A DNA stretch of 64,000 nt from Massilia aquatica. GTDB taxonomy: Bacteria > Pseudomonadota > Gammaproteobacteria > Burkholderiales > Burkholderiaceae_D. The stretch covers positions 124,001 to 188,000 of the forward strand of contig NZ_VVIW01000011.1 of assembly GCF_011682045.1 (NCBI RefSeq), given 5' to 3'. This document shows, piece after piece, positions 1-64,000 of the stretch. The notes beneath the pieces were generated by a model. The model was not told the DNA's origin and ran no database searches. It saw only the letters and a list, made by a program, of their open reading frames with translations. The number at the start of each line of letters is the position of its first letter. Position 1 is the first letter of the stretch. The position numbers were made by a program, and so were the translations under genes.

Positions 1-53
1 GTCAATACAACAGCGGACAGGCCCGCGAGAAGAAGTGCCGAAATCTTGAACAT
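1..53 (-). CDS. N-terminus of an exported protein, cut by the window edge
   Basis: Reading the minus strand from an ATG at 53 gives a short signal-peptide-like start, MFKISALLLAGLSAVVL, with a lysine followed by a hydrophobic stretch. A GGAAACGAC ribosome-binding region sits directly upstream. Only 17 codons are inside the window, so family and function cannot be told. It is divergent from the HD-GYP gene that starts at 230. Confidence 0.55.
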   Translation of the reverse strand, partial: MFKISALLLAGLSAVVL

Positions 54-175
54 TGTCGTTTCCATGCGGTGGGGAATGGGAACTTCATTCTATGTCAATT
101 CGCCTGTGCAAGCGGCGCGGCGATAGACGGAACGGCTACCTTGCCAAAAAAAGCAGCAAATATTTGATACTTAGA

Positions 176-205
176 ATGATACTTCTAGGAAATACTAGGT
201 ATCAT
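176..205. promoter_or_regulatory. 30-bp palindrome upstream of the HD-GYP gene
   Basis: ATGATAC (176-182) is mirrored by GTATCAT (199-205), with inner CTAG arms. A related direct copy, TGATACTTAG, begins at about 165. The site lies 25 bp before the HD-GYP start, in an AT-rich gap between divergent genes, so it is a candidate operator. No regulator is identified. Confidence 0.4.
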
Positions 206-229
206 GTGTGCATCTTTACGGAGCCAGCC

Positions 230-1609
230 ATGCCGCGTACCAGCCTGAACACCACTGTCAACCAGCACTACCTGAACAAATTAATGAAACTGACCGAGGT
301 GATGGATGTCGCGGCCAGTGAAGACATCGTCGACATCCGGGGCATGAAGCTGGTGGCCAAGGGCGCCAGGCTGACCCGGGCCCAGCAGCATACCCTTGGT
401 GGGCACAAGCTCAGCAAGACGCTGGAATCGTCGCTGAGCGCCGAAGGCGGCACCGACAACGACCTGATTCTCGAGACCGCCAAGCGCATTCTCGACACCA
501 GCGTGCCGGTCAACCGCATCCTCGGGCGCAACGCGGGGCGCGGGATTTCGCCGCAGACCTTGCTGGCGAACATGCAGCTGGGCCAGGCCATGCGCTTGAT
601 GCTCACCCTGACCGACCGCGACGGTCCGCGCGCGCTGGAACACAGCGTGACCGTCAGCCTGCTGTCGATCGGCATGGCGAAAAAGATGGAGCTGTCGAAC
701 GACGAGCAGATGGCGGCCGGCCTGGCGGGCCTGCTGCACGATATCGGCGAGCTGTACATCGACCCGGCGTACCTGATGCCGGGCAAACGCCTGCTGCCGC
801 ACGAGTGGGCGCCGCTGGTGATCCATCCACGCGTCGGCCAGATGCTCATTACCGAACTCGCAACCTATCCGCAAGCGGTGGCGCGGGCGGTGTCGGAACA
901 CCACGAACGGCTCGACGGCACCGGCTATCCGCGCCAGTCGGCCGGCGGCATGATCAGCGGACCGGGGCTGGCGGTGTCGGTGGCGGAAATGCTGGCCGGG
1001 GTGCTGCACAAGGATTTTCCGCTCGAGCGCGCCGAACTGGCCCTGAAAATCATTCCGGGCGAGCATCCGCACCATTTTTTGTCGGCCATTTCGAATGCCT
1101 TGCGCACGCAGCCGGCCAACCGTCCGATCGCCCCCTCGCGCCCGGACGAGAGCGATGACGCCGCAATTGCGCGGCTGTGGCACCGGATTGCCGATGCGCT
1201 CGAGGCCGGCCAGGACATGCTGCGCGACGATGCCGAACGTTCGCCGCGCGTGTGGGCCCTGATTCAGCGGGCGCTGGCGCGCATCCGCAACATCGAGCGC
1301 GCCTTCATCAGCACCGGGCTCGATGCCTATCTGAAGAACAACCACGGCTTGCACGACCACGACGACGGCACCCTGCAATTCGAAAAGGCCGTGGCCACGC
1401 GCGAAATCACCTGGCGCCTGCGCGACATTGCGCGCGACCTGGCCCTGAACACGGCCGACGTGGCCAGCGACCGCGCAATGCTGGCCGGACTGATCGCCTT
1501 GCTCGACGGCGCGCAGGCGGAACCGCTGGTGATACGCGACACGTCAGCGGCGACAACACCGTTGCAGACAGCGGCCGCGGCGCCGATGCCGGCGGCGCGG
1601 GCGGCCTGA
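230..1609 (+). CDS. HD-GYP domain protein (probable cyclic-di-GMP phosphodiesterase)
   Basis: The 459-residue protein carries an HD motif (HDIGELYIDP, about residues 170-179) and the diagnostic HHERLDGTGYP motif (about 223-233), followed by helices rich in acidic and alanine residues. HD-GYP proteins usually hydrolyse c-di-GMP to pGpG or GMP. In this copy the usual lysine of HDIGK is glutamate, which does not remove a metal ligand. No receiver or transmembrane segment is visible, so it is probably cytosolic with an unrecognised N-terminal domain of about 130 residues. The ATG at 230 is chosen because it follows a GGAG element. An in-frame extension to 53 would run through the promoter region and has no family support. 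Confidence 0.85.
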   Translation: MPRTSLNTTVNQHYLNKLMKLTEVMDVAASEDIVDIRGMKLVAKGARLTRAQQHTLGGHKLSKTLESSLSAEGGTDNDLILETAKRILDTSVPVNRILGRNAGRGISPQTLLANMQLGQAMRLMLTLTDRDGPRALEHSVTVSLLSIGMAKKMELSNDEQMAAGLAGLLHDIGELYIDPAYLMPGKRLLPHEWAPLVIHPRVGQMLITELATYPQAVARAVSEHHERLDGTGYPRQSAGGMISGPGLAVSVAEMLAGVLHKDFPLERAELALKIIPGEHPHHFLSAISNALRTQPANRPIAPSRPDESDDAAIARLWHRIADALEAGQDMLRDDAERSPRVWALIQRALARIRNIERAFISTGLDAYLKNNHGLHDHDDGTLQFEKAVATREITWRLRDIARDLALNTADVASDRAMLAGLIALLDGAQAEPLVIRDTSAATTPLQTAAAAPMPAARAA

Positions 1610-1619
1610 GGCTGCCAGC

Positions 1620-2456
1620 CTACTCCACCGTCAGCTTCGACAGGCGCGGATCGGTCTCGGGGAAGCTCAGTTCCAGGTCTTCCATGACTTCGAGCAGCAG
1701 GCTGGCGATGAGCAGGTTGCGGTGGACCTTGGAATCGGCCGGAATCACGTACCACGGCGCGTGGTCGGCGTCGGTGGCGGCGATGGCGCGTTCATAGGCG
1801 TCCTGGTAGTCATCCCAGCGCTTGCGCTGGACCAGGTCGTTTTCGTCGAACTTCCATTGCTTTTCCGGGTCATCCAGGCGCGCTTGCAGGCGCGCGCGCT
1901 GCTCCTCCTTCGAGATGTGCAGGAACACCTTGACGATCACCGTGCCGGTCTCGGCCAGCATGCGTTCGAAGTCGGCAATATGCGCGTAGCGGCGCTTGCA
2001 TTCCTTCTCGTCGATCAGCTTTTGCACGCGCGGGACCAGCACATCTTCGTAGTGGCTGCGATTGAAAATGGCGATATCGCCGGCGCCCGGCACGTGCGGG
2101 TGAATGCGCCACAAGAAATCGTGCGCCGCTTCGTCCGGCGTAGGCGCCTTGAACTGGGCGGCCTGCAGGCCCATCGGGTTGATGCGGCTGAACAATGCGC
2201 GCACCGTGCCATCCTTGCCCGAGGTATCCATGCCCTGCAGTATCAGCAGCACTTTTTGCTTGCGCTGCGAGAACAGCATCTGCTGGTGCAGCGCAATCTT
2301 TGCCGTCAAGGCATCGGTCAGCTTGCGCTCGTGCGCCTTGATCTGTTCTTTCGACCTGGGATGCTTGCCGCCCTGCTCGCGCAGCGGCGTGGCGCCGGCG
2401 TCTTCATCGCGCAGCCTGAGGCCGGGTCCGGCCCGGAAGCGGGTGCGCGCCTTCAC
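1620..2456 (-). CDS. PPK2-family polyphosphate:nucleotide phosphotransferase
   Basis: The 278-residue single-domain protein has the PPK2 Walker A motif GMDTSGKDG (about residues 73-81), a Walker B region with NRSHYEDVLV, and the lid motif QRKRWDDYQDAYE. PPK2 enzymes move phosphate between polyphosphate and nucleotides; the subclass (AMP, ADP or GDP user) cannot be read with certainty. The start is a GTG at 2456, overlapping the stop of the upstream CoA-binding gene by four bases (GTGA). That indicates translational coupling, and an earlier start would overlap the neighbour by about 120 bp. Its stop is 10 bp from the converging HD-GYP gene. Confidence 0.87.
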   Translation of the reverse strand: MKARTRFRAGPGLRLRDEDAGATPLREQGGKHPRSKEQIKAHERKLTDALTAKIALHQQMLFSQRKQKVLLILQGMDTSGKDGTVRALFSRINPMGLQAAQFKAPTPDEAAHDFLWRIHPHVPGAGDIAIFNRSHYEDVLVPRVQKLIDEKECKRRYAHIADFERMLAETGTVIVKVFLHISKEEQRARLQARLDDPEKQWKFDENDLVQRKRWDDYQDAYERAIAATDADHAPWYVIPADSKVHRNLLIASLLLEVMEDLELSFPETDPRLSKLTVE

Positions 2457-2878
2457 GCTGGCGCGCCGCTGTGCGCGTGCTCGATTTTCATGCAGCGGTC
2501 CATCACCACGTCGAGCCCGGCGGCGGCGGCCAGGTCGGCCGCTTGCTGGTTGACCACGCCGAGCTGCATCCACAGCACGCGCGCGTTGACGTCGATGGCC
2601 TCCTGCGCCAGCGGGACCATGGCGTCAGGCGTGCGGAAGCAGTCGACGATGTCGATGCGCCCGCCCTGGCCCAGCGAAGCGGCGGCCTCGGCCAGGCTGG
2701 CATGGACCGGCACGCCGGCAATCTTGTGGCCGGCCAGGGCCGGATTGACGCCGACGACCTGGTAGCCGTGCTTGTGCAGATACGCGGCCACGGCATGGCT
2801 GGCGCGCTCGGGTTTGTCGGAAATGCCGACCACGGCGATGGTTTTACTGTCTTTCAGAATCTCGGGGATGGTTCTCAT
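2453..2878 (-). CDS. CoA-binding domain protein (YccU-like)
   Basis: This 141-residue Rossmann-fold protein begins MRTIPEILKDSKTIAVVGIS, with the glycine-rich VVGIS.KPERASH nucleotide-binding loop typical of the succinyl-CoA-synthetase-like CoA-binding family. It also has the family's CFRTPDAMVPLAQEAI and LWMQLGVVN motifs. The biochemical role of such stand-alone domains is not well defined. It is the first gene of a two-gene unit with PPK2 (4-bp overlap). The ATG at 2878 fits the family N-terminus better than an in-frame start 16 codons earlier. Confidence 0.83.
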   Translation of the reverse strand: MRTIPEILKDSKTIAVVGISDKPERASHAVAAYLHKHGYQVVGVNPALAGHKIAGVPVHASLAEAAASLGQGGRIDIVDCFRTPDAMVPLAQEAIDVNARVLWMQLGVVNQQAADLAAAAGLDVVMDRCMKIEHAHSGAPA

Positions 2879-2941
2879 TGTGCTCGCCAGTAGGTGTATG
2901 TCCGGCGAGCGTAGCAGATTTGTCAATCCCCGCCGCGTACG

Positions 2942-4342
2942 TTAGGGCTCGCGCCGGTTGATCATCTCCGACCCCTGGCTGTGCACGGTCAGGTGGCTGA
3001 CCTCGCCCTTGGCGTTGCGCGCGAACACCAAGGTGGTCAGTGAATTGGGCAGGACGAAGCTGTCGCTGGCGAACGGGGTCAGGGTGACCGGATCGCGATT
3101 AGTGCGCTGCATGACCAGCTTGTCGCCGTCGCGCTTGAAGCTGCGGGTGGCGTTGGCGTCGATGCGGTAGGTGCCGGCGTAAGCGTCGAGCACGGCGTTG
3201 TCGACCTTGACGGGCTTGAAGTCGGGGAAGGGATTGCCGATGGCAATCGCCGCCGCCTGGCTGGCCACCATGTCGGGCTGGACCTTGGGTGCATCGGTAT
3301 TGCTGAGCACCGCGACGTACACTTTTTGCTGCGGCAGGCGTAGGGCGGAGGTGGAAAAGCCGTTGATGCCGCCGTCATGCGCAACCATCGGCGCGCCGCG
3401 CAGCTTGCCGACCTGCCAGCCGTAGCCGTAGTTGGTGAGCTTGCCGTCGGCCAGCACGGCGCTGGTGTGCGCTTTCTGCCAGGTGGCCGGCTTGAGCAGC
3501 TTGCCGGCGGTAATGGCCGCATCCCAGCGCGCCAGGTCGTCCACGGTCGAGGCCAGCGCGCCGGCCGCGTACGGCTGGGTCATGCTCATCGGCTTGGCCG
3601 TGGTGACGCGGCCGAACCAGCCTTTGGTGTAGCCAACGGCGCGCGGGCCGGGGCTGCGTTCGTGGCCTTCGTAGGCGGTGTGGCGCATCCCGAGCGGGGT
3701 AAAGATGCGTTCTTCCAGAAACTTGGCGTAAGTCTGGCCGGACACTTTTTCGATCACCGCGCCGAGCAGGAAGTAACCGGAATTATTGTAGGCCCAGCGT
3801 GTGCCCGGCTCGAACTCGAGCGCGTCGTTCTTGAAGAAGTCGATCATCTCCGCCACGCCTTTGTCTTGCCCCTCGGTGAGGAAAAAGGCGGGCTTGCTGG
3901 TAAAGCTGACGATGCCCGAGGTATGGGTCAGCAAGTGCTCGATAGTAATGCGCTTGCCGCGCGTGGGGTAGTCCGGCAGGAATGTGGTGATGTCGTCATC
4001 GAGCGCAAGTTTGCCTTCATCCTTCAGCATCAGGATGCCAACGGCGGTGAACTGCTTGGTGATGGAGCCGAGCCGCATGGCCATGTCGGGGGTCATGGCA
4101 ATGCCCTTGGACACGTTGGCCATGCCGTAGGCCTTGCGCAGCACGGTCTTGCCATCTTGCGTGACGATAACGGTCGCGCCCGGCGCATCGGCCTTGTAGT
4201 AGGGGGCGATCACGGCGTCGATACGCTCGGCCAGGGCTTGTTCGCTGGCGGACATGGCGGCCGGGGCGCCCTCCTGGGCGAAGGCGGCCGGCGCGTGCAG
4301 CGCAACAAGGGAGGCAAAACAGAGGGCGGACAGTCTGAACAT
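2942..4342 (-). CDS. Secreted serine hydrolase, beta-lactamase class C/esterase family
   Basis: The 466-residue protein has a cleavable signal peptide (MFRLSALCFASLVALHAPAA, then FAQ). The class C/penicillin-binding-like motifs are SITK (about 92-95, nucleophile serine and lysine), YNNSGY (about 185) and HDGG (about 320) in place of KTG. A C-terminal lipocalin-like domain of about 100 residues follows. Such proteins are usually periplasmic esterases or D-aminopeptidases rather than resistance enzymes, so beta-lactamase activity should not be assumed. It stands alone on the minus strand. Confidence 0.85.
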   Translation of the reverse strand: MFRLSALCFASLVALHAPAAFAQEGAPAAMSASEQALAERIDAVIAPYYKADAPGATVIVTQDGKTVLRKAYGMANVSKGIAMTPDMAMRLGSITKQFTAVGILMLKDEGKLALDDDITTFLPDYPTRGKRITIEHLLTHTSGIVSFTSKPAFFLTEGQDKGVAEMIDFFKNDALEFEPGTRWAYNNSGYFLLGAVIEKVSGQTYAKFLEERIFTPLGMRHTAYEGHERSPGPRAVGYTKGWFGRVTTAKPMSMTQPYAAGALASTVDDLARWDAAITAGKLLKPATWQKAHTSAVLADGKLTNYGYGWQVGKLRGAPMVAHDGGINGFSTSALRLPQQKVYVAVLSNTDAPKVQPDMVASQAAAIAIGNPFPDFKPVKVDNAVLDAYAGTYRIDANATRSFKRDGDKLVMQRTNRDPVTLTPFASDSFVLPNSLTTLVFARNAKGEVSHLTVHSQGSEMINRREP

Positions 4343-4484
4343 GCGTAGTTCCTGTAGTCTGGGTTGATTGGCAACGACAGGCCAGACTATAGTTGCAGCG
4401 CGCCGGATCAGGGCCGGCGCTGCGATGAACTGCGGATTGACGATAACAAACGGTCAATCCGCGCGCCGGGCTGCGCCGGGCAGG

Positions 4485-5312
4485 TCAGCGGTCGGTGAAG
4501 ACGTCGTTCCAGCTGGCCCGTTCCGGCGCCGTCTGGGTTTGCAGGTAACCGACGTTGGCGACCTGGATGCGGGCGATTTCGTTCAGCGCTTCTTCCGAAA
4601 AGCCGGCCCGCTTGACGCCCCGGTCCTGCATCGACAGCGAATGCAGGTACTGGTGCAGGTGGCGCGGTTCGGTGCAGAACAGGCAGATGCGTTCCCACAC
4701 GTGCGGATAGGACGTTTTCAAGGCGCCCTGCGGCGCCATGCCGGCCAGCGCTTCGAGCGTCAGGGTGCTGGCCCCGCGCGGGACGATGATGCTGTCGACC
4801 ACGGGAATCGTATCGATGTGCTCGGGCTGGCCCGGTTGCGACAACGGCTCGCCGGCGTCACCCTCTTCCCTGGCCAGGTTCTCGGCCGAATAATCGGCCA
4901 GCGCGCGCAGGGTCTGTTCGGTCGACGGCAGGTTGTCCTTGGGCCAGCTGAAGCGGCGGATGCCGGCGCTGGCCATCAGGGCCGCGATGGGAATGGTGTC
5001 CGGATTGGCGCCCGGCGCCGGCGGCACGGTCAGCTCGATCACAAACAGCAGGTGCAGGCGGGCGTCGAAGACGGCGTAATCGACCTTGCGTCCGGACAGA
5101 TGGTCCTGGTGGCTGCGCTTGATTTTCGGATCCGGATTGCTGGGGATCATGAGTTTGCTCAGCGCGACATCGGGGAAAATGTAGCACTTGGGCAGCGCGC
5201 GGCGCAGGCGGCCGTAGAACGCTTTTTGCTCGGTACCGAAAAAGCGCCGCTTCGTAAACGAAGGGACAGGCTCGGGTGCGGGTGCGGGTTTCTTTAACAG
5301 GCGGTTTAACAT
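4485..5312 (-). CDS. DUF2726 domain protein
   Basis: The 275-residue protein matches the DUF2726 pattern near residues 20-110: FFGTEQKAFYGRLRRALP at the start of the domain, then KVDYAVFDARLHLLFVIEL. DUF2726 has been related to PD-(D/E)XK nuclease-like folds, and the spaced Asp and Glu in the second motif agree with that. The C-terminal 130 residues resemble nothing I recognise. There is no signal peptide and no operon partner. Confidence 0.7.
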   Translation of the reverse strand: MLNRLLKKPAPAPEPVPSFTKRRFFGTEQKAFYGRLRRALPKCYIFPDVALSKLMIPSNPDPKIKRSHQDHLSGRKVDYAVFDARLHLLFVIELTVPPAPGANPDTIPIAALMASAGIRRFSWPKDNLPSTEQTLRALADYSAENLAREEGDAGEPLSQPGQPEHIDTIPVVDSIIVPRGASTLTLEALAGMAPQGALKTSYPHVWERICLFCTEPRHLHQYLHSLSMQDRGVKRAGFSEEALNEIARIQVANVGYLQTQTAPERASWNDVFTDR

Positions 5313-5559
5313 GGCGACAACGGCCCTGATCGTGGTTCAAGTCGATAGTGTGTATTTAATAATCATAATGCACAAGAAGAAAGCCGGTCAAAGCGAAAAT
5401 ATATGCTGTCCGCACGGAAATACGAAGCGACTCCACATCGTGGCGCGGGATTTGTATAGACCAATTTTATGCTGATTTCGACGAAGATCCGCCGAAATGT
5501 GCCAAGACGGGCATTTTTTGCACATACATACTTATACTTTTTACAACATCGGAGAAGTG

Positions 5560-7479
5560 ATGAGTTTGATGCGTGCAAGTCTGACGGCGGCGGCCGGCGT
5601 GGTGCTGTCTCTGGCGGCGTTAACATCCCATGCGGCCATTCCGTACAAAGGCCATAGCTACGAATTCCGCCAGCCGGGCGGCGAGATGTTGAAGATTCGC
5701 CTCGATGGTAACGATTATTACGCCGAACAGCGCACCGAAGACGGCTCGCTGGTCATCTATGATCATGCCAAACGCGGCTTTTGCTACGCGCACGTGAACG
5801 CCACGGGCGACGAACTGGTTTCGAGCGGCGTACTGGCCACCAATGCCAAACTGCGTACCTTCAGCACCGCGCAGGACAAGCGCGAGCCGGGCCTGTCCAC
5901 GGCCGCCAAGGCGCGCCTGGCCAAGCAGCGCTACCAAAAGATGCACGGACGCACCCTGGAACTGGCGCAGAGAACCACGTCCGCGATGATGGCCCCGAGC
6001 GCCGCGGCCACCGCCGCCGTGACCGGCCAGATGCGCGGCCTGACCGTGATCATCGATTTCTCGGACGCACCGGGCACGATCACCAAGCCGCAGGTCGAAT
6101 CGTTCCTGAACGACGCCAGCTACACTGGCTTCGGCAATGCGCAATCGGTGCGCGGCTACTTCCTGGCCGCCTCGGGCAACAAGCTCGACTACACCAACAC
6201 GGTCACCCGCTACTACCGCGCCAAGCGCCCCAAATCCTACTACACCGACAACAGCCTGGATGTCGGCCCGCGCGCCCAGGAACTGATCGTCGAAGCGCTG
6301 AACTGGGTCAAGAGCAGCGAAGGCTTCGACTTTTCCACGCTCAGCCGCGACAGCACCGGCCACATCCTCGGCCTGAACTTCTTCTATGCCGGCGAAGCGG
6401 ACAGCCCGTGGTCGAAAGGCCTGTGGCCGCACATGGGCTGGATCGGCGAGAAGTTCTGCAGCAACGGCGCCTGTACCGGCAACTACCAGATCAGCGACAT
6501 GGGCAAGCAACTGGCGATCGGCACCTTCGTGCATGAATCGGGCCACCTGATCATGGGCTGGCCCGACCTGTACGACTACGACGGCAGCTCGCAGGGCTCG
6601 GTAGCGAACTTCTGCGTGATGGGCTTCGGCGGCGTGGGCTACGAAAGCCAGTACCGTCCGACCCAGCCGGTCGGTTTCCTGCGCTACCTGGCGGGATGGG
6701 ACACGGCGATCGAACTCAATCCGGCGATCAACCGCAGCGCGCCGACCGGACGCCTGTCGATGGCGGCCAACGGCCACTCGCTGTACCGCTGGAGCAATCC
6801 GGCCAACCCGGCCGAAGCGTTTTACGTGGAAGCGATCCACAAGAGCGAGCAGAACCTGTACCAGCCCGACCAGGGCCTGGCCGTGTTCCACATCGACCCG
6901 ACCGGCACCAACGATACCGAATGGAAGCCGTACATCCAGATGGAACACGCGGACGGCAAGCGCGATCCGGAAAACAATGTGAACCAGGGCGACGCCAACG
7001 ACCTGTACGACGGCGTGGCAACGCGCGCCTTCAACGCCAGCATGCCGAATGCGCTGACCAGCAAGGGCACCAATTCCCTGTGGTGGAGCGGTTATGCGTC
7101 GGGCTTTGCGCTGTCGAACATCAGCGTGCCGGGCAAGACGGTGAGCTTCGACCTCGGCACGGCCACGCCGACCCCGGCCGCCGATGTGTATAACGGCACC
7201 CTGGCCGAAAAAGGCGAAGCGATCCATCCATCGCCCTGGTTCGAGTACAAGGGCGGCACCCTGGCGGCCGTCATGAGCGGGCCGGCCGGCACCGACTTCG
7301 ACCTGCGCCTGGAACAGTGGCAGAACAACGGCACCACCAATCTGTGGGTCAACGTGGCCGAATCGACCGGCGACGCCTCGCAGGAAGCGCTCACTTTCAA
7401 GGCCCCGGCCGGTTACTACCGGATCGTGATCTCGTCGTATAGTGGCGCCGGCAAGTACAAGCTGAGCGTCACCAAGTAA
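5560..7479 (+). CDS. Secreted M6-family (immune-inhibitor-A-like) metallopeptidase
   Basis: The 639-residue precursor has a signal peptide ending near TSHAAIPYKG, a propeptide, and the zinc motif HESGH (residues about 325-329) followed by GWPDLYDYDG. This is the HExxHxxGxxD arrangement of M6 peptidases. The FCVMGFGG segment is the downstream Met-turn-like element. The last 100 residues (FDLRLEQW to KLSVTK) look like a bacterial pre-peptidase C-terminal domain. The ATG at 5560 has GGAG nine bases upstream; an in-frame ATG at 5497 would spoil the signal peptide. It sits beside a second secreted protease, suggesting extracellular protein degradation. Confidence 0.88.
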   Translation: MSLMRASLTAAAGVVLSLAALTSHAAIPYKGHSYEFRQPGGEMLKIRLDGNDYYAEQRTEDGSLVIYDHAKRGFCYAHVNATGDELVSSGVLATNAKLRTFSTAQDKREPGLSTAAKARLAKQRYQKMHGRTLELAQRTTSAMMAPSAAATAAVTGQMRGLTVIIDFSDAPGTITKPQVESFLNDASYTGFGNAQSVRGYFLAASGNKLDYTNTVTRYYRAKRPKSYYTDNSLDVGPRAQELIVEALNWVKSSEGFDFSTLSRDSTGHILGLNFFYAGEADSPWSKGLWPHMGWIGEKFCSNGACTGNYQISDMGKQLAIGTFVHESGHLIMGWPDLYDYDGSSQGSVANFCVMGFGGVGYESQYRPTQPVGFLRYLAGWDTAIELNPAINRSAPTGRLSMAANGHSLYRWSNPANPAEAFYVEAIHKSEQNLYQPDQGLAVFHIDPTGTNDTEWKPYIQMEHADGKRDPENNVNQGDANDLYDGVATRAFNASMPNALTSKGTNSLWWSGYASGFALSNISVPGKTVSFDLGTATPTPAADVYNGTLAEKGEAIHPSPWFEYKGGTLAAVMSGPAGTDFDLRLEQWQNNGTTNLWVNVAESTGDASQEALTFKAPAGYYRIVISSYSGAGKYKLSVTK

Positions 7480-7505
7480 TCCCCCCGCAGGCTTGATCGT
7501 TGCTC

Positions 7506-7544
7506 AAAGCCACACTTCCGCTCACCGGAAGTGTGGCTTTTTCG
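7506..7544 (+). terminator. Rho-independent terminator of the M6 peptidase gene
   Basis: A perfect 15-bp stem (AAAGCCACACTTCCG at 7506-7520 with its complement at 7526-7540) closes a 5-base loop and is followed by a T run. It lies 27 bp after the stop codon. The remaining gap to 7780 holds no gene that I can support, only the leader of the collagenase gene. Confidence 0.92.
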
Positions 7545-7780
7545 TCATCGCTGCGCACCATACTGTGCCGTATTTATCAGGCCGGGCGGACAAATTGAAC
7601 AAATTGCATCTTTGCCGCCCCCGCTGGGTATTTCCCCATATGCATTAGGGATAGTATCAGCACGCCTGAAGGCTTGCTGCAGGGCGGAATTGACCCTTTT
7701 CCGTCTCATGAGCAAAGCGCCGGACCACATCCTGACCGGCGCGCCCGAGATCGATCACAACAATGACAAGGAGCGAGACA

Positions 7781-10024
7781 ATGTTTGTACAACACAAAAC
7801 CATCGTACTGGCCGGGCTGATCAGCGCCTGTTTCAGCAGCATCGGCTATGCAAAGCAAGCCGATCAAGGCCATACGCACGAACGCCTGAAACAGGCGCCG
7901 ATGCCGCACGCGCGCCAGAGCCTGCCGCCGACGGTCGAGCAACAGCGCTTTAACGTGGCGCCGACCACCAAACCGCGCCTGGACCTGATGCCCAACAAGC
8001 CCGAGCTTGGCCGCATGAGCATGATGGCCGCCACGCCCGAGTGCAAGAACATGGATACCTTGACCAGCTACAACGGCGCCGCACTGGCCGATTACTTGGC
8101 CGCCATGCCCGACGTGGAGTGCACCTATCCCCTGTTTTCGCTGAACGCCACGCAAGCCGCCAAGGCTTATTCGGCCGCCAACATGAGTGCTGTCGCGACC
8201 CGCTTCGCACGCGAAGCGAGCACTTACAACGCCAGCAACCGCGCGCTGGCCAACCTGGCGCTGTACTTGCGCGCCGGTTACTACCTGGGCAGCGGCGGCA
8301 CCATCGCCACGCCGCCGGCCGCGCTCACGGCATCGCTGCGCGCACCGATCAAGAACCTGGTCGAGGGCACGGTGCTGTACAAGAGCAACCCGGTGGCCGG
8401 CAGCACCGCGTCCGAAGTCATCAAGCTGATCACCAACACCCAGGACGAAGCGTATTTCCTGCCATCGATGAAACAGCTGGTGGGGCGCTTCACTAACTCA
8501 CCGAGCAATCCGAATGCGGTTGATGCGATCAAGCAAAGCGACGCCGCTGGCGGCCTGACCTCGGCCTTGACGGTGCTGTTCTACGCCCATGGGCGGCCGG
8601 ACGCGCTGCCGCTGCTGCAAAGCGACACCAGCTATCCGGTGGCGTTGAACAACTTCGTGGTGAAAAACAAGACAGCACTGCTGGGCACGGCGACCGCCTA
8701 CATGCTCAACGATGCCGCCAATGAAACCTTCCGCTTCATGCAGTACGCGGCGCAAAAAGCCACGGTCAAGCCGATGGTGCAAGCGACCCTGGCCAGCAGC
8801 AGCATGACCGGAGCCGACAGCGCGCTCTGGCTGGCGGCAGCCTCGGCCGTCAAATACTATGACAACGCCAACTGCGGCCAGTACGGCACCTGCGGCTACG
8901 AGCAGAAACTGGCCGACACGGTGCTCAAGGTCAGCTACACCTGCAGCCCGACCCTGCGCATCAGGGCACAAGAGATGACCACCGCCCAACTGCAGTCATC
9001 CTGCGCCATCCTGCAAAAGGAAGAAGGCTACTTCCACGACATGCTGCAAACCAAACGGGTGCCAGTCGCCAATGACAAGAACACCTCGCTGGAACTGGTG
9101 GTGTTCGACGATTACGCCAATTACGGTAAATACGCGTCGGTTATCTACGATATCGATACCAATAACGGCGGCATGTACCTCGAAGGCAACCCGGAGTCGT
9201 CGACCAACCAGGCGCGCTTTATCGCCCACGAAGCGTCGTGGCTGCGGCCGAACTTCTCGGTCTGGAACCTGGAGCATGAATATGTGCACTACCTGGACGG
9301 GCGCTTCAATATGTTCGGCGACTTCGGCGCGGCCGTGTCCAAGCCGACCGTATGGTGGATCGAGGGCATCGGCGAGTATCTGTCCCTGCGCAACAATAAT
9401 CAGGCATCAATCGACAAGGCGCGCACCGGCACCTACAAGCTGAGCGAGATTTTCGGCAACACCTATTCGATGGGCGACTATACCGACCGCGCGTATCGCT
9501 GGGGTTACATGGCAACCCGCTTCATGGTGGAAAAGCACCGCAGCGATGTGGATGCGGTGCTGGGCAAGTTCCGGGTCGGCGATTACGATGGCTACCAGAA
9601 CTACATGGCGTATATCGGCACCCGTTACGACGCCGAGTTTGCGGGCTGGGTCAAGACGGCCACCACCGCCGGCGAACCGCCGCTGCCGCAGGTGAACCTG
9701 CCGGCGTGTAATCAGGGCAGCTATCTGGGCAAGAACTGCTCGATTACCGGCTTCACGTCGTCGAGCGAAAGCTACGCCCACATCCTGCTGCCGGCCGGCG
9801 CCAGGAACCTGCGCTTGTTTACCAGCGGCGGCAGCGGCAATGCGGACATGTACGTGGCACGCGGACGCTATCCGTCGACCACCTCGTACGATGCCGCATC
9901 GGTCACCAGCGGTAACAGCGAGAGCATCAACATCGCCGCGCCGGCCAGCGGCCAGTGGTACTACATCATGCTCAAGGCCGCGCCGAGTTTTAACGGCGTG
10001 ACCATCAGCGCGACGTACGACTGA
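7781..10024 (+). CDS. Secreted M9-family (Vibrio-type) collagenase
   Basis: The 747-residue precursor has a signal peptide (MFVQHKTIVLAGLISACFSS), an N-terminal M9N-like helical region to about residue 390, and the catalytic HEYVHYLDGRF motif (HExxH at about 499-503). The third-ligand glutamate is in GIGEYL (about 532). A pre-peptidase C-terminal domain (about 650-747) ends the protein. M9 collagenases cut native collagen or gelatin-like substrates outside the cell. The ATG at 7781 follows AAGGAGCGAGACA, a strong ribosome-binding site; an in-frame ATG 18 bases earlier overlaps that site. Confidence 0.9.
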   Translation: MFVQHKTIVLAGLISACFSSIGYAKQADQGHTHERLKQAPMPHARQSLPPTVEQQRFNVAPTTKPRLDLMPNKPELGRMSMMAATPECKNMDTLTSYNGAALADYLAAMPDVECTYPLFSLNATQAAKAYSAANMSAVATRFAREASTYNASNRALANLALYLRAGYYLGSGGTIATPPAALTASLRAPIKNLVEGTVLYKSNPVAGSTASEVIKLITNTQDEAYFLPSMKQLVGRFTNSPSNPNAVDAIKQSDAAGGLTSALTVLFYAHGRPDALPLLQSDTSYPVALNNFVVKNKTALLGTATAYMLNDAANETFRFMQYAAQKATVKPMVQATLASSSMTGADSALWLAAASAVKYYDNANCGQYGTCGYEQKLADTVLKVSYTCSPTLRIRAQEMTTAQLQSSCAILQKEEGYFHDMLQTKRVPVANDKNTSLELVVFDDYANYGKYASVIYDIDTNNGGMYLEGNPESSTNQARFIAHEASWLRPNFSVWNLEHEYVHYLDGRFNMFGDFGAAVSKPTVWWIEGIGEYLSLRNNNQASIDKARTGTYKLSEIFGNTYSMGDYTDRAYRWGYMATRFMVEKHRSDVDAVLGKFRVGDYDGYQNYMAYIGTRYDAEFAGWVKTATTAGEPPLPQVNLPACNQGSYLGKNCSITGFTSSSESYAHILLPAGARNLRLFTSGGSGNADMYVARGRYPSTTSYDAASVTSGNSESINIAAPASGQWYYIMLKAAPSFNGVTISATYD

Positions 10025-10092
10025 TGACACCTCGCCGCGCGGGCGACTTGCGCCTGCGCGGCATGGTCATTGTGAGGTGGTACAGTAGAGAT

Positions 10093-10563
10093 ATGAGAAA
10101 AATCATTGCGGACCTCAAACGCGCATTCATGCTGGCCATTTGTCTGGCGACAAGTAGTGCAGCGACAGCTGCAGCGCCATCTATCGACCTCGGCAAGATA
10201 CACCCCCAAGGACTGACGCGTTCGCAAGCCAGGCAGGTACTGGTATTTGTGTTAACGCGGGAAGGCTACGGCCTGAAAAAACGTGGCGTCTTTATCGAAG
10301 ACCTGACCGGCGATGACGGGAGATTGTCGCCACCGGGATACGTCAGTTTTGGCCTGAGCTACGACACCCCGAAACAAGGTGCGACGGCAATCTGGGGCTT
10401 GTTTGCCGTCAGCGTGTCGAGCGGTGAAATGTGGGAAATCAATACGTGCGAAAAGTTTTCCTTTCCCGCTCTCCTGCGGATTCAAGCTGCGGTACGGGCT
10501 GCAACGAATATCTCCGAGGCGCACGAGCGCATCGAACGCCGGGGATTGGGCTGTACCGACTGA
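10093..10563 (+). CDS. Small exported protein of unknown function
   Basis: The 156-residue product starts with a lysine/arginine-containing N-terminus and a hydrophobic stretch ending ATSSAATAAAPS, a probable signal peptide. Only two cysteines are seen, and no catalytic motif. It starts 68 bp after the collagenase stop, has only a weak GTAGAG upstream, and could be read through from it. Codon use looks slightly less GC-biased than its neighbours. I do not recognise the family. Confidence 0.55.
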   Translation: MRKIIADLKRAFMLAICLATSSAATAAAPSIDLGKIHPQGLTRSQARQVLVFVLTREGYGLKKRGVFIEDLTGDDGRLSPPGYVSFGLSYDTPKQGATAIWGLFAVSVSSGEMWEINTCEKFSFPALLRIQAAVRAATNISEAHERIERRGLGCTD

Positions 10564-10624
10564 CCTACCTGACACAGCATGCGTTGTTATCCGCATGAGC
10601 GATGGTTTAACAAGATACTGACGT

Positions 10625-10651
10625 AAAAAAGGCAGCCTCGGCTGCCTTTTT
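10625..10651. terminator. Bidirectional terminator between the small exported gene and atpC
   Basis: GGCAGCC (10631-10637) pairs with GGCTGCC (10640-10646) across a 2-base loop. There is an A run before it and a T run after it, so it can end transcription on both strands. It lies 36 bp beyond the atpC stop and closes the atp operon. A second GC-rich hairpin (GGCGGG/CCCGCC) follows at about 10659-10676. Confidence 0.85.
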
Positions 10652-10681
10652 CGCTATGGCGGGTTTGAGCCCGCCAGTTGC

Positions 10682-11104
10682 TTAACGCTTGTTGCGGAAG
10701 CGCTGAATTGCCTGCAATTGGGCAATCGCAGCCGCCATCTCGGCTTGCGCCTTGGCGTAATCGATCTTCGATACCTTGTTGACCATTGCTTCTTCGGCCG
10801 CTTTTTTGGCGGCCAGTGCTTTTGCTTCGTCCAGGTCGCCACCGCGAATCGCGGTGTCTGCCAGCACGGTCACGCCGTTCGGCTGCACTTCCAGGATGCC
10901 GCCAGCGACGAAGACGAACTCTTCTTCAGCCTGGCCAGCCACCTTGATCCGTACCGCACCCGGCTTGATGCGCGTGATCAGCGGGGTGTGCTTGGGATAA
11001 ATCCCCAGCTCGCCTGCTTCACCCGGCAACGCGACGAACTCGGCTTCGCCCGAAAAAATACTGGCTTCGGCCGATACCACGTCAACGTGAAATGTGTTTG
11101 CCAT
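10682..11104 (-). CDS. atpC: F1Fo ATP synthase epsilon subunit
   Basis: The 140-residue protein opens with [20 protein letters not shown] and has the [19 protein letters not shown] beta-sandwich motif of the epsilon family, then a C-terminal helical hairpin. It belongs to the central stalk of F1 and modulates ATP hydrolysis. It is the last gene of the atp operon, 56 bp after atpD and followed by a terminator. Confidence 0.97.
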
Positions 11105-11160
11105 GTGTGTCCTATCGGGTTCCGGCGCCCCGCTGAATCAGCGCGGCGCCTTCGCCTGTC

Positions 11161-13469
<2,309 letters not shown>

Positions 13470-13526
13470 GAGTCCTTACTCCTTTTGCGCTATCGGGGGC
13501 CGCGTACGGCCGGCCCCTCTAGACAA

Positions 13527-15068
13527 TTAATATGCGCCGGATTTCTTGAAGTCAGCAATGGCTGCGGCCATGGCGGCTTCGCCATCCTTGTCCAGTTGCT
13601 TGGTTTCTTCGATCTTGGCCAGGAGAGCAGCTTGCTTGGTCTTCATGTAGCCGTGCAGACCGGATTCGAACGCCAGTACGCGTTTGACTTCGACGTCATC
13701 GAAGTAACCTTTGTTCACTGCGAACAGGGTCACGGCCATGATCGAGATCGACATTGGCGAATACTGAGCCTGCTTGAGCAGTTCGGTGACGCGCGCGCCA
13801 CGGTCGAGCTGCTTGCGGGTCGATTCGTCCAGGTCGGAAGCGAACTGCGCGAACGCAGCCAGTTCACGGTACTGCGCCAGATCGGTACGGATACCGCCGG
13901 ACAGGCCCTTGATGACCTTGGTCTGGGCGGCGCCACCGACGCGCGATACCGAAATACCGGCGTTAATCGCAGGACGGATACCCGAGTTGAACAGCGAGGT
14001 GTCCAGGAAAATCTGGCCGTCGGTAATCGAAATCACGTTGGTTGGAACGAACGCCGAAACGTCGCCAGCCTGGGTTTCGATGATCGGCAGTGCGGTCAGC
14101 GAACCGGTCTTGCCTTTGACGGCGCCACCGGTGAAGTCTTCGACGTATTTTGCGTTTACACGTGCTGCGCGCTCGAGCAGGCGGCTGTGCAGGTAGAACA
14201 CGTCGCCTGGGTAGGCTTCGCGGCCTGGTGGACGGCGCAGCAGCAGCGAAATTTGACGATAAGCGACGGCTTGCTTGGACAGGTCATCGTAGACGATCAG
14301 TGCGTCTTCGCCGCGGTCACGGAAGTATTCGCCCATGGCGCAACCGGAGTACGCGGAAATGTATTGCATTGCAGCCGACTCGGAAGCCGATGCTGCGACG
14401 ACGATGGTGTATTCCATCGCGCCGTGCGTCTCGAGCGAGCGCACGATGTTTTTGATGGTCGATGCCTTCTGGCCGATCGCGACGTAGATACACGTCATGT
14501 TCTGGCCCTTCTGGTTGATGATCGCATCGATCGCGACAGCCGATTTACCGGTCTGGCGGTCACCAATGATCAGCTCGCGCTGGCCACGGCCGATTGGTAC
14601 CATCGAGTCGATCGACTTCAGGCCGGTCTGCATTGGCTGCGACACGGACTCACGGGCGATCACGCCCGGTGCGATTTTTTCGATGGCGGCGGTCAGCTTG
14701 GCGTTGACAGGACCCTTGCCGTCGATCGGCTGGCCCAGGGCGTTGACAACGCGGCCCTTGAGTTCAGGACCGATTGGCACTTCCAGGATGCGGCCGGTGG
14801 TCTTCACGGTGTCGCCTTCGGAAATGTGCTCGTAAGCACCCAGAATCACGGCGCCGACGGAGTCGCGCTCGAGGTTCATCGCCAGGCCAAAGGTATTGCC
14901 CGGGAATTCCAGCATCTCGCCCTGCATCACGTCCGACAGGCCATGGATACGGCAGATACCGTCGGCTACGGAGATTACCGTGCCCTGATTGCGAATGTCA
15001 GCCGAACCCTCGAGGCCTTGGATCCGGCTTTTGATCAGTTCGCTGATTTCAGATGAATTAAGTTGCAT
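13527..15068 (-). CDS. atpA: F1Fo ATP synthase alpha subunit
   Basis: The 513-residue protein has the non-catalytic nucleotide-binding P-loop [15 protein letters not shown] (about 169-183), the [17 protein letters not shown] motif and the [19 protein letters not shown] stretch. The length equals the Escherichia coli homologue. The start [16 protein letters not shown] is the usual N-terminus. Confidence 0.98.
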
Positions 15069-15146
15069 GCTAACTCCTAATAGTTTCTTGATGCGTAAGG
15101 CAAGGGCGTCTGCGCCGGCGCGTTGTGCGAGTCTGGAACGCGATCG

Positions 15147-15680
15147 TTACGCTGTCAGCGCAACTTGCATCTGTTGCAGCTTGGCGCGTACCGAGGTATC
15201 GAGCACTTCATCACCGACGACCACGCGCACACCACCGATCAGCGAGGGATCCACTGTCACCGTTGGGTTGAGCTTGCGGCCAAATTTCTTTTCCAGCGTC
15301 GCGACCAGTTGCGCAACCTGCGGCTGGGCAATCTCGAAGGCGCTGGTGATGTTGGCGTCTGCGGCACCGGCATTCGTGTTCTTGAGCACCTGGAACTGGG
15401 CATAGATTTCCGGCAGCAGCGACACGCGGTGGTTTTCCACCAGCATGGCAACGAAGTTGCTTACTTCCGCAGTCGCTGGCGACTTCAGCAGCGACACGAT
15501 GGTCGAAGCGACATCGGCAGCGGCCACGTTCGGGTTGGCCGCGTAGGCCAGCACATCGTGGTGAGCGCCGAGCTGGGCCAGCTCGGACAACACTTCGGAC
15601 CAGGCCGCCACGTTGCCTTGCTGGGCAACGCGGTACAGGGCTTCGGCGTAAGGACGGGCGACGGTTGCGAGTTCGGCCAT
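15147..15680 (-). CDS. atpH: F1Fo ATP synthase delta subunit
   Basis: The 177-residue protein has the delta/OSCP pattern [19 protein letters not shown] at the N-terminus and the C-terminal [20 protein letters not shown] motif. It links the peripheral stalk to the top of F1. Its start is 2 bp after the atpF stop, implying translational coupling. Confidence 0.97.
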
Positions 15681-15682
15681 GA

Positions 15683-16153
15683 TTACAGCTCGACCGACAA
15701 TTGCGACAGCAGGTCGGCGTGAGCCGCTGCGTTCACTTCGCGCTTGAGGATCTGCTCGGCGCCTTTGACGGCGAGGGCAGCGACCTGGCCACGCAGTTCT
15801 TCGCGCGCGCGGGTAACTTGTTGCTCGGCTTCAGCTTTGGCGGACGCGATGATGCGGGCTGCTTCGTCAGCAGCTGCTTTCTTGGCGTCGTCGAGGATCA
15901 TGGCGGCGCGTTTTTCGGCGTCGATGATGCGCTTTTGACCTTCATCACGGGCAGCGGCCAGATCTTTCTGGACTTGCTCATGGGCTTTCTGCATTTCTTC
16001 CTTGCCGCGGTCAGCTGCGGCCAGGCCGTTCGAGATCCTCTGGATGCGCTCGTCGAGCGCTTTCATCAGTGGGGGCCACACGAATTTCATCGTGAAACCA
16101 GCCAGGATGAAGAAGACCACGAACTGGGCAAACAAGGTTGCGTTTAAGTTCAC
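15683..16153 (-). CDS. atpF: F1Fo ATP synthase b subunit
   Basis: The 156-residue protein has one N-terminal membrane helix ([19 protein letters not shown]) and a long charged coiled coil, the form of the peripheral stalk. The start codon is GTG at 16153, supported by AAGGAAAACACC directly upstream. No ATG gives the full membrane helix. Confidence 0.96.
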
Positions 16154-16228
16154 GGTGTTTTCCTTCTCACAAAAACGGATGCCGAACCGCGAGGTTCGGC
16201 CATTCTTTGACTGCGATGTCCGGCTTAA

Positions 16229-16516
<288 letters not shown>

Positions 16517-16569
16517 TTACAAAGTTTGCTTACTACCACTATGTTTCGATTCCGTTCGATCTGCGCCGA

Positions 16570-17409
16570 TCAGTGGCCTTCATGCGCCTGGCCGATATAC
16601 ACCAGCGTGAGCATCATGAAAATGAACGCCTGCAGGAACACGATCAGGATGTGGAAGATAGCCCAGACCGAACCGGCGATGACGTGGCCGACAAAGCCGA
16701 ACGTCGTAGCCATCGCACCCAACAAAGCGATCAACAGGAACAGCAGTTCGCCAGCAAACATGTTGCCGAACAGTCGCATGCCGAGCGACACGGTTTTTGC
16801 TGCGTACTCAATCACGTTCAACAGCAGGTTGAACGGCGCCATGGCGATGCCGAATGGTGCGGAAAACAGTTCGTGAATCCAGCCGCCGAAACCCTTGATC
16901 TTGATGCTGTAGTAGATCATCAAGGCGAACACGCCCAGGGCGATGCCCAGCGAGCCGTTCAGATCGGCGGTCGGAACCACGCGGTGATACGGGAAGATAT
17001 GTTCAATACCAAGAAGTTTAAACAGACCGGAGAACATATCGACTGGCAAGAAGTCCAGCGAATTCATCAGTGCAACCCAGACGAACACGGTCAGTGCCAG
17101 CGGCGCGATGAAGCTGCGGTCGCCATGGACGATGTCCTTGGCCTGGTTGTCGACCATCTCGAAGACCATTTCGACAGCCGCCTGGAAGCGGGTCGGCACA
17201 CCGGCGGTGGCTTTGCGCGCGGCCAGCCACATGATCAGGCAACCGAGCACGCCCATCGTGATGGACCAGAACAGCGTGTCCATATTGATGATCGAGAAAT
17301 CGATCACATTATCCTGGTGCTTGGTCGAAAAGTGAGCCAAGTGGTGCTGGATGTATTCTGATGCCGTTGGAGCGTGGTGCGCTCCGCCTTCAACTGTTGG
17401 ACTCGTCAT
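16570..17409 (-). CDS. atpB: F1Fo ATP synthase a subunit
   Basis: The 279-residue membrane protein carries the conserved [16 protein letters not shown] helix with the essential arginine next to the c-ring, and a C-terminal [16 protein letters not shown] motif. The N-terminal region is histidine-rich ([17 protein letters not shown]), as often in Burkholderiales. It starts 1 bp after the stop of atpI. Confidence 0.97.
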
Positions 17410-17410
17410 G

Positions 17411-17749
17411 TCAGTGCCTAAATATTAAGAATATGTAACTTTTCAGCGCCGCGATGAAGCCGCCAATCATGGCGAACACATTCAAGTCGCGGTACAGCGA
17501 GAAGGTGGCGGCAATCAGCGCCACCGTCAAAGCAATCTTTATGAATTCCCAGATAAAAAACGATATCGGGTCGGCCCCGCCGGGTTTCTGCGCGCTGGCG
17601 AACAGGCGCACCGCGAACACCGCATTGGGCAAGACACAACACAATCCGCCGAACACCGCCGAAAACATCGCAGCCCATCCCCCCAGAAGCGCGGCGATGA
17701 TGCCGACGACGACTGTAACCATCAATTGCAGGGAGACTAAGCGCAACAT
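17411..17749 (-). CDS. atpI: ATP synthase assembly protein AtpI
   Basis: The 112-residue protein has four predicted membrane segments and the AtpI pattern [22 protein letters not shown]. It is the first gene of the atp operon and is thought to help c-ring assembly or magnesium supply. The ATG at 17749 follows AAGGAATACAAC. A longer in-frame form to 17857 adds a polar, unlikely 36-residue leader. The 275 bp upstream to parB hold the presumed atp promoter, which I could not place securely. Confidence 0.88.
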
Positions 17750-18024
17750 GTTGTATTCCTTGCGCCAGCCATATGAGTGCCGTGTTTCGGTGTCTGAATT
17801 ATGTGAATCAGCGGGATTATAAGTGCTTATGCTCGGGTGCGTCAAACGTTGCTGCACTGTGAATGAGACTGATTGTGTTCAAAAACCACGCATTTTTATG
17901 CAATTTGCACTAAACGGGGGCGAACTGCTGGTTTGTGCGAAATGTTAACTAGAAGCAACATCTTGCGTGATAATGGTCGAACTTCGCCGATCCCGGGGTT
18001 GCGGGAATCGACGACGTTGTCGGC

Positions 18025-18903
18025 TTATGCGCGCAAGCGCGCCAGTACGCCGTCCAGAATATCCAGATCGGCAAAGTCGATGATCATCTGTCCCCTGCCC
18101 TTCGCACCCATCTTGAACAACACCGGCGTGGCCAGCTTGTCGGACAGCTCTTCTTCCAACCGGGCAATATCTCCCGATTTTTCCTTCTGGCGCATGGTGC
18201 TCGGGCTGGCCTGCTCTTCCAGCTCCCTGGCCACCAGCTTTTCGGTCTCGCGTACCGACAGGCGCTTCGCCACCACCTGGTTGGCCAGTGCGATCTGGCT
18301 GGCCGGGTCCACCGCCAGCAAGGCGCGCGCGTGACCCATGTCCACATCGCCGGCCATGAGCATGGTTTGCACCGGCGCCGCCAGATTCATCAGACGCAGC
18401 AAGTTCGACACCGCGCTGCGCGAACGCCCCACGGCGGTCGCCGCCTGCTCGTGCGTGAAATTGAAGTCCGAGATCAGGCGATGAATCCCCTGCGCCTCTT
18501 CCAGCGGATTGAGGTCTTCGCGCTGGATGTTCTCGATCAGCGCCATTGCGGCGGCGGCCTGGTCGTCCACATCGCGCACCAGCACCGGGATTTCGTTCAG
18601 CCCGGCCAGCTGCGCCGCGCGGAAGCGCCGTTCGCCGGCGATGATCTCGTAGCGCAGCGCGCCGGTCAGCGTGTCCTGCCCGATCGGGCGCACCAGCACC
18701 GGTTGCATGATGCCCTGGGTTTTGATCGAGGCGGCCAGCTCGTTGAGCGCCCCTTCGTCCATGCGCGTGCGCGGCTGGTATTTACCGGCCTGCATCTGGT
18801 GCACGGCCAGGACCGACGGCGCATCGGGCTTGGCGCCCTCGCCATCGCCGCCCAGCAGCGCGTCGAGCCCGCGACCGAGCCCCTTGAGTTTTTTGGTTGC
18901 CAT
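18025..18903 (-). CDS. parB: Chromosome partitioning protein ParB (parS-binding CTPase)
   Basis: The 292-residue protein begins MATKKLKGLGRGLDALLGGD, the ParA-interacting start. It contains the CTP-binding GERRFRAAQLAG motif (about residues 85-96), the IENIQREDLNPLEEAQG box, and the helix-turn-helix FTHEQAATAVGRSRSAVSNL that reads parS. Four parS-like sites are found at 22.5-33.3 kb. The start is the ATG at 18903; the long in-frame extension overlaps parA and is a frame artefact. It follows parA by 35 bp. Confidence 0.96.
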   Translation of the reverse strand: MATKKLKGLGRGLDALLGGDGEGAKPDAPSVLAVHQMQAGKYQPRTRMDEGALNELAASIKTQGIMQPVLVRPIGQDTLTGALRYEIIAGERRFRAAQLAGLNEIPVLVRDVDDQAAAAMALIENIQREDLNPLEEAQGIHRLISDFNFTHEQAATAVGRSRSAVSNLLRLMNLAAPVQTMLMAGDVDMGHARALLAVDPASQIALANQVVAKRLSVRETEKLVARELEEQASPSTMRQKEKSGDIARLEEELSDKLATPVLFKMGAKGRGQMIIDFADLDILDGVLARLRA

Positions 18904-18938
18904 ATATATGTGCTGCCTATTTTGTGTGATGCGTATGT

Positions 18939-19709
18939 TTACATTGTCTTGATGCGTTCGACCATCTCGGCGCCAAAGGCGATGTAGGCTTGCGCCCCTT
19001 TCGAGGACGGATCGAACACCACGCCCGGCACGCCGTACGACGGCGCTTCGGCCAGGCGCACGTTGCGCGGGATGATGGTATTGAAGACCTTGTCGCCGAA
19101 GTGCTGCTCCAGCTGGGCCGAGACCTGCTGCGACAGCGTCATGCGCGGATCGAACATGACCCGAAGCAGGCCAATGATCTTCAGGTCGGTGTTCAGGTTG
19201 GCGTGCACCTTCTTGATGGTGTTGACCAGGTCCGACAACCCTTCCAGCGCGTAGTACTCGCACTGCATCGGAATGATCACGCCATGCGCGGCGCACAGGC
19301 CGTTCAGGGTCAGCATCGACAAGGCCGGCGGGCAGTCGATGAGGATGAAGTCGTAGTCCTTGTCGACCGAGGCCAGCGCATCCTTCAGGCGGCGCTCGCG
19401 GTTTTCCAGTTCGACCATCTCGACTTCGGCGCCGGCCAGTTCGCGGTTCGACGGCAGCACGTCGAAGCGCCCCGCTTCCGAGCGCGTGCGCGCCGCGCTC
19501 ACCTCGGCCTCGCCCAGCAGCACTTCATAGGTCGATGCCTTCAGGCCGGCCTTGTTGATGCCTGCGCCCATGGTCGCGTTGCCCTGCGGGTCCAGGTCGA
19601 CCAGCAGCACGCGCTGGTCCAGCTTGGCCAGCCCCGCCGACAGGTTAACGCTGGTGGTGGTCTTGCCTACGCCGCCCTTTTGATTTGCAACGCAAAATAT
19701 TTTCGCCAT
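18939..19709 (-). CDS. parA: Chromosome partitioning ATPase ParA (Soj)
   Basis: The 256-residue protein has the deviant Walker A motif NQKGGVGKTTTSVNL (about 9-23), the DLDPQGNATMG switch and DFILIDCPPALSML (Walker B). The short N-terminus without a DNA-binding extension fits a chromosomal ParA. It works with ParB to separate origins. The gap upstream (19710-19823) is packed with TTTATAC repeats that may control it. Confidence 0.97.
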   Translation of the reverse strand: MAKIFCVANQKGGVGKTTTSVNLSAGLAKLDQRVLLVDLDPQGNATMGAGINKAGLKASTYEVLLGEAEVSAARTRSEAGRFDVLPSNRELAGAEVEMVELENRERRLKDALASVDKDYDFILIDCPPALSMLTLNGLCAAHGVIIPMQCEYYALEGLSDLVNTIKKVHANLNTDLKIIGLLRVMFDPRMTLSQQVSAQLEQHFGDKVFNTIIPRNVRLAEAPSYGVPGVVFDPSSKGAQAYIAFGAEMVERIKTM

Positions 19710-19741
19710 GTATGCTCTTATGATAGTTTTGATGCAAACAA

Positions 19742-19823
19742 TTTATACTGTTTTAATCGTATAAATCGTTTATTCGATTTATACAGTTAAAACGATATAA
19801 ATCATTTATACGATTTATACTGT
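19742..19823. repeat. TTTATAC repeat array between rsmG and parA
   Basis: TTTATAC occurs at 19742, 19778, 19805 and 19814, and inverted (GTATAAA) at 19759, with a near copy (ATATAAA) at 19795. Starts are 17, 19, 17, 10 and 9 bases apart. Longer copies share TTTATACTGTTT at 19742 and 19814. The array fills the parA leader, where an autoregulatory operator would be expected. Confidence 0.6.
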
Positions 19824-20471
19824 TTACTTGTTATTTTCGATAAAAACCAGATGCCGTTCCGCTTGCAGCCCTGGAACCTGGATAGGCCGCAATTCGCTCA
19901 CTTTCCAGTCGCTCGGCAGCCGCTCCTGTTCGTCCGCCGGCGCCGTGCCTTTCAGGGCGATGAATTTGCCGCCCTCGGCCAGCAGGTGTCCGGACCAGTT
20001 CACAAAGTCCGACAGGTCGGCGAAAGCGCGCGAGGTGATGACGTCGAATTTGTGCGGCACCTGCAATTGCTCCACCCTTGCCGTGTGCACGGTCACATTG
20101 GCCAGGCCCAGTTCGGCTTTGACTTGCGTGAGGAAGGCGGTTTTCTTGTGTACGGTGTCGATCAGCGCCACTAACATGCTCGGCCGGGCAATCGCCAGCA
20201 CGATGCCGGGCAAGCCGCCCCCTGCCCCGACGTCCAGTACACTGGTCGCGCCCTCAAAAGCGGATACGGCGGCCAGAGAATCGAGCGCATGGTGGGTCGC
20301 CATCTGCATCGGATCGCGCACCGAGGTCAGGTTGTACACCGAATTCCATTTGTGCAGCAGTGCCAGGTAGTCGAGCAGTTGCCCGTGTTGCTGTTCGTTC
20401 AGGTCCAGCTTGAGTTCTTTGATGCCATTGGCCAGCACCGGCGCAATGGCGTTACGGTCGAAAAACTTCAT
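19824..20471 (-). CDS. rsmG: 16S rRNA (guanine527-N7)-methyltransferase RsmG (GidB)
   Basis: The 215-residue protein has the SAM-binding glycine motif [15 protein letters not shown] (about 80-94) and the family segments [15 protein letters not shown] and [14 protein letters not shown]. RsmG methylates G527 of 16S rRNA. Its start overlaps the mnmG stop by four bases (ATGA), as in many proteobacteria. Confidence 0.96.
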
Positions 20472-22399
20472 CCTGCCAACTCCTCGTTGAGGGTGGCAAA
20501 GCCTTTTGCGCCCCGTTTTTTCAAATGCACCAACAGCAGCGAAATGGCCGCCGGCGTGACGCCCGAGATGCGCGAAGCCTGCCCCAGGGTTTCCGGACGC
20601 TGCTTGTCGAGCTTCTGGCGCACCTCGATCGACAGCGCGCTGATGTCGAGGTAGTCGAATCCGGCAGGCAGTTTCAGGTTTTCGTAGTGGTCGTGACGTT
20701 CCACTTCCTTGGCCTGGCGGTCGATATAGCCGGCATATTTGAGCTGGATTTCGACCTGTTCCTTGACTGCGGGATCCTCCACGCCGGGACCGGCCAGGGC
20801 CTGGCCTTCCACGCCGGACAGGCCCATCAGCTTGTCGTAGTCCACCCCCGGGCGGCGCAACAGGTCGGCCAGCGAGTATTCGCGCTCGATGGCCTGGCCG
20901 ATGACCCTTTCCGATTCGGTGCTGGCGAGGATGCGCGGGTTAACCCACGTGGTGCGCAGGCGCTCCAGTTCCACGGCGACCGCTTCGCGCTTGCGCTCGA
21001 AGGCTTCCCACTGAGCGTCGCCAACGCAGCCGAGTTTGCGGCCGATTTCGGTCAGGCGCATGTCGGCATTGTCTTCGCGCAGGCTCAGGCGGAACTCGGC
21101 GCGGCTGGTGAACATGCGGTACGGCTCGGCCACGCCTTGCGTCGTCAAGTCATCCACCAGCACGCCGAGGTAGGCTTCGGAACGGCCCGGAACCCAGGCA
21201 TCCTGGCCCTTGGTCAGCAGCGCCGCATTGATACCTGCCAGCATGCCTTGCGCCGCCGCCTCTTCGTAACCGGTGGTGCCGTTGATCTGGCCGGCAAAGA
21301 ACAGGCCCTGCACAGCCTTGGTTTCGAGCGAGGTTTTCAGGCCGCGCGGGTCGAAGTAATCGTATTCGATGGCATAGCCAGGGCGCAGGATGAAGGCGTT
21401 TTCCATGCCCTTCATCGAGCGCACCAGGGCGATCTGCACGTCGAACGGCAGGCTGGTCGAGATCCCGTTTGGATAGAATTCGTTGGTGGTCAGGCCTTCC
21501 GGCTCGAGGAAAATCTGGTGCGATTCCTTGCCCGAGAAGCGGTGAATCTTGTCTTCGATCGACGGGCAGTAACGCGGCCCGACGCCTTCGATGACGCCGG
21601 TGTACATCGGGCTGCGGTCCAGACCGGCACGGATAATGTCGTGCGTTTGCGCATTGGTATGCGTAACCCAGCACGGCACCTGGCGCGGGTGCATGCCGGT
21701 GTTGCCCATGACCGAGAATACCGGCACCGGATCGAGGTCGCCCGGCTGCTCGGCCATCTGCGAAAAGTCGATGCTGCGGCCGTCGATGCGCGGCGGCGTG
21801 CCGGTCTTCAGGCGGCCTTGCGGCAGCTTCATTTCCTTCAGGCGGGCCGAGAGCGAAATCGCCGGTGGATCGCCAGCGCGGCCGGCCGAGTAGTTTTGCA
21901 GGCCGACGTGGATTTTCCCGTCGAGGAAAGTGCCGGCCGTCAGCACCACCGCGCGGGCGCGGAACTTGATGCCGATCTGGGTCACGGCGCCGACCACGCG
22001 GTCGCCTTCGAGCATCAGGTCGTCAACGGCCTGCTGGAACAGCCACAGGTTCGGCTGGTTCTCCAGGCGCGAACGGATGGCTTGCTTGTACAGGATGCGG
22101 TCGGCTTGCGCGCGGGTAGCGCGTACGGCAGGACCTTTGGACGAGTTCAGGATACGGAACTGGATACCGGATTCGTCCGTGGCAATCGCCATGGCGCCGC
22201 CCATGGCGTCGACTTCCTTGACCAGATGGCCCTTGCCGATGCCGCCGATGGATGGGTTGCAAGACATCTGGCCGAGCGTCTCAATGTTATGGGTAAGCAG
22301 CAAAGTCTTCTGGCCCATACGGGCAGAAGCGAGCGCAGCCTCGGTGCCGGCATGGCCGCCGCCGACGACGATGACGTCGAATTCAGTTGGAAATAGCAT
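20468..22399 (-). CDS. mnmG: tRNA uridine-5-carboxymethylaminomethyl modification enzyme MnmG (GidA)
   Basis: The 643-residue FAD protein starts with the dinucleotide-binding motif [14 protein letters not shown] (about 9-22). It shows the MnmG signatures [27 protein letters not shown] and [16 protein letters not shown]. With MnmE (not in the window) it modifies the wobble uridine of several tRNAs. It heads mnmG-rsmG, and three parS-like sites lie 100-190 bp upstream of its start. Confidence 0.98.
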
Positions 22400-22498
22400 G
22401 ATGGAGTGTAGAGCGAGGGGATATGAGGCCCGATTATAGAGTCTTTTCAGACCCCCTACGCTTTTACCCCTTGAATCTGCAATTTTGTCGCAACGGAG

Positions 22499-22514
22499 TG
22501 TTTCACGTGGAACG
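22499..22514. other. parS-like site 1
   Basis: TGTTTCACGTGGAACG differs from the widely conserved parS consensus TGTTTCACGTGAAACA at two positions and keeps the CACGTG core. It lies 100 bp upstream of mnmG, in a gene-free 188-bp gap with two further sites. Confidence 0.85.
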
Positions 22515-22535
22515 CACTATTTGACGAATATGGAT

Positions 22536-22551
22536 GGTTTCACGTGGAACA
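22536..22551. other. parS-like site 2
   Basis: GGTTTCACGTGGAACA is two mismatches from the parS consensus. Its start is 37 bp from site 1 and 35 bp from site 3. Such clusters are ParB loading sites near the replication origin. Confidence 0.85.
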
Positions 22552-22570
22552 TCCGCACCAGCCTCTGCGC

Positions 22571-22586
22571 TGTTCCACGTGAAACC
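22571..22586. other. parS-like site 3
   Basis: TGTTCCACGTGAAACC is two mismatches from the parS consensus, one of them at the commonly variable fifth base. It ends one base before the stop codon region of the exporter gene at 22588. Confidence 0.85.
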
Positions 22587-22587
22587 A

Positions 22588-23352
22588 CTACCACTTCACG
22601 ATGGCGTCGTAGCTGGTTTTCACGATCAGAAGGCTGACCACCACAAGGAACAGCTTGCGCACAAACGCGCTCCCATGCTTGATCGCCAGCTTGGTGCCGA
22701 CCAGCGAACCGGCCACCTGGCACACCGCCATCATCAGACCGAGTTGCCAGAGGATATGACCGCTGTAGCCAAACCACATCAGCGCCGACAGATTGCACGC
22801 CACGTTGACCACCTTGGCGGCGGCGGAAGCGCTGAGGAAATCGAAGCCGAAAAACCGCACATACAGGAACAGTAAAAAGCTGCCGGTGCCGGGACCAAAG
22901 AAGCCGTCATAGAAACCAATGGCGGCGCCAATACCGACCGCCACCCAGCGCTCGGTCGCGCCGCTATGCAAGGGCGCGTGGACGCTGCCGAAATCCTTTT
23001 TGCGGAAGGTGTACACCGCCACCGCAACCAGCACGAACGGCAGCAAAGTCCGCACAAAATCGGCCGGCACCTTGGTCACCGTATACGCACCGGCGAACGA
23101 CAGCAGCAAGGCCGATACCGCCGCCGGCGCCGCCGCGCTCCACGCCACCCTCACCTTGCGCGCGTAGTTGACGGCCGCAGCACCCGTACCGAAGATGCCA
23201 GCAAACTTGCTCGTGCCCAGCAAGGTCGCCGGGATTTCACGTGAAAACACCGAGAACAGCACCGGCACCTGGATCAATCCACCTCCGCCCACAACAGCAT
23301 CCACCAAGCCGGCGAGGAACGCCGCGCATCCGAGTAAGGCAAAATCGACCAT
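22588..23352 (-). CDS. TauE/SafE-family membrane exporter
   Basis: The 254-residue protein has about eight hydrophobic segments and the N-terminal family motif LVDAVVGGGGLIQVP. The related repeat IGFYDGFFGPGTGSF is at about residue 140. Members are proposed to export sulfite, sulfonates or other organic anions; the substrate cannot be told. It is divergent from the alcohol dehydrogenase gene with 143 bp between starts. An imperfect parS core (TTTCACGTGAAA, 23235-23246) occurs inside the coding region. Confidence 0.85.
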   Translation of the reverse strand: MVDFALLGCAAFLAGLVDAVVGGGGLIQVPVLFSVFSREIPATLLGTSKFAGIFGTGAAAVNYARKVRVAWSAAAPAAVSALLLSFAGAYTVTKVPADFVRTLLPFVLVAVAVYTFRKKDFGSVHAPLHSGATERWVAVGIGAAIGFYDGFFGPGTGSFLLFLYVRFFGFDFLSASAAAKVVNVACNLSALMWFGYSGHILWQLGLMMAVCQVAGSLVGTKLAIKHGSAFVRKLFLVVVSLLIVKTSYDAIVKW

Positions 23353-23495
23353 GGGTTTTCCAGAAAGGGAGGACTGAACAGCACAGCCAGATATTGTACG
23401 TAAGAAATCTCATCGACGTACCGCAGCGCCATTTTCCTGCCTGGCGCGCCAATGGTGTAAGCTTTTCACATCTCCCATCGACCAGCAGGTGCGCA

Positions 23496-24662
23496 ATGAC
23501 CGAGTCCGCCGAGTTCAGTTTCAGTACCGTTCCCCACCTTGTCTCCGGTCCCGGCGCGAGCAGCCGGCTCGGTTCCCTGGTCCGCAGCCACTTTCCGGAT
23601 GCCCGCCGCGCGCTCATCGTAACCGACCCGGGCTTCCTGGGCACCGGCCTGGTCGGCGCTCCGCAGCGCTCGCTGGAACAGGAAAATGTGGCGGTGCACG
23701 TCTGGTCCGACGTCGTTGCCGATCCGCCGGAATCGGTGGTGCTGCAAGCGGTGGAGGTAGCGCGCCGCCACGAAACCGATCTCGTCATCGGCCTGGGCGG
23801 CGGCAGTTCGATGGATGTGGCCAAGCTGATCGCGGTGCTGGCCGGCAGCGACCAGCCGCTCAGCCAGATCTACGGGATCGGCAATGTGCGCGGCAAACGG
23901 CTGCCGCTGGTGCAGATTCCCACGACCGCCGGCACCGGATCGGAAGTGACCAACATCGCCATCGTCACCACCGGCGCGACCACCAAGATGGGTGTGGTCG
24001 CACCGCAGCTGTATGCCGACCTGGCGATCCTGGACGCGCAGCTCACGCTCGGCCTGCCGCCCCTGGTGACGGCGGCGACCGGCATCGATGCGATGGTGCA
24101 CGCCATCGAAGCCTTCACCAGCAAGCACAAGAAGAACCCGATGTCGGACAATCTGGCACGCCAGGCATTGTCGCACCTGTCGCGTAAGCTGCTGCGCGCC
24201 TGCGAGCACGGCGGCGATCTGGACGCGCGCCAGGCGATGCTGCTCGGCGCCTGCTTTGCCGGCCAGGCATTTTCCAATGCGCCGGTGGCGGCGGTGCACG
24301 CCCTCGCTTATCCGATCGGCGGGATATTTCACGTGCCACATGGCTTGTCGAACTCGCTGGTGCTGCCGCATGTGCTGCGCTTTAACCTGTCGCACGCCAG
24401 CGCGCATTACGCCGAACTGGCCGGCATCATCGACCCGCACGTGAGCGGCAGCGAAGAAGCGCGCGCCCATGCGCTGGTCAATGCGATGGAACAGATTGCT
24501 GTAAAAACCGGCATCCAGACCACACTGCGCCAGGTCGGCGTGAGCGCAGCCGATATTGACAAGCTCGCCGACGATGCGATGCTGCAAACCCGTCTGCTCG
24601 GCAACAACCCGCGCGAACTGACGCGCGACGATATCCACAGCATCTACAGCGCCGCCTACTGA
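23496..24662 (+). CDS. Iron-containing alcohol dehydrogenase
   Basis: The 388-residue protein has the NAD-binding GLGGGSSMDVAKLIAVL segment (about 96-112), PTTAGTGSEVTNIAIV, and metal ligands in GIDAMVHAIEAF and in AVHALAYPIGG followed by HVPHG. These are the group III iron-dependent dehydrogenase signatures. The substrate is unknown. Nearby polyol genes make a sugar-alcohol or diol role possible, but only by context. The ATG at 23496 is preferred because the family N-terminus begins there, although the ribosome-binding site (AGCAGG) is weak. It converges on the SDR gene with one base between stops. Confidence 0.88.
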   Translation: MTESAEFSFSTVPHLVSGPGASSRLGSLVRSHFPDARRALIVTDPGFLGTGLVGAPQRSLEQENVAVHVWSDVVADPPESVVLQAVEVARRHETDLVIGLGGGSSMDVAKLIAVLAGSDQPLSQIYGIGNVRGKRLPLVQIPTTAGTGSEVTNIAIVTTGATTKMGVVAPQLYADLAILDAQLTLGLPPLVTAATGIDAMVHAIEAFTSKHKKNPMSDNLARQALSHLSRKLLRACEHGGDLDARQAMLLGACFAGQAFSNAPVAAVHALAYPIGGIFHVPHGLSNSLVLPHVLRFNLSHASAHYAELAGIIDPHVSGSEEARAHALVNAMEQIAVKTGIQTTLRQVGVSAADIDKLADDAMLQTRLLGNNPRELTRDDIHSIYSAAY

Positions 24663-24663
24663 C

Positions 24664-25473
24664 TCAGCTCATCACGGCGCCGCCATCGACGTTGAGCGTC
24701 TGCGCCGTGATGTACGCCGACTCGTCGCTGGCCAGGAAAATCGCCGCGCCGGCCACATCGCCCGGCGTGCCCATGCGTCCGAGCGGCACCGCCAGGCCCA
24801 CCGCCCGCTTCTTCTCGCCCGGCTGCAACTGTTCGTAGCGCGCGAACAGCGCGTCCACATGGTCCCACATGGGCGTGTCCACCACCCCCGGCGAAATGGC
24901 GTTGACGCGGATGCCATGCGGCGCCATCGCCAGCGCCGCCGACTGGGTGTAGCTGATCACCGCCGCCTTGCTCGCGCAATAGTGCGCCACCAGCGCTTCG
25001 CCGCGCCGCCCCGCCTGGGATGCCAGGTTGATGATGGCGCCGGTGCGGCCCGCATCCACCATCGTCCGCAGCACCTGCTGCATCACGATGAACATGCCCT
25101 TCACGTTGACCTCGAAGATGCGTTCGTACATCGCCAGGTCCGATTCCAGCAAGGGCGCCATGTCGAACACGGCGGCATTGTTGAACAGGATATCGATGGG
25201 GCCGAAGCGTTCGGCGGCCAGCGCCAGCATGGCCGCGACTGCGCCGGCGTCGCGCACGTCGGCATCCAGGTAGTGCAACTGGTCCGGATAGCGCGCCGTC
25301 AAAGGCGCCAGCGCGGCCGGGGGCGCGCCAGCCAGATCGACCACGCTGCAACGCGCTCCCTCGGCCAGGTAAGCCTCGGCCACCGCCAGCCCGATCCCGC
25401 CACCGGCGCCGGTCAGCAGTGCGTGCTTCGATGCAAGCCGGTTCCTGCTTGCGTGCTGGGTCGACATCATCAT
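24664..25473 (-). CDS. Short-chain dehydrogenase, probable sorbitol/polyol dehydrogenase
   Basis: The 269-residue SDR has TGAGGGIGLAVAEAYL (cofactor loop), NNAAVF, and the catalytic Ser-Tyr-Lys set with YCASKAA (about 160-166). It ends in the canonical ITAQTLNVDGG. It is divergent from the polyol transporter operon, and a SmoS-like sorbitol dehydrogenase is found with the same transporter set in Rhodobacter, so that role is inferred. Three consecutive ATG codons (25473, 25470, 25467) follow AAGGAG; the first is listed, but any could be used. Confidence 0.8.
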   Translation of the reverse strand: MMMSTQHASRNRLASKHALLTGAGGGIGLAVAEAYLAEGARCSVVDLAGAPPAALAPLTARYPDQLHYLDADVRDAGAVAAMLALAAERFGPIDILFNNAAVFDMAPLLESDLAMYERIFEVNVKGMFIVMQQVLRTMVDAGRTGAIINLASQAGRRGEALVAHYCASKAAVISYTQSAALAMAPHGIRVNAISPGVVDTPMWDHVDALFARYEQLQPGEKKRAVGLAVPLGRMGTPGDVAGAAIFLASDESAYITAQTLNVDGGAVMS

Positions 25474-25548
25474 CAATCTCCTTGGGGTTTGGTCGTGCTG
25501 AAAAGTCTAGCAACGATCAGGCCGCGCACCTGATACGGCATACGCAAT

Positions 25549-25662
25549 AGTCGATACTTTTATCCAAGCCGCATCGGTGGTCTGTACAGGGGCGAGCATG
25601 GATGAGCCCGGTGCAAAAAAGTATCGACACTAGGAGTTGCAGTATCAGAAAGTATCGGTGTC
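25549..25662. promoter_or_regulatory. AAGTATCGAC repeats between the SDR gene and the polyol operon
   Basis: AAGTATCGAC (25619) and AAGTATCGGT (25650) flank CAGTATCAGA (25640). Starts are 21 and 10 bases apart, that is, on one face of the helix. An inverted copy, AGTCGATACTTT, lies at 25549-25560. Helically phased direct half-sites are typical for AraC-family regulators, one of which ends this operon. No motif for the regulator is known to me, so assignment is inference. Confidence 0.55.
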
Positions 25663-25734
25663 TGGTGCTACATTCTGTACACGGTGCAAACCTTGCATTG
25701 AATATAAAAAGCAAAAAAATCTGGAGACAACAGC

Positions 25735-27045
25735 ATGAAACGTATCGCAAGCAGTGCCTTGTGCACGGCCCTACTCTGTGTCAGCAGCACCACCCTGGCC
25801 GCCACCAACCTGGTCATTGCCACCGTCAACAACGGCCACATGATCGAAATGCAGAAGATGAGCAAGTTCTTCGAGCAGGCCAATCCCGATATCAAACTCA
25901 AATGGGTAACCCTGGAAGAAGGCGTGCTGCGCCAGCGCATGACCACCGACATTGCCACCAAGGGCGGCCAGTTCGACGTGATGACCATCGGCATGTACGA
26001 AGCGCCGATCTGGGCCAAAAAGGACTGGCTGATTCCGCTCAAGGCCGACGCCGCTTACGATATCGACGACCTGCTGCCATCGATCCGCGACGGCCTGTCG
26101 GTGGGCGGCAAACTGTACGCATCGCCGTTCTACGGCGAAAGCTCGATGATCATGTACCGCAGCGACCTGGTCAAAAAAGCCGGCATGAGCATCGACGACC
26201 GCCCGACCTGGGCCCACATCCGCGCCGTGGCCGCCAAGATCCACGACCCCGCCAACGGCGTGTACGGCATCTGCCTGCGCGGCAAACCGGGCTGGGGCGA
26301 CAACATGGCGCTGATCACCACCATCGCCAACTCCTTCGGCGGCCAACTGTTCGACATGAAATGGCAGCCGCAGTTCACCAGCAAGCCGTGGAAAGACGCC
26401 GTCACCACCTACGTCGACCTGCTCAAGAACTACGGCCCGCCGGGCTCGTCTTCGAACAGCTTCAATGAAATTTTGGCGCTGTACAACGAAGGCAAGTGCG
26501 GCATCTGGATCGACGCCACCATTGCCGCCTCCTTCATCACCGATCCGAAGCAGAGCAAAGTGGCCGACAAGGTCGCCTTCGCGCAGTCGCCAATCGCCAC
26601 CACCGAGCGCGGCGCCAACTGGCTGTGGGCCTGGTCGCTGGCCATTCCACGCAGCTCCAAGCAGCCCGAGGCGGCGCAAAAATTCATCAACTGGGCCACC
26701 TCGAAGGAGTACATCAAACTGGTCGCCAAGGAGTCCGGCTGGGCCAGCGTGCCGACCGGCACCCGCAAGTCGACTTATGCCGCGCCCGAGTTCGTCAAGG
26801 TCGCCAAATTCGCCGCCGCCGAAGGCACGGCGATTGCCAGCAGCCGTCCGAACCAGAGCACCCTGCCGCCCTCGCCCTACGTCGGCGTGCAGTACGCCGC
26901 GATACCCGAATTCCAGACCATTGGGGTCGCGGCCGGGCAGCAGATGAGCGCGGCTCTTCTGGGCAAGGTCACGGTCGAGCAGGCGTTGGCGGTCAGCCAG
27001 CAGGCAGCCGAGCGCGAGATGCGCAAGGGCGGCTACTACAAGTAG
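25735..27045 (+). CDS. smoE: Polyol ABC transporter, periplasmic substrate-binding protein
   Basis: The 436-residue protein has a signal peptide (MKRIASSALCTALLCVSS) and a family 1 extracellular solute-binding fold. It shows GVLRQRMTTDIATKGGQFDV, FYGESSMIMYRSDLVKKAGM and the C-terminal QQAAEREMRKGGYYK. It resembles SmoE of the Rhodobacter sorbitol/mannitol system in length and gene order. GGAG lies 10 bases before the ATG. It begins the operon and is followed by both permeases, the ATPase and mannitol dehydrogenase. Confidence 0.85.
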   Translation: MKRIASSALCTALLCVSSTTLAATNLVIATVNNGHMIEMQKMSKFFEQANPDIKLKWVTLEEGVLRQRMTTDIATKGGQFDVMTIGMYEAPIWAKKDWLIPLKADAAYDIDDLLPSIRDGLSVGGKLYASPFYGESSMIMYRSDLVKKAGMSIDDRPTWAHIRAVAAKIHDPANGVYGICLRGKPGWGDNMALITTIANSFGGQLFDMKWQPQFTSKPWKDAVTTYVDLLKNYGPPGSSSNSFNEILALYNEGKCGIWIDATIAASFITDPKQSKVADKVAFAQSPIATTERGANWLWAWSLAIPRSSKQPEAAQKFINWATSKEYIKLVAKESGWASVPTGTRKSTYAAPEFVKVAKFAAAEGTAIASSRPNQSTLPPSPYVGVQYAAIPEFQTIGVAAGQQMSAALLGKVTVEQALAVSQQAAEREMRKGGYYK

Positions 27046-27122
27046 TTCATTCCACACCTGCGTTTTCAATCGCCGCTGCGCATGCGCGCAAGCGGCGTTC
27101 CTTTGTCGCACCTGGGAACTTT

Positions 27123-27983
27123 ATGACACGACTTCTTCCTCGGACTTTACTGACACCGGCGGTGCTTTCCATCGCCATCATTTCCATCGTCCCGCTGCTG
27201 ATCACCCTGTACTACTCGTTCATCCGCTACAGCATGCTCGCTCCCGGCGAACATGACTTCAACGGCTTCGACAACTTCATCTTTTTCTTCACCGACGGCG
27301 CCTTCCTGCCGGCGCTGAAAAACACCTTCGTGCTGATGTTTTCCGTCATGGCGATCACCGTCGTGCTGGGCATTGCGCTCGGGCTGCTGATCAACGACGC
27401 CTTCCCGGGCCGCGCCATCGTGCGCGTGCTGCTCATTTCCCCATTTTTGGTCATGCCTGCGGTGAACGCGCTGATGTGGAAGAACATGCTGCTCAATCCC
27501 ATCTACGGCCTGTTCGCGCACGTCAGCATCTTCTTCGGCGCCACGCCCATCGACTGGCTGTCGCAGTACCCGCTGCTGTCGATCGTGATGATGGTCTCCT
27601 GGCAGTGGCTCCCTTTCGCCTGCCTGATCTTCATGACGGCGCTGCAGTCGATGGACAAGGAACAGCTGGAAGCGGCCGGCATGGACGGCGCCAACTACCT
27701 GCAGCAGCTGCGCTACCTGTACCTGCCGCACCTGGGACGCGCAGTGTCGGTGGTGCTGATGATCGAAATGATCTTCCTGCTGTCGGTATTCGCCGAGATC
27801 TTCACCACCACCGGCGGCGGCCCGGGCTTCGAGACCACCACCATCACCTTCATGATCTATCAGCAGGCCTTGCAGTCCTACGACATCGGCGCGGCGTCGG
27901 CCGGCGCCCTGTTCGCGGTGCTGCTGGCGAACATCGCCGCCTTCTTCCTGATGCGCTCAATCGGCAAGAACCTGGCGAAATAA
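27123..27983 (+). CDS. smoF: Polyol ABC transporter permease 1
   Basis: The 286-residue protein has six membrane segments and the EAA loop (EQLEAAGMDGANYLQQLRYL, about 178-197) that contacts the ATPase. It is a MalF-type permease. The ATG at 27123 lies 77 bp after the binding-protein stop, in a gap with a short GC hairpin (CGCTGCGCATGCGCGCAAGCG). Such a structure may lower downstream expression relative to the binding protein. Confidence 0.87.
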   Translation: MTRLLPRTLLTPAVLSIAIISIVPLLITLYYSFIRYSMLAPGEHDFNGFDNFIFFFTDGAFLPALKNTFVLMFSVMAITVVLGIALGLLINDAFPGRAIVRVLLISPFLVMPAVNALMWKNMLLNPIYGLFAHVSIFFGATPIDWLSQYPLLSIVMMVSWQWLPFACLIFMTALQSMDKEQLEAAGMDGANYLQQLRYLYLPHLGRAVSVVLMIEMIFLLSVFAEIFTTTGGGPGFETTTITFMIYQQALQSYDIGAASAGALFAVLLANIAAFFLMRSIGKNLAK

Positions 27984-27993
27984 GGAGACATCG

Positions 27994-28812
27994 ATGACCA
28001 ACAAACTCGCACTGCACACCCGCACGGCGGCCGCCTGGTTCTTCGCGCTGCTGCTGTTCTTCCCGATCTTCTGGCTGGCCCTGATGGCCTTCAAGACCGA
28101 GGGCCAGGCCATCGCCACGCCGCCGCTGCTGTTTTTCGAGCCGACCCTGCAAAGCTTCCAGGAAGTGATGGCGCGCGACCACTACGCCGGCTACGCCTTC
28201 AATTCGCTCATCACCAGCGTGCTCTCGACCGTGTTGGGGCTGGCGATCGCGATTCCGGCGGCGTATTCGATGGCGTTCTTCCCGACCGGCGGCACGGTCG
28301 GCCTGCTCAAGTTCATCCTCAGTTCGCGCTACATGCCGGGCGTGGGCGCGCTGATGCCGATCTACGTCTGCTTCCAGTACGCCGGCCTGCTCGACACGCG
28401 CGTCGGCATGACCCTCATGTTCATGCTCATGAACCTGCCGATCATGATCTGGCTGCTCTACACCAGCCTGCGCGAGCTCCCGCGCGACATCCTGGAAGCG
28501 GCGCGCATGGACGGCGCCACCGTCTTCCACGAGTTCCGCTACATCGTGCTGCCGCTGTCGGTGGGCGGCATCGCCTCGACCGCGCTGGTGTGCATGGTGT
28601 GGGCCTGGAACGAGTCGTTCTGGTCGCTCAACCTGGGCGCCTCGAACGCCGGCACCCTGGCGTGGCTGATCGCCTCCTACTCCAGTCCCGAAGGGCTGTT
28701 CTGGGCCAAGCTGTCGGCCGCATCGCTGATGGCGATCGCACCGATCATGGCGCTGGGCTGGTTCTGCCAGAAGCAGCTGGTGCAAGGCATGACATTCGGC
28801 GCAGTCAAATAG
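27994..28812 (+). CDS. smoG: Polyol ABC transporter permease 2
   Basis: The 272-residue MalG-type permease has six membrane segments and the EAA loop LPRDILEAARMDGATVFHEF. A good AAGGAG site precedes the ATG by 7 bases, 10 bp after permease 1. The two permeases form the channel for sorbitol or mannitol, as inferred from the operon. Confidence 0.88.
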   Translation: MTNKLALHTRTAAAWFFALLLFFPIFWLALMAFKTEGQAIATPPLLFFEPTLQSFQEVMARDHYAGYAFNSLITSVLSTVLGLAIAIPAAYSMAFFPTGGTVGLLKFILSSRYMPGVGALMPIYVCFQYAGLLDTRVGMTLMFMLMNLPIMIWLLYTSLRELPRDILEAARMDGATVFHEFRYIVLPLSVGGIASTALVCMVWAWNESFWSLNLGASNAGTLAWLIASYSSPEGLFWAKLSAASLMAIAPIMALGWFCQKQLVQGMTFGAVK

Positions 28813-28835
28813 AACAACAATAGGACATCAAGATC

Positions 28836-29891
28836 ATGGCTTACCTCCAACTGAACAACATCGAAAAATTCTTCGGCGGCCACCACGCCATCAAGGGCAT
28901 CGACCTTGAGATTGAAAAGGGCGAATTCGTCGTCTTCGTCGGTCCGTCCGGCTGCGGCAAGTCGACCCTGCTGCGCCTCATCGCCGGCCTGGAACCGATC
29001 GACAAAGGCAGCCTGCACCTGGATGGGCGCGATATCACGGCCCTGCCCTCGTCCAAACGCGACCTGGCGATGGTGTTCCAGTCGTACGCGCTGTACCCGC
29101 ACATGACGGTCTTCCAGAACATGTCGTTCGCGCTGAAACTGGCCGGCGTGCCGCCCGCCGAGATCCGCACCAAGGTGGACAAGGCCGCCGCCATTCTCAA
29201 CCTCGGCGACTACCTCGAACGCAAACCGAAGGAGCTCTCCGGCGGCCAGCGCCAGCGCGTCGCCATCGGCCGCGCCATCGTGCGCGACCCCAAGGTGTTC
29301 CTGTTCGACGAACCGCTGTCGAACCTGGACGCGGCCCTGCGCGTGCAGACCCGCATCGAAATCGCCAAGCTGCACCGCGAACTGGGCGCCACCACCATTT
29401 ACGTCACCCATGATCAAGTCGAGGCCATGACACTGGCCGACCGCGTGGTGGTGCTGCGCGATGGCCAGATCGAGCAGCATGGCTCGCCGCTGTTCCTGTA
29501 CGACAGCCCGGCCAACCGTTTCGTGGCGCAGTTCATCGGCACCCCGAGCATGAACGTGGTGCCGGCGGCGCTCTTGCCGCGGCTGGCCGCGCTGTCGGGC
29601 GGCCTCGCCCCGAGCGACGGCTTTGTCGGCATCCGCCCCGAGCATGTGCACGTGCTCGATCAAGCGCAGCCAGGCAGCCTGCCCGCCACCGTCGACATGG
29701 TCGAGTCGCTCGGCGTCGAAACCCTGGTCTACGCGCGCCTGGAGAACAACGTGCAGGTGGTCGCGCGCGGCAGCGAGCGGATCGCCCTGCAACCCGGTGC
29801 GCGCACCCACCTGGCGTTCGAACGCGGCTTCGTGCACCACTTCGACAAATCGGGTTCCACGTGCGGCATGCATCCGCAGGGAGCACGATGA
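28836..29891 (+). CDS. smoK: Polyol ABC transporter ATPase (MalK/UgpC type)
   Basis: The 351-residue protein has intact motifs: Walker A GPSGCGKST (about 37-45), signature ELSGGQRQRVAIGRAIV, Walker B VFLFDEPLSNLDA and the H-loop TIYVTHDQVEAMTLADR. A C-terminal TOBE regulatory domain (GIRPEHVHV) completes it. It energises the permease pair. Its stop overlaps the start of the mannitol dehydrogenase gene. Confidence 0.9.
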   Translation: MAYLQLNNIEKFFGGHHAIKGIDLEIEKGEFVVFVGPSGCGKSTLLRLIAGLEPIDKGSLHLDGRDITALPSSKRDLAMVFQSYALYPHMTVFQNMSFALKLAGVPPAEIRTKVDKAAAILNLGDYLERKPKELSGGQRQRVAIGRAIVRDPKVFLFDEPLSNLDAALRVQTRIEIAKLHRELGATTIYVTHDQVEAMTLADRVVVLRDGQIEQHGSPLFLYDSPANRFVAQFIGTPSMNVVPAALLPRLAALSGGLAPSDGFVGIRPEHVHVLDQAQPGSLPATVDMVESLGVETLVYARLENNVQVVARGSERIALQPGARTHLAFERGFVHHFDKSGSTCGMHPQGAR

Positions 29892-31372
29892 TGGCGATCG
29901 CATTGAACAAGGCCGCGCTCGACCATCTGCCAGGGCATGTACCGGGACCCGGCTACGAGCGCAGCGCGCCCGCGCGCAGCATCGTGCACATTGGCGTCGG
30001 CGGATTTTTCCGCTCGCACCAGGCGTTGTATCTGGACGACCTGTTGCGCCTGCCCGGCCACGCCGAGTGGGGTTATTGCGGCGTGGGCCTGCTGCCGATT
30101 GATGCGGCCATGCGCGACGCCATGCTGGCCCAGGACTGCCTGTATACCCTGGTCGAGCGCAGCGCGCAGGGCGATACGGCACGCGTGGTCGGCGCCCTGC
30201 TGGAATTTTTGTACGCGCCGGACGACCCGCAGGCAGTGCTGGAAAAGCTGGCCGACCCCGGCACCCGCATCGTCTCGCTCACCATCACCGAGGGCGGCTA
30301 CTACGTCAACCAGGGCGACGGCAGCTTCGATGCCGGCCATCCCGACATCGTGCACGACCTGGCGCATCCGCACGCGCCGCGCTGCTGCTTCGGCTACCTG
30401 GCCGAGGCGCTGGCGCGGCGGCGCGAACGCGGACTGGCGCCGTTCACCGTCATGTCTTGCGATAACCTGCAAAGCAATGGCGACATCACCCGCGCGATGC
30501 TGCTGGCCTTCACACAGCTGCGCGATCCGGCGTTGAGCGCATGGCTGGCCGGGCACTGCGCCTTCCCGAACAGCATGGTCGACCGCATCACGCCCGCCAC
30601 CACCGGCGAACACCGCCAGCTGGTGCGCGACCAATTCGGGCTGATCGACGCCTGGCCCGTGATGGCCGAACCGTTCAAAAGCTGGGTGATCGAAGACCAT
30701 TTTCCGGGCGGGCGCCCGGCCTGGGAACTGGTCGGCGCGCACATGACCGACGATGTGCTTCCCTACGAAAAGATGAAGCTGCGCCTGCTCAACGCCGGCC
30801 ACCAGTCGCTGTGCTACATCGGCATGCTGCTCGGTTACGAGTATGCGCACGAAGCGATGGCGGATGCCGACATTCGCCAGCTGTTTGCCAGCATGATGGA
30901 CATCGAGGTCACGCCGCTGCTGCCGGCGGTGGACGGCATCGACCTCACCGACTACAAGCGCACCCTGATCGAGCGCTTCGCCAATCCGGCCATCGGCGAC
31001 CAGCTTTTGCGGATCGGCACCGATGGTTCGGCGCGCATGCCCAAGTTCGTGCTGCCCTCGGTGCGCGACCAGCTCGAACGCGGCGGGCCCATCGCCCTGC
31101 TCAGCTTCACCGTGGCGTGCTGGTTCCGCTACCTGAGCGGCAGCGACGACCAGGGCCGCCCGCTGACCTTGATCGACCCGCTGTCCGCGCAGTTGCGCGA
31201 GCTGGCCCTGCGCGGCGGCGCCAATCCGGGCGCACTGCTGTCGCTGCGCGAACTGTTCGGCGAGTTAAGCGAGGCGCCGCGCTTCGTCGACGCGGTGGCC
31301 GATGCGCTGGCGCGCCTGTACCAAGATGGTGCGCGTGCCGCGCTGGCCCACTTGCTCGCCAGCGTAAAGTGA
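29888..31372 (+). CDS. mtlK: Mannitol 2-dehydrogenase (polyol long-chain dehydrogenase)
   Basis: The 494-residue protein carries the IVHIGVGGFFRSHQALYLD N-terminal cofactor motif, TEGGYYVN, SCDNLQSNGD, and the catalytic KMKLRLLNAGHQ segment with its lysine and histidine. This is the mannitol dehydrogenase family, which oxidises D-mannitol or D-arabinitol to ketoses with NAD. The start at 29888 overlaps the ATPase stop (ATGA) and follows GGGAG. The transporter plus this enzyme and the SDR make a complete uptake and oxidation route. Confidence 0.9.
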   Translation: MMAIALNKAALDHLPGHVPGPGYERSAPARSIVHIGVGGFFRSHQALYLDDLLRLPGHAEWGYCGVGLLPIDAAMRDAMLAQDCLYTLVERSAQGDTARVVGALLEFLYAPDDPQAVLEKLADPGTRIVSLTITEGGYYVNQGDGSFDAGHPDIVHDLAHPHAPRCCFGYLAEALARRRERGLAPFTVMSCDNLQSNGDITRAMLLAFTQLRDPALSAWLAGHCAFPNSMVDRITPATTGEHRQLVRDQFGLIDAWPVMAEPFKSWVIEDHFPGGRPAWELVGAHMTDDVLPYEKMKLRLLNAGHQSLCYIGMLLGYEYAHEAMADADIRQLFASMMDIEVTPLLPAVDGIDLTDYKRTLIERFANPAIGDQLLRIGTDGSARMPKFVLPSVRDQLERGGPIALLSFTVACWFRYLSGSDDQGRPLTLIDPLSAQLRELALRGGANPGALLSLRELFGELSEAPRFVDAVADALARLYQDGARAALAHLLASVK

Positions 31373-31407
31373 ACGACCATGGGGATGAAAAACGGGGACA
31401 ACATGAC

Positions 31408-32343
31408 ATGACCACTTTGCCTCAACTACGCCACGTGGAACCGCAGCGCTTCCAGCTCAAGCCGCCCGAGCTGGAGCGCGAAAACTACGACGGCATCGTC
31501 CACTACATCGAGCACGGCTATCCCAGCCCGCGCGTGCGCTGGCACTGTCACGACGAGTACGAGCTGCACCTGATCGTCTCGACCAGCGGCAAGCTGTTCG
31601 TGGGCGACTACATCGGCGAATTCTCGCCCGGCCATCTGGTGCTGACCGGGCCGCGCCTGCCGCATAACTGGATATCGAGCAGCGTGCCGGACGAAGGCGT
31701 TTTGCTGCGCGACATGATCCTGCAGTTCGCCCACGAGCCGCTGGAGCAAGCTTCCCGGCTGATCCCGGAACTGCGCGAATTGCTGCCCCTGCTGGAGCGC
31801 TCCATTTATGGCATTGAATTCCTCGACATCGGCGCCGAGGCCGAACAGGATTTTCTGCGGATTCGCGCAAGCGCTGGCGCCGAGCGTTTCGGCTATTTTG
31901 TGAACTTCATGTGCCGGCTGGCGCGCAACAACAAATACCGGCTGCTCTCGAGCGCCACCATGCGTTCGTATGACGACGAGGGCACCCTGGCCAAGGTCAA
32001 CGCGGTGCTCAGCTACATCACCGACAACTACCGCGACCCGATCTCGGCCGAGGCGGTGGCGGATCAACTCGGCATGTCGCTGAGTAAATTCTCCCGATTC
32101 TTCCGCAAGACCACCGGCAACAGCTTTACCGACTTCGTCACCCGCCTGCGCGTCAACAAGGCGTGCCAGTTGCTGATGAACACCGACCACTACGTCACCA
32201 ATGTCTGCTACGACGTCGGCTTCCAGAACGTGGCCAATTTCAACCGCCGCTTCCTGCAGATCAAGGGCGTCACGCCCAAGGAGTTCCGGCGCCAGGCGGG
32301 CGGGCGTTTCGGCGCCAGCGCCGCCAGGGAGGCGGAAGGCTAG
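31408..32343 (+). CDS. AraC-family regulator of the polyol operon
   Basis: The 311-residue protein has an N-terminal cupin (VRWHCHDEYELHLIVSTSG, GHLVLTGPRLPHNW) and a C-terminal double helix-turn-helix. The second has the AraC signature VCYDVGFQNVANFNRRF before KGVTPKEFRRQ. It lies 35 bp after the mannitol dehydrogenase gene in the same direction and probably controls the operon, like MtlR of pseudomonads. The repeats at 25549-25662 are its candidate sites. Confidence 0.87.
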   Translation: MTTLPQLRHVEPQRFQLKPPELERENYDGIVHYIEHGYPSPRVRWHCHDEYELHLIVSTSGKLFVGDYIGEFSPGHLVLTGPRLPHNWISSSVPDEGVLLRDMILQFAHEPLEQASRLIPELRELLPLLERSIYGIEFLDIGAEAEQDFLRIRASAGAERFGYFVNFMCRLARNNKYRLLSSATMRSYDDEGTLAKVNAVLSYITDNYRDPISAEAVADQLGMSLSKFSRFFRKTTGNSFTDFVTRLRVNKACQLLMNTDHYVTNVCYDVGFQNVANFNRRFLQIKGVTPKEFRRQAGGRFGASAAREAEG

Positions 32344-32738
32344 CCAGCCGGATGCTGGTAACGGTACTCCTGCGTGCGCCCGCCGTAGCCGTACGCCGCT
32401 GCGCGCACGTCATCGACGTAGATGTAGCTCTCCTCGTGCAGCTCGCCGAGCAGCGCGCCGAAGCCCGCGAACACCTCGGCGATATAGGCCGCCTTTTCAT
32501 CCTTGGTGTTGGTCTCGTCGGTCACCTTCACGTCCACGTAGACGCTGTGCTTGCCTTGCGCACTGAGCGACTCGCCAGCGACGATCCAGCAATCCGGATC
32601 AACAAAGTCGATGGCGATGGAAATGAGCTCCGGCTTCTTTCTCAGGATGCCAACGGTCTTGTGCTGCACCAGGTCGGCAATCCGCTTGACCATGGCGGGG
32701 GATTTCACGGCACTGACTTTGACATTGATGATAGGCAT
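32340..32738 (-). CDS. Tautomerase-superfamily protein
   Basis: The 132-residue protein begins MPIINVKVSAVKSP, giving an N-terminal proline after methionine removal, the catalytic residue of 4-oxalocrotonate tautomerase relatives. It is about twice the length of 4-OT monomers, like cis-CaaD or MSAD types. Substrate unknown. The ATG at 32738 follows GGAG. Its stop overlaps the AraC stop by four bases (CTAG). It is 45 bp downstream of a MarR gene on the same strand, so the two may be one unit. Confidence 0.78.
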   Translation of the reverse strand: MPIINVKVSAVKSPAMVKRIADLVQHKTVGILRKKPELISIAIDFVDPDCWIVAGESLSAQGKHSVYVDVKVTDETNTKDEKAAYIAEVFAGFGALLGELHEESYIYVDDVRAAAYGYGGRTQEYRYQHPAG

Positions 32739-32783
32739 CTGAATCTCCATTGGTTAGCTATGCAACTACTTGGGTAAAAAAAA

Positions 32784-33200
32784 TCAGCCCACTGCCGCGC
32801 GCGCCTCTTTGAGCGAGCCGACGATGACGGAAAACTGTTCCGGTTCCAGAATCTGCTTCAGGCGTGCGGTCACTGCCCCGCTTGCCGCGTTGAGGTCGTC
32901 ATGCATGGCCAGCGCAGCCGATTCCGGAAACACCGCGCATTCACGCCCGTCGCCGCCGGTGGCGCGGCGGTCGATCAGCGCCAGCTTCTGCAAGCCGTCG
33001 AGCGAACGCGTGGCGGTCGGGCGGCTAATCACCAGCTCCCTGGCCAGTTCGCTTTGCAGCAAGCCCGGCCGCGACAGCACCGCGCGCAGCATGAACGCCT
33101 GCGATGGCGTGAGCCCGAACGGCTTGAAGGCGCGCGTCCACTCACGCTCGAGAACCCGGGCCAGCGCAGTGGTGTTGAAATAGAGGCAGTGATCAAACAT
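32784..33200 (-). CDS. MarR-family transcriptional regulator
   Basis: The 138-residue protein shows the winged helix pattern LTPSQAFMLRAVLSRPGL, ELARELVISRPTATRSLDGL (recognition helix) and LIDRRATGGDGRE (wing). It probably regulates itself and the tautomerase gene in response to a small aromatic or electrophile. No clear palindrome was found beyond the AT-rich 33201-33249 stretch. Confidence 0.85.
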   Translation of the reverse strand: MFDHCLYFNTTALARVLEREWTRAFKPFGLTPSQAFMLRAVLSRPGLLQSELARELVISRPTATRSLDGLQKLALIDRRATGGDGRECAVFPESAALAMHDDLNAASGAVTARLKQILEPEQFSVIVGSLKEARAAVG

Positions 33201-33249
33201 GCATCCACTGTAGTCGAGAATAGTTCGCTATGCAACCAGTTTATGGAAT

Positions 33250-33265
33250 TGTTTCACGTGAAGCA
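33250..33265. other. parS-like site 4 (outlier)
   Basis: TGTTTCACGTGAAGCA has a single mismatch from the parS consensus and is the best match in the window. It sits between the MarR gene and the stop of the hydrolase gene, 10.7 kb from the cluster and about 8.6 kb from the proposed origin. Confidence 0.85.
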
Positions 33266-33267
33266 TT

Positions 33268-34083
33268 TTAGGGCTGCGACTGGAAAAAATTGAGGATCAA
33301 GGCATTCACCTGTCCGGCTGCTTCCAGCTGTAGCCAGTGCCCCGCTTTCTCGATGCGTTCGTACCGGAAGCTGTCGCCGACATACTTTTCCGAGCCGCGC
33401 ATCTGCGCTTCGGTCAAGGCAACATCGCCCGAGCTCCACACGCCCAGCACCGGCACCTTGACGGTCGGCCAGGTACTGGCGTTGAACATTTTCAGGTTGG
33501 CGCGGTAATAGTTCAGGGCGGCGGTCAGGCGGCCGGGACGGTCCAGATGGGCGCGCCATTCCTCGAACTGGGCTGGCGTGCTGGCCAGGCCGCGCAGCGA
33601 GTGCCAGTCGAAGGCCTTGAGCATCGACTCGGCGATACCGCGCAGCTGGAATACCAGAACGTAATAGCCTTTAAGAAGTTGCAACGGCCCACCCTCGGTG
33701 TAGGCCGCCGGGTGCCCGACCGACAGCGCCACGAAGCGCTCCACCCGCTCCGGCGCATGCATGCACACGTTCCAGCCGACCACCGAACCCCAGTCGTGGC
33801 CGACCAGCAGTACGCGCTCGATGCCGAGCGCATCGAGCAGGGCCACCACGTCGGCCCGCAGCGCATCCATGGCATAGGCGTCTTCGGTGCCGGGCGCTTC
33901 GGTCTGGCCATAGCCACGCAGGTCGGGCGCGATGACGCGATAGCCGGCGGCCACCAGCGCCTTAATCTGCAAGTGCCACACCGCATGCGTATCGGGAAAG
34001 CCATGCAGCAAGAGCACGGCCGGCCCCTCGCCTTCGGTCACGACGTGCATCGCAATACCGTTGACGGTGAGTAGTTGTTCCAT
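33268..34083 (-). CDS. Alpha/beta hydrolase, probable epoxide hydrolase type
   Basis: The 271-residue protein has the oxyanion motif LLLHGFPDTHAVW (about 27-39), the nucleophile elbow GHDWGSVVGW with aspartate instead of serine, and the C-terminal histidine in KAGHWLQLEA. An Asp nucleophile points to epoxide hydrolase or haloalkane dehalogenase relatives rather than esterases. DLRGYGQTEAP also fits. Substrate unknown. The ATG at 34083 has GGAGG seven bases upstream. Confidence 0.85.
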   Translation of the reverse strand: MEQLLTVNGIAMHVVTEGEGPAVLLLHGFPDTHAVWHLQIKALVAAGYRVIAPDLRGYGQTEAPGTEDAYAMDALRADVVALLDALGIERVLLVGHDWGSVVGWNVCMHAPERVERFVALSVGHPAAYTEGGPLQLLKGYYVLVFQLRGIAESMLKAFDWHSLRGLASTPAQFEEWRAHLDRPGRLTAALNYYRANLKMFNASTWPTVKVPVLGVWSSGDVALTEAQMRGSEKYVGDSFRYERIEKAGHWLQLEAAGQVNALILNFFQSQP

Positions 34084-34106
34084 CGTACCTCCGCAAAAAA
34101 TGGGAT

Positions 34107-34136
34107 AAAAAAAAGGCCGGGTCATGCGACCCGGCC
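34107..34136 (-). terminator. Rho-independent terminator of the liv operon
   Basis: On the minus strand a perfect 9-bp stem (GGCCGGGTC at 34115-34123 with GACCCGGCC at 34128-34136, 4-base loop) is followed by eight Ts (34107-34114). It lies 22 bp after the livM stop and ends the five-gene transport operon, just before the hydrolase gene start. Confidence 0.93.
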
Positions 34137-34158
34137 TCCAATGGTGCATTTTAAGCAA

Positions 34159-35142
34159 TCATACGGATTTTTTACGAACACCGGAGGCCGCCAGCGCCGC
34201 GCCGATTTCGCCCACGATGCCGCGCCGGAACAGCAGCACGCACAGGATGAAAATCAGCCCGGTCACCATGCCGACCGATTCGCCCAGGGTGTTGAACCAT
34301 TCCACGCCGGTGTGGGTCGCCAGGAAGGTGCCGATATCGCCCAGTTTGTTTTCCAGCGTGATGATGATGAAGGCGCCGATGATCGGCCCCGACAAGGTGC
34401 CCATGCCGCCCACCAGGGTCATCAGGATCACCAGGCCCGACATGGTCCAGTGCACATCGGTCAGCGTCTCGAAGCCCAGCACCAGCGTCTTGGTGGCGCC
34501 GGCCAGCCCGGTCAGCGCCGCCGACAGTACAAAGGCCAGCAGCTTGTACTTGTCGACGTCGTAGCCAAGCGAAATGGCGCGCGGCTCGTTTTCCTTGATC
34601 GCCTTGAGCACCTGCCCGAAGGGCGAATGCACGGTGCGCACGATGACGGCAAAGCCCGCCACAGCAATGGCCAGCACCACGAAGTACAGGGTCAGGTCGT
34701 TGCTCAGGTCGATCACGCCGAACAGCTTGCCACGTGGAACGCCCTGCAAGCCATCCTCGCCGTGCGTGAACGGTGCGCGCAGGGCGGCGAAGTACACCAT
34801 TTGCGCCAGCGCCAGGGTAATCATGGAAAAGTAGATGCCCTGGCGGCGAATTGCCACCATGCCCATGACCAGGCCGACCAGCGCGCTGGCCGCCACCCCG
34901 AGCACGATGCCCAGTTCGGTCGGCAAGCCGAGCACGGTCAGCGCGTGGCCGGTCACGTAGCCGGCCGCACCGAAGAAAGCGGCATGGCCGAAGGATAGCA
35001 GGCCCGTATAACCGATCAGCAAGTTGAAGGCGCAGGCGAACAGCCCGAAGCACAGCAACTTCATCAGGAACACGGGATAGCCGACAAAAGGCGCCGCCAG
35101 CGCAATCACCAGCGCGACGCCGTAAGCGATGTTCTTGTTCAT
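34159..35142 (-). CDS. livM: Branched-chain amino acid-type ABC transporter permease LivM
   Basis: The 327-residue permease has about ten membrane segments and the LivM motifs NLLIGYTGLLSFGHAAFFG and KAIKENEPRAISLGYDV. The ATG at 35142 follows GGAG; a TTG one codon earlier is less likely. It is the last gene of the operon livGFKHM, 27 bp after livH. The transported solute depends on LivK and is not certain. Confidence 0.92.
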   Translation of the reverse strand: MNKNIAYGVALVIALAAPFVGYPVFLMKLLCFGLFACAFNLLIGYTGLLSFGHAAFFGAAGYVTGHALTVLGLPTELGIVLGVAASALVGLVMGMVAIRRQGIYFSMITLALAQMVYFAALRAPFTHGEDGLQGVPRGKLFGVIDLSNDLTLYFVVLAIAVAGFAVIVRTVHSPFGQVLKAIKENEPRAISLGYDVDKYKLLAFVLSAALTGLAGATKTLVLGFETLTDVHWTMSGLVILMTLVGGMGTLSGPIIGAFIIITLENKLGDIGTFLATHTGVEWFNTLGESVGMVTGLIFILCVLLFRRGIVGEIGAALAASGVRKKSV

Positions 35143-35169
35143 CAATGGCTCCAGTTCTCGGTTACTTGT

Positions 35170-36054
35170 TTACTTCTCTTTGCCGAACAAGCCGGCGGGA
35201 CGGAGCAGCAGCACGATGACCATGACCACGAACACCACCACTTCCGATCCTTCCGGATAGAAGACGCGGGTCAGGCCCTCGATCACGCCAAGACCGAGGC
35301 CGGTGAGGATAGAGCCCATGATCGAGCCCATGCCCCCGATCACCACAACGGCGAACACGACGATGATCAGGTTCGAGCCCATCAGTGGCGTGACGTTGAC
35401 GATCGGCGCCGCCAGCACCCCGGCAAAGCCGGCCAGGGCCACGCCGAAGCCGTAGGTGAGCGTGACCATCAGCGGCACGTTGATGCCGAAGGCTTCGACC
35501 AGTTTCGGGTTTTCGGTCCCGGCCCGCAGGTAGGCGCCGAGCTTGGTCTTTTCGATCACGAACCAGGTTGCCAGGCACACTGTTAAGGAGGCGAATACCA
35601 CCCACAGGCGGTAGTTGGGCAATTCCATGAAGCCGAGGTCGGTGCGGCCCTGGAGCAGTTCCGGCACGCCGACCGACTGGCCGGAGTTGCCGAAGAAGGA
35701 GCGAAACACGCCTTCGAGCAGCAAGGTGATGCCGAAGGTCAGCAGCAAGCCGTACAGGTGGTCGAGCTTGTAGAGCCAGCGCAGCATCGATTTTTCGATG
35801 ATGATGCCGAACACGCCGACCAGCAAGGGCGCCAGCGCCAGCATGGTCCAGTAGCTCAGGCCGAAGGTGGTGACGCCGATGTAGGCGGCAAAAGCGCCCA
35901 TCATGTACAGGGCGCCGTGGGAAAAGTTGATGACATTAAGCAGGCCGAAGATGACGGCCAGGCCAAGCGAGAGCATGGCGTAGAAGGAGCCGTTGACCAG
36001 GCCAAGCAGGAGCTGGCTGACCATCGCCTGCAGGGGAACGCCGAATATTTCCAT
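35170..36054 (-). CDS. livH: Branched-chain amino acid-type ABC transporter permease LivH
   Basis: The 294-residue permease has eight or so membrane segments and the LivH signature LVNGSFYAMLSLGLAVIFG at its N-terminus. It also has the cytoplasmic loop VIEKTKLGAYLRAGTENPKL. It pairs with LivM. It follows livK after a 202-bp gap that carries a large palindromic repeat. Confidence 0.92.
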   Translation of the reverse strand: MEIFGVPLQAMVSQLLLGLVNGSFYAMLSLGLAVIFGLLNVINFSHGALYMMGAFAAYIGVTTFGLSYWTMLALAPLLVGVFGIIIEKSMLRWLYKLDHLYGLLLTFGITLLLEGVFRSFFGNSGQSVGVPELLQGRTDLGFMELPNYRLWVVFASLTVCLATWFVIEKTKLGAYLRAGTENPKLVEAFGINVPLMVTLTYGFGVALAGFAGVLAAPIVNVTPLMGSNLIIVVFAVVVIGGMGSIMGSILTGLGLGVIEGLTRVFYPEGSEVVVFVVMVIVLLLRPAGLFGKEK

Positions 36055-36136
36055 GGCATCTCAGTTCATAAAGTGGGACCGGGTGGCCGGGGGACGATGA
36101 GCGGCAGCGAATGCAAAACGAGAGCAACCGCCCTCA

Positions 36137-36235
36137 CCCCGTCGTTCCCGCGCAGGCGGGAATCCATAGCACAGTAGCTTAGCGGACGTGCCATGGGTTC
36201 CCGCCGAGTGCCGCCTTGGCGCGGGAACGACGGGG
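36137..36235. repeat. Palindromic dispersed repeat, copy 1 (livK-livH gap)
   Basis: The left arm starts CCCCGTCGTTCCCGCGCAGG at 36137 and the right arm is its inverted relative, ending at 36235 in GGGAACGACGGGG. One arm is shorter and lacks about 10 bases. The family recurs at 58971-59062 with the same long-arm/short-arm design. In RNA it would form a long hairpin between livK and livH, which could lower permease expression. Confidence 0.75.
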
Positions 36236-36256
36236 GATATACGAATGTGACCTACC

Positions 36257-37462
36257 TTACTTCCACAACGCGCACTTGGTTTCCGCCTTGGTCGTATACG
36301 CCTGCGCGCCAGGAATGGTCGCGATGACCTTGTAGTAATCCCACGGATACTTCGATTCGGCCTGCTTCTTCACTTCCATCAGGTACATATCGTGCACCAT
36401 GCGGCCGTCCGGACGGATTTCGCCGCCCTTGGTGAACATGTCGTTGATCTTGGTCTTCTTCAACTGCGCCATGACTTTTTCACTGTCGTCGGTCCCGAGC
36501 GCCTTGACCGTGTTCAGGTAAGTGGTCGCGGCCGAGTAATCGGCAGCTTGCAGCATCGACGGCGACTTCTTCATCTTGGCGAAATAGCGCTTCGACCAGG
36601 CCCGGCTTTCCGGGCTCTGATCCCAGTACCAGCCATCGGTCAGGTACATGCCCTGGGTCATGTTCAAACCCAGGGTGTGGATATCGTTGATGAACACCAG
36701 CAAACCGGCCAGCTTCATCGACTTGCCGACGCCAAACTCGTTGGCCGCCTTGACCGCGTTGATCATGTCGCCGCCGGCATTGGCCAGGCCCAGGATCTGC
36801 GCCTTCGAGCCCTGCGCCTTCAACAAGAACGACGAGAAATCCGAGGCCGACAGCGGGTGCTTGGAAGTACCGGCCACCGTGCCGCCAGCGGCCTTGACCA
36901 CGTCGGTCGTGTCTTTTTCGAGCGACTGGCCGAAGGCGTAATCGGCGGTGAGGAAATACCAGGACTTGCCGCCCTGCTTCACAATCGCGCCGCCTGTTCC
37001 ACGTGCCAACGCTACCGTATCGTAGGCGTAATGCACGGTGAACGGCGAGCATTCTTCATTGGTCAGGCGGGCAGTGCCGGCGCCGATCGAGATGAAGACT
37101 TTTTTCTTTTCGGCGGCAATCTTGGCCATGGCCAGGTTGGCGCCCGAATTGGTGCCGCCGATCAGCATGTCGACACCCTGCTGGTCGAACCATTCGCGCG
37201 CCTTGCTGGCGGCGATGTCGGCCTTGTTCTGGTGGTCGGCGAACACGAACTCGATTTTCTTGCCGTTGATGTTGCCGCCCAGGTCAGCGATCGCCATCTT
37301 GACCGCTTCCGCGCCACCGGCGCCATCGACGTCGGCGTACACGCCGGAGACGTCGGTCAGCATGCCGATCTTGATGGTGTCGTTCGAAATTTGCGCGTGC
37401 ACTGGCAAGGCGAATCCGAGGCAGGCGGCGCTGGCTGCTAAAGCAATGATGTTACGTTTCAT
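36257..37462 (-). CDS. livK: Branched-chain amino acid-type ABC transporter binding protein
   Basis: The 401-residue precursor has a signal peptide (MKRNIIALAASAACLGFALP, cut near VHA) and the type I periplasmic-binding fold of the HAAT family (IKIGMLTDVSGVYADVDG, GGTNSGANLAMAKIAAEKKK). Relatives bind branched-chain amino acids, aromatic acids or amides; the ligand cannot be read here. GGAG precedes the ATG. It lies between livF and livH in the operon. Confidence 0.88.
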   Translation of the reverse strand: MKRNIIALAASAACLGFALPVHAQISNDTIKIGMLTDVSGVYADVDGAGGAEAVKMAIADLGGNINGKKIEFVFADHQNKADIAASKAREWFDQQGVDMLIGGTNSGANLAMAKIAAEKKKVFISIGAGTARLTNEECSPFTVHYAYDTVALARGTGGAIVKQGGKSWYFLTADYAFGQSLEKDTTDVVKAAGGTVAGTSKHPLSASDFSSFLLKAQGSKAQILGLANAGGDMINAVKAANEFGVGKSMKLAGLLVFINDIHTLGLNMTQGMYLTDGWYWDQSPESRAWSKRYFAKMKKSPSMLQAADYSAATTYLNTVKALGTDDSEKVMAQLKKTKINDMFTKGGEIRPDGRMVHDMYLMEVKKQAESKYPWDYYKVIATIPGAQAYTTKAETKCALWK

Positions 37463-37516
37463 ATTGTCTCCATTTAGGGTATTGGTATGGTCTTGCTTTG
37501 GGCTGTCGCTATCCTG

Positions 37517-38224
37517 CTATACGCCCAACAGTTCAGTCAGAACCGGCATCTTGGCGCTCAGTTCCGACGAAGCAAAGGTTTCCACGATCTGGCCGTGCTC
37601 CACCACGTAAAACCGGTCCGCCAACGGTGCGGCGAAGCGGAAATTCTGTTCCACCATGACGATGGTGTAGCCCTTGGCCTTGAGCGTGGTAATCATGCGC
37701 GCCAGGCCTTGCACAATCACCGGCGCCAAGCCTTCGGAAATTTCATCGAGCAGCAAGAGGCGCGCGCCGGTGCGCAAAATGCGCGCCACCGCCAGCATCT
37801 GCTGCTCGCCACCGGACAGGCGCGTGCCCTGGCTGTTTTTTCGTTCCAGCAAATTCGGAAACATTTCGTAGATCTCGGCTACCGACATGCCGGCGTCGGC
37901 GCCAGCCAGTTGCGGCGGCAGCATGAGATTTTCTTCGGTCGAGAGCGACGAAAAAATGCCGCGCTCTTCCGGGCAATAGCCGATGCCCAGGTGGGCGATC
38001 TTGTGCGTCGGCATGCCGATCGACTCGACTCCGTTGACCTTGATCGAGCCGGTCCGTGCGCCGGTAAGACCCATGATCGCGCGCAATGTCGTGGTGCGGC
38101 CGGCGCCGTTGCGGCCCAGCAGGGTCACGACTTCGCCCTTCTCGACCCGCAGATTGACGTTGTGGAGGATGTGCGATTCGCCGTACCAGGCTTGCAAATG
38201 CGAAATTTCGAGCGCGGCGGTCAT
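37517..38224 (-). CDS. livF: Branched-chain amino acid-type ABC transporter ATPase LivF
   Basis: The 235-residue ATPase has the signature TRLSGGEQQMLAVARIL, Walker B RLLLLDEISEGLAP and H-loop-like VMVEQNF. Its Walker A reads GRNGAGRTTT (about 37-46), with arginine where lysine normally binds the phosphates. I recall arginine here in some LivF relatives, but cannot check. The start codon shares one base with the livG stop (TGATG), so the two ATPases are translationally coupled. Confidence 0.9.
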   Translation of the reverse strand: MTAALEISHLQAWYGESHILHNVNLRVEKGEVVTLLGRNGAGRTTTLRAIMGLTGARTGSIKVNGVESIGMPTHKIAHLGIGYCPEERGIFSSLSTEENLMLPPQLAGADAGMSVAEIYEMFPNLLERKNSQGTRLSGGEQQMLAVARILRTGARLLLLDEISEGLAPVIVQGLARMITTLKAKGYTIVMVEQNFRFAAPLADRFYVVEHGQIVETFASSELSAKMPVLTELLGV

Positions 38225-38994
38225 CAATGCGCTCCTTCCAGCTCGGTGCTGGTGGTGCCCATATAGGCTTCCATCACCTGCGCGTTGGTCGAGACTTCGG
38301 CGTAGCTGCCCTCGGCCAGCAAGGCGCCGCGCTGCAAGACGGTAATCTTGTCGCAGATGCCGGACACCACGTTCATATTGTGTTCCACCATCAGGATGGT
38401 GCGGCCGGCCGATACTTTTTTGATCAGCTCGGTGACCCGGTGCACATCTTCATGGCCCATGCCCTGGGTCGGCTCGTCCAGCAACATCAGCTCGGGTTTC
38501 ATGGCCAGGGTGGTGGCGATTTCGAGCGCGCGCTTGCGCCCGTAAGGCATGTCGACCGTGACGGTATCGGCGAACTCGGTCAGGTCGACCTCGGCCAGCA
38601 ATTCCATGGCGCGGTCGTCCAAGCGCGAGAGCGATTTTTCGCTGCGCCAGAAATGGAAGGAGGTGCCCAGCTCGCGCTGCAGGCCGATCCGCACATTCTG
38701 CAACACCGTCAGGTGCGGAAACACGGCCGAAATCTGGAACGAGCGGATGATGCCCATGCGGGCGATCTGGGCCGGGCGCGCATCGGTGATATCTTTTCCG
38801 TTGAACAAAATCTTGCCCGAAGTGGGCACCAGGAATTTGGTCAGCAGATTGAAACAGGTGGTCTTGCCGGCGCCGTTGGGACCGATCAGCGCGTGGATGT
38901 GTCCACGCTGGACGGCAAGGTTAACATCATTGACCGCAGTAAAGCCTTTGAACTCTTTGGTCAGGGCTCTTGTTTCCAATATGACATCTGTCAT
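38224..38994 (-). CDS. livG: Branched-chain amino acid-type ABC transporter ATPase LivG
   Basis: The 256-residue ATPase has an intact Walker A GPNGAGKTTCFNLL (about 38-51), the LivG-specific TFQ-like segment IIRSFQISAVFPHLTVLQNV, and Walker B LMLLDEPTQGMGHED. The usual LSGG signature is replaced by MPYGRKRALEIATTLA, a variant also present in other LivG-like proteins. It is the first gene of the operon, 48 bp downstream of a clear promoter. Confidence 0.9.
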   Translation of the reverse strand: MTDVILETRALTKEFKGFTAVNDVNLAVQRGHIHALIGPNGAGKTTCFNLLTKFLVPTSGKILFNGKDITDARPAQIARMGIIRSFQISAVFPHLTVLQNVRIGLQRELGTSFHFWRSEKSLSRLDDRAMELLAEVDLTEFADTVTVDMPYGRKRALEIATTLAMKPELMLLDEPTQGMGHEDVHRVTELIKKVSAGRTILMVEHNMNVVSGICDKITVLQRGALLAEGSYAEVSTNAQVMEAYMGTTSTELEGAH

Positions 38995-39041
38995 TGTGTC
39001 TCCGGTTTATTTTCATACCGCTTTGAAAACTTTTTTGTTCG

Positions 39042-39070
39042 ACTATACACAGATTGGATTTTGCTCACAA
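39042..39070 (-). promoter_or_regulatory. Sigma-70-type promoter of the liv operon
   Basis: On the minus strand TTGTGA (39070-39065) and TATAGT (39047-39042) are separated by 17 bases, close to the consensus in both boxes and spacing. Transcription would begin near 39035, about 40 bases before livG, and a GGAG site precedes the livG ATG. Confidence 0.65.
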
Positions 39071-39156
39071 TACAGTATAACTACCATGCCGCCAGCTCTG
39101 ATGCCTATCAGGCAAGCGACATGGAAGTGCAACTTTGCGGCAGTTGTGAGGTCTTG

Positions 39157-40791
39157 CTAAGGTGCCGGCTTGGCCGCCTGCACGATCAGCTCGGCCGCCC
39201 GTTCCGCGATCATGATGGTCGGGCTGTTGGTATTGCCGGACGTGATCAAGAGCATCACCGAGGCATCGACCACGCGCAGTTTTTGCACGCCGTTCACGCG
39301 CAGTTCGCTATCGACCACCGCCATCGGATCCCCTACCCGGCCCATCTTGCAAGTGCCGACGGGGTGGAAAATCGTGGTGCCGATCTGGCCGGCGGCGTCG
39401 GCCAGCTCTTGTTCCGTCTGGAACGAGATGCCCGGCTTGAATTCCTGCGGCGCAAAGCGCGCCAGGGCTGGCGCGGCCACGATCTTGCGCGTCAGGGTGA
39501 GCGCCGCCGCCGCAGTTTTGCGGTCTTGCTCCGTGCTCAGGTAATTCGGCGTGATTTTCGGCGCGGCGTAGGAATCGGCGGAGGCGATGCGCACATGCCC
39601 GCGCGAGCTCGGGCGCAAGTCACACACGCTGGCCGTGAACGCAGGAAACGGATGCAAGGGGTCGCCGAATTTCTCCAGCGACAAAGGCTGTACGTGGTAC
39701 TGCAAATTCGGGGTGGCCTGGCCGGGATCGGAGCGGGCAAAGGCGCCCAGTTGCGACGGCGCCATCGACATCGGCCCGCTCTGGAACATCGCGTATTCCA
39801 TGCCGATTTTCATCTTGCCGAACCAGCTCGCCGCCGTGGTGTTCAAGGTGCGCGCATTGCTGACTTTGAAGATCATACGCAGCTGCAAATGATCCTGCAA
39901 GTTATCCCCAACCCCTGGCGAATCGACCTGCACCGTCACGCCGGCGTCGCGCAGCACGGCCGCCGGGCCGATCCCGGACAGTTGCAAGATCTGCGGTGAA
40001 GCGACCGCGCCGGCGGTCAGCACCGTTTCCAGGACGGCGGTGGCGCTAAATGCCGTGCCGCCGCCGGAAAATTGAACGCCGCGGCAGACTTTGCCATGTT
40101 CGGTATCTTCAATGATCAACCGTTCCACGTGACAACCGGTCATGATGGTCAGATTCGGGCGTTTGGCGGCCGGCTTGAGGAAGGCTTTAGCAGTATTCCA
40201 GCGGATGCCGCGCTTCTGGTTGACGTCGAAATAGTTGCAACCGTCGTTGTCGCCGCCGTTGAAATCGTCAATCTTGCGGATGCCGGTCTGTTCGGCGGCA
40301 TCGCGAAATGCATCGAGCAATTCCCAGGACAGGCGCTGCTTTTCGACGCGCCACTCGCCGCCGCTGCCGTGCAGTTCGCTGGCGCCGCCATGGTAATCCT
40401 CGCTCTTTTTGAATAGTGGCAATACCTTGTCCCAGGCCCAGCCGGGGTCGCCGGTCAGTTCGGCCCAGCGCTCGTAATCCTGGGACTGGCCGCGCATGTA
40501 GATCATGCCGTTGATCGAGGAGCTGCCGCCGAGGACTTTTCCACGCGGGTAGATCAGCGAGCGGCCGTTCAGGCCGGCATCCGGTTCGGTTTTGTACAGC
40601 CAGTCGGTGCGCGGATTGCCGATGCAGTGCAAATAGCCGACCGGAATGTGGATCCAGACGTAGTCGTCGCGCCCGCCCGCTTCGATCAGCAGCACGTTGA
40701 TATCGCGGCGCCGGGTCAGGCGGTTGGCCAGTACGCAGCCGGCGGTGCCGCCGCCGATGATGATGTAGTCGTATTCTCCTGCCGATTCCAA
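39157..40791 (-). CDS. GMC-family FAD oxidoreductase (choline/alcohol dehydrogenase-like)
   Basis: The 544-residue flavoprotein has the FAD motif DYIIIGGGTAGCVLANRL (about 8-25), the GMC signature YPRGKVLGGSSSINGMIYMR, and the catalytic HPVGTCKMG histidine. A C-terminal GNTNSPTIMIAERAAELI follows. The alcohol substrate is unknown. The start appears to be TTG at 40791, because GAGGAG lies 6 bases upstream and no ATG keeps the FAD motif. It begins 20 bp after the nitronate monooxygenase gene and is probably co-transcribed. Confidence 0.88.
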   Translation of the reverse strand: MESAGEYDYIIIGGGTAGCVLANRLTRRRDINVLLIEAGGRDDYVWIHIPVGYLHCIGNPRTDWLYKTEPDAGLNGRSLIYPRGKVLGGSSSINGMIYMRGQSQDYERWAELTGDPGWAWDKVLPLFKKSEDYHGGASELHGSGGEWRVEKQRLSWELLDAFRDAAEQTGIRKIDDFNGGDNDGCNYFDVNQKRGIRWNTAKAFLKPAAKRPNLTIMTGCHVERLIIEDTEHGKVCRGVQFSGGGTAFSATAVLETVLTAGAVASPQILQLSGIGPAAVLRDAGVTVQVDSPGVGDNLQDHLQLRMIFKVSNARTLNTTAASWFGKMKIGMEYAMFQSGPMSMAPSQLGAFARSDPGQATPNLQYHVQPLSLEKFGDPLHPFPAFTASVCDLRPSSRGHVRIASADSYAAPKITPNYLSTEQDRKTAAAALTLTRKIVAAPALARFAPQEFKPGISFQTEQELADAAGQIGTTIFHPVGTCKMGRVGDPMAVVDSELRVNGVQKLRVVDASVMLLITSGNTNSPTIMIAERAAELIVQAAKPAP

Positions 40792-40811
40792 ATGCAGCTC
40801 CTCGTCTCGTT

Positions 40812-41849
40812 TTATAGTGTACGCATCTCGGCCACCAGCATTTGCATCAGTTGGGCCACCGGCATCGGCCGCGCCCGCCGGATCTCGGCGCCCGCCCAGA
40901 GCGACATCAGTTCGGTGTCGCCCCGTTCGGCAGCTGCTGCGCGAATGCCCGTGGTCAGTGCGTTTTGGACAGGATACGCTGGAACTTGCTTCTCAACACT
41001 TTCCATCTTGCGCATAAAAGTGTTTTCCAGGCCGCGCGCGTAACGGCCGCTGAAAGCGCGGGTCAGGCGCGTTGGCGTCTCGCGCGCCTCGATCAGCCGC
41101 TGTTTGTAGGCGGGATGAATGCCGGATTCGTCGGTCACGATGAAGGCGCTGCCCATTTGCACGGCCTGGGCACCCAGCGCCAGCGCTTCGGCAATATCGA
41201 CTCCGGTCATGATGCCGCCGGCGGCAATCGTTGGCATCTTGACGGCTTGCGCCACCTGGGGCCAGAGTTCCTTTCCGCCCAGGATGGCGTCTTCTTGCGG
41301 TCCAAGAAAGGTGCCGCGATGGCCGCCGGACTCGATACCCGATGCGATCACGGCGTCGGCGCCCACATTTTCCCAGGCCAGCGCTTCTTCAACCGTTGTC
41401 ACGGTGCCGATCACATAGACCCCGGCATCGTGCAAACGCTCGACCTGGATGGGATTCAAGATACCGAAGGTAAAACTGGCAGCCGCCGGATGCAGTTCGA
41501 TCAAGGTCTCGAACTGGGCCTCGAAGTCCTGGCACCACTGTTTCGGTACGGGCAGGTTGTCCCAGCCCAGGCTTTCCCAGACCGGGCGCAGCAGTTCAAC
41601 CGCAGCGCTCACCTCTTCCGGAGACGGGGAAGGCGTCTGGAGCACAAAAAAATTCAGCAAGAACGGCTGGTTGGTCATCGACCTGACCCGGCCGGCCTCG
41701 TCGCGCAAGGCTGCGGGCGACAACAACGATCCTGCCAGGCAACCCAGGCCGCCGGCATTCGATACAGCGGCCACCAATTCGGGCCGGCTGGCGCCGCCAG
41801 CCATGGGTCCTTGCAAAATTGGAAACTTAAACAACGCATGCAGATCCAT
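40812..41849 (-). CDS. Nitronate monooxygenase (2-nitropropane dioxygenase family)
   Basis: The 345-residue FMN protein shows FPILQGPMAGGASRPELVAA at the N-terminus, the catalytic SGIESGGHRGTFLG motif (about 185-198), and AAGGIMTGVDIAEALALGAQ. These enzymes oxidise alkyl nitronates such as propionate 3-nitronate. GGAGG lies before the ATG. Its start is 29 bp from the first DnaA box of the proposed origin, so its promoter may overlap it. Confidence 0.87.
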   Translation of the reverse strand: MDLHALFKFPILQGPMAGGASRPELVAAVSNAGGLGCLAGSLLSPAALRDEAGRVRSMTNQPFLLNFFVLQTPSPSPEEVSAAVELLRPVWESLGWDNLPVPKQWCQDFEAQFETLIELHPAAASFTFGILNPIQVERLHDAGVYVIGTVTTVEEALAWENVGADAVIASGIESGGHRGTFLGPQEDAILGGKELWPQVAQAVKMPTIAAGGIMTGVDIAEALALGAQAVQMGSAFIVTDESGIHPAYKQRLIEARETPTRLTRAFSGRYARGLENTFMRKMESVEKQVPAYPVQNALTTGIRAAAAERGDTELMSLWAGAEIRRARPMPVAQLMQMLVAEMRTL

Positions 41850-41877
41850 ACCACCTCCGTCAAGGTTCGAAAGGGCC

Positions 41878-42092
41878 TGTGGATAAGCCTATTGATATCC
41901 ACAGGCACCGTTTGTGGATAAACGCGACTTTATGCACAGGCCAAAATTTGTCCCAGATCGGTACCAGCCGGATACAGAGCTGATCACCGACTTATACCTC
42001 TCGCAAGCTCATGATTTCTAGCGCATTTTTGCCATTATCCACAGAAAAAGGCACCTGTTAACAACTACTACTAAATCTATATTTAACCTTTT
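41878..42092 (+). repeat. Origin array, copy A of tandem duplication
   Basis: The order is box(-) at 41878, ATATCCACA at 41895, box(-) at 41913, TTATGCACA at 41930, a 96-base spacer, TTATCCACA at 42035, then TACTACTAAAT and an AT-rich tract. Every main element reappears 402-403 bases to the right in copy B. The shared text includes GATATCCACAGG and CGACTTT..TCACAGG-like stretches. Confidence 0.75.
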
Positions 42093-42280
42093 TAGGTAAA
42101 CCATCAAGACCTTTGAAAAACGAAGTCAAAAACTCCAAAGGCCAAAAAACGGGAAAAATTTTTCTTTGCTGAACAAAAACTCAAAGTTTCCCAAAAAAAA
42201 GAATCGGCCACAAAATTGTCCAAGTCACTTTTCTGAAGACGAAAAAAAAGCCGCGAACGGCTCCTCTGGAAGACAGGACA

Positions 42281-42495
42281 TGTGGATAAGTCGATGGATA
42301 TCCACAGGATGAGATGTGCAAAACCATCGACTTTGTTCACAGGCAAATTTTTGTCCAACAGTCATCCTTTGAAAGTACAGGCTTTTTCCAGCTACTTTTT
42401 CGACGCTAAACGCTTGATCCTGTTGATAAAAGCGGACTTATCCACACAAAAACGGCCGTTTACTATCACTACTAAATTTGTATACATACTACTTA
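42281..42495 (+). repeat. Origin array, copy B of tandem duplication
   Basis: Elements are box(-) at 42281, ATATCCACA at 42298, a decayed box TGTGCAAAA at 42315, TTGTTCACA at 42333, TTATCCACA at 42438, then ACTACTAAAT and a longer AT tract with TATACATACTACTTATATAA. Two of the boxes are weaker than in copy A, but the unwinding-type AT tract is stronger. Confidence 0.75.
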
Positions 42496-42766
42496 TATAA
42501 AACCCTAAACCCCGGCAAAGCAGTGCATAACCTCGAAGTCATCCACAGCAACATCCTCCAAAAGCCAAAAAACCCGGAAAAACAAGCGTTTACCAGCCCA
42601 TCCAGGCAAAAACGCAGAACTGCCGATGCGCTGTAAAGCCCCTGGAGGCACCGCGACGGCCACAACAGCGCTGCTGGAGTGCAAGCCGGGAGTGTCTGCA
42701 GAAATCGACGCTGGCGGCCTCCTGCGCGCCTTGCGAAGCTTGCAGTGCACGCAGAACTGTTTATCC

Positions 42767-42794
42767 TTGTGGAAAACTCCGGACTTACCCACAT
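42767..42794. repeat. 28-bp DnaA-box-like pair, intergenic copy
   Basis: The unit begins TTGTGGAAAA and ends TTACCCACAT, an inverted pair of DnaA-like boxes. It matches 43027-43054 at 25 of 28 positions. That second copy lies inside the mtnN coding region, exactly 260 bp away. Confidence 0.7.
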
Positions 42795-42824
42795 GCACAT
42801 TCATCAAAAAAGGTTCTGCAAAGC

Positions 42825-43637
42825 ATGAATACAGGCAAAAACATACGTTTAGGCATCATCAGCGCCTTGCACGAAGAACAGGAAGGGCTCGTGGAAGGCA
42901 TGCAAGGCCCCGCCACGCTTATCCATGGCATGCGCAACTACGCATCAGGGCAAGTCGCTGGCATCGACGCTGTGTGCGTTCTGTCGCGGATTGGCAAGGT
43001 TGCCGCCGCCATGACCGCGACGACGCTTGTGGAAAAGTACGGAGTTACCCACATCCTGTTCACCGGGGTTGCCGGTGCCGGCGATGCGGGCGTGAAGGTG
43101 GGCGACATCGTGGTGGCCGAATCGCTGGTCCAGTACGACATGGACGCCAGTCCCCTGTTTCCCCGCTTCGAGGTGCCGCTGACCGGTTTGTCGCATTTCC
43201 AGTCCGACTCGCAGATGAGCCAGCGCGCCGCCAGTGCGGCGCTCGACTTCCTGGACAGGGATTTTGAAACGGTGATCGATGAGGCGGAACGGGCCGAATT
43301 CGGCCTGGAGCGGCCACGGGTGCACCGCGGCCTGATTGCCAGCGGCGATCAGTTCATCAGCAAACGCGCGCACCTGGCGCAGCTGAGCGATGCGCTGCCG
43401 GGTTTGCTGGCGGTGGAAATGGAAGGCGCGGCAGTGGCCCAGGTGTGTTTTGAGCTGGGCATTCCGTTTGCGGTGATCCGGACGATTTCAGATAACGCGA
43501 ATGAAGAGGCGGCGACCGATTTCGTGCGTTTCGTGAAATCAGTCGCCTCTCGTTATGCTTTTCATATCGTCACGCGTTTCTGCGCCGAGCTGAAAAGCGG
43601 CCGGATTCAAGCCAGCAGGGAATCGGCCGGGGTGTAG
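42825..43637 (+). CDS. mtnN: 5'-methylthioadenosine/S-adenosylhomocysteine nucleosidase
   Basis: The 270-residue protein has the family N-terminus IRLGIISALHEEQEGL with the catalytic glutamate region, TGVAGAGD, the substrate-binding AVEMEGAAVAQVC (about 192-204) and the general-acid aspartate in RTISDNANEEA. It cleaves MTA and SAH to adenine and a thioribose derivative. It is somewhat longer than the usual 230 residues, with extra sequence at both ends. The ribosome-binding site (AAAAAGG) is weak and distant. The stop overlaps the convergent ald gene by 31 bp. Confidence 0.88.
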   Translation: MNTGKNIRLGIISALHEEQEGLVEGMQGPATLIHGMRNYASGQVAGIDAVCVLSRIGKVAAAMTATTLVEKYGVTHILFTGVAGAGDAGVKVGDIVVAESLVQYDMDASPLFPRFEVPLTGLSHFQSDSQMSQRAASAALDFLDRDFETVIDEAERAEFGLERPRVHRGLIASGDQFISKRAHLAQLSDALPGLLAVEMEGAAVAQVCFELGIPFAVIRTISDNANEEAATDFVRFVKSVASRYAFHIVTRFCAELKSGRIQASRESAGV

Positions 43638-44722
43638 TCGTAACCGAGTGCCTGGGCAATCGCCGCGTAAGTGACTTTGCCGTTGCAGACATTCAGGCCG
43701 TTTTTCAGATGGGCGTCATCGGCCAGGGCTTTTTTCCAGCCCTTTTCCGCCAGCGCCACGGCGTGGCCGATGGTCGCGTTATTCAAGGCAAAGGTCGAGG
43801 TGCGCGCCACCGCGCCCGGCATGTTCGCCACGCAGTAATGCACCACGCCGTCGACGATATAGGTCGGATCGGCGTGCGTGGTCGCATGCGAGGTTTCAAA
43901 ACAGCCGCCCTGGTCGATTGCCACATCGACCACCACCGCGCCTGCCTTCATTTTCGCTATCATGGCGCGCGTGACCAGCTTGGGCGCGGCGGCCCCCGGT
44001 ACCAAAACCCCGCCGATCACCAGGTCGGCCGACAGCACCGCTTCCTCGATCGCATGGGCATTCGAATACTGGGTCGAAATGCGGTTGCCGAACACCAGGT
44101 CGAGCTGGCGCAAACGGTCGATGCTTTTATCGAGCACCGTCACCCGCGCTCCAGTGCCAACGGCCATTTGCAGCGCATTGGTACCGACCACGCCAGCCCC
44201 GATAATGACCACATGGCCGGCCGCCACGCCAGGCACGCCGCCGAGCAGCAATCCCATGCCGCCCTTGGATTTTTCAAGGTGCGCCGCGCCAGCCTGGATC
44301 GCCATGCGCCCCGCCACTTCGCTCATGGGAGCGAGCAGCGGCAAACCGCCGCCGGCGCCGGTAATGGTTTCGTACGCGATGCACACGGCGCCCGATTTGA
44401 CCAGCGCCGCGGTTTGATCGGGATCCGGCGCCAGATGCAGATAGGTGTACAGAATCTGGCCGTCGCGCAGCATTGCGCATTCGACCGGTTGCGGTTCCTT
44501 GACTTTGACGATCATGTCGGCGCGCGCGAAGATGGTTTGAGCATCGTCGACAATGCTCGCACCGGCCGCCACATATTCCTCGTCGGATAAGCCGATCTCG
44601 GCGCCCGCATGTTTCTGAACCAGCACCTGGTGCCCGCGCGACGTTAATTCGCGCACGCTCGGCGGCGTCAAGCCGACCCGGTATTCGTGATTCTTGATCT
44701 CTTTTGGTACGCCTACGATCAT
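43607..44722 (-). CDS. ald: Alanine dehydrogenase
   Basis: The 371-residue protein has [18 protein letters not shown] at the N-terminus, the substrate lysine in MIVKVKEPQ, the catalytic histidine in [13 protein letters not shown], and the NAD loop [13 protein letters not shown]. It interconverts L-alanine and pyruvate plus ammonia. The ATG at 44722 follows GGAGGATGAC. It lies 34 bp after putA in the same direction, so alanine and proline breakdown look co-transcribed. Confidence 0.95.
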
Positions 44723-44756
44723 GTCATCCTCCAAGGGTTGTTTTATGTTTACATCA

Positions 44757-47700
44757 TTACAGACCTAAGGTCATCAGGCTTGCGTTTCCGCCAGCCGCAG
44801 TGGTATTGACGCACAGTGCGCGCTCGGCCACCATGCGCCACAGCGCAATCGCTCCTTCTTCCGAGGTATCGATCACGCCGACAATCGCGCCCTGGCGGTT
44901 TGCCAGCACGGGCCACAATTCGGCCGCCAGCGACGCTTCTACCAGGGCAATCTGGAAATGGCATTCTGCCGTATCGGCCCCTTTGACATACGTAATGCGG
45001 TCCATGACTTCCGGCGGCAAGCCTTCGGGAATCACCTCTTTTGCACGCGCCAGCACAATCGCCTGGTTGCCGGTTGCCAGGCATGCCGCCAGTTGATTGA
45101 GCAACACGCCAGGCGTTGCCGCCGCACACAAAATGGCGCCGCGCGGGGCGAACGACAAGCCGTTGCGCTCGCCGGTCGGGCCCGGCAGGGTCAGGCTGGT
45201 GCCGGCCAGGGTGGTGCGCATGTACTCTTCGGCCAGGCTGACAACGTGCTCGTGGCCGTGGGTTTTGGCCCACACCAGCAAGGCGTCCAGCCCCGGCGTG
45301 CCCTTGCGGTCATGTTGCAGCAGCGGCGGCGCGGCGCGCTGCAGGCGCTTGAGGTACAGCGGACCGCCGGCTTTCGGGCCGGTGCCGGACTGGCCTTCGC
45401 CGCCGAATGGTTGCACGCCGACCACAGCGCCGACGATATTGCGGTTCACATAGATATTGCCGACGTGCGCGCGCGAGGTAATGAAATCAATCGTTTCATC
45501 GATGCGCGAATGCACGCCCAGGGTCAGGCCGAAACCGCTGGCGTTGATCGACTCGATCAGTTTTGGCAAATCGTCGCGGCGATAACGGATGATGTGCAGC
45601 ACCGGGCCAAATACTTCGTGCGTCAGTTCCGCCAGCGAGCCGATTTCGAGCACGGTCGGGGCCACAAACGTGCCTTGCGACGCTACCGCCGCCGGTACTT
45701 CCAGCGCAAAGTGGTTTTTCGCGGTGGATTTGAGGCGTTCGATATGCTTGAGCAGGTTTTGCTGCGCTTCCGCATCGATCACCGGGCCGATATCGGTCGC
45801 CAGGCGATCGGGTACGCCCACGCGCAATTCCTGCATCGCGCCCTTGAGCATCTTGATGGTCTTATCGGCGATTTCCTGTTGCAGGAACAGGACGCGCAAG
45901 GCGGAACAACGCTGGCCGGCGCTGTCGAACGCCGACGTCATCACATCCTGCACCACCTGTTCCGGCAAGGCCGAGGAATCGACGATCAGCGCATTCTGGC
46001 CGCCGGTTTCGGCGATCAGCGGAATATCGCACGATTCCTTGACCGAGCGCGCCGCCAGGGTGCGGTTGATCAATTGCGCCACTTCCGTGGAGCCGGTGAA
46101 AATCACGCCTTTCACACGTGAGTCGCCAGTCAAACCGGCGCCGACGACTTCGCCACGACCTGGCAGAAATTGCAGGGCCGCTGCCGGAATACCCGCTTCA
46201 TGGAACAACTGCACCGCGCGATACGCGATCAGCGGCGTTTGTTCCGCCGGTTTTGCCAGCACCACGTTGCCGGCCGCAAGCGCTGCCGCTACCTGTCCGG
46301 TAAAGATCGCAAGCGGGAAATTCCACGGGCTGATGCAAGTCACCGGACCGAGTGCCAGCACGTGCTGGGTGCCGTGCACCTGGGCCGCGTAATAGCGCAA
46401 AAAGTCGACCGCTTCGCGGATTTCGGCGATCGCATTCGGCAACGATTTGCCGGCTTCGCGAATGGCCAGCGCCATCAATTCCGCATAGTTTTCTTCAAAC
46501 AGATCGGCCACGCGCGCGAGCATCGCCGCACGCGCCGTCGGCCCGGTGGTTTGCCAATCCATGGCGTAATTGCTGGCGCTGTGCAGCGCCGTTTCCACAT
46601 CGGCCGCGCTGGCGTCGCTGACCTTTCCGACCACATCAAGGTGCAGCGCCGGATTGCGGATAGATGCAGGGGCGCTGGCCACCACCGGGCCGTCGATCAA
46701 GGGCGCGGCGTGGTAATTGCGCGGCTGCGCCAATGCGGTGCCGATCGCGCGCAGCACGTCTTCATTGGACAGATCGAGGCCGGCCGAATTCTTGCGTTCC
46801 GCATTGAACAAAGCAAGCGGCAAAGCGATGCCCGGATGCGGCGCGCCGCCCTGCGCGCGCGATGCCTCGAACGGGTCGGCGATGAGCGATTCGATCGACA
46901 CTTTTTCGTCGACAATCTGATTCACAAAAGAAGAATTGGCGCCGTTTTCCAGCAGGCGGCGCACCAGGTAGGCCAGCAAGGTTTCGTGCGAACCGACCGG
47001 CGCATAAATGCGGCACGGCTTATCCAGATTGGCCTTGCCGACGACCTGGTCGTACAAGGTTTCGCCCATCCCGTGCAGGCACTGGAATTCATAATCCTTG
47101 ATGCCGTCCTGCTGCGCCCAGGTATAAATTACCGACAGGCTGTGCGCATTATGGGTGGCGAATTGCGGATACAGCAGGCTGCTTGCTTTCAACAGTTTTT
47201 TGGCGCAGGTCAGGTATGACACGTCGGTATACACCTTGCGCGTATACACCGGATAACCGGGCATGCCATCGACTTGCGCGCGCTTGATTTCGGCGTCCCA
47301 ATACGCGCCTTTGACCAGCCGCACCATGAATTTGCGGCCGCTGCGCTGCGCCAGGTCGATCAGGTAATCGATCACGAACGGGCAGCGCTTCTGGTAGGCC
47401 TGTACCACGAAGCCGATGCCTTCAAAACCGGCCAGGTCCGCATCGAAGGCCATCGCTTCCATCATGTCGAGCGAGATTTCCAGGCGGTCGGCTTCTTCCG
47501 CATCGATATTGATGCCGATGTTGTACTGTTTCGCCAGCAAGACCAGGCTTTTCACGCGCGGCAGCAGTTCATTCATCATGCGCGCATGCTGGGCCCGGCT
47601 GTAACGCGGGTGCAGGGCCGACAGCTTGACCGAAATCCCCGGCCCATCCTTGATGCCGCGCCCGGCCGACGCCTTGCCGATCGCATGGATCGCCGTTTCA

Positions 47701-48404
47701 TACGAAGCGTAATAGTTCTTGGCGTCCGCTTCGGTCAGGGCCGCTTCGCCCAGCATGTCGTAGGAATAGCGGTAGCCGCGCTGTTCATTGTCGCGGCTGT
47801 TCTTGATCGCTTCGCCGATGGTCTGGCCGGTCACGAACTGGTTGCCCAGCATGCGCATCGCCAGGTCCACGCCCTTGCGGATCAGCGGTTCGCCGCCCTT
47901 GCCGATCAGTTTCGTCAGCGCCGAGCCGAGCCCGGTTTCGCTGCTGGTGCCGACCAGCTTGCCGGTAATGAGCAAACCCCAGGTCGCGGCGTTGACGAAC
48001 AGTGAAGGCGATTCGCCCAGGTGCTTGCGCCAGTCGCCCTTGCTGATCTTGTCAGCGATGAGGCGGTCGGCGGTCTGGCTGTCGGGAATGCGCAGCAGCG
48101 CTTCAGCCAAACACATCAGTGCGACACCTTCTTCCGAAGACAGGGAGAATTCATGCATCAGCGCATCCACGCCGGACGAACGGGTACGTTTTTCACGTAC
48201 CGACGAGACCAGCTTGTGCGCCAGCGCGTGCGCGTCCGGGTGGGCTTTGTTGCCCTGCCCCAGCAGCCAGGCGACGGCCTCGGCTTCATCGCGCCGGTAA
48301 GCGGCGGTGATGGCGGCGCGCAAGGGTGTCTGCTCGGGCTTGATTTCAGCCTGGAGCGCGGAGAAGGGAACGAAGGGGATGGCCGAAGCAGCGGCAGTTT
48401 GCAT
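44757..48404 (-). CDS. putA: Bifunctional proline dehydrogenase / P5C dehydrogenase PutA
   Basis: The 1215-residue protein has the FAD proline dehydrogenase barrel (about 180-480; KLSALHPRYSRAQHARMM, RLVKGAYWDAEIKRAQ). The aldehyde dehydrogenase domain (about 560-1010) has LIAETGGQNALIVDSSA and the nucleophile SAGQRCSALR (about 829-838), and a C-terminal domain follows. It oxidises proline to glutamate at the membrane. The N-terminal ribbon-helix-helix that makes some PutA proteins autorepressors is absent, so control should come from another regulator, probably the divergent Lrp-type gene. It is the largest gene here. Confidence 0.96.
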   Translation of the reverse strand: MQTAAASAIPFVPFSALQAEIKPEQTPLRAAITAAYRRDEAEAVAWLLGQGNKAHPDAHALAHKLVSSVREKRTRSSGVDALMHEFSLSSEEGVALMCLAEALLRIPDSQTADRLIADKISKGDWRKHLGESPSLFVNAATWGLLITGKLVGTSSETGLGSALTKLIGKGGEPLIRKGVDLAMRMLGNQFVTGQTIGEAIKNSRDNEQRGYRYSYDMLGEAALTEADAKNYYASYETAIHAIGKASAGRGIKDGPGISVKLSALHPRYSRAQHARMMNELLPRVKSLVLLAKQYNIGINIDAEEADRLEISLDMMEAMAFDADLAGFEGIGFVVQAYQKRCPFVIDYLIDLAQRSGRKFMVRLVKGAYWDAEIKRAQVDGMPGYPVYTRKVYTDVSYLTCAKKLLKASSLLYPQFATHNAHSLSVIYTWAQQDGIKDYEFQCLHGMGETLYDQVVGKANLDKPCRIYAPVGSHETLLAYLVRRLLENGANSSFVNQIVDEKVSIESLIADPFEASRAQGGAPHPGIALPLALFNAERKNSAGLDLSNEDVLRAIGTALAQPRNYHAAPLIDGPVVASAPASIRNPALHLDVVGKVSDASAADVETALHSASNYAMDWQTTGPTARAAMLARVADLFEENYAELMALAIREAGKSLPNAIAEIREAVDFLRYYAAQVHGTQHVLALGPVTCISPWNFPLAIFTGQVAAALAAGNVVLAKPAEQTPLIAYRAVQLFHEAGIPAAALQFLPGRGEVVGAGLTGDSRVKGVIFTGSTEVAQLINRTLAARSVKESCDIPLIAETGGQNALIVDSSALPEQVVQDVMTSAFDSAGQRCSALRVLFLQQEIADKTIKMLKGAMQELRVGVPDRLATDIGPVIDAEAQQNLLKHIERLKSTAKNHFALEVPAAVASQGTFVAPTVLEIGSLAELTHEVFGPVLHIIRYRRDDLPKLIESINASGFGLTLGVHSRIDETIDFITSRAHVGNIYVNRNIVGAVVGVQPFGGEGQSGTGPKAGGPLYLKRLQRAAPPLLQHDRKGTPGLDALLVWAKTHGHEHVVSLAEEYMRTTLAGTSLTLPGPTGERNGLSFAPRGAILCAAATPGVLLNQLAACLATGNQAIVLARAKEVIPEGLPPEVMDRITYVKGADTAECHFQIALVEASLAAELWPVLANRQGAIVGVIDTSEEGAIALWRMVAERALCVNTTAAGGNASLMTLGL

Positions 48405-48574
48405 TGAGAACTCTTTACTTGGATTAAACGAATCGGAATGACGATTCCGCGCACGGTCAACATGGCTTTCCGTTAAGGAAACGATGTTGCGGCGTGCGCG
48501 AAAAGATGATTCGATTGTAGAGTGAATTCTTCTGGATTAATTCTGGTATTACAGAAGACTAGCAATAGATAGTT

Positions 48575-48597
48575 TTTGGTGAGACAATTTCACCAAA
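48575..48597. promoter_or_regulatory. Palindromic operator candidate between putA and the Lrp-type gene
   Basis: TTTGGTGA (48575-48582) and TCACCAAA (48590-48597) form perfect 8-bp arms around 7 bases. The site lies 23 bases before the regulator start, in an AT-rich 216-bp gap between divergent genes. AT-centred dyads of this kind are typical targets of Lrp-family proteins. Confidence 0.6.
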
Positions 48598-48620
48598 TAA
48601 AATTTATTGCGGAGATCTCA

Positions 48621-49076
48621 ATGCTGGACAAGATTAGCAAGAAAATTCTGTCGGAACTACAAAGCGACGGCCGGATCAGCAATGTGGAACTCGCGGCGCG
48701 GGTGAACCTGTCGCCTGCCGCCTGCCTCGAGCGTGTGCGCAAACTGCACGAATCGGGCTATATCATGGGCTATACGGCCCAGCTCAATCCCCAGTTGCTC
48801 GACGTTTCCTTGCTGGTCTTCATCGAAGTAGTGCTCGACCGCACCACGCCGGAAGTCTTCGATGCTTTCAAAAACAGCGTCCAGCTCATCCCCGAAGTGC
48901 TCGAATGCCACATGGTGGCCGGCGGGTTCGACTATCTGGTCAAGGCCCGCGTCAAGGATATGGCCGCCTACCGCGAATTCCTGGGCAAGACCCTGCTCCA
49001 GAAAGGCGTGCGTGAAACCCATACTTACGCCGTCATGGAAGAAGTGAAAAATACCACCAAACTGCCGATCAAATAA
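48621..49076 (+). CDS. Lrp/AsnC-family regulator, probable activator of putA
   Basis: The 151-residue protein has an N-terminal helix-turn-helix (LDKISKKILSELQSDGRISN, LSPAACLERVRKLHESGYI) and a C-terminal ligand-binding domain (VECHMVAGGFDYLVKARV-like). It is divergent from putA, the arrangement seen for PutR/BkdR-type activators that respond to proline; the ligand is inferred. The ATG at 48621 has GGAG 10 bases upstream; the in-frame start at 48576 would lie inside the operator. Confidence 0.87.
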   Translation: MLDKISKKILSELQSDGRISNVELAARVNLSPAACLERVRKLHESGYIMGYTAQLNPQLLDVSLLVFIEVVLDRTTPEVFDAFKNSVQLIPEVLECHMVAGGFDYLVKARVKDMAAYREFLGKTLLQKGVRETHTYAVMEEVKNTTKLPIK

Positions 49077-49224
49077 GCACTCCGCAGAAATGTTTTTGTT
49101 TGGATACATTGTGTCTCAAATGCGTTGAGCTTCCCAGGCTTATGCTGTAGGTTATGAGTATCGAATACCAAGGCATTGATCCCTGCTGAGGATCTCCTGG
49201 CGATTCGAGCGGCCAAGGGGACAC

Positions 49225-50787
49225 ATGAAGCAACTTCATTCCAGGACAGTGCGGCGCGTGCTCGCCTGTTGCGGCGCTGCCGCTGGTGGCGTTCTCGTGG
49301 TTTACCTGATCGGCCTGCTTGCCGGACCCGCGCTGGGGCCGGTAGTGGCCGCCGCCGTGTCGGGCGTCACCAGCGTCGGCCTGTTCCTCCTCCTGCAAAA
49401 GAACGATGATGGCGACGATAGCGCGAAGTTCATCGCCGTGGTTGGCCACTCCATCGACGACATCATGATCGGCGCCGCCGAAACGGCGTATTTTGTCGAT
49501 TCGGTGAAGAAAAAGATCGAAAAAGACGTGCACATCGCGGTCGGCATCGTTGCCAGCGCCGAAGACGTGGCCCGCACCACCGAGCAGATTGCCGTCAACG
49601 CCGGGCGGGCCGCCAAGGTGGCGGCCGACGTGCGCAGCGAAAGCGTGGCCGGACGGGCCGAGGTGGCCGAAGGGCTCCAGCGCATCAGCAGCGCCCGCGT
49701 GGACGCGCAGCAGGCCGCCAGCACCATGAGCGCGCTGCAGGAAAAATCCAGGGCCATCACGGGGTTTACCGACGTCATCACCGAAATTTCCGCCCGCACC
49801 AATTTGCTGGCACTCAATGCCGCCATCGAAGCGGCGCGTGCCGGCGAGCACGGGCGCGGTTTTGCCGTGGTGGCCGGCGAAGTGCGTCAGCTGGCGCATC
49901 GCACGCGCGAGGCGGCCGGCGAAATCAGCATGATGGTGCGCGCGATTAATGAGCAGGCGGCAACGGCCAGCATCGGCATGGCCTCGCTGGCGAGCGTGGT
50001 CAGCGAGGCGGCCGGCAATGTGGAGCGGGTACACGGGTTCCTGGGCAATATCGAACGCTCGTCCGGGGTGTCGCAAGAGGAAATCGGGCAGATTGCCGGA
50101 GCCGCGCAGACCCATGTGCAGACTACGCGCGGCATTACCGTGGCGCTGTCCGATATTCGCGACAGCATGCTCTCGACCAATGCGGAGTTGCCGCGCGCGA
50201 CCGGGTCGGCCATGGCGCTGGCCGAGAAGGCTGAATCGATTGCCGGCGCGATGGGAGATTCCATGCTGACGAGCGCGCACGATCCGATCCGGATCGCAGC
50301 CCAGCAGGCGGCCGCCGAGATCGGCAAGCTGTTCAGCGCGGCCATCAAGTCGGGCCAGATCAGCCATGAAGCGCTGTTCGAGCGCCGTTACAAGCCGATT
50401 CCGAATACCGATCCGCCCAAGCACAGCACCCGTTTCGATGGCTTTACCGATAAAGTGCTGCCGCCTTTGCAGGAAGCCTTGTTGGCCAGCATGCCGCAAC
50501 TGGCGTATGCGGGCGCGGTCGATAGCAAAGGCTATTTTCCGACCCATAACAAGAAGTTTTCGCAGCCGCTGACCGGCGATTACGATGTCGATATCGTCAA
50601 TAACCGCACCAAGCGCATTTTCAGCGACCGCACCGGGTCGCGCTGCGGCTCGAATACCAAGGCGTTCTTGTTGCAGACGTACAAGCGCGATACCGGGGAA
50701 GTGATGCACGACCTGTCGGCGCCGATTTATGTCGATGGCCAGCACTGGGGCGGGTTTCGGATCGGATACCGGTCGGCGGCCAAATAG
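49225..50787 (+). CDS. Methyl-accepting chemotaxis protein with C-terminal sensor domain
   Basis: The 520-residue receptor has two N-terminal membrane segments (about 10-32 and 36-57) with almost no periplasmic loop. The conserved signalling hairpin ([17 protein letters not shown], then [17 protein letters not shown], about 192-228) follows, and the domain after residue 395 ([44 protein letters not shown]) is Cache-like. Sensing therefore seems cytoplasmic and downstream of the signalling domain. AAGGGGAC precedes the ATG. Signal unknown. Confidence 0.88.
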
Positions 50788-50811
50788 CTGCAGACAGTCC
50801 GCAGCGCGCAT

Positions 50812-51708
50812 TCAGGCTGCCAGGCGTTCCCTCAGGTGTTCGAGCAGCCAGCGCCCCGCAGGCCCGAGTGCGCGGTTGCGCATATGGGCCGCATGGATCG
50901 TCAAGCCTTCCTTCGGGGTCGGATCGTCGCTGATCCGCAGCGCTTGCAGCTGCCCGGCGGCGAGCGGCGCGGCGACCAGGTGCTCGGGCATGCGGCACCA
51001 GCCAAAGCCCGCCAGCAAGAAGTCCATGCGCCGGCCAAGGTCGGCGAAGCGCCACAGCGTGGCGCTCGACAGCCCGTAATTTCCCGCGCCAGGGTCGACA
51101 GGATCCGACAGCACCAGCTGCACATGCGGCTCCAGATCGCTTTGCGTTGCCGGACGCCCAAGCGCGGCCAGTGGATGCCCGGGCGCGACGACCGGCCGCA
51201 TGGCGACGTTGAGCAAGGGATAGGCGACGACGTCATCGGGCGCGGCGGGAAGCAGCAGGCAGATGCCAAGGGCGGCCGAACCGCTGCGCAGGCGCCGCAA
51301 GGAGCCTCCCAGCCCTTCTGTCGAGAAACTGACTGGAAGATCGGGAAAGCGTTCTCCCAGCGCGCGCAAGCTGTCGATCAGGGGCGCGGTCGGCACCAGT
51401 GGGTCGATCGCAATGACCAGTTCCGGCTCCAGGCCGGCGTGCGTGCTCATGGCGATCGCCTGGAAGCGGCCGGCGCTTGCCAGAACCAGGCGCGCCTGCC
51501 CGACCAGCACACGCCCGGTATCGGTCAGGCGCGGGCGGTGGCCGCTGCGGTCGAACAGGAGCACGCCCTGCACGTCTTCCAGGGTGGCGACCGCCTGGCT
51601 GATGGCGGACTGCACGCGACCCAGTTTCCTGCCGGCGGCGGAAAAGCTGCCCGTGTCGGCAATGGTCACCAGCACCCGCAACTGGTCCAAGGTCAAACTT
51701 CCGATCAA
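50812..51708 (-). CDS. LysR-family regulator, divergent from azoR
   Basis: The 298-residue protein has the LysR helix-turn-helix (FSAAGRKLGRVQSAISQAVA) and a substrate-binding domain. The start appears to be TTG at 51708, since AGGGGGA lies 7 bases upstream and no in-frame ATG precedes the helix. It faces the azoreductase gene across a 124-bp gap and probably controls it. Confidence 0.85.
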   Translation of the reverse strand: MIGSLTLDQLRVLVTIADTGSFSAAGRKLGRVQSAISQAVATLEDVQGVLLFDRSGHRPRLTDTGRVLVGQARLVLASAGRFQAIAMSTHAGLEPELVIAIDPLVPTAPLIDSLRALGERFPDLPVSFSTEGLGGSLRRLRSGSAALGICLLLPAAPDDVVAYPLLNVAMRPVVAPGHPLAALGRPATQSDLEPHVQLVLSDPVDPGAGNYGLSSATLWRFADLGRRMDFLLAGFGWCRMPEHLVAAPLAAGQLQALRISDDPTPKEGLTIHAAHMRNRALGPAGRWLLEHLRERLAA

Positions 51709-51832
51709 AACAATTCCCCCTTGCGTAATGCATCACCAATTCCGATAGAAAGTATCATATTTTGATCTCTACCGCAGGGGGGCTGCGCGTCTTATATTGA
51801 CTGCATGTAATCAATTCCAAGGAGGTTTTCTA

Positions 51833-52450
51833 ATGACTCAACTTTTGGTGGTGGAAACCAGTCCACGCGGAAGCACGTCGATTTCACGCAACATGACGTG
51901 CCGGTTTGTGCAGGAGTGGCAAGCCGCGCATCCGGGCGGCAAGGTGGTCGAACGCGACTTGATGGAAACCGGCTTGCCGTTCGTCACGGCACCCTGGCTG
52001 GCAGCCTATTTCACGCCGCCTGCCCGGCACACGCCCGCGATGAAGGAAACGCTGCGGCTCTCGGACGAGCTGGTCGCCGAACTGCTCGCCGCCGACCATA
52101 TCGTCATTGCAACGCCTGTCTACAATTACAACGTGCCCGCCGCACTGAAGGCATGGATCGATCACATCGTGCGCAAGGGGATGACGCTCGGCTTCGATGG
52201 AGGTGGGCTTGTTACAGGTAAAAAGGCGACCTTGCTGATCGCCTCGGGTGGCGTGTATACCGAGGGTTCGCCCATCCGCGAGCGTGATATCGCCACGCAC
52301 TACCTGCGCCTGATCCTCGGCGTCATCGGTATCACCGATGTCGCCGTCATTGCCGGCGGTGGCGCCAAGGCGGTCGATCTGGGCGAGGAAACGATGGAGG
52401 GATTCGTCGCCAGATTCGCGCCCGAGCTGGAACGGGCCGCAGCCAGCTGA
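51833..52450 (+). CDS. azoR: FMN-dependent NADH azoreductase / quinone reductase
   Basis: The 205-residue flavodoxin-like protein starts [19 protein letters not shown] and carries the FMN-binding [18 protein letters not shown] (about 98-115) and ASGGVY. AzoR-type enzymes reduce quinones and azo compounds with NADH. AAGGAGG lies 8 bases before the ATG at 51833. The divergent LysR gene is the likely regulator. Confidence 0.88.
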
Positions 52451-52490
52451 ACCTTGCCGCCCCCCACCGGCGCGAGGCTGCGCGAACAGC

Positions 52491-53441
52491 TCAGTCGCTG
52501 TTCGCCACCGCCCGCAAGTTGCTCGTATTCATCCCTTCCAGATGCTTGCGCAGCCATTTGTGCGCCGGGCTGCGGGCGTCGCGTTCGTGCCAGAGCATGT
52601 CCAGGTGCACCGCCGGCAAACTGAACGGCAGCTCGCGCCACACCAGCGCATCGGTCATCCCGGTCGAGGCGATCAAGTGCTTCGGCAGCACGGTGATCAG
52701 ATCCGAATTGGCCACCACCCGCCCTGCCGTAAAGAACTGGTTCACGGTCAGCAAGATGCGGCGCTCGCGGCCCAGCTGCGCCAGCGCCTCGTCCACCAGG
52801 CCGTGCGCGCGCCCGGAAAAACTCACCAGCAAGTGATTTGCCGCGCAATAGTTTTCCATCCCCAGCTCGACCTTGGCCAGCGGATGGTTCTTGCGCATCA
52901 CGCACACATAATGGCCCGAATACAGGCGCTCATGGCGGATCGGCGAACTGGTGTCGCTCGACAACTGCGCCGCCACCCCGGGGAAAAACCCTACCGCCAG
53001 GTCAATATCGCCGCGCAGCAGCATCGGGCGCGGTTCGCGCGTGGTCAGCGGCACCATGCGCACGTTCACACCCGGCGCTTCGCTCTCGATCGAGCGCATC
53101 AGCGACGGCAGCCAGAACGCCGCCGTGGCGTCCGCCATGGCCATGCGGAAGGTGGCGTGCGCCTTGGAGACATCGAAGGTTTCCGGCGTGACCGCCGCTT
53201 CCAGCCCGGCCAGCGCCTGGCGCACGGCCGGCCACAGCGACTCGGCGCGCGGGGTCGGCTTGACGCCGTAGGCTGTGCGGATCAGCAATTCATCGCCCAG
53301 GCTCTCGCGCAAGCGCTTGATCGCGTTCGAGACCGCCGGCTGCGTCATCGCCAGGTGCCCGGCCGCGCGCGTGAGGTTTTGCTCGGTCATCACCGCGTCG
53401 AACACGCGCAGCAGGTTCAAATCCAGGGTCAGAAAGCTCAT
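52491..53441 (-). CDS. LysR-family regulator (NodD-like group)
   Basis: The 316-residue protein starts MSFLTLDLNLLRVFDAVMTE, with the helix-turn-helix LTRAAGHLAMTQPAVSNAIK, and a long effector domain (RGDIDLAVGFFPG). It converges with azoR and is divergent from a small membrane-protein gene 144 bp away. No metabolic target is evident from the neighbours. Confidence 0.87.
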   Translation of the reverse strand: MSFLTLDLNLLRVFDAVMTEQNLTRAAGHLAMTQPAVSNAIKRLRESLGDELLIRTAYGVKPTPRAESLWPAVRQALAGLEAAVTPETFDVSKAHATFRMAMADATAAFWLPSLMRSIESEAPGVNVRMVPLTTREPRPMLLRGDIDLAVGFFPGVAAQLSSDTSSPIRHERLYSGHYVCVMRKNHPLAKVELGMENYCAANHLLVSFSGRAHGLVDEALAQLGRERRILLTVNQFFTAGRVVANSDLITVLPKHLIASTGMTDALVWRELPFSLPAVHLDMLWHERDARSPAHKWLRKHLEGMNTSNLRAVANSD

Positions 53442-53585
53442 GATGATCGAAAAGAGTTAGCGATTAGCTATCATACCGCAATCCATTCACCATTGATATA
53501 ATCGGTATTGGATATTGGAATTGGATTTATATGTTGCGTTGCACTATAGTTGACGCATAACAACTGATCCTGCGTTTTCACTATC

Positions 53586-53873
53586 ATGTCTACTCTGCTT
53601 CAAACCGTCGGCGATACCGCCCTGTCGCTGCTGCCGCTGGTGCACAGCGCCGCCTGGGTACTGGGGATCGCCGCCGTTGCCCTGTTCTTCAAGCCTTTGC
53701 TGGTTGGTATCTTCCGCGCGCTGGTGCTGGTGGTCAAACCACGCATGAGCAAGGACCAGATGGCCGCGCAACGCAATATGCGCAATGCCAGGCTGCTGCA
53801 ACGGATGACCAATTCATCCTCCGGCAACGCCAGCCTGACCGCCGAACTGCGCGCCATGGCGGCCCGTTCCTGA
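53586..53873 (+). CDS. Small membrane protein of unknown function
   Basis: The 95-residue product has one or two hydrophobic segments (about 15-50, SAAWVLGIAAVALFFKPLL and IFRALVLVV) and a basic, methionine-rich C-terminus. No motif is recognised. Support comes from its own terminator 28 bp downstream and an AT-rich promoter-like gap upstream. The ribosome-binding site is not obvious. Confidence 0.6.
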   Translation: MSTLLQTVGDTALSLLPLVHSAAWVLGIAAVALFFKPLLVGIFRALVLVVKPRMSKDQMAAQRNMRNARLLQRMTNSSSGNASLTAELRAMAARS

Positions 53874-53901
53874 TTGCCTCGCGGCTGCTCCCGCAGCCCA
53901 T

Positions 53902-53941
53902 AAAAAAAGCGGCGCCTGGTGATCACCGGCGCCGCTTTTTT
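53902..53941. terminator. Bidirectional terminator
   Basis: GCGGCGCC (53909-53916) pairs with GGCGCCGC (53928-53935), extended inward by GGTGATCACC. Runs of seven As before and six Ts after let it serve the small membrane-protein gene on plus and the chalcone-isomerase-like gene on minus. Confidence 0.92.
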
Positions 53942-53955
53942 ATTGCTCAGGGATC

Positions 53956-54552
53956 TTATTTGCCACCGAGCAGAGCTGTCTTCAAGTGCGTATCGACCGG
54001 ATGCTCACCCATCCAGATGCGCAGGATCGCATTGTAGAAAGCGATATCGGGCACGATCTCGCCGATTTTCTTTTCGTTGAATTCGCACTGGGTGCCGACA
54101 CCGGGAATCCAGTCCAGGTGCAGCACATCGCCCTTTTTCAGCACTTGCAGCAAGGCGAACATTTCGCCGAACTTGCTGATCTGGGTGACGATCTTGGCTT
54201 TTTCGTTGTTGTCGAGATTCTTGTTCAGGCCGCTCATGAAGGCGTCGCCGAAATCGTCCGAGGTCAGGTCGCGCATCATCACTAGGGTGACGCGGCGCGG
54301 GCCGTCCATCTTCAGGATCTCAGGCAGGGACTTGCTCTTTTCGGGCAGGTACAGCGAGGTCACATACACCTTGGCCACGAATTTCTGGCGCATGCCGAAA
54401 CCGTTGAGCTTGAGCTCCTTGCCGCCGACCTTGACGGTATCGTCGAGCTTGACGCCGCTGATCTCCGCCGCGGAGGCACCCTGGCCGAAGGCGCAAGCGA
54501 GGACGATACCTGCCAACAAGCCTTTGAAACTAAAACTGTTCATTGCGATCAT
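53956..54552 (-). CDS. Exported chalcone-isomerase-like protein
   Basis: The 198-residue precursor has a signal peptide (MNSFSFKGLLAGIVLACAFG) and the chalcone-isomerase-like pattern LKLNGFGMRQKFVAKVYVTS followed by LYLPEKS. It also has VTLVMMRDLTSDDFGDAFMSG. Bacterial members are periplasmic, and most lack proven isomerase activity. The ATG at 54552 follows GGAGACACC; a start at 54648 would put a long polar stretch before the signal peptide. Confidence 0.82.
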   Translation of the reverse strand: MIAMNSFSFKGLLAGIVLACAFGQGASAAEISGVKLDDTVKVGGKELKLNGFGMRQKFVAKVYVTSLYLPEKSKSLPEILKMDGPRRVTLVMMRDLTSDDFGDAFMSGLNKNLDNNEKAKIVTQISKFGEMFALLQVLKKGDVLHLDWIPGVGTQCEFNEKKIGEIVPDIAFYNAILRIWMGEHPVDTHLKTALLGGK

Positions 54553-54975
54553 GGTGTCTCCAGTGGTTTGACTATTTTTGTTCCGCATAAATAACCGTGG
54601 CGCCGGCCTGCGGTTTGCCAGCGTTGTGTTCTCAACAGGCAGCCCCACATTTTCTTCAACGCAGCAGCAGACACGACGGACGACACGACTATCGCCGCCA
54701 TCGTATTTACGCGGCGGGTATTATAGACTTTTTGTGCGGTCGAGATTGGGCCGAAATGCGGGTTGCGAGGAAAATGTCATGGTGAAGCGCTAAGGAACTA
54801 GGCAAATATACCATCGAATTTCCTAAAAAAATTGCCGCAAGGGCATTTTAGAGTGGGAAATTGATGATCATAGGACAAAAGTGTGGCTGTAAAGGCACAT
54901 CAGTTTATAAGTTAATAATACGGCTTAAAAGCGCGTCACGTGTGCCGATAGCCGGTTCAAGCTGCCGTCAGCGCG
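54553..54975. other. 423-bp gap without a supportable gene
   Basis: The left part (54553-54790) is GC-rich. Its short open frames on plus have no ribosome-binding site and look like shadows. The right part (54790-54930) is AT-rich, with TTATAAGTTAATAATAC near 54905. It may hold promoters for neighbouring genes, but both flanking genes read leftward and none clearly starts here except the chalcone-isomerase-like gene. Confidence 0.5.
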
Positions 54976-55789
<814 letters not shown>

Positions 55790-55900
55790 CTAGAGATGCA
55801 CCAATATAGAACGCGCATTATGCCTGAAATTCATGCGCGCTCCCGCCAGCGCCATCGGGGAGCCCGGATCGCGGCCGAACAAAGCGCTGGCAAATGGTGT

Positions 55901-56545
55901 TTACGCTGCCGTTTTGCGCAGCTTGAGCAGGTAATAGAAGACGATGCCCGCCTTGTCGTTGCGCACCGCCTCCCAGGGCGCGAGCCAGTCGGGCACGGCG
56001 CTGCCGTCGTCCGGTTCGAACGGCAGCGGCGCGCCGGATTCGGCATATACCAGCCCCTCTTCCGCGAGCAGGCCGGTGCACAGCGGCAGGCTGCGTTCGA
56101 GCAGGTTTTGCTGGTAGGGCGGATCGAGGAACACCAACTGAAAGCGCTGGCCGCGCAGCGCCATGTTTTGCGCAGTGGCAAGCGCTTCGCCGCGGGCGAC
56201 CTGGACGTTCTCGGCCTTGAGCTTGATCTTGACGTCGCCCAGCTGGCGCACCACCGGCGTGTGATTGTCGACCATGACGACCGAGCGGGCGCCGCGGCTG
56301 GCCGCTTCGAAACCGAGCGCGCCGCTGCCGGCGAACAGGTCGAGGCAATCGGCGCCGGCCCAGTTGGCGTCCCACAGGTGGTTGATCCAGTTAAACACCG
56401 TTTCGCGCACCCGGTCCGGGGTGGGACGCAGGCCGAGCGCGTCGAGCACCGGCAGCGTCGAGCGCTTCCAGGCGCCGCCGATGATGCGGACTTGTTTGGG
56501 CGGCGGCGGGCGGTGCACCGGGACTTTGGCGGGTTTCTTTTGCAT
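55901..56545 (-). CDS. rsmD: 16S rRNA (guanine966-N2)-methyltransferase RsmD
   Basis: The 214-residue protein has IIGGAWKRSTLPV, RPTPDRVRETVFNWI, the SAM motif CLDLFAGSGALGFEAASRG and the catalytic DPPY tetrad. The N-terminal 20 residues are lysine/proline rich. The ATG at 56545 is taken; a GTG 11 codons earlier is possible, and neither has a strong ribosome-binding site. Confidence 0.92.
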   Translation of the reverse strand: MQKKPAKVPVHRPPPPKQVRIIGGAWKRSTLPVLDALGLRPTPDRVRETVFNWINHLWDANWAGADCLDLFAGSGALGFEAASRGARSVVMVDNHTPVVRQLGDVKIKLKAENVQVARGEALATAQNMALRGQRFQLVFLDPPYQQNLLERSLPLCTGLLAEEGLVYAESGAPLPFEPDDGSAVPDWLAPWEAVRNDKAGIVFYYLLKLRKTAA

Positions 56546-56664
56546 GGCGACGAGAGGCGGATTGCTGATCCGGCGCACTATATCATGGGGGGAATGGGGA
56601 TTGCGGCGTGGCGGGGGACTTGCGCACCCGCCGGACGGCGGGTGCGAGGGTGATGCGGATGCGC

Positions 56665-57561
56665 TTACTTGGTGTCTGCGGCGAGGATGTTGAAGTCGCT
56701 GATCCAGCCCTGCATGCGTTTTTGCGCATGGGCTTTCTGTTCCGGCGTGGCGATCTTTGCGGCCGTCAAGATCATCTGCATCGTGCCATCGGTGTAGGTA
56801 TCGAAAAACTGCTTGTTCTCGGGGCTTTGCGTGCGCGCCAGCATATCCTTGACCAGGCCCTGCACCAGCGGCGCGGCCGCCTCCTTGCCCAGGTTGTCCT
56901 TATCGATCTTGCGCAGCACCGTCATGATCTTTTGCTGGCGCCGGATGCGCTCGTCGAGCCAGAGCTGGTTGTTCAGCGGACGCGCATCGGAAGCCTTGCG
57001 CAAGAGCACTTCCTGTTCCTTGCTGAAGCCGCCGAACCACAGGTCGAACTGCTCCATCGACTTCTTGAAACGCTTCTCCTGCAAGTCTTCGACGCTGCCG
57101 CGCACGAACTTCTTGCGGAAGGTTTCGTTATTCTTCTCGAACTTCTTTTCGATGTGCGCCAGTTGCTCGGGCTTGATCGAGAGCGCCAGGTCAGTCAGTT
57201 CCGGCAAGGCCTTTTGCGCCAGCAGTTCGGTGCGCGACATGATCTCGCGGTAATCGGCATCCAGGTCGGCCTTGCTCAGGTTGCCTGCAAGTTGGCGCTG
57301 GGCAGTAGTGAGAATGTGGACATAGTCCTTCAACTGGGTCTGGCGGTGCCACTTGAACAGTTCCTTGATATCTTGCTTGACCTCCGGCGCCTGCTCCGAA
57401 TCGAGGTCGACATACGCGTCGAGCCACCAGTAGAGCAAGGTATCGCCCTGGTTGTAGGCCAGTTTGATGCCGCTGCAAGCGGTCAGCACGGCCATTACGC
57501 CGAGCATGCAAAGAACGCGAAAGCGCCGGGAAAGTGGTTCCTGCGTGTTAAACTTTTTCAT
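56665..57561 (-). CDS. DUF6279-type lipoprotein
   Basis: The 298-residue precursor has a basic N-terminus, a hydrophobic stretch and the lipobox AVLTACSG (cysteine at about residue 29), so it should be lipid-anchored. The mature part is mostly charged helices ([20 protein letters not shown] near the start). Function unknown. Its start lies only 27 bp from the divergent glmU start, so the two promoters must overlap or lie within genes. Confidence 0.78.
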
Positions 57562-57588
57562 TTATTAACTCTTTTTGAACGAACGCTT

Positions 57589-58965
57589 ATGAACGTAGTG
57601 ATTCTTGCCGCTGGAATGGGAAAGCGTATGCAATCTGCGCTGCCGAAAGTGCTGCACCCGCTGGCGGGCAAACCCCTCCTGCAGCATGTGATCGATACGG
57701 CAAGGGCACTTGCACCGAGCAAATTATGCGTTATTTACGGGCATGGCGGCGCAGCGGTGCCCGAGATGCTCAAAAGCCAGGACAACACCGGCCACGCCGC
57801 CATCGATACCGCGCTGCAAGAGCCGCAGCTCGGCACCGGCCACGCGGTCAGCCAGGCTGTGCCGCAGCTCGATGACAATGTCCCGACGCTGATCCTGTAC
57901 GGCGACGTGCCGCTGACCGCCGTGGCCTCGCTCAAGCGCCTGGTGGAGGCCGCCGGCACCGACAAGCTCGGCATCCTGACCGTGGTGCAGGCCAATCCGT
58001 TCGGCCTGGGCCGCATCGTGCGCGAAGGCGGCACGATTACCCGCATCGTCGAAGAAAAAGATGCCAGCGAAGCCGAACGGGCCATCTGCGAAATCAACAG
58101 CGGCATCATGGTCGCGCCGACGCGCCATTTGAAAAAGTGGCTCGGTTCGCTGTCGAACAACAACGCGCAGGGTGAGTATTACCTGACCGACATCGTGGCC
58201 CAGGCCGTGCTGGATGGCGTGCCGGTGGTGTCGGCCAATCCTTCGGCCGAGTGGGAAGTGGCGGGCGTGAACAGCAAGGTGCAGCTGGCCGAGCTGGAGC
58301 GTCGTCACCAGCTCAATATTGCCAATGCGCTGCTGGAAAAAGGTGTGACCTTGTTGGATCCGGCGCGCATCGACGTGCGTGGCGAATTGATCTGTGGACG
58401 CGATGTAACCATCGACGTCGGCTGCGTGTTCGAAGGCCGCGTGGAACTGGGCGACGGCGTGAACGTGGGCGCGCACAATGTGCTGGTCAACGCGCGCATT
58501 GCGGCGGGAACCAATATCAAACCGTTCTGTCATATAGAAGACGCGGTGGTGGGCGCCAAGTCGGTGGTCGGGCCGTATGCACGCTTGCGTCCGGGGACAG
58601 TGCTGGCGGAAGACGTCCATATCGGTAACTTCGTCGAGATCAAGAACAGCCAGATCGCCGCGCACAGCAAGGCCAATCACCTGGCGTACGTTGGCGACGC
58701 CACGGTGGGTTCGCGCGTGAACATTGGCGCGGGCACGATCACGTGCAATTATGACGGCGCCAACAAGTTCCGCACCGTGATTGAAGATGATGCATTCATC
58801 GGCAGCGACAGCCAGCTGATCGCGCCGGTTACGGTTGGCAAGGGCGCGACCCTGGGTGCCGGGACCACCTTGTCCAAAGATGCGCCGGCCGGCAAGCTGA
58901 CTATTTCGCGCGCAAAGCAGATGACGATTGAAAACTGGACGCGGCCGGTGAAGGTGAAGAAGTAA
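57589..58965 (+). CDS. glmU: N-acetylglucosamine-1-phosphate uridyltransferase / glucosamine-1-phosphate acetyltransferase
   Basis: The 458-residue protein has the N-terminal pyrophosphorylase motif [20 protein letters not shown] (about 7-26) and a C-terminal left-handed beta helix with hexapeptide repeats ([33 protein letters not shown]). It makes UDP-GlcNAc for peptidoglycan and lipopolysaccharide. The frame is open far upstream, but the family N-terminus starts at 57589. No strong ribosome-binding site is seen. GlmS, which acts earlier in the pathway, is 2.9 kb downstream. Confidence 0.97.
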
Positions 58966-58970
58966 TTTCG

Positions 58971-59062
58971 CCGTCGCTCCCGCGCCAAGGCGGCCCTCGG
59001 CGGGAGCCCATAGCACCTCTGCTCTAAGGTGCTATGGACTCCCGCCTGCGCGGGAGAGACGG
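58971..59062. repeat. Palindromic dispersed repeat, copy 2 (after glmU)
   Basis: The long arm begins CCGTCGCTCCCGCGCCAAGG at 58971 and the short arm ends at 59062. The centre is AGGTGCTATGGACT next to its inverse. The two arm types match copy 1 at 36137-36235. Here, 6 bp after the glmU stop, it may act as a transcription end signal, though there is no T run. Confidence 0.75.
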
Positions 59063-59102
59063 TTTGTAAGCAAGCGATGGGTCGGACGCGAGCGCTGCAT
59101 CT

Positions 59103-60308
59103 TTACCCCACCAGCCCGACCGCTACATGCGCCCTGGCCGCCTTGAACGCCGGCACCAGCGCCGCCATCAAGGCCACCGCCAGCACCGCCGCCACGGCCA
59201 TCATCATCCGGTTCACATCCAGCTCGACCGGCATGGCCCCCGCCAGCGCCTGGGGCGCCCCGTCCGACAAGCTCATCCGGTTGATCACCCACGCAATCAC
59301 CCCGCTCCCGATCAGGCTGGCCGCCACGCCCATCACCGCCATGCCCAGCGCCTCCGTCACCAGCATCAGAAACACCGAGTGACTTCGCATGCCCAGCGCG
59401 CGCAAGGTCGCCACTTCGCGCCGCCGTTCCAGCACATTGATCGACATGGTGGCGGCAATGCTGGCCGCAATCACGGCGAACACCATCCCCGCGATGCTGT
59501 CGAACGCCAGGTCGGACGCACTGCGCGCACGCATGTAGGCTTGCGACAACTCTTGCCAGGTGCGCACCTCGGCCTGGACTCCCGCCTTGCGCAGCGCCGC
59601 CGCCAGTGCGCTACGCTGCTGTTCCATCAAGGCCGGGTCTGACAAAAAAACAACAAAACGCTCGATGCTGCCGGTATTGAGCAAGTCCTGCGCCAGCGCC
59701 AGGGGCATCAGCATCGAACGGGCCTTGCCCTCGCCTGCGCCCCCGCCCTCCTGGTACACATCCACGACCTGCGCCACGAGCTGCCGGGGCGCCGCATCGG
59801 GCACCGCCGCCGTGAGCGTGACCGCGCTGCCCACGCGCAGCGTGAGCGCTGCGGCCTTGGCCTGGCTGATGGCCACACCATTGTCCACGCCCGCTTGCAG
59901 CTTGCCCGGCGCCGCCTGCAACACCGTCCCGGCCGCTGCGTCAGGCACGCCAGTCGCGGCAAACGTGGCCGAACGCTCACCGGTGGTGGCGATCCCGGAG
60001 ACGCTCATTTCCGGCACCACCAGCGCGATCCCTTTCACGCCGGCCAGCAAGCTGCGCACACGCCCTGCTTCGTCCGCACTGAAGCGCCGCAATTGCCGTG
60101 GCGCGCCCGACGCCGCGCCCGGCAGCACGGTCAGGTGGCCCATCCGTTCCACGATGACTGCCTGGTATTCGATCCCGGCACGGGTACTGGCGATGCTGCC
60201 CGCAAACAGGTCGAGTACGCACAGGCTGGCGGCGATCAGCAGGGTCGCCAGCACGTTGCGCGGGCGGTTAAGCAGCAGGGTGCGCAAGGCCAGCCGGTAC
60301 GGGCTCAT
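59103..60308 (-). CDS. MacB/FtsX-type ABC transporter permease
   Basis: The 401-residue protein has one N-terminal membrane segment, a periplasmic region of about 230 residues, and three C-terminal segments with the FtsX-like motif INVLERRREVATLRALGMRS. This architecture fits mechanotransmission-type ABC systems that move lipoproteins, peptides or antibiotics. Its start overlaps the ATPase stop (ATGA). Substrate unknown. Confidence 0.85.
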   Translation of the reverse strand: MSPYRLALRTLLLNRPRNVLATLLIAASLCVLDLFAGSIASTRAGIEYQAVIVERMGHLTVLPGAASGAPRQLRRFSADEAGRVRSLLAGVKGIALVVPEMSVSGIATTGERSATFAATGVPDAAAGTVLQAAPGKLQAGVDNGVAISQAKAAALTLRVGSAVTLTAAVPDAAPRQLVAQVVDVYQEGGGAGEGKARSMLMPLALAQDLLNTGSIERFVVFLSDPALMEQQRSALAAALRKAGVQAEVRTWQELSQAYMRARSASDLAFDSIAGMVFAVIAASIAATMSINVLERRREVATLRALGMRSHSVFLMLVTEALGMAVMGVAASLIGSGVIAWVINRMSLSDGAPQALAGAMPVELDVNRMMMAVAAVLAVALMAALVPAFKAARAHVAVGLVG

Positions 60309-61084
60309 AAGCGGACCCGGAAGGGTTGGCGTTCCGGGTCGCCCAGCGCGACGTGCAGACGCCCTTCCTGCAGCTGCAAGGTGCGGGTACTGCGGCCCAG
60401 CTGGCGCTGGTCGCGCGTGGCGATGATGAAGGTGGTGCCGTGCTCGTTCTGCTGCTGGACGAACAGGTCCATCACCAGGCGGATGCTGGCGCTGTCCAGG
60501 CGCGAGGTGGGCTCGTCGGCCAGCACCAGGCGCGGCCGCGTCATCAGCGCCCGCGCAATCGCCACGCGCTGGCTCTGGCTGGGGTCGAGCCGCGGCGGAT
60601 AGGTATCGGCATGGCTGGCCAGGCCAAGCTGGTTGAGCAGGTCGCCAGCACGCGCGTTGGCGGCGCGCAAGGCCTTGCGCGTGAGCGATTCGCGCAGCAT
60701 CAGCGGCAGCAGCACGTTTTCGCGTGCCGTCAGCACCGGGATCAGGGTAAACGCCTGGAACACGAAGCCCATCATTTCATTGCGCAGGTCGGCGCGCGCC
60801 TGTTCCGGCAGGCGCGCAATGAGCAGCTTGGCGATCACGATACTGCCTTCGGTCGCGTGGTCGAGCATGCCGATGAGATTGAGCAAGGTGGTCTTGCCGC
60901 TGCCCGAGGGACCGCAAATGGCCACCATTTCCGCTTCGCCGATCTGCAGCTCGACGCCATCCAGGGCATGCACGCCGGACAGTCCCCCGCCATAATATTT
61001 GTGCACCCGCGCCAGCCGCACCAGGTCGCCCGGCGGCTTGGGCGCCGGGGGCATCGGCCCATCGTGTTCCAGAATGACATCCAT
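60305..61084 (-). CDS. MacB/LolD-type ABC transporter ATPase with degenerate motifs
   Basis: The 259-residue protein has a normal Walker A (CGPSGSGKTTLLNLIGML, about 74-91) and Walker B (LVLADEPTSRLDS). The signature is LDPSQSQRVAIARAL instead of LSGGQ, and the H-loop histidine position reads ATRDQ instead of THD. Both changes are clear in the DNA with an open frame. ATP hydrolysis may be weakened, or another subunit may supply activity. The ATG at 61084 follows GGGAGGTGGAACG. Confidence 0.82.
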   Translation of the reverse strand: MDVILEHDGPMPPAPKPPGDLVRLARVHKYYGGGLSGVHALDGVELQIGEAEMVAICGPSGSGKTTLLNLIGMLDHATEGSIVIAKLLIARLPEQARADLRNEMMGFVFQAFTLIPVLTARENVLLPLMLRESLTRKALRAANARAGDLLNQLGLASHADTYPPRLDPSQSQRVAIARALMTRPRLVLADEPTSRLDSASIRLVMDLFVQQQNEHGTTFIIATRDQRQLGRSTRTLQLQEGRLHVALGDPERQPFRVRL

Positions 61085-61099
61085 CGTTCCACCTCCCGC

Positions 61100-61145
61100 C
61101 TCGCTAGTAGCGCGCATCGCCAGGAGGACGCGCGCCACTAGCGAG
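61100..61145. repeat. Inverted repeat in the leader of the ABC ATPase gene
   Basis: The arms CTCGCTAGTAGCGCGC (61100-61115) and GCGCGCCACTAGCGAG (61130-61145) are complementary at all but one position around a 14-base loop. It lies 15 bp upstream of the ATPase start and 49 bp after the Lrp gene stop. It could be an operator or a hairpin that reduces read-through. Confidence 0.6.
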
Positions 61146-61194
61146 TAGAACCCGTTTCAGGCGGGGGGCCGTTGAGCTTACTCAATGGCAATAG

Positions 61195-61662
61195 TCAGAC
61201 GGCGATGCGGGTTTCGAACTTGCTGCGGAAGGTGGAGAAATAGGTTTTGACGTTGCGCACATTGGTGCGCGTGGCAAACAGACGGTGCGCCAGCGCGTGG
61301 TAGGCCGGCATGTCGGCCACTTGCACGATGAGCACGAAATCGGGGCCGGGCGCGACCCGGTAGCATTGCAGCACGGCAGCTTCGGCCGCCACATGCTGCT
61401 CGAACTCGGCCATGCGCTCGGCGGCCTGCACATCGAGCGTGATCTCGACGATGGCGGTCAGGCGCGCGCCGACCTTGTCGGGCGAGACGATCGCCACCTG
61501 GCGCTCGATGATGCCGCCCTCGTTCATGTACTTGACCCGGCGCAGGCAGGTGGGCGGCGACACGTGGACCAGCTCGGCAAGCTCGGCATTGGTATGCGAT
61601 GCATCAAGCTGGAGGATATTGAGGATGCGGCGGTCGACGTCGTCGAGTTCGTTGGCAAGCAT
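61195..61662 (-). CDS. Lrp/AsnC-family regulator next to glmS
   Basis: The 155-residue protein has the AsnC/Lrp helix-turn-helix (LDDVDRRILNILQLDASHTN, VSPPTCLRRVKYMNEGGII) and the C-terminal RAM domain (QCYRVAPGPDFVLIVQVADM). It is divergent from glmS and upstream of the ABC pair. The same neighbourhood (Lrp-type gene beside glmS) is common in Burkholderiales. The ligand is unknown. Confidence 0.88.
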   Translation of the reverse strand: MLANELDDVDRRILNILQLDASHTNAELAELVHVSPPTCLRRVKYMNEGGIIERQVAIVSPDKVGARLTAIVEITLDVQAAERMAEFEQHVAAEAAVLQCYRVAPGPDFVLIVQVADMPAYHALAHRLFATRTNVRNVKTYFSTFRSKFETRIAV

Positions 61663-61723
61663 GGCGTTTGATGATCCGCAAAGGTTTTAACTGATAAATG
61701 AAAGAATAATTCATGCAAACTGG

Positions 61724-61754
61724 TTGATGAAATAATGTATCAATAATATATCAA
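61724..61754. promoter_or_regulatory. AT-rich repeats in the Lrp-glmS divergent promoter region
   Basis: TTGAT (61724) is inverted as ATCAA at 61739 and again at 61750, in a strongly AT-rich 162-bp gap. TTCATGC also recurs near 61710 and 61767. The region must hold promoters for both genes and is a possible site for the Lrp-type protein, but no exact boxes can be fixed. Confidence 0.35.
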
Positions 61755-61824
61755 ATTAGAAAGCATATTTCATGCTGGCTCAACTACGATCTGCGCATTC
61801 ATCCATTTCTACATCGAGGTCATC

Positions 61825-63654
61825 ATGTGCGGTATCGTCGGAGCAGTAGCACAACGTAACATTACCCCCATCCTGGTCGAAGGTCTCAAGCGCCTTGAGT
61901 ACCGCGGTTACGACTCGTGCGGCGTGGCGCTGCACGTCGACGGCAAGCTGGTGCGTTCGCGCAGCACCTCGCGCGTGGCCGACCTCGAAACCCAGATCGC
62001 CAGCGTGGGCCTGCAAGGCTTCACCGGCATCGCCCACACCCGCTGGGCCACGCACGGCGCGCCGGCCTCGCACAATGCGCACCCGCACTTTTCGCCAACC
62101 GAAGAGAATGCCCGCATCGCGCTGGTCCACAACGGCATCATCGAAAACCACGACGAGCTGCGCGCCGAACTGAGCGCGCTCGGCTACGTTTTCCAGAGCC
62201 AGACCGATACCGAAGTCATCGCCCACCTGGTCGACCACATGTATAGCGGCGACTTGTTCGAGACCGTCCAGCTGGCCGTCAAGCGCCTGCACGGCGCCTA
62301 CGCAATTGCCGTGTTCAGCCGCGAAGAACCGCATCGCGTGGTGGCCGCGCGCCAGGGTTCGCCGCTGATCGTCGGCATCGGCCAGGGCGAGAATTTTGTT
62401 GCCTCCGACGCCATGGCGCTGGCCGGCACCACCGACCAGATCATCTACCTGGAAGAAGGCGACGTGGTCGACCTGCAACTGTCGAAAGTCTGGATCGTCG
62501 ACGTCGACGGTAAACCTGTCGAGCGCGATGTGAAAACCGTGCATGCCCATACCGGCGCTGCTGAATTGGGTCCGTATCGCCATTACATGCAGAAAGAAAT
62601 TTTTGAGCAGCCGCGCGTCATCGGCGACACGCTCGAAGGCGTCACCGGCATCATGCCGGAACTGTTCGGCGACGACGCGTTCAAGGTCTTCAAACAGATT
62701 GACCGCGTGCTCATTCTTGCCTGCGGCACCAGCTACTACTCGGGCCTGACCGCCAAGTACTGGATGGAATCGGTGGCCAAGGTCCCGGTCCAGGTCGAGA
62801 TCGCCAGTGAATACCGCTACCGCGACAGCGTGCCGCATCCAAACACCCTGGTGGTGACGATTTCGCAAAGCGGCGAAACGGCCGACACCCTGGCCGCGCT
62901 CAAGCACGCGCGCAGCCTGGGCATGGTGCACACCCTGACCATCTGTAACGTTGCGACCAGCGCCATGGTGCGCGAATGCGCCCTGTCGTACATCACCCGC
63001 GCCGGCGTGGAAGTGGGCGTGGCGTCGACCAAGGCCTTCACCACCCAGCTGGCCGCCCTGTTTTTGCTGACCCTGACGCTGGCGCAGGTCAATGGCCGCC
63101 TGTCGGACGAAGAAGAAGCGACCTACCTGAAACAGATGCGTCACCTGCCGGTGGCGATTGCCGCCGTGCTGGCGCTGGAGCCGCAGATCATCGCCTGGGC
63201 CGACGACTTTGCACGCAAGGACAATGCGCTGTTTCTGGGGCGCGGCATGCACTATCCGATCGCGCTGGAAGGCGCGTTGAAGCTCAAGGAGATTTCGTAT
63301 ATTCACGCCGAAGCGTATCCTGCGGGCGAACTGAAACACGGCCCGCTGGCGCTGGTGACCGATGAAATGCCGGTCGTGACGATCGCGCCGAATGATGCGC
63401 TGCTGGAAAAGCTGAAATCGAACATGCAGGAAGTGCGCGCGCGTGGCGGCCAGCTGTATGTGTTTGCCGATGTGGATTCGCGCATTACCTCGGGCGATGG
63501 ACTGCATGTGATTCGCTTGCCGGAACACTATGGTCTGCTGTCGCCGATCCTGCACGTGGTGGCGTTGCAGTTGCTCGCGTATCACACCGCGCTGGCCAAG
63601 GGCACGGATGTGGACAAGCCGCGTAATCTGGCGAAGTCGGTGACGGTGGAGTAA
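61825..63654 (+). CDS. glmS: Glutamine--fructose-6-phosphate aminotransferase (isomerizing)
   Basis: The 609-residue protein begins [12 protein letters not shown], where Cys-2 is the glutaminase nucleophile. It has [18 protein letters not shown], then two SIS domains ([32 protein letters not shown]), and ends [13 protein letters not shown]. It commits fructose-6-phosphate to amino sugar synthesis. No ribozyme is expected in this group. GAGGT precedes the ATG. Together with glmU it supplies UDP-GlcNAc. Confidence 0.98.
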
Positions 63655-63739
63655 AACTGCTTGCTGGCTTAGTGATTGGAAACAATAAAGTCGGTCGGAG
63701 AACAATTAAGTTGGTCGAAGAAAAAATTCGCTGCGCGCC

Positions 63740-63763
63740 GTCTAGCTCCGATGTGAGTTAGAC
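63740..63763. terminator. Weak hairpin after glmS
   Basis: GTCTAGCTC and GAGTTAGAC form a 9-bp stem with one G-T pair and a 6-base loop. No T run follows, so this is only a possible end signal for glmS. Nearby (63690-63730) are two imperfect copies of AAGTYGGTCGRAGAA. Confidence 0.35.
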
Positions 63764-63790
63764 CCGACTTTCCTGTGGTCCCTACGAAAG

Positions 63791-63832
63791 GCCGCAACTT
63801 CTAGCCCGCCAACTTTGGCTGGAAGGTGCGGC
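63791..63832 (-). terminator. Hairpin after the partial gene at the right edge
   Basis: GCCGCAACTTCTAGCC (63791-63806) is complementary to GGCTGGAAGGTGCGGC (63817-63832) at 14 of 16 positions. Read on minus it lies 18 bp after the stop of the partial gene and is followed by CTTTCG, so it is a possible terminator. Confidence 0.4.
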
Positions 63833-63849
63833 TTGCCGTCCGCTTTGTC

Positions 63850-64000
63850 TTATGGGAGTTTCGGTCTGCCGACGATCGAAAGTTCCGGTATGTCGATCGA
63901 CGAAGGTCCAAACATGACAGCTTGCACATCACGTTTGATGCCCTTACCACTTAGAGTCACGCGAATGCGCCCTTGAACGGGCTTTAACTCGCCTTCTATT
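63850..64000 (-). CDS. C-terminal end of an unrecognised protein
   Basis: Reading minus from the window edge gives an open frame of 49 sense codons ending in TAA at 63852-63850, with segments GRIRVTLSGKGIKRDVQAV and IDIPELSIVGRPKLP. It has a plausible beta-rich ending and lower GC than glmS. The family is not recognised; the rest of the gene lies outside the window. Confidence 0.5.
   Translation of the reverse strand, partial: IEGELKPVQGRIRVTLSGKGIKRDVQAVMFGPSSIDIPELSIVGRPKLP

What the first reader, a model, noticed from the sequence alone, without database searches (positions are those of the whole stretch)
41850..42824. Probable chromosome origin away from dnaA, between nitronate monooxygenase and mtnN genes
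Seen: about 12 DnaA-box-like 9-mers (six exact TTATNCACA), AT-rich tracts down to 24-27% G+C, and no supportable gene in 975 bp. Known: such clusters with an AT-rich unwinding region mark bacterial oriC, and parS sites usually lie within tens of kb of it. Four parS-like sites are 8.6-20 kb away here. Inferred: this is oriC. dnaA, dnaN, gyrB, rpmH and mnmE are absent from the 64 kb, so the origin would be separated from dnaA by at least about 22 kb.
Basis: partly seen in the sequence, partly recalled or inferred. Interest (0 to 1): 0.9.

Follow-up and report, generated by a model that had tools for sequence, protein, structure and literature searches.

The report
Duplicated chromosome origin far from dnaA
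The gap is very probably where this Massilia-like bacterium starts copying its chromosome, far from the usual dnaA gene, and it is built from two conserved copies of a start module instead of one.

Summary
In detail: 12 DnaA boxes (up to 1 mismatch) in 1 kb, six exact. The oriC reading is supported: parS-like sites lie 8.6-19.4 kb away, mnmG-rsmG-parA-parB are in the window, and dnaA is on another contig with one box near it. In seven relatives the homologous site is 49-720 kb from dnaA, and in 6 of 7 nearer than dnaA to the point opposite a dif-like site. In G010 a skewed motif changes strand between 310 and 427 kb, the site being at 424 kb. Two modules, 62% identical, each carry inverted box pairs, a perfect box, GTTWAC, DnaA-trio-like repeats and an unstable AT-rich stretch, and are equally conserved. 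Two or three modules occur in 98 of 118 stretches from Oxalobacteraceae and related bins, tandem or inverted, sometimes with a gene between. Against: skew does not flip at the site in the window or clearly in G013, one genome favours dnaA, and trio spacing exceeds the published limit. New variant of a known kind.

The parts
41878..42525 (+). Conserved origin core (two tandem modules)
   Evidence: Conservation in 11 same-genus sequences falls off outside this stretch; the core model R1 has two matches at E up to 0.01 in the own genome, both here
41870..42131 (+). Module A
   Evidence: nhmmer 267 bits (the model was built with this module among others); aligned to module B at 62% over 317 columns
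42274..42545 (+). Module B
   Evidence: nhmmer 264 bits (same remark)
41878..41903 (.). Module A inverted DnaA-box pair 1 (41878 -, 41895 +, starts 17 bp apart)
   Evidence: 41878-41938 conserved 0.913
41913..41938 (.). Module A inverted DnaA-box pair 2 (41913 -, 41930 +)
42035..42043 (+). Module A trio-side DnaA box TTATCCACA, 157 bp from the first box
42065..42073 (+). Module A DnaA-trio-like CTACTACTA, 21 bp after the box
   Evidence: sequence, counted by hand
42058..42108 (.). Module A AT-rich unwinding stretch
   Evidence: fifth least stable separate 51-bp stretch of the 64 kb; 24% G+C over 50 bp at 42058
42281..42306 (.). Module B inverted DnaA-box pair (42281 -, 42298 +)
   Evidence: conserved 0.917
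42421..42446 (.). Module B second pair (42421 - TTATCAACA, 42438 + TTATCCACA = trio-side box)
42463..42474 (+). Module B trio-like CTATCACTACTA (interrupted), first CTA 16 bp after the box
   Evidence: sequence, counted by hand
42459..42509 (.). Module B AT-rich unwinding stretch
   Evidence: second least stable separate 51-bp stretch of the 64 kb
40812..41849 (-). Nitronate monooxygenase gene, left flank
   Evidence: PF03060
42825..43637 (+). mtnN-type nucleosidase gene, right flank
   Evidence: PF01048
22499..22586 (.). Three parS-like sites (22499, 22536, 22571)
   Evidence: one mismatch each
33250..33265 (.). Fourth parS-like site
   Evidence: one mismatch
20468..22399 (-). mnmG (gidA)
   Evidence: PF01134
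19824..20471 (-). rsmG (gidB)
   Evidence: PF02527
18939..19709 (-). parA
   Evidence: PF13614
18025..18910 (-). parB (upper end approximate; the listed ORF runs to 19296)
   Evidence: PF02195, PF17762, PF23552

Best explanation
This is the chromosomal replication origin of a Massilia-like Oxalobacteraceae bacterium, far from dnaA and near mnmG-rsmG-parAB and the parS-like sites. It consists of two homologous, directly repeated modules about 403 bp apart. Proposed working (inferred): in each module DnaA binds the inverted box pairs and the perfect TTATCCACA 157 bp downstream; DnaA then spreads from that box onto single-stranded CTA (3'-GAT-5') repeats and opens the AT-rich stretch next to them, where helicase is loaded. 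I think both modules are kept as working unwinding units. Shown by sequence: the duplication, its parts, their equal conservation and their wide presence in the family. Inferred: DnaA binding, unwinding, and that both copies open or cooperate. The confidence below is for 'origin made of two homologous modules'; that both modules open I put at about one half.
For: Box cluster beyond chance. R1 has two matches at E up to 0.01 in the 7.47-Mb genome, both here (114 of 324 first-look candidates were scored). Four of the genome's five parS matches with one mismatch are 8.6-19.4 kb away; mnmG, rsmG, parA, parB in the window. One box in the 20 kb around dnaA. Site closer than dnaA to the antipode of a dif-like site in 6 of 7 relatives, e.g. 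Janthinobacterium sp. LM6 9 against 364 kb, G013 15 against 404 kb. In G010 the orientation of AGGGCAGGG changes between 310507 and 427026, the cluster being at 424 kb; ln-likelihood -2.8 for the site, -6.5 for hemE-priA, -19.4 for dnaA. In G017 codon-3 skew is negative in the three bins below 5.417 Mb and positive in the seven above, the modules being at 5.4177 Mb. Two or more modules in 98 of 118 stretches and in 20 of 24 family genomes. Both modules conserved alike, both among the five least stable stretches. In G054, of another family, a weaker single match lies about 0.2 kb past the dnaA match.
Against: Octamer skew shows no sign change at the site in the window, and in G013 it is mixed at about 1.39-1.70 Mb and mostly positive from there, the site being at 1.785 Mb; in G017 the same score is positive, not negative, in the three stretches at 5.10-5.28 Mb. 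The best GGGNAGGG switch in G013 is 1.55 Mb, about 5 ln units better than the site, which is itself 7 better than dnaA; cumulative GC skew of the samples has its minimum at 1.255 Mb. G079 favours dnaA (126 against 221 kb), and in G010 the site is 1.36 Mb from the dif antipode. The dif-like site of G017 was missed by the first pattern and found only with a looser one at 3 mismatches. parS matches with up to two mismatches are no more frequent than in the reversed control (24 against 29), so only the one-mismatch cluster counts. The trio run starts 21 bp from the box in module A, beyond the published 16 bp, and is interrupted in B. No binding, unwinding or read-depth data.
Confidence: 0.85

Rival explanations
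1. It is the origin, but works as a bipartite origin: only one module is unwound and the other is a DnaA-binding, looping or regulatory part, as in Helicobacter pylori or Bacillus subtilis. (A variant of the best explanation; its share is not additional to it.)
For: Bipartite origins with the unwinding element in one subregion are described (passages of PMC8235120). Module B in the window has an interrupted trio run (sequence). In 14 of 126 neighbouring pairs the module starts are over 2 kb apart, in L196 with a GGDEF-EAL gene between, like dnaA between H. pylori subregions.
Against: Both modules keep box, GTTWAC, trio-like repeat and AT-rich stretch with equal conservation, and both are among the least stable stretches.
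Confidence: 0.35
2. The origin is the DnaA-box cluster between hemE and priA on contig C19; the mtnN-side modules are a DnaA titration or reactivation locus.
For: Eight boxes with at most one mismatch in about 0.6 kb there; a hemE-adjacent oriC candidate is listed for Ralstonia pickettii (PMC4403523, part 1 read); the G013 GGGNAGGG switch at 1.55 Mb is near its hemE (about 1.516 Mb).
Against: No R1 match there. The one-mismatch parS sites are on the contig of the mtnN-side site. In G013 hemE is about 255 kb from the dif antipode against 15 kb. G010 favours the mtnN-side site by 3.7 ln units, resting mainly on one motif, hemE placed there by one box only. In G017 codon-3 skew is positive from 5.417 Mb on, hemE-priA being at 5.746-5.748 Mb.
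Confidence: 0.07
3. The origin is at dnaA as in many bacteria, and this cluster is accessory.
For: G079 dif antipode is nearer dnaA; cumulative GC skew minimum in the G013 samples at 1.255 Mb, nearer dnaA than the site.
Against: One box in the roughly 3.5 kb around dnaA in 11 of 12 same-genus loci examined, two in the other; G010 rejects dnaA by 16.6 ln units; 6 of 7 dif tests; parS location.
Confidence: 0.03

Closest known systems
Bacterial oriC with basal unwinding system (BUS), Bacillus subtilis type (PMC8287927)
   Same: Perfect DnaA box, spacer, 3'-GAT-5' type trios, then an AT-rich stretch, in that order
Bipartite oriC of Helicobacter pylori and B. subtilis (PMC8235120)
   Same: Two DnaA-box clusters in one origin, sometimes with a gene between
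   Different: In those origins the unwinding element is in one subregion; here both subregions hold an element of that kind, and the two are homologous copies
Origins separate from dnaA: Cupriavidus metallidurans (PMC2864759), and E. coli (mnmG side, recalled)
   Same: Origin or skew transition away from dnaA, with clustered boxes; in E. coli near mnmG
   Different: Here between nitronate monooxygenase and mtnN, and 49-720 kb from dnaA in seven relatives

Membership tests
Bacterial chromosomal oriC | Cluster of DnaA boxes beyond chance | tested here: met
Bacterial chromosomal oriC | Unstable AT-rich stretch next to the boxes | tested here: met
   second and fifth least stable separate stretches of the window
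Bacterial chromosomal oriC | parS and parAB within tens of kb | tested here: met
   also two perfect parS 6-9 kb from the modules of G017
Bacterial chromosomal oriC | Opposite the dif site | tested here: inconclusive
   Not testable in the draft; relatives: nearer than dnaA in 6 of 7, within 91 kb of the antipode in 5 of 7
Bacterial chromosomal oriC | Strand composition switches at the site | tested here: inconclusive
   Consistent in G010 and in codon-3 skew of G017; unclear in G013, not seen in the window, mixed in G017 octamers
Bacterial chromosomal oriC | Replication starts there (autonomous replication, depth peak) | not testable with these tools
   no reads, no experiment
BUS (DnaA box plus DnaA-trios) | At least three contiguous 3'-NAN-5' trios near a DnaA box | tested here: inconclusive
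   225 of 241 distinct cores have such a run starting within 34 nt of the box. By hand on the sequences: window A has three, window B at most two
BUS (DnaA box plus DnaA-trios) | Such a run within 16 bp of the box (criterion of PMC8287927) | tested here: not met
   58 of 241 distinct cores pass; neither window module does (by hand). So BUS-like, not filed as a strict member
Bipartite oriC | Two box clusters, unwinding element in one | tested here: not met
   By sequence each module has its own AT-rich stretch and trio-like repeats; activity untested
datA or DARS-type DnaA regulatory locus | Boxes without an unwinding element, away from the origin (recalled definition) | tested here: not met
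   AT-rich stretches and trio-like repeats present; parS within 20 kb

The most novel reading that the evidence does not exclude
Oxalobacteraceae chromosomes start replication from an origin that carries two or three separately competent unwinding modules, for instance one per helicase or as redundant firing sites. The multi-module state has been renewed by repeated duplication or gene conversion in different genera and tolerates tandem, inverted and gene-interrupted layouts.
Probability: 0.4. Interest if true: 0.82.

Novelty: new variant of a known kind. Interest (0 to 1): 0.62.

Why it matters
The bacterial origins described in the papers I looked at have one unwinding element. A family in which that element is duplicated, equally conserved and found in tandem, inverted or gene-split layouts makes it directly testable whether one origin can open at two places, how two helicases are loaded, and what spacing or orientation is needed. 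It also gives an annotation hint: in Oxalobacteraceae, records rotated to dnaA need not start at the origin.

Tried and rejected
GC skew and GGGNAGGG in sampled G013 were too noisy to place the origin; codon-3 skew was unclear in G013 and clear in G017, where I had set one bin edge at the module site; octamer scores gave a mixed zone in G013 and mixed values in G017. Other own-genome box clusters (C66 xseA-exbB, C19 hemE-priA, C14, C24, C6) hold no R1 match at E up to 0.01. In G022 and G023 no module was found, and in G001 and G020 one.

Papers. Searches on an Oxalobacteraceae origin (67 was a general Betaproteobacteria and Bordetella search) showed none, but one search listed 10 of 41 papers and the three papers were not opened. 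Searches on duplicated unwinding modules showed none, but listed 20 of 43, 20 of 1,104, 15 of 20 and 25 of 2,664, and the terms 'two bus' and 'two due' brought mostly noise. The library holds open-licence papers only. Seen: PMC8287927 introduction, part 1 of 2 of results and passages; PMC4403523 part 1 of 2; PMC2864759 and PMC8235120 passages; all others in listings only.

Rows left out before counts, and circularity. One search kept modules with strict box spacing (37; G017 and G018 gave none); from these came the two nhmmer models, the pattern and, with further cores, R1 (50 cores, some from genomes searched again, which match by construction). One search kept 290 of 304 nhmmer hits by a rule that itself asks for the box and GTTWAC with at most one mismatch each. 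The tree used 74 modules of 34 sequences that I chose. Stretches are mostly 8 kb and can cut an origin (20 of 118 show one module, 21 if hits under 40 bits are dropped). In one search gaps count as mismatches.

Full report
Observation. The gap 41850-42824 holds six exact TTATNCACA (0 of 100 shuffles of the window reach the 7 found in all) and 12 boxes with at most one mismatch within 1 kb. It is AT-rich, and its right side is poorly conserved (0.385 over 42526-42767). The window is contig C2:124001-188000 of a 7.47-Mb, 99-contig genome. Same-genus genomes have contigs of the same length as titled contigs of Massilia soli, M. atriviolacea and M. frigida, so I take it to be Massilia.

Origin evidence in this genome. 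The module model R1 has two matches at E up to 0.01 in the genome, both here (114 of 324 first-look candidates scored). Of five parS matches with one mismatch, four are 8.6-19.4 kb away; with two mismatches allowed the count (24) is below the reversed control (29), so only the one-mismatch group counts. The window carries mnmG, rsmG, parA and parB. dnaA is on contig C9, with one box in the 20 kb around it. From the contig ends the two are at least about 40 kb apart.

Origin evidence in relatives. dnaA and a dif-like site (pattern recalled; one hit per genome, none in the reversed control) were placed in seven genomes whose main chromosome is one contig. G017 gave no hit with the first pattern and one at 3 mismatches with a looser one. 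Distance of module site / dnaA from the dif antipode in kb: LM6 9/364, G013 15/404, G040 43/92, G012 71/243, G017 90/629, G079 221/126, G010 1364/1750. G079 goes against, and G010 has unequal arms. In G010 a KOPS-type 9-mer, chosen from G013, occurs 98 times + and 43 -. The 100 listed places are 94 + and 6 -: up to 310507 they are 5 - and 1 +; from 427026 to 5.44 Mb they are 93 + and 1 -. The module site is at 424 kb, dnaA at 38 kb and the likely hemE-priA cluster at 185 kb (placed by its single exact box, as in G013). A simple model, which takes the 41 unlisted places (4 +, 37 -) as the other arm, gives ln-likelihoods of -2.8, -19.4 and -6.5. In G017, another genus, codon-3 skew is negative in three bins below 5.417 Mb and positive in seven bins from there to the record end, where dnaA is; the modules are at 5.4177 Mb, and I had set a bin edge there. 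Two perfect parS lie 6-9 kb from those modules. Of the 118 stretches, 17 also show a parS with at most one mismatch.

Evidence against. In G013 the octamer score is negative up to about 1.39 Mb, mixed to 1.70 Mb and mostly positive beyond, while the site is at 1.785 Mb; the window shows no sign change at 42 kb; in G017 the three stretches at 5.10-5.28 Mb have the wrong sign. The GGGNAGGG switch in G013 is best at 1.55 Mb: ln-likelihood -119.2, against -124.5 for the site and -131.6 for dnaA. Rearrangement on the dnaA side could explain this, but I did not show that.

The duplication. Splitting the gap at 42250 and aligning its halves gave 62% identity over 317 columns (E 2e-15). Each module has an inverted box pair with starts 17 bp apart, further boxes, and TTATCCACA 157 bp from the first box. 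Then come GTTAAC (A) or GTTTAC (B), CTA repeats and AT-rich DNA. Those AT-rich stretches are the fifth and second least stable separate 51-bp stretches of the 64 kb. Across 11 same-genus sequences box pairs are 0.91-0.92 identical in both modules, trio and AT-rich parts 0.77 and 0.81, the DNA between modules 0.56, and mtnN third codon positions 0.69. So both copies look equally constrained.

Distribution. None of the 106 control stretches L079-L184 gave a hit. mtnN lies between the modules in four Undibacterium stretches and two bins (L194, L199, L207, L270; L217, L240), and between inverted modules in L216, L254, L294 and L297. In 14 of 126 neighbouring pairs, most in Duganella, Rugamonas and relatives, starts are over 2 kb apart; in L196 a GGDEF-EAL gene lies between. 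Of 304 module hits 290 gave a core; 281 of these have the exact box and 288 GTTAAC or GTTTAC, partly by the selection rule. In one search, 20 of 24 family genomes (this one included) have two or more R1 matches, 2 have one and 2 none; of 16 genomes of other families 2 have one. In a 150-genome order sample, scored with stricter filters, 24 match; adjacent pairs outside the family appear in G116, G156 and G117. In G054, of another family, the single weak match (E 3e-6) starts about 0.2 kb past the dnaA match, which links the module to origin function.

History. In the FastTree of 74 modules, A copies (support 0.56), terminal B copies (0.90) and the middle B copies of Janthinobacterium, Rugamonas and Duganella (0.996) group across species of the Massilia-Janthinobacterium-Duganella group. 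In Herminiimonas, Noviherbaspirillum, Glaciimonas, Paucimonas and one Burkholderiales bin the two copies of a genome are sisters; in Collimonas and Herbaspirillum they group within the genus, and Undibacterium is mixed. Several supports are low. This suggests old paralogues in one group, and repeated duplication or gene conversion in others.

Mechanism. Shown: sequence anatomy and constraint. From published work on the BUS (PMC8287927): DnaA on a box extends onto 3'-GAT-5' trios and opens DNA. Inferred: that it does so here in each module. 225 of 241 distinct cores have three or more contiguous trios starting within 34 nt, but 58 of 241 within the published 16 bp, and neither window module does, so I call the modules BUS-like.

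Known and new. Origins away from dnaA are known (C. metallidurans passages; E. coli recalled), as are bipartite origins with the unwinding element in one subregion. An origin with several homologous, equally conserved unwinding modules I did not find in my searches, which saw listings, often partial, of open-licence papers only. I rate it a new variant of a known kind.

Noticed in passing
L006 8000-8586 (own contig C19), L074 8337-9513, G013 near 1.5155 Mb: A second DnaA-box cluster between hemE and priA: 8 boxes in this genome, 10 in G017, without the origin module. A possible DnaA regulatory site or relic origin; hemE is the oriC neighbour in Caulobacter (recalled).
   Followed up: partly
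L004 9379-10091 (own contig C66), L076 8113-8825: Seven (here) or eight (G013) DnaA boxes with at most one mismatch, all in one direction, between xseA and exbB: a datA-like titration candidate.
   Followed up: partly
window 42768-42793 and 43028-43053: Two similar inverted box-like pairs (17-bp starts), one just before mtnN and one inside its 5' coding part; the inner one recurs at the same place in 14 of 17 loci listed, perhaps only because the protein is conserved.
   Followed up: no
G116 C1:17799 and 18254; G156 C70:2019 and 2447; G117 C77:3818 and 4069: Adjacent double matches of the core model in two other families of the order, one of each pair weak, so multi-module origins may not be limited to one family.
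   Followed up: no
G010 C1: Strongly unequal replication arms in a same-genus genome (about 5.1 and 2.4 Mb between module site and dif-like site).
   Followed up: partly
L196 2259-5051: A sensor GGDEF-EAL gene lies between the two origin modules in a Duganella genome; about 3 kb separates them in several relatives.
   Followed up: partly
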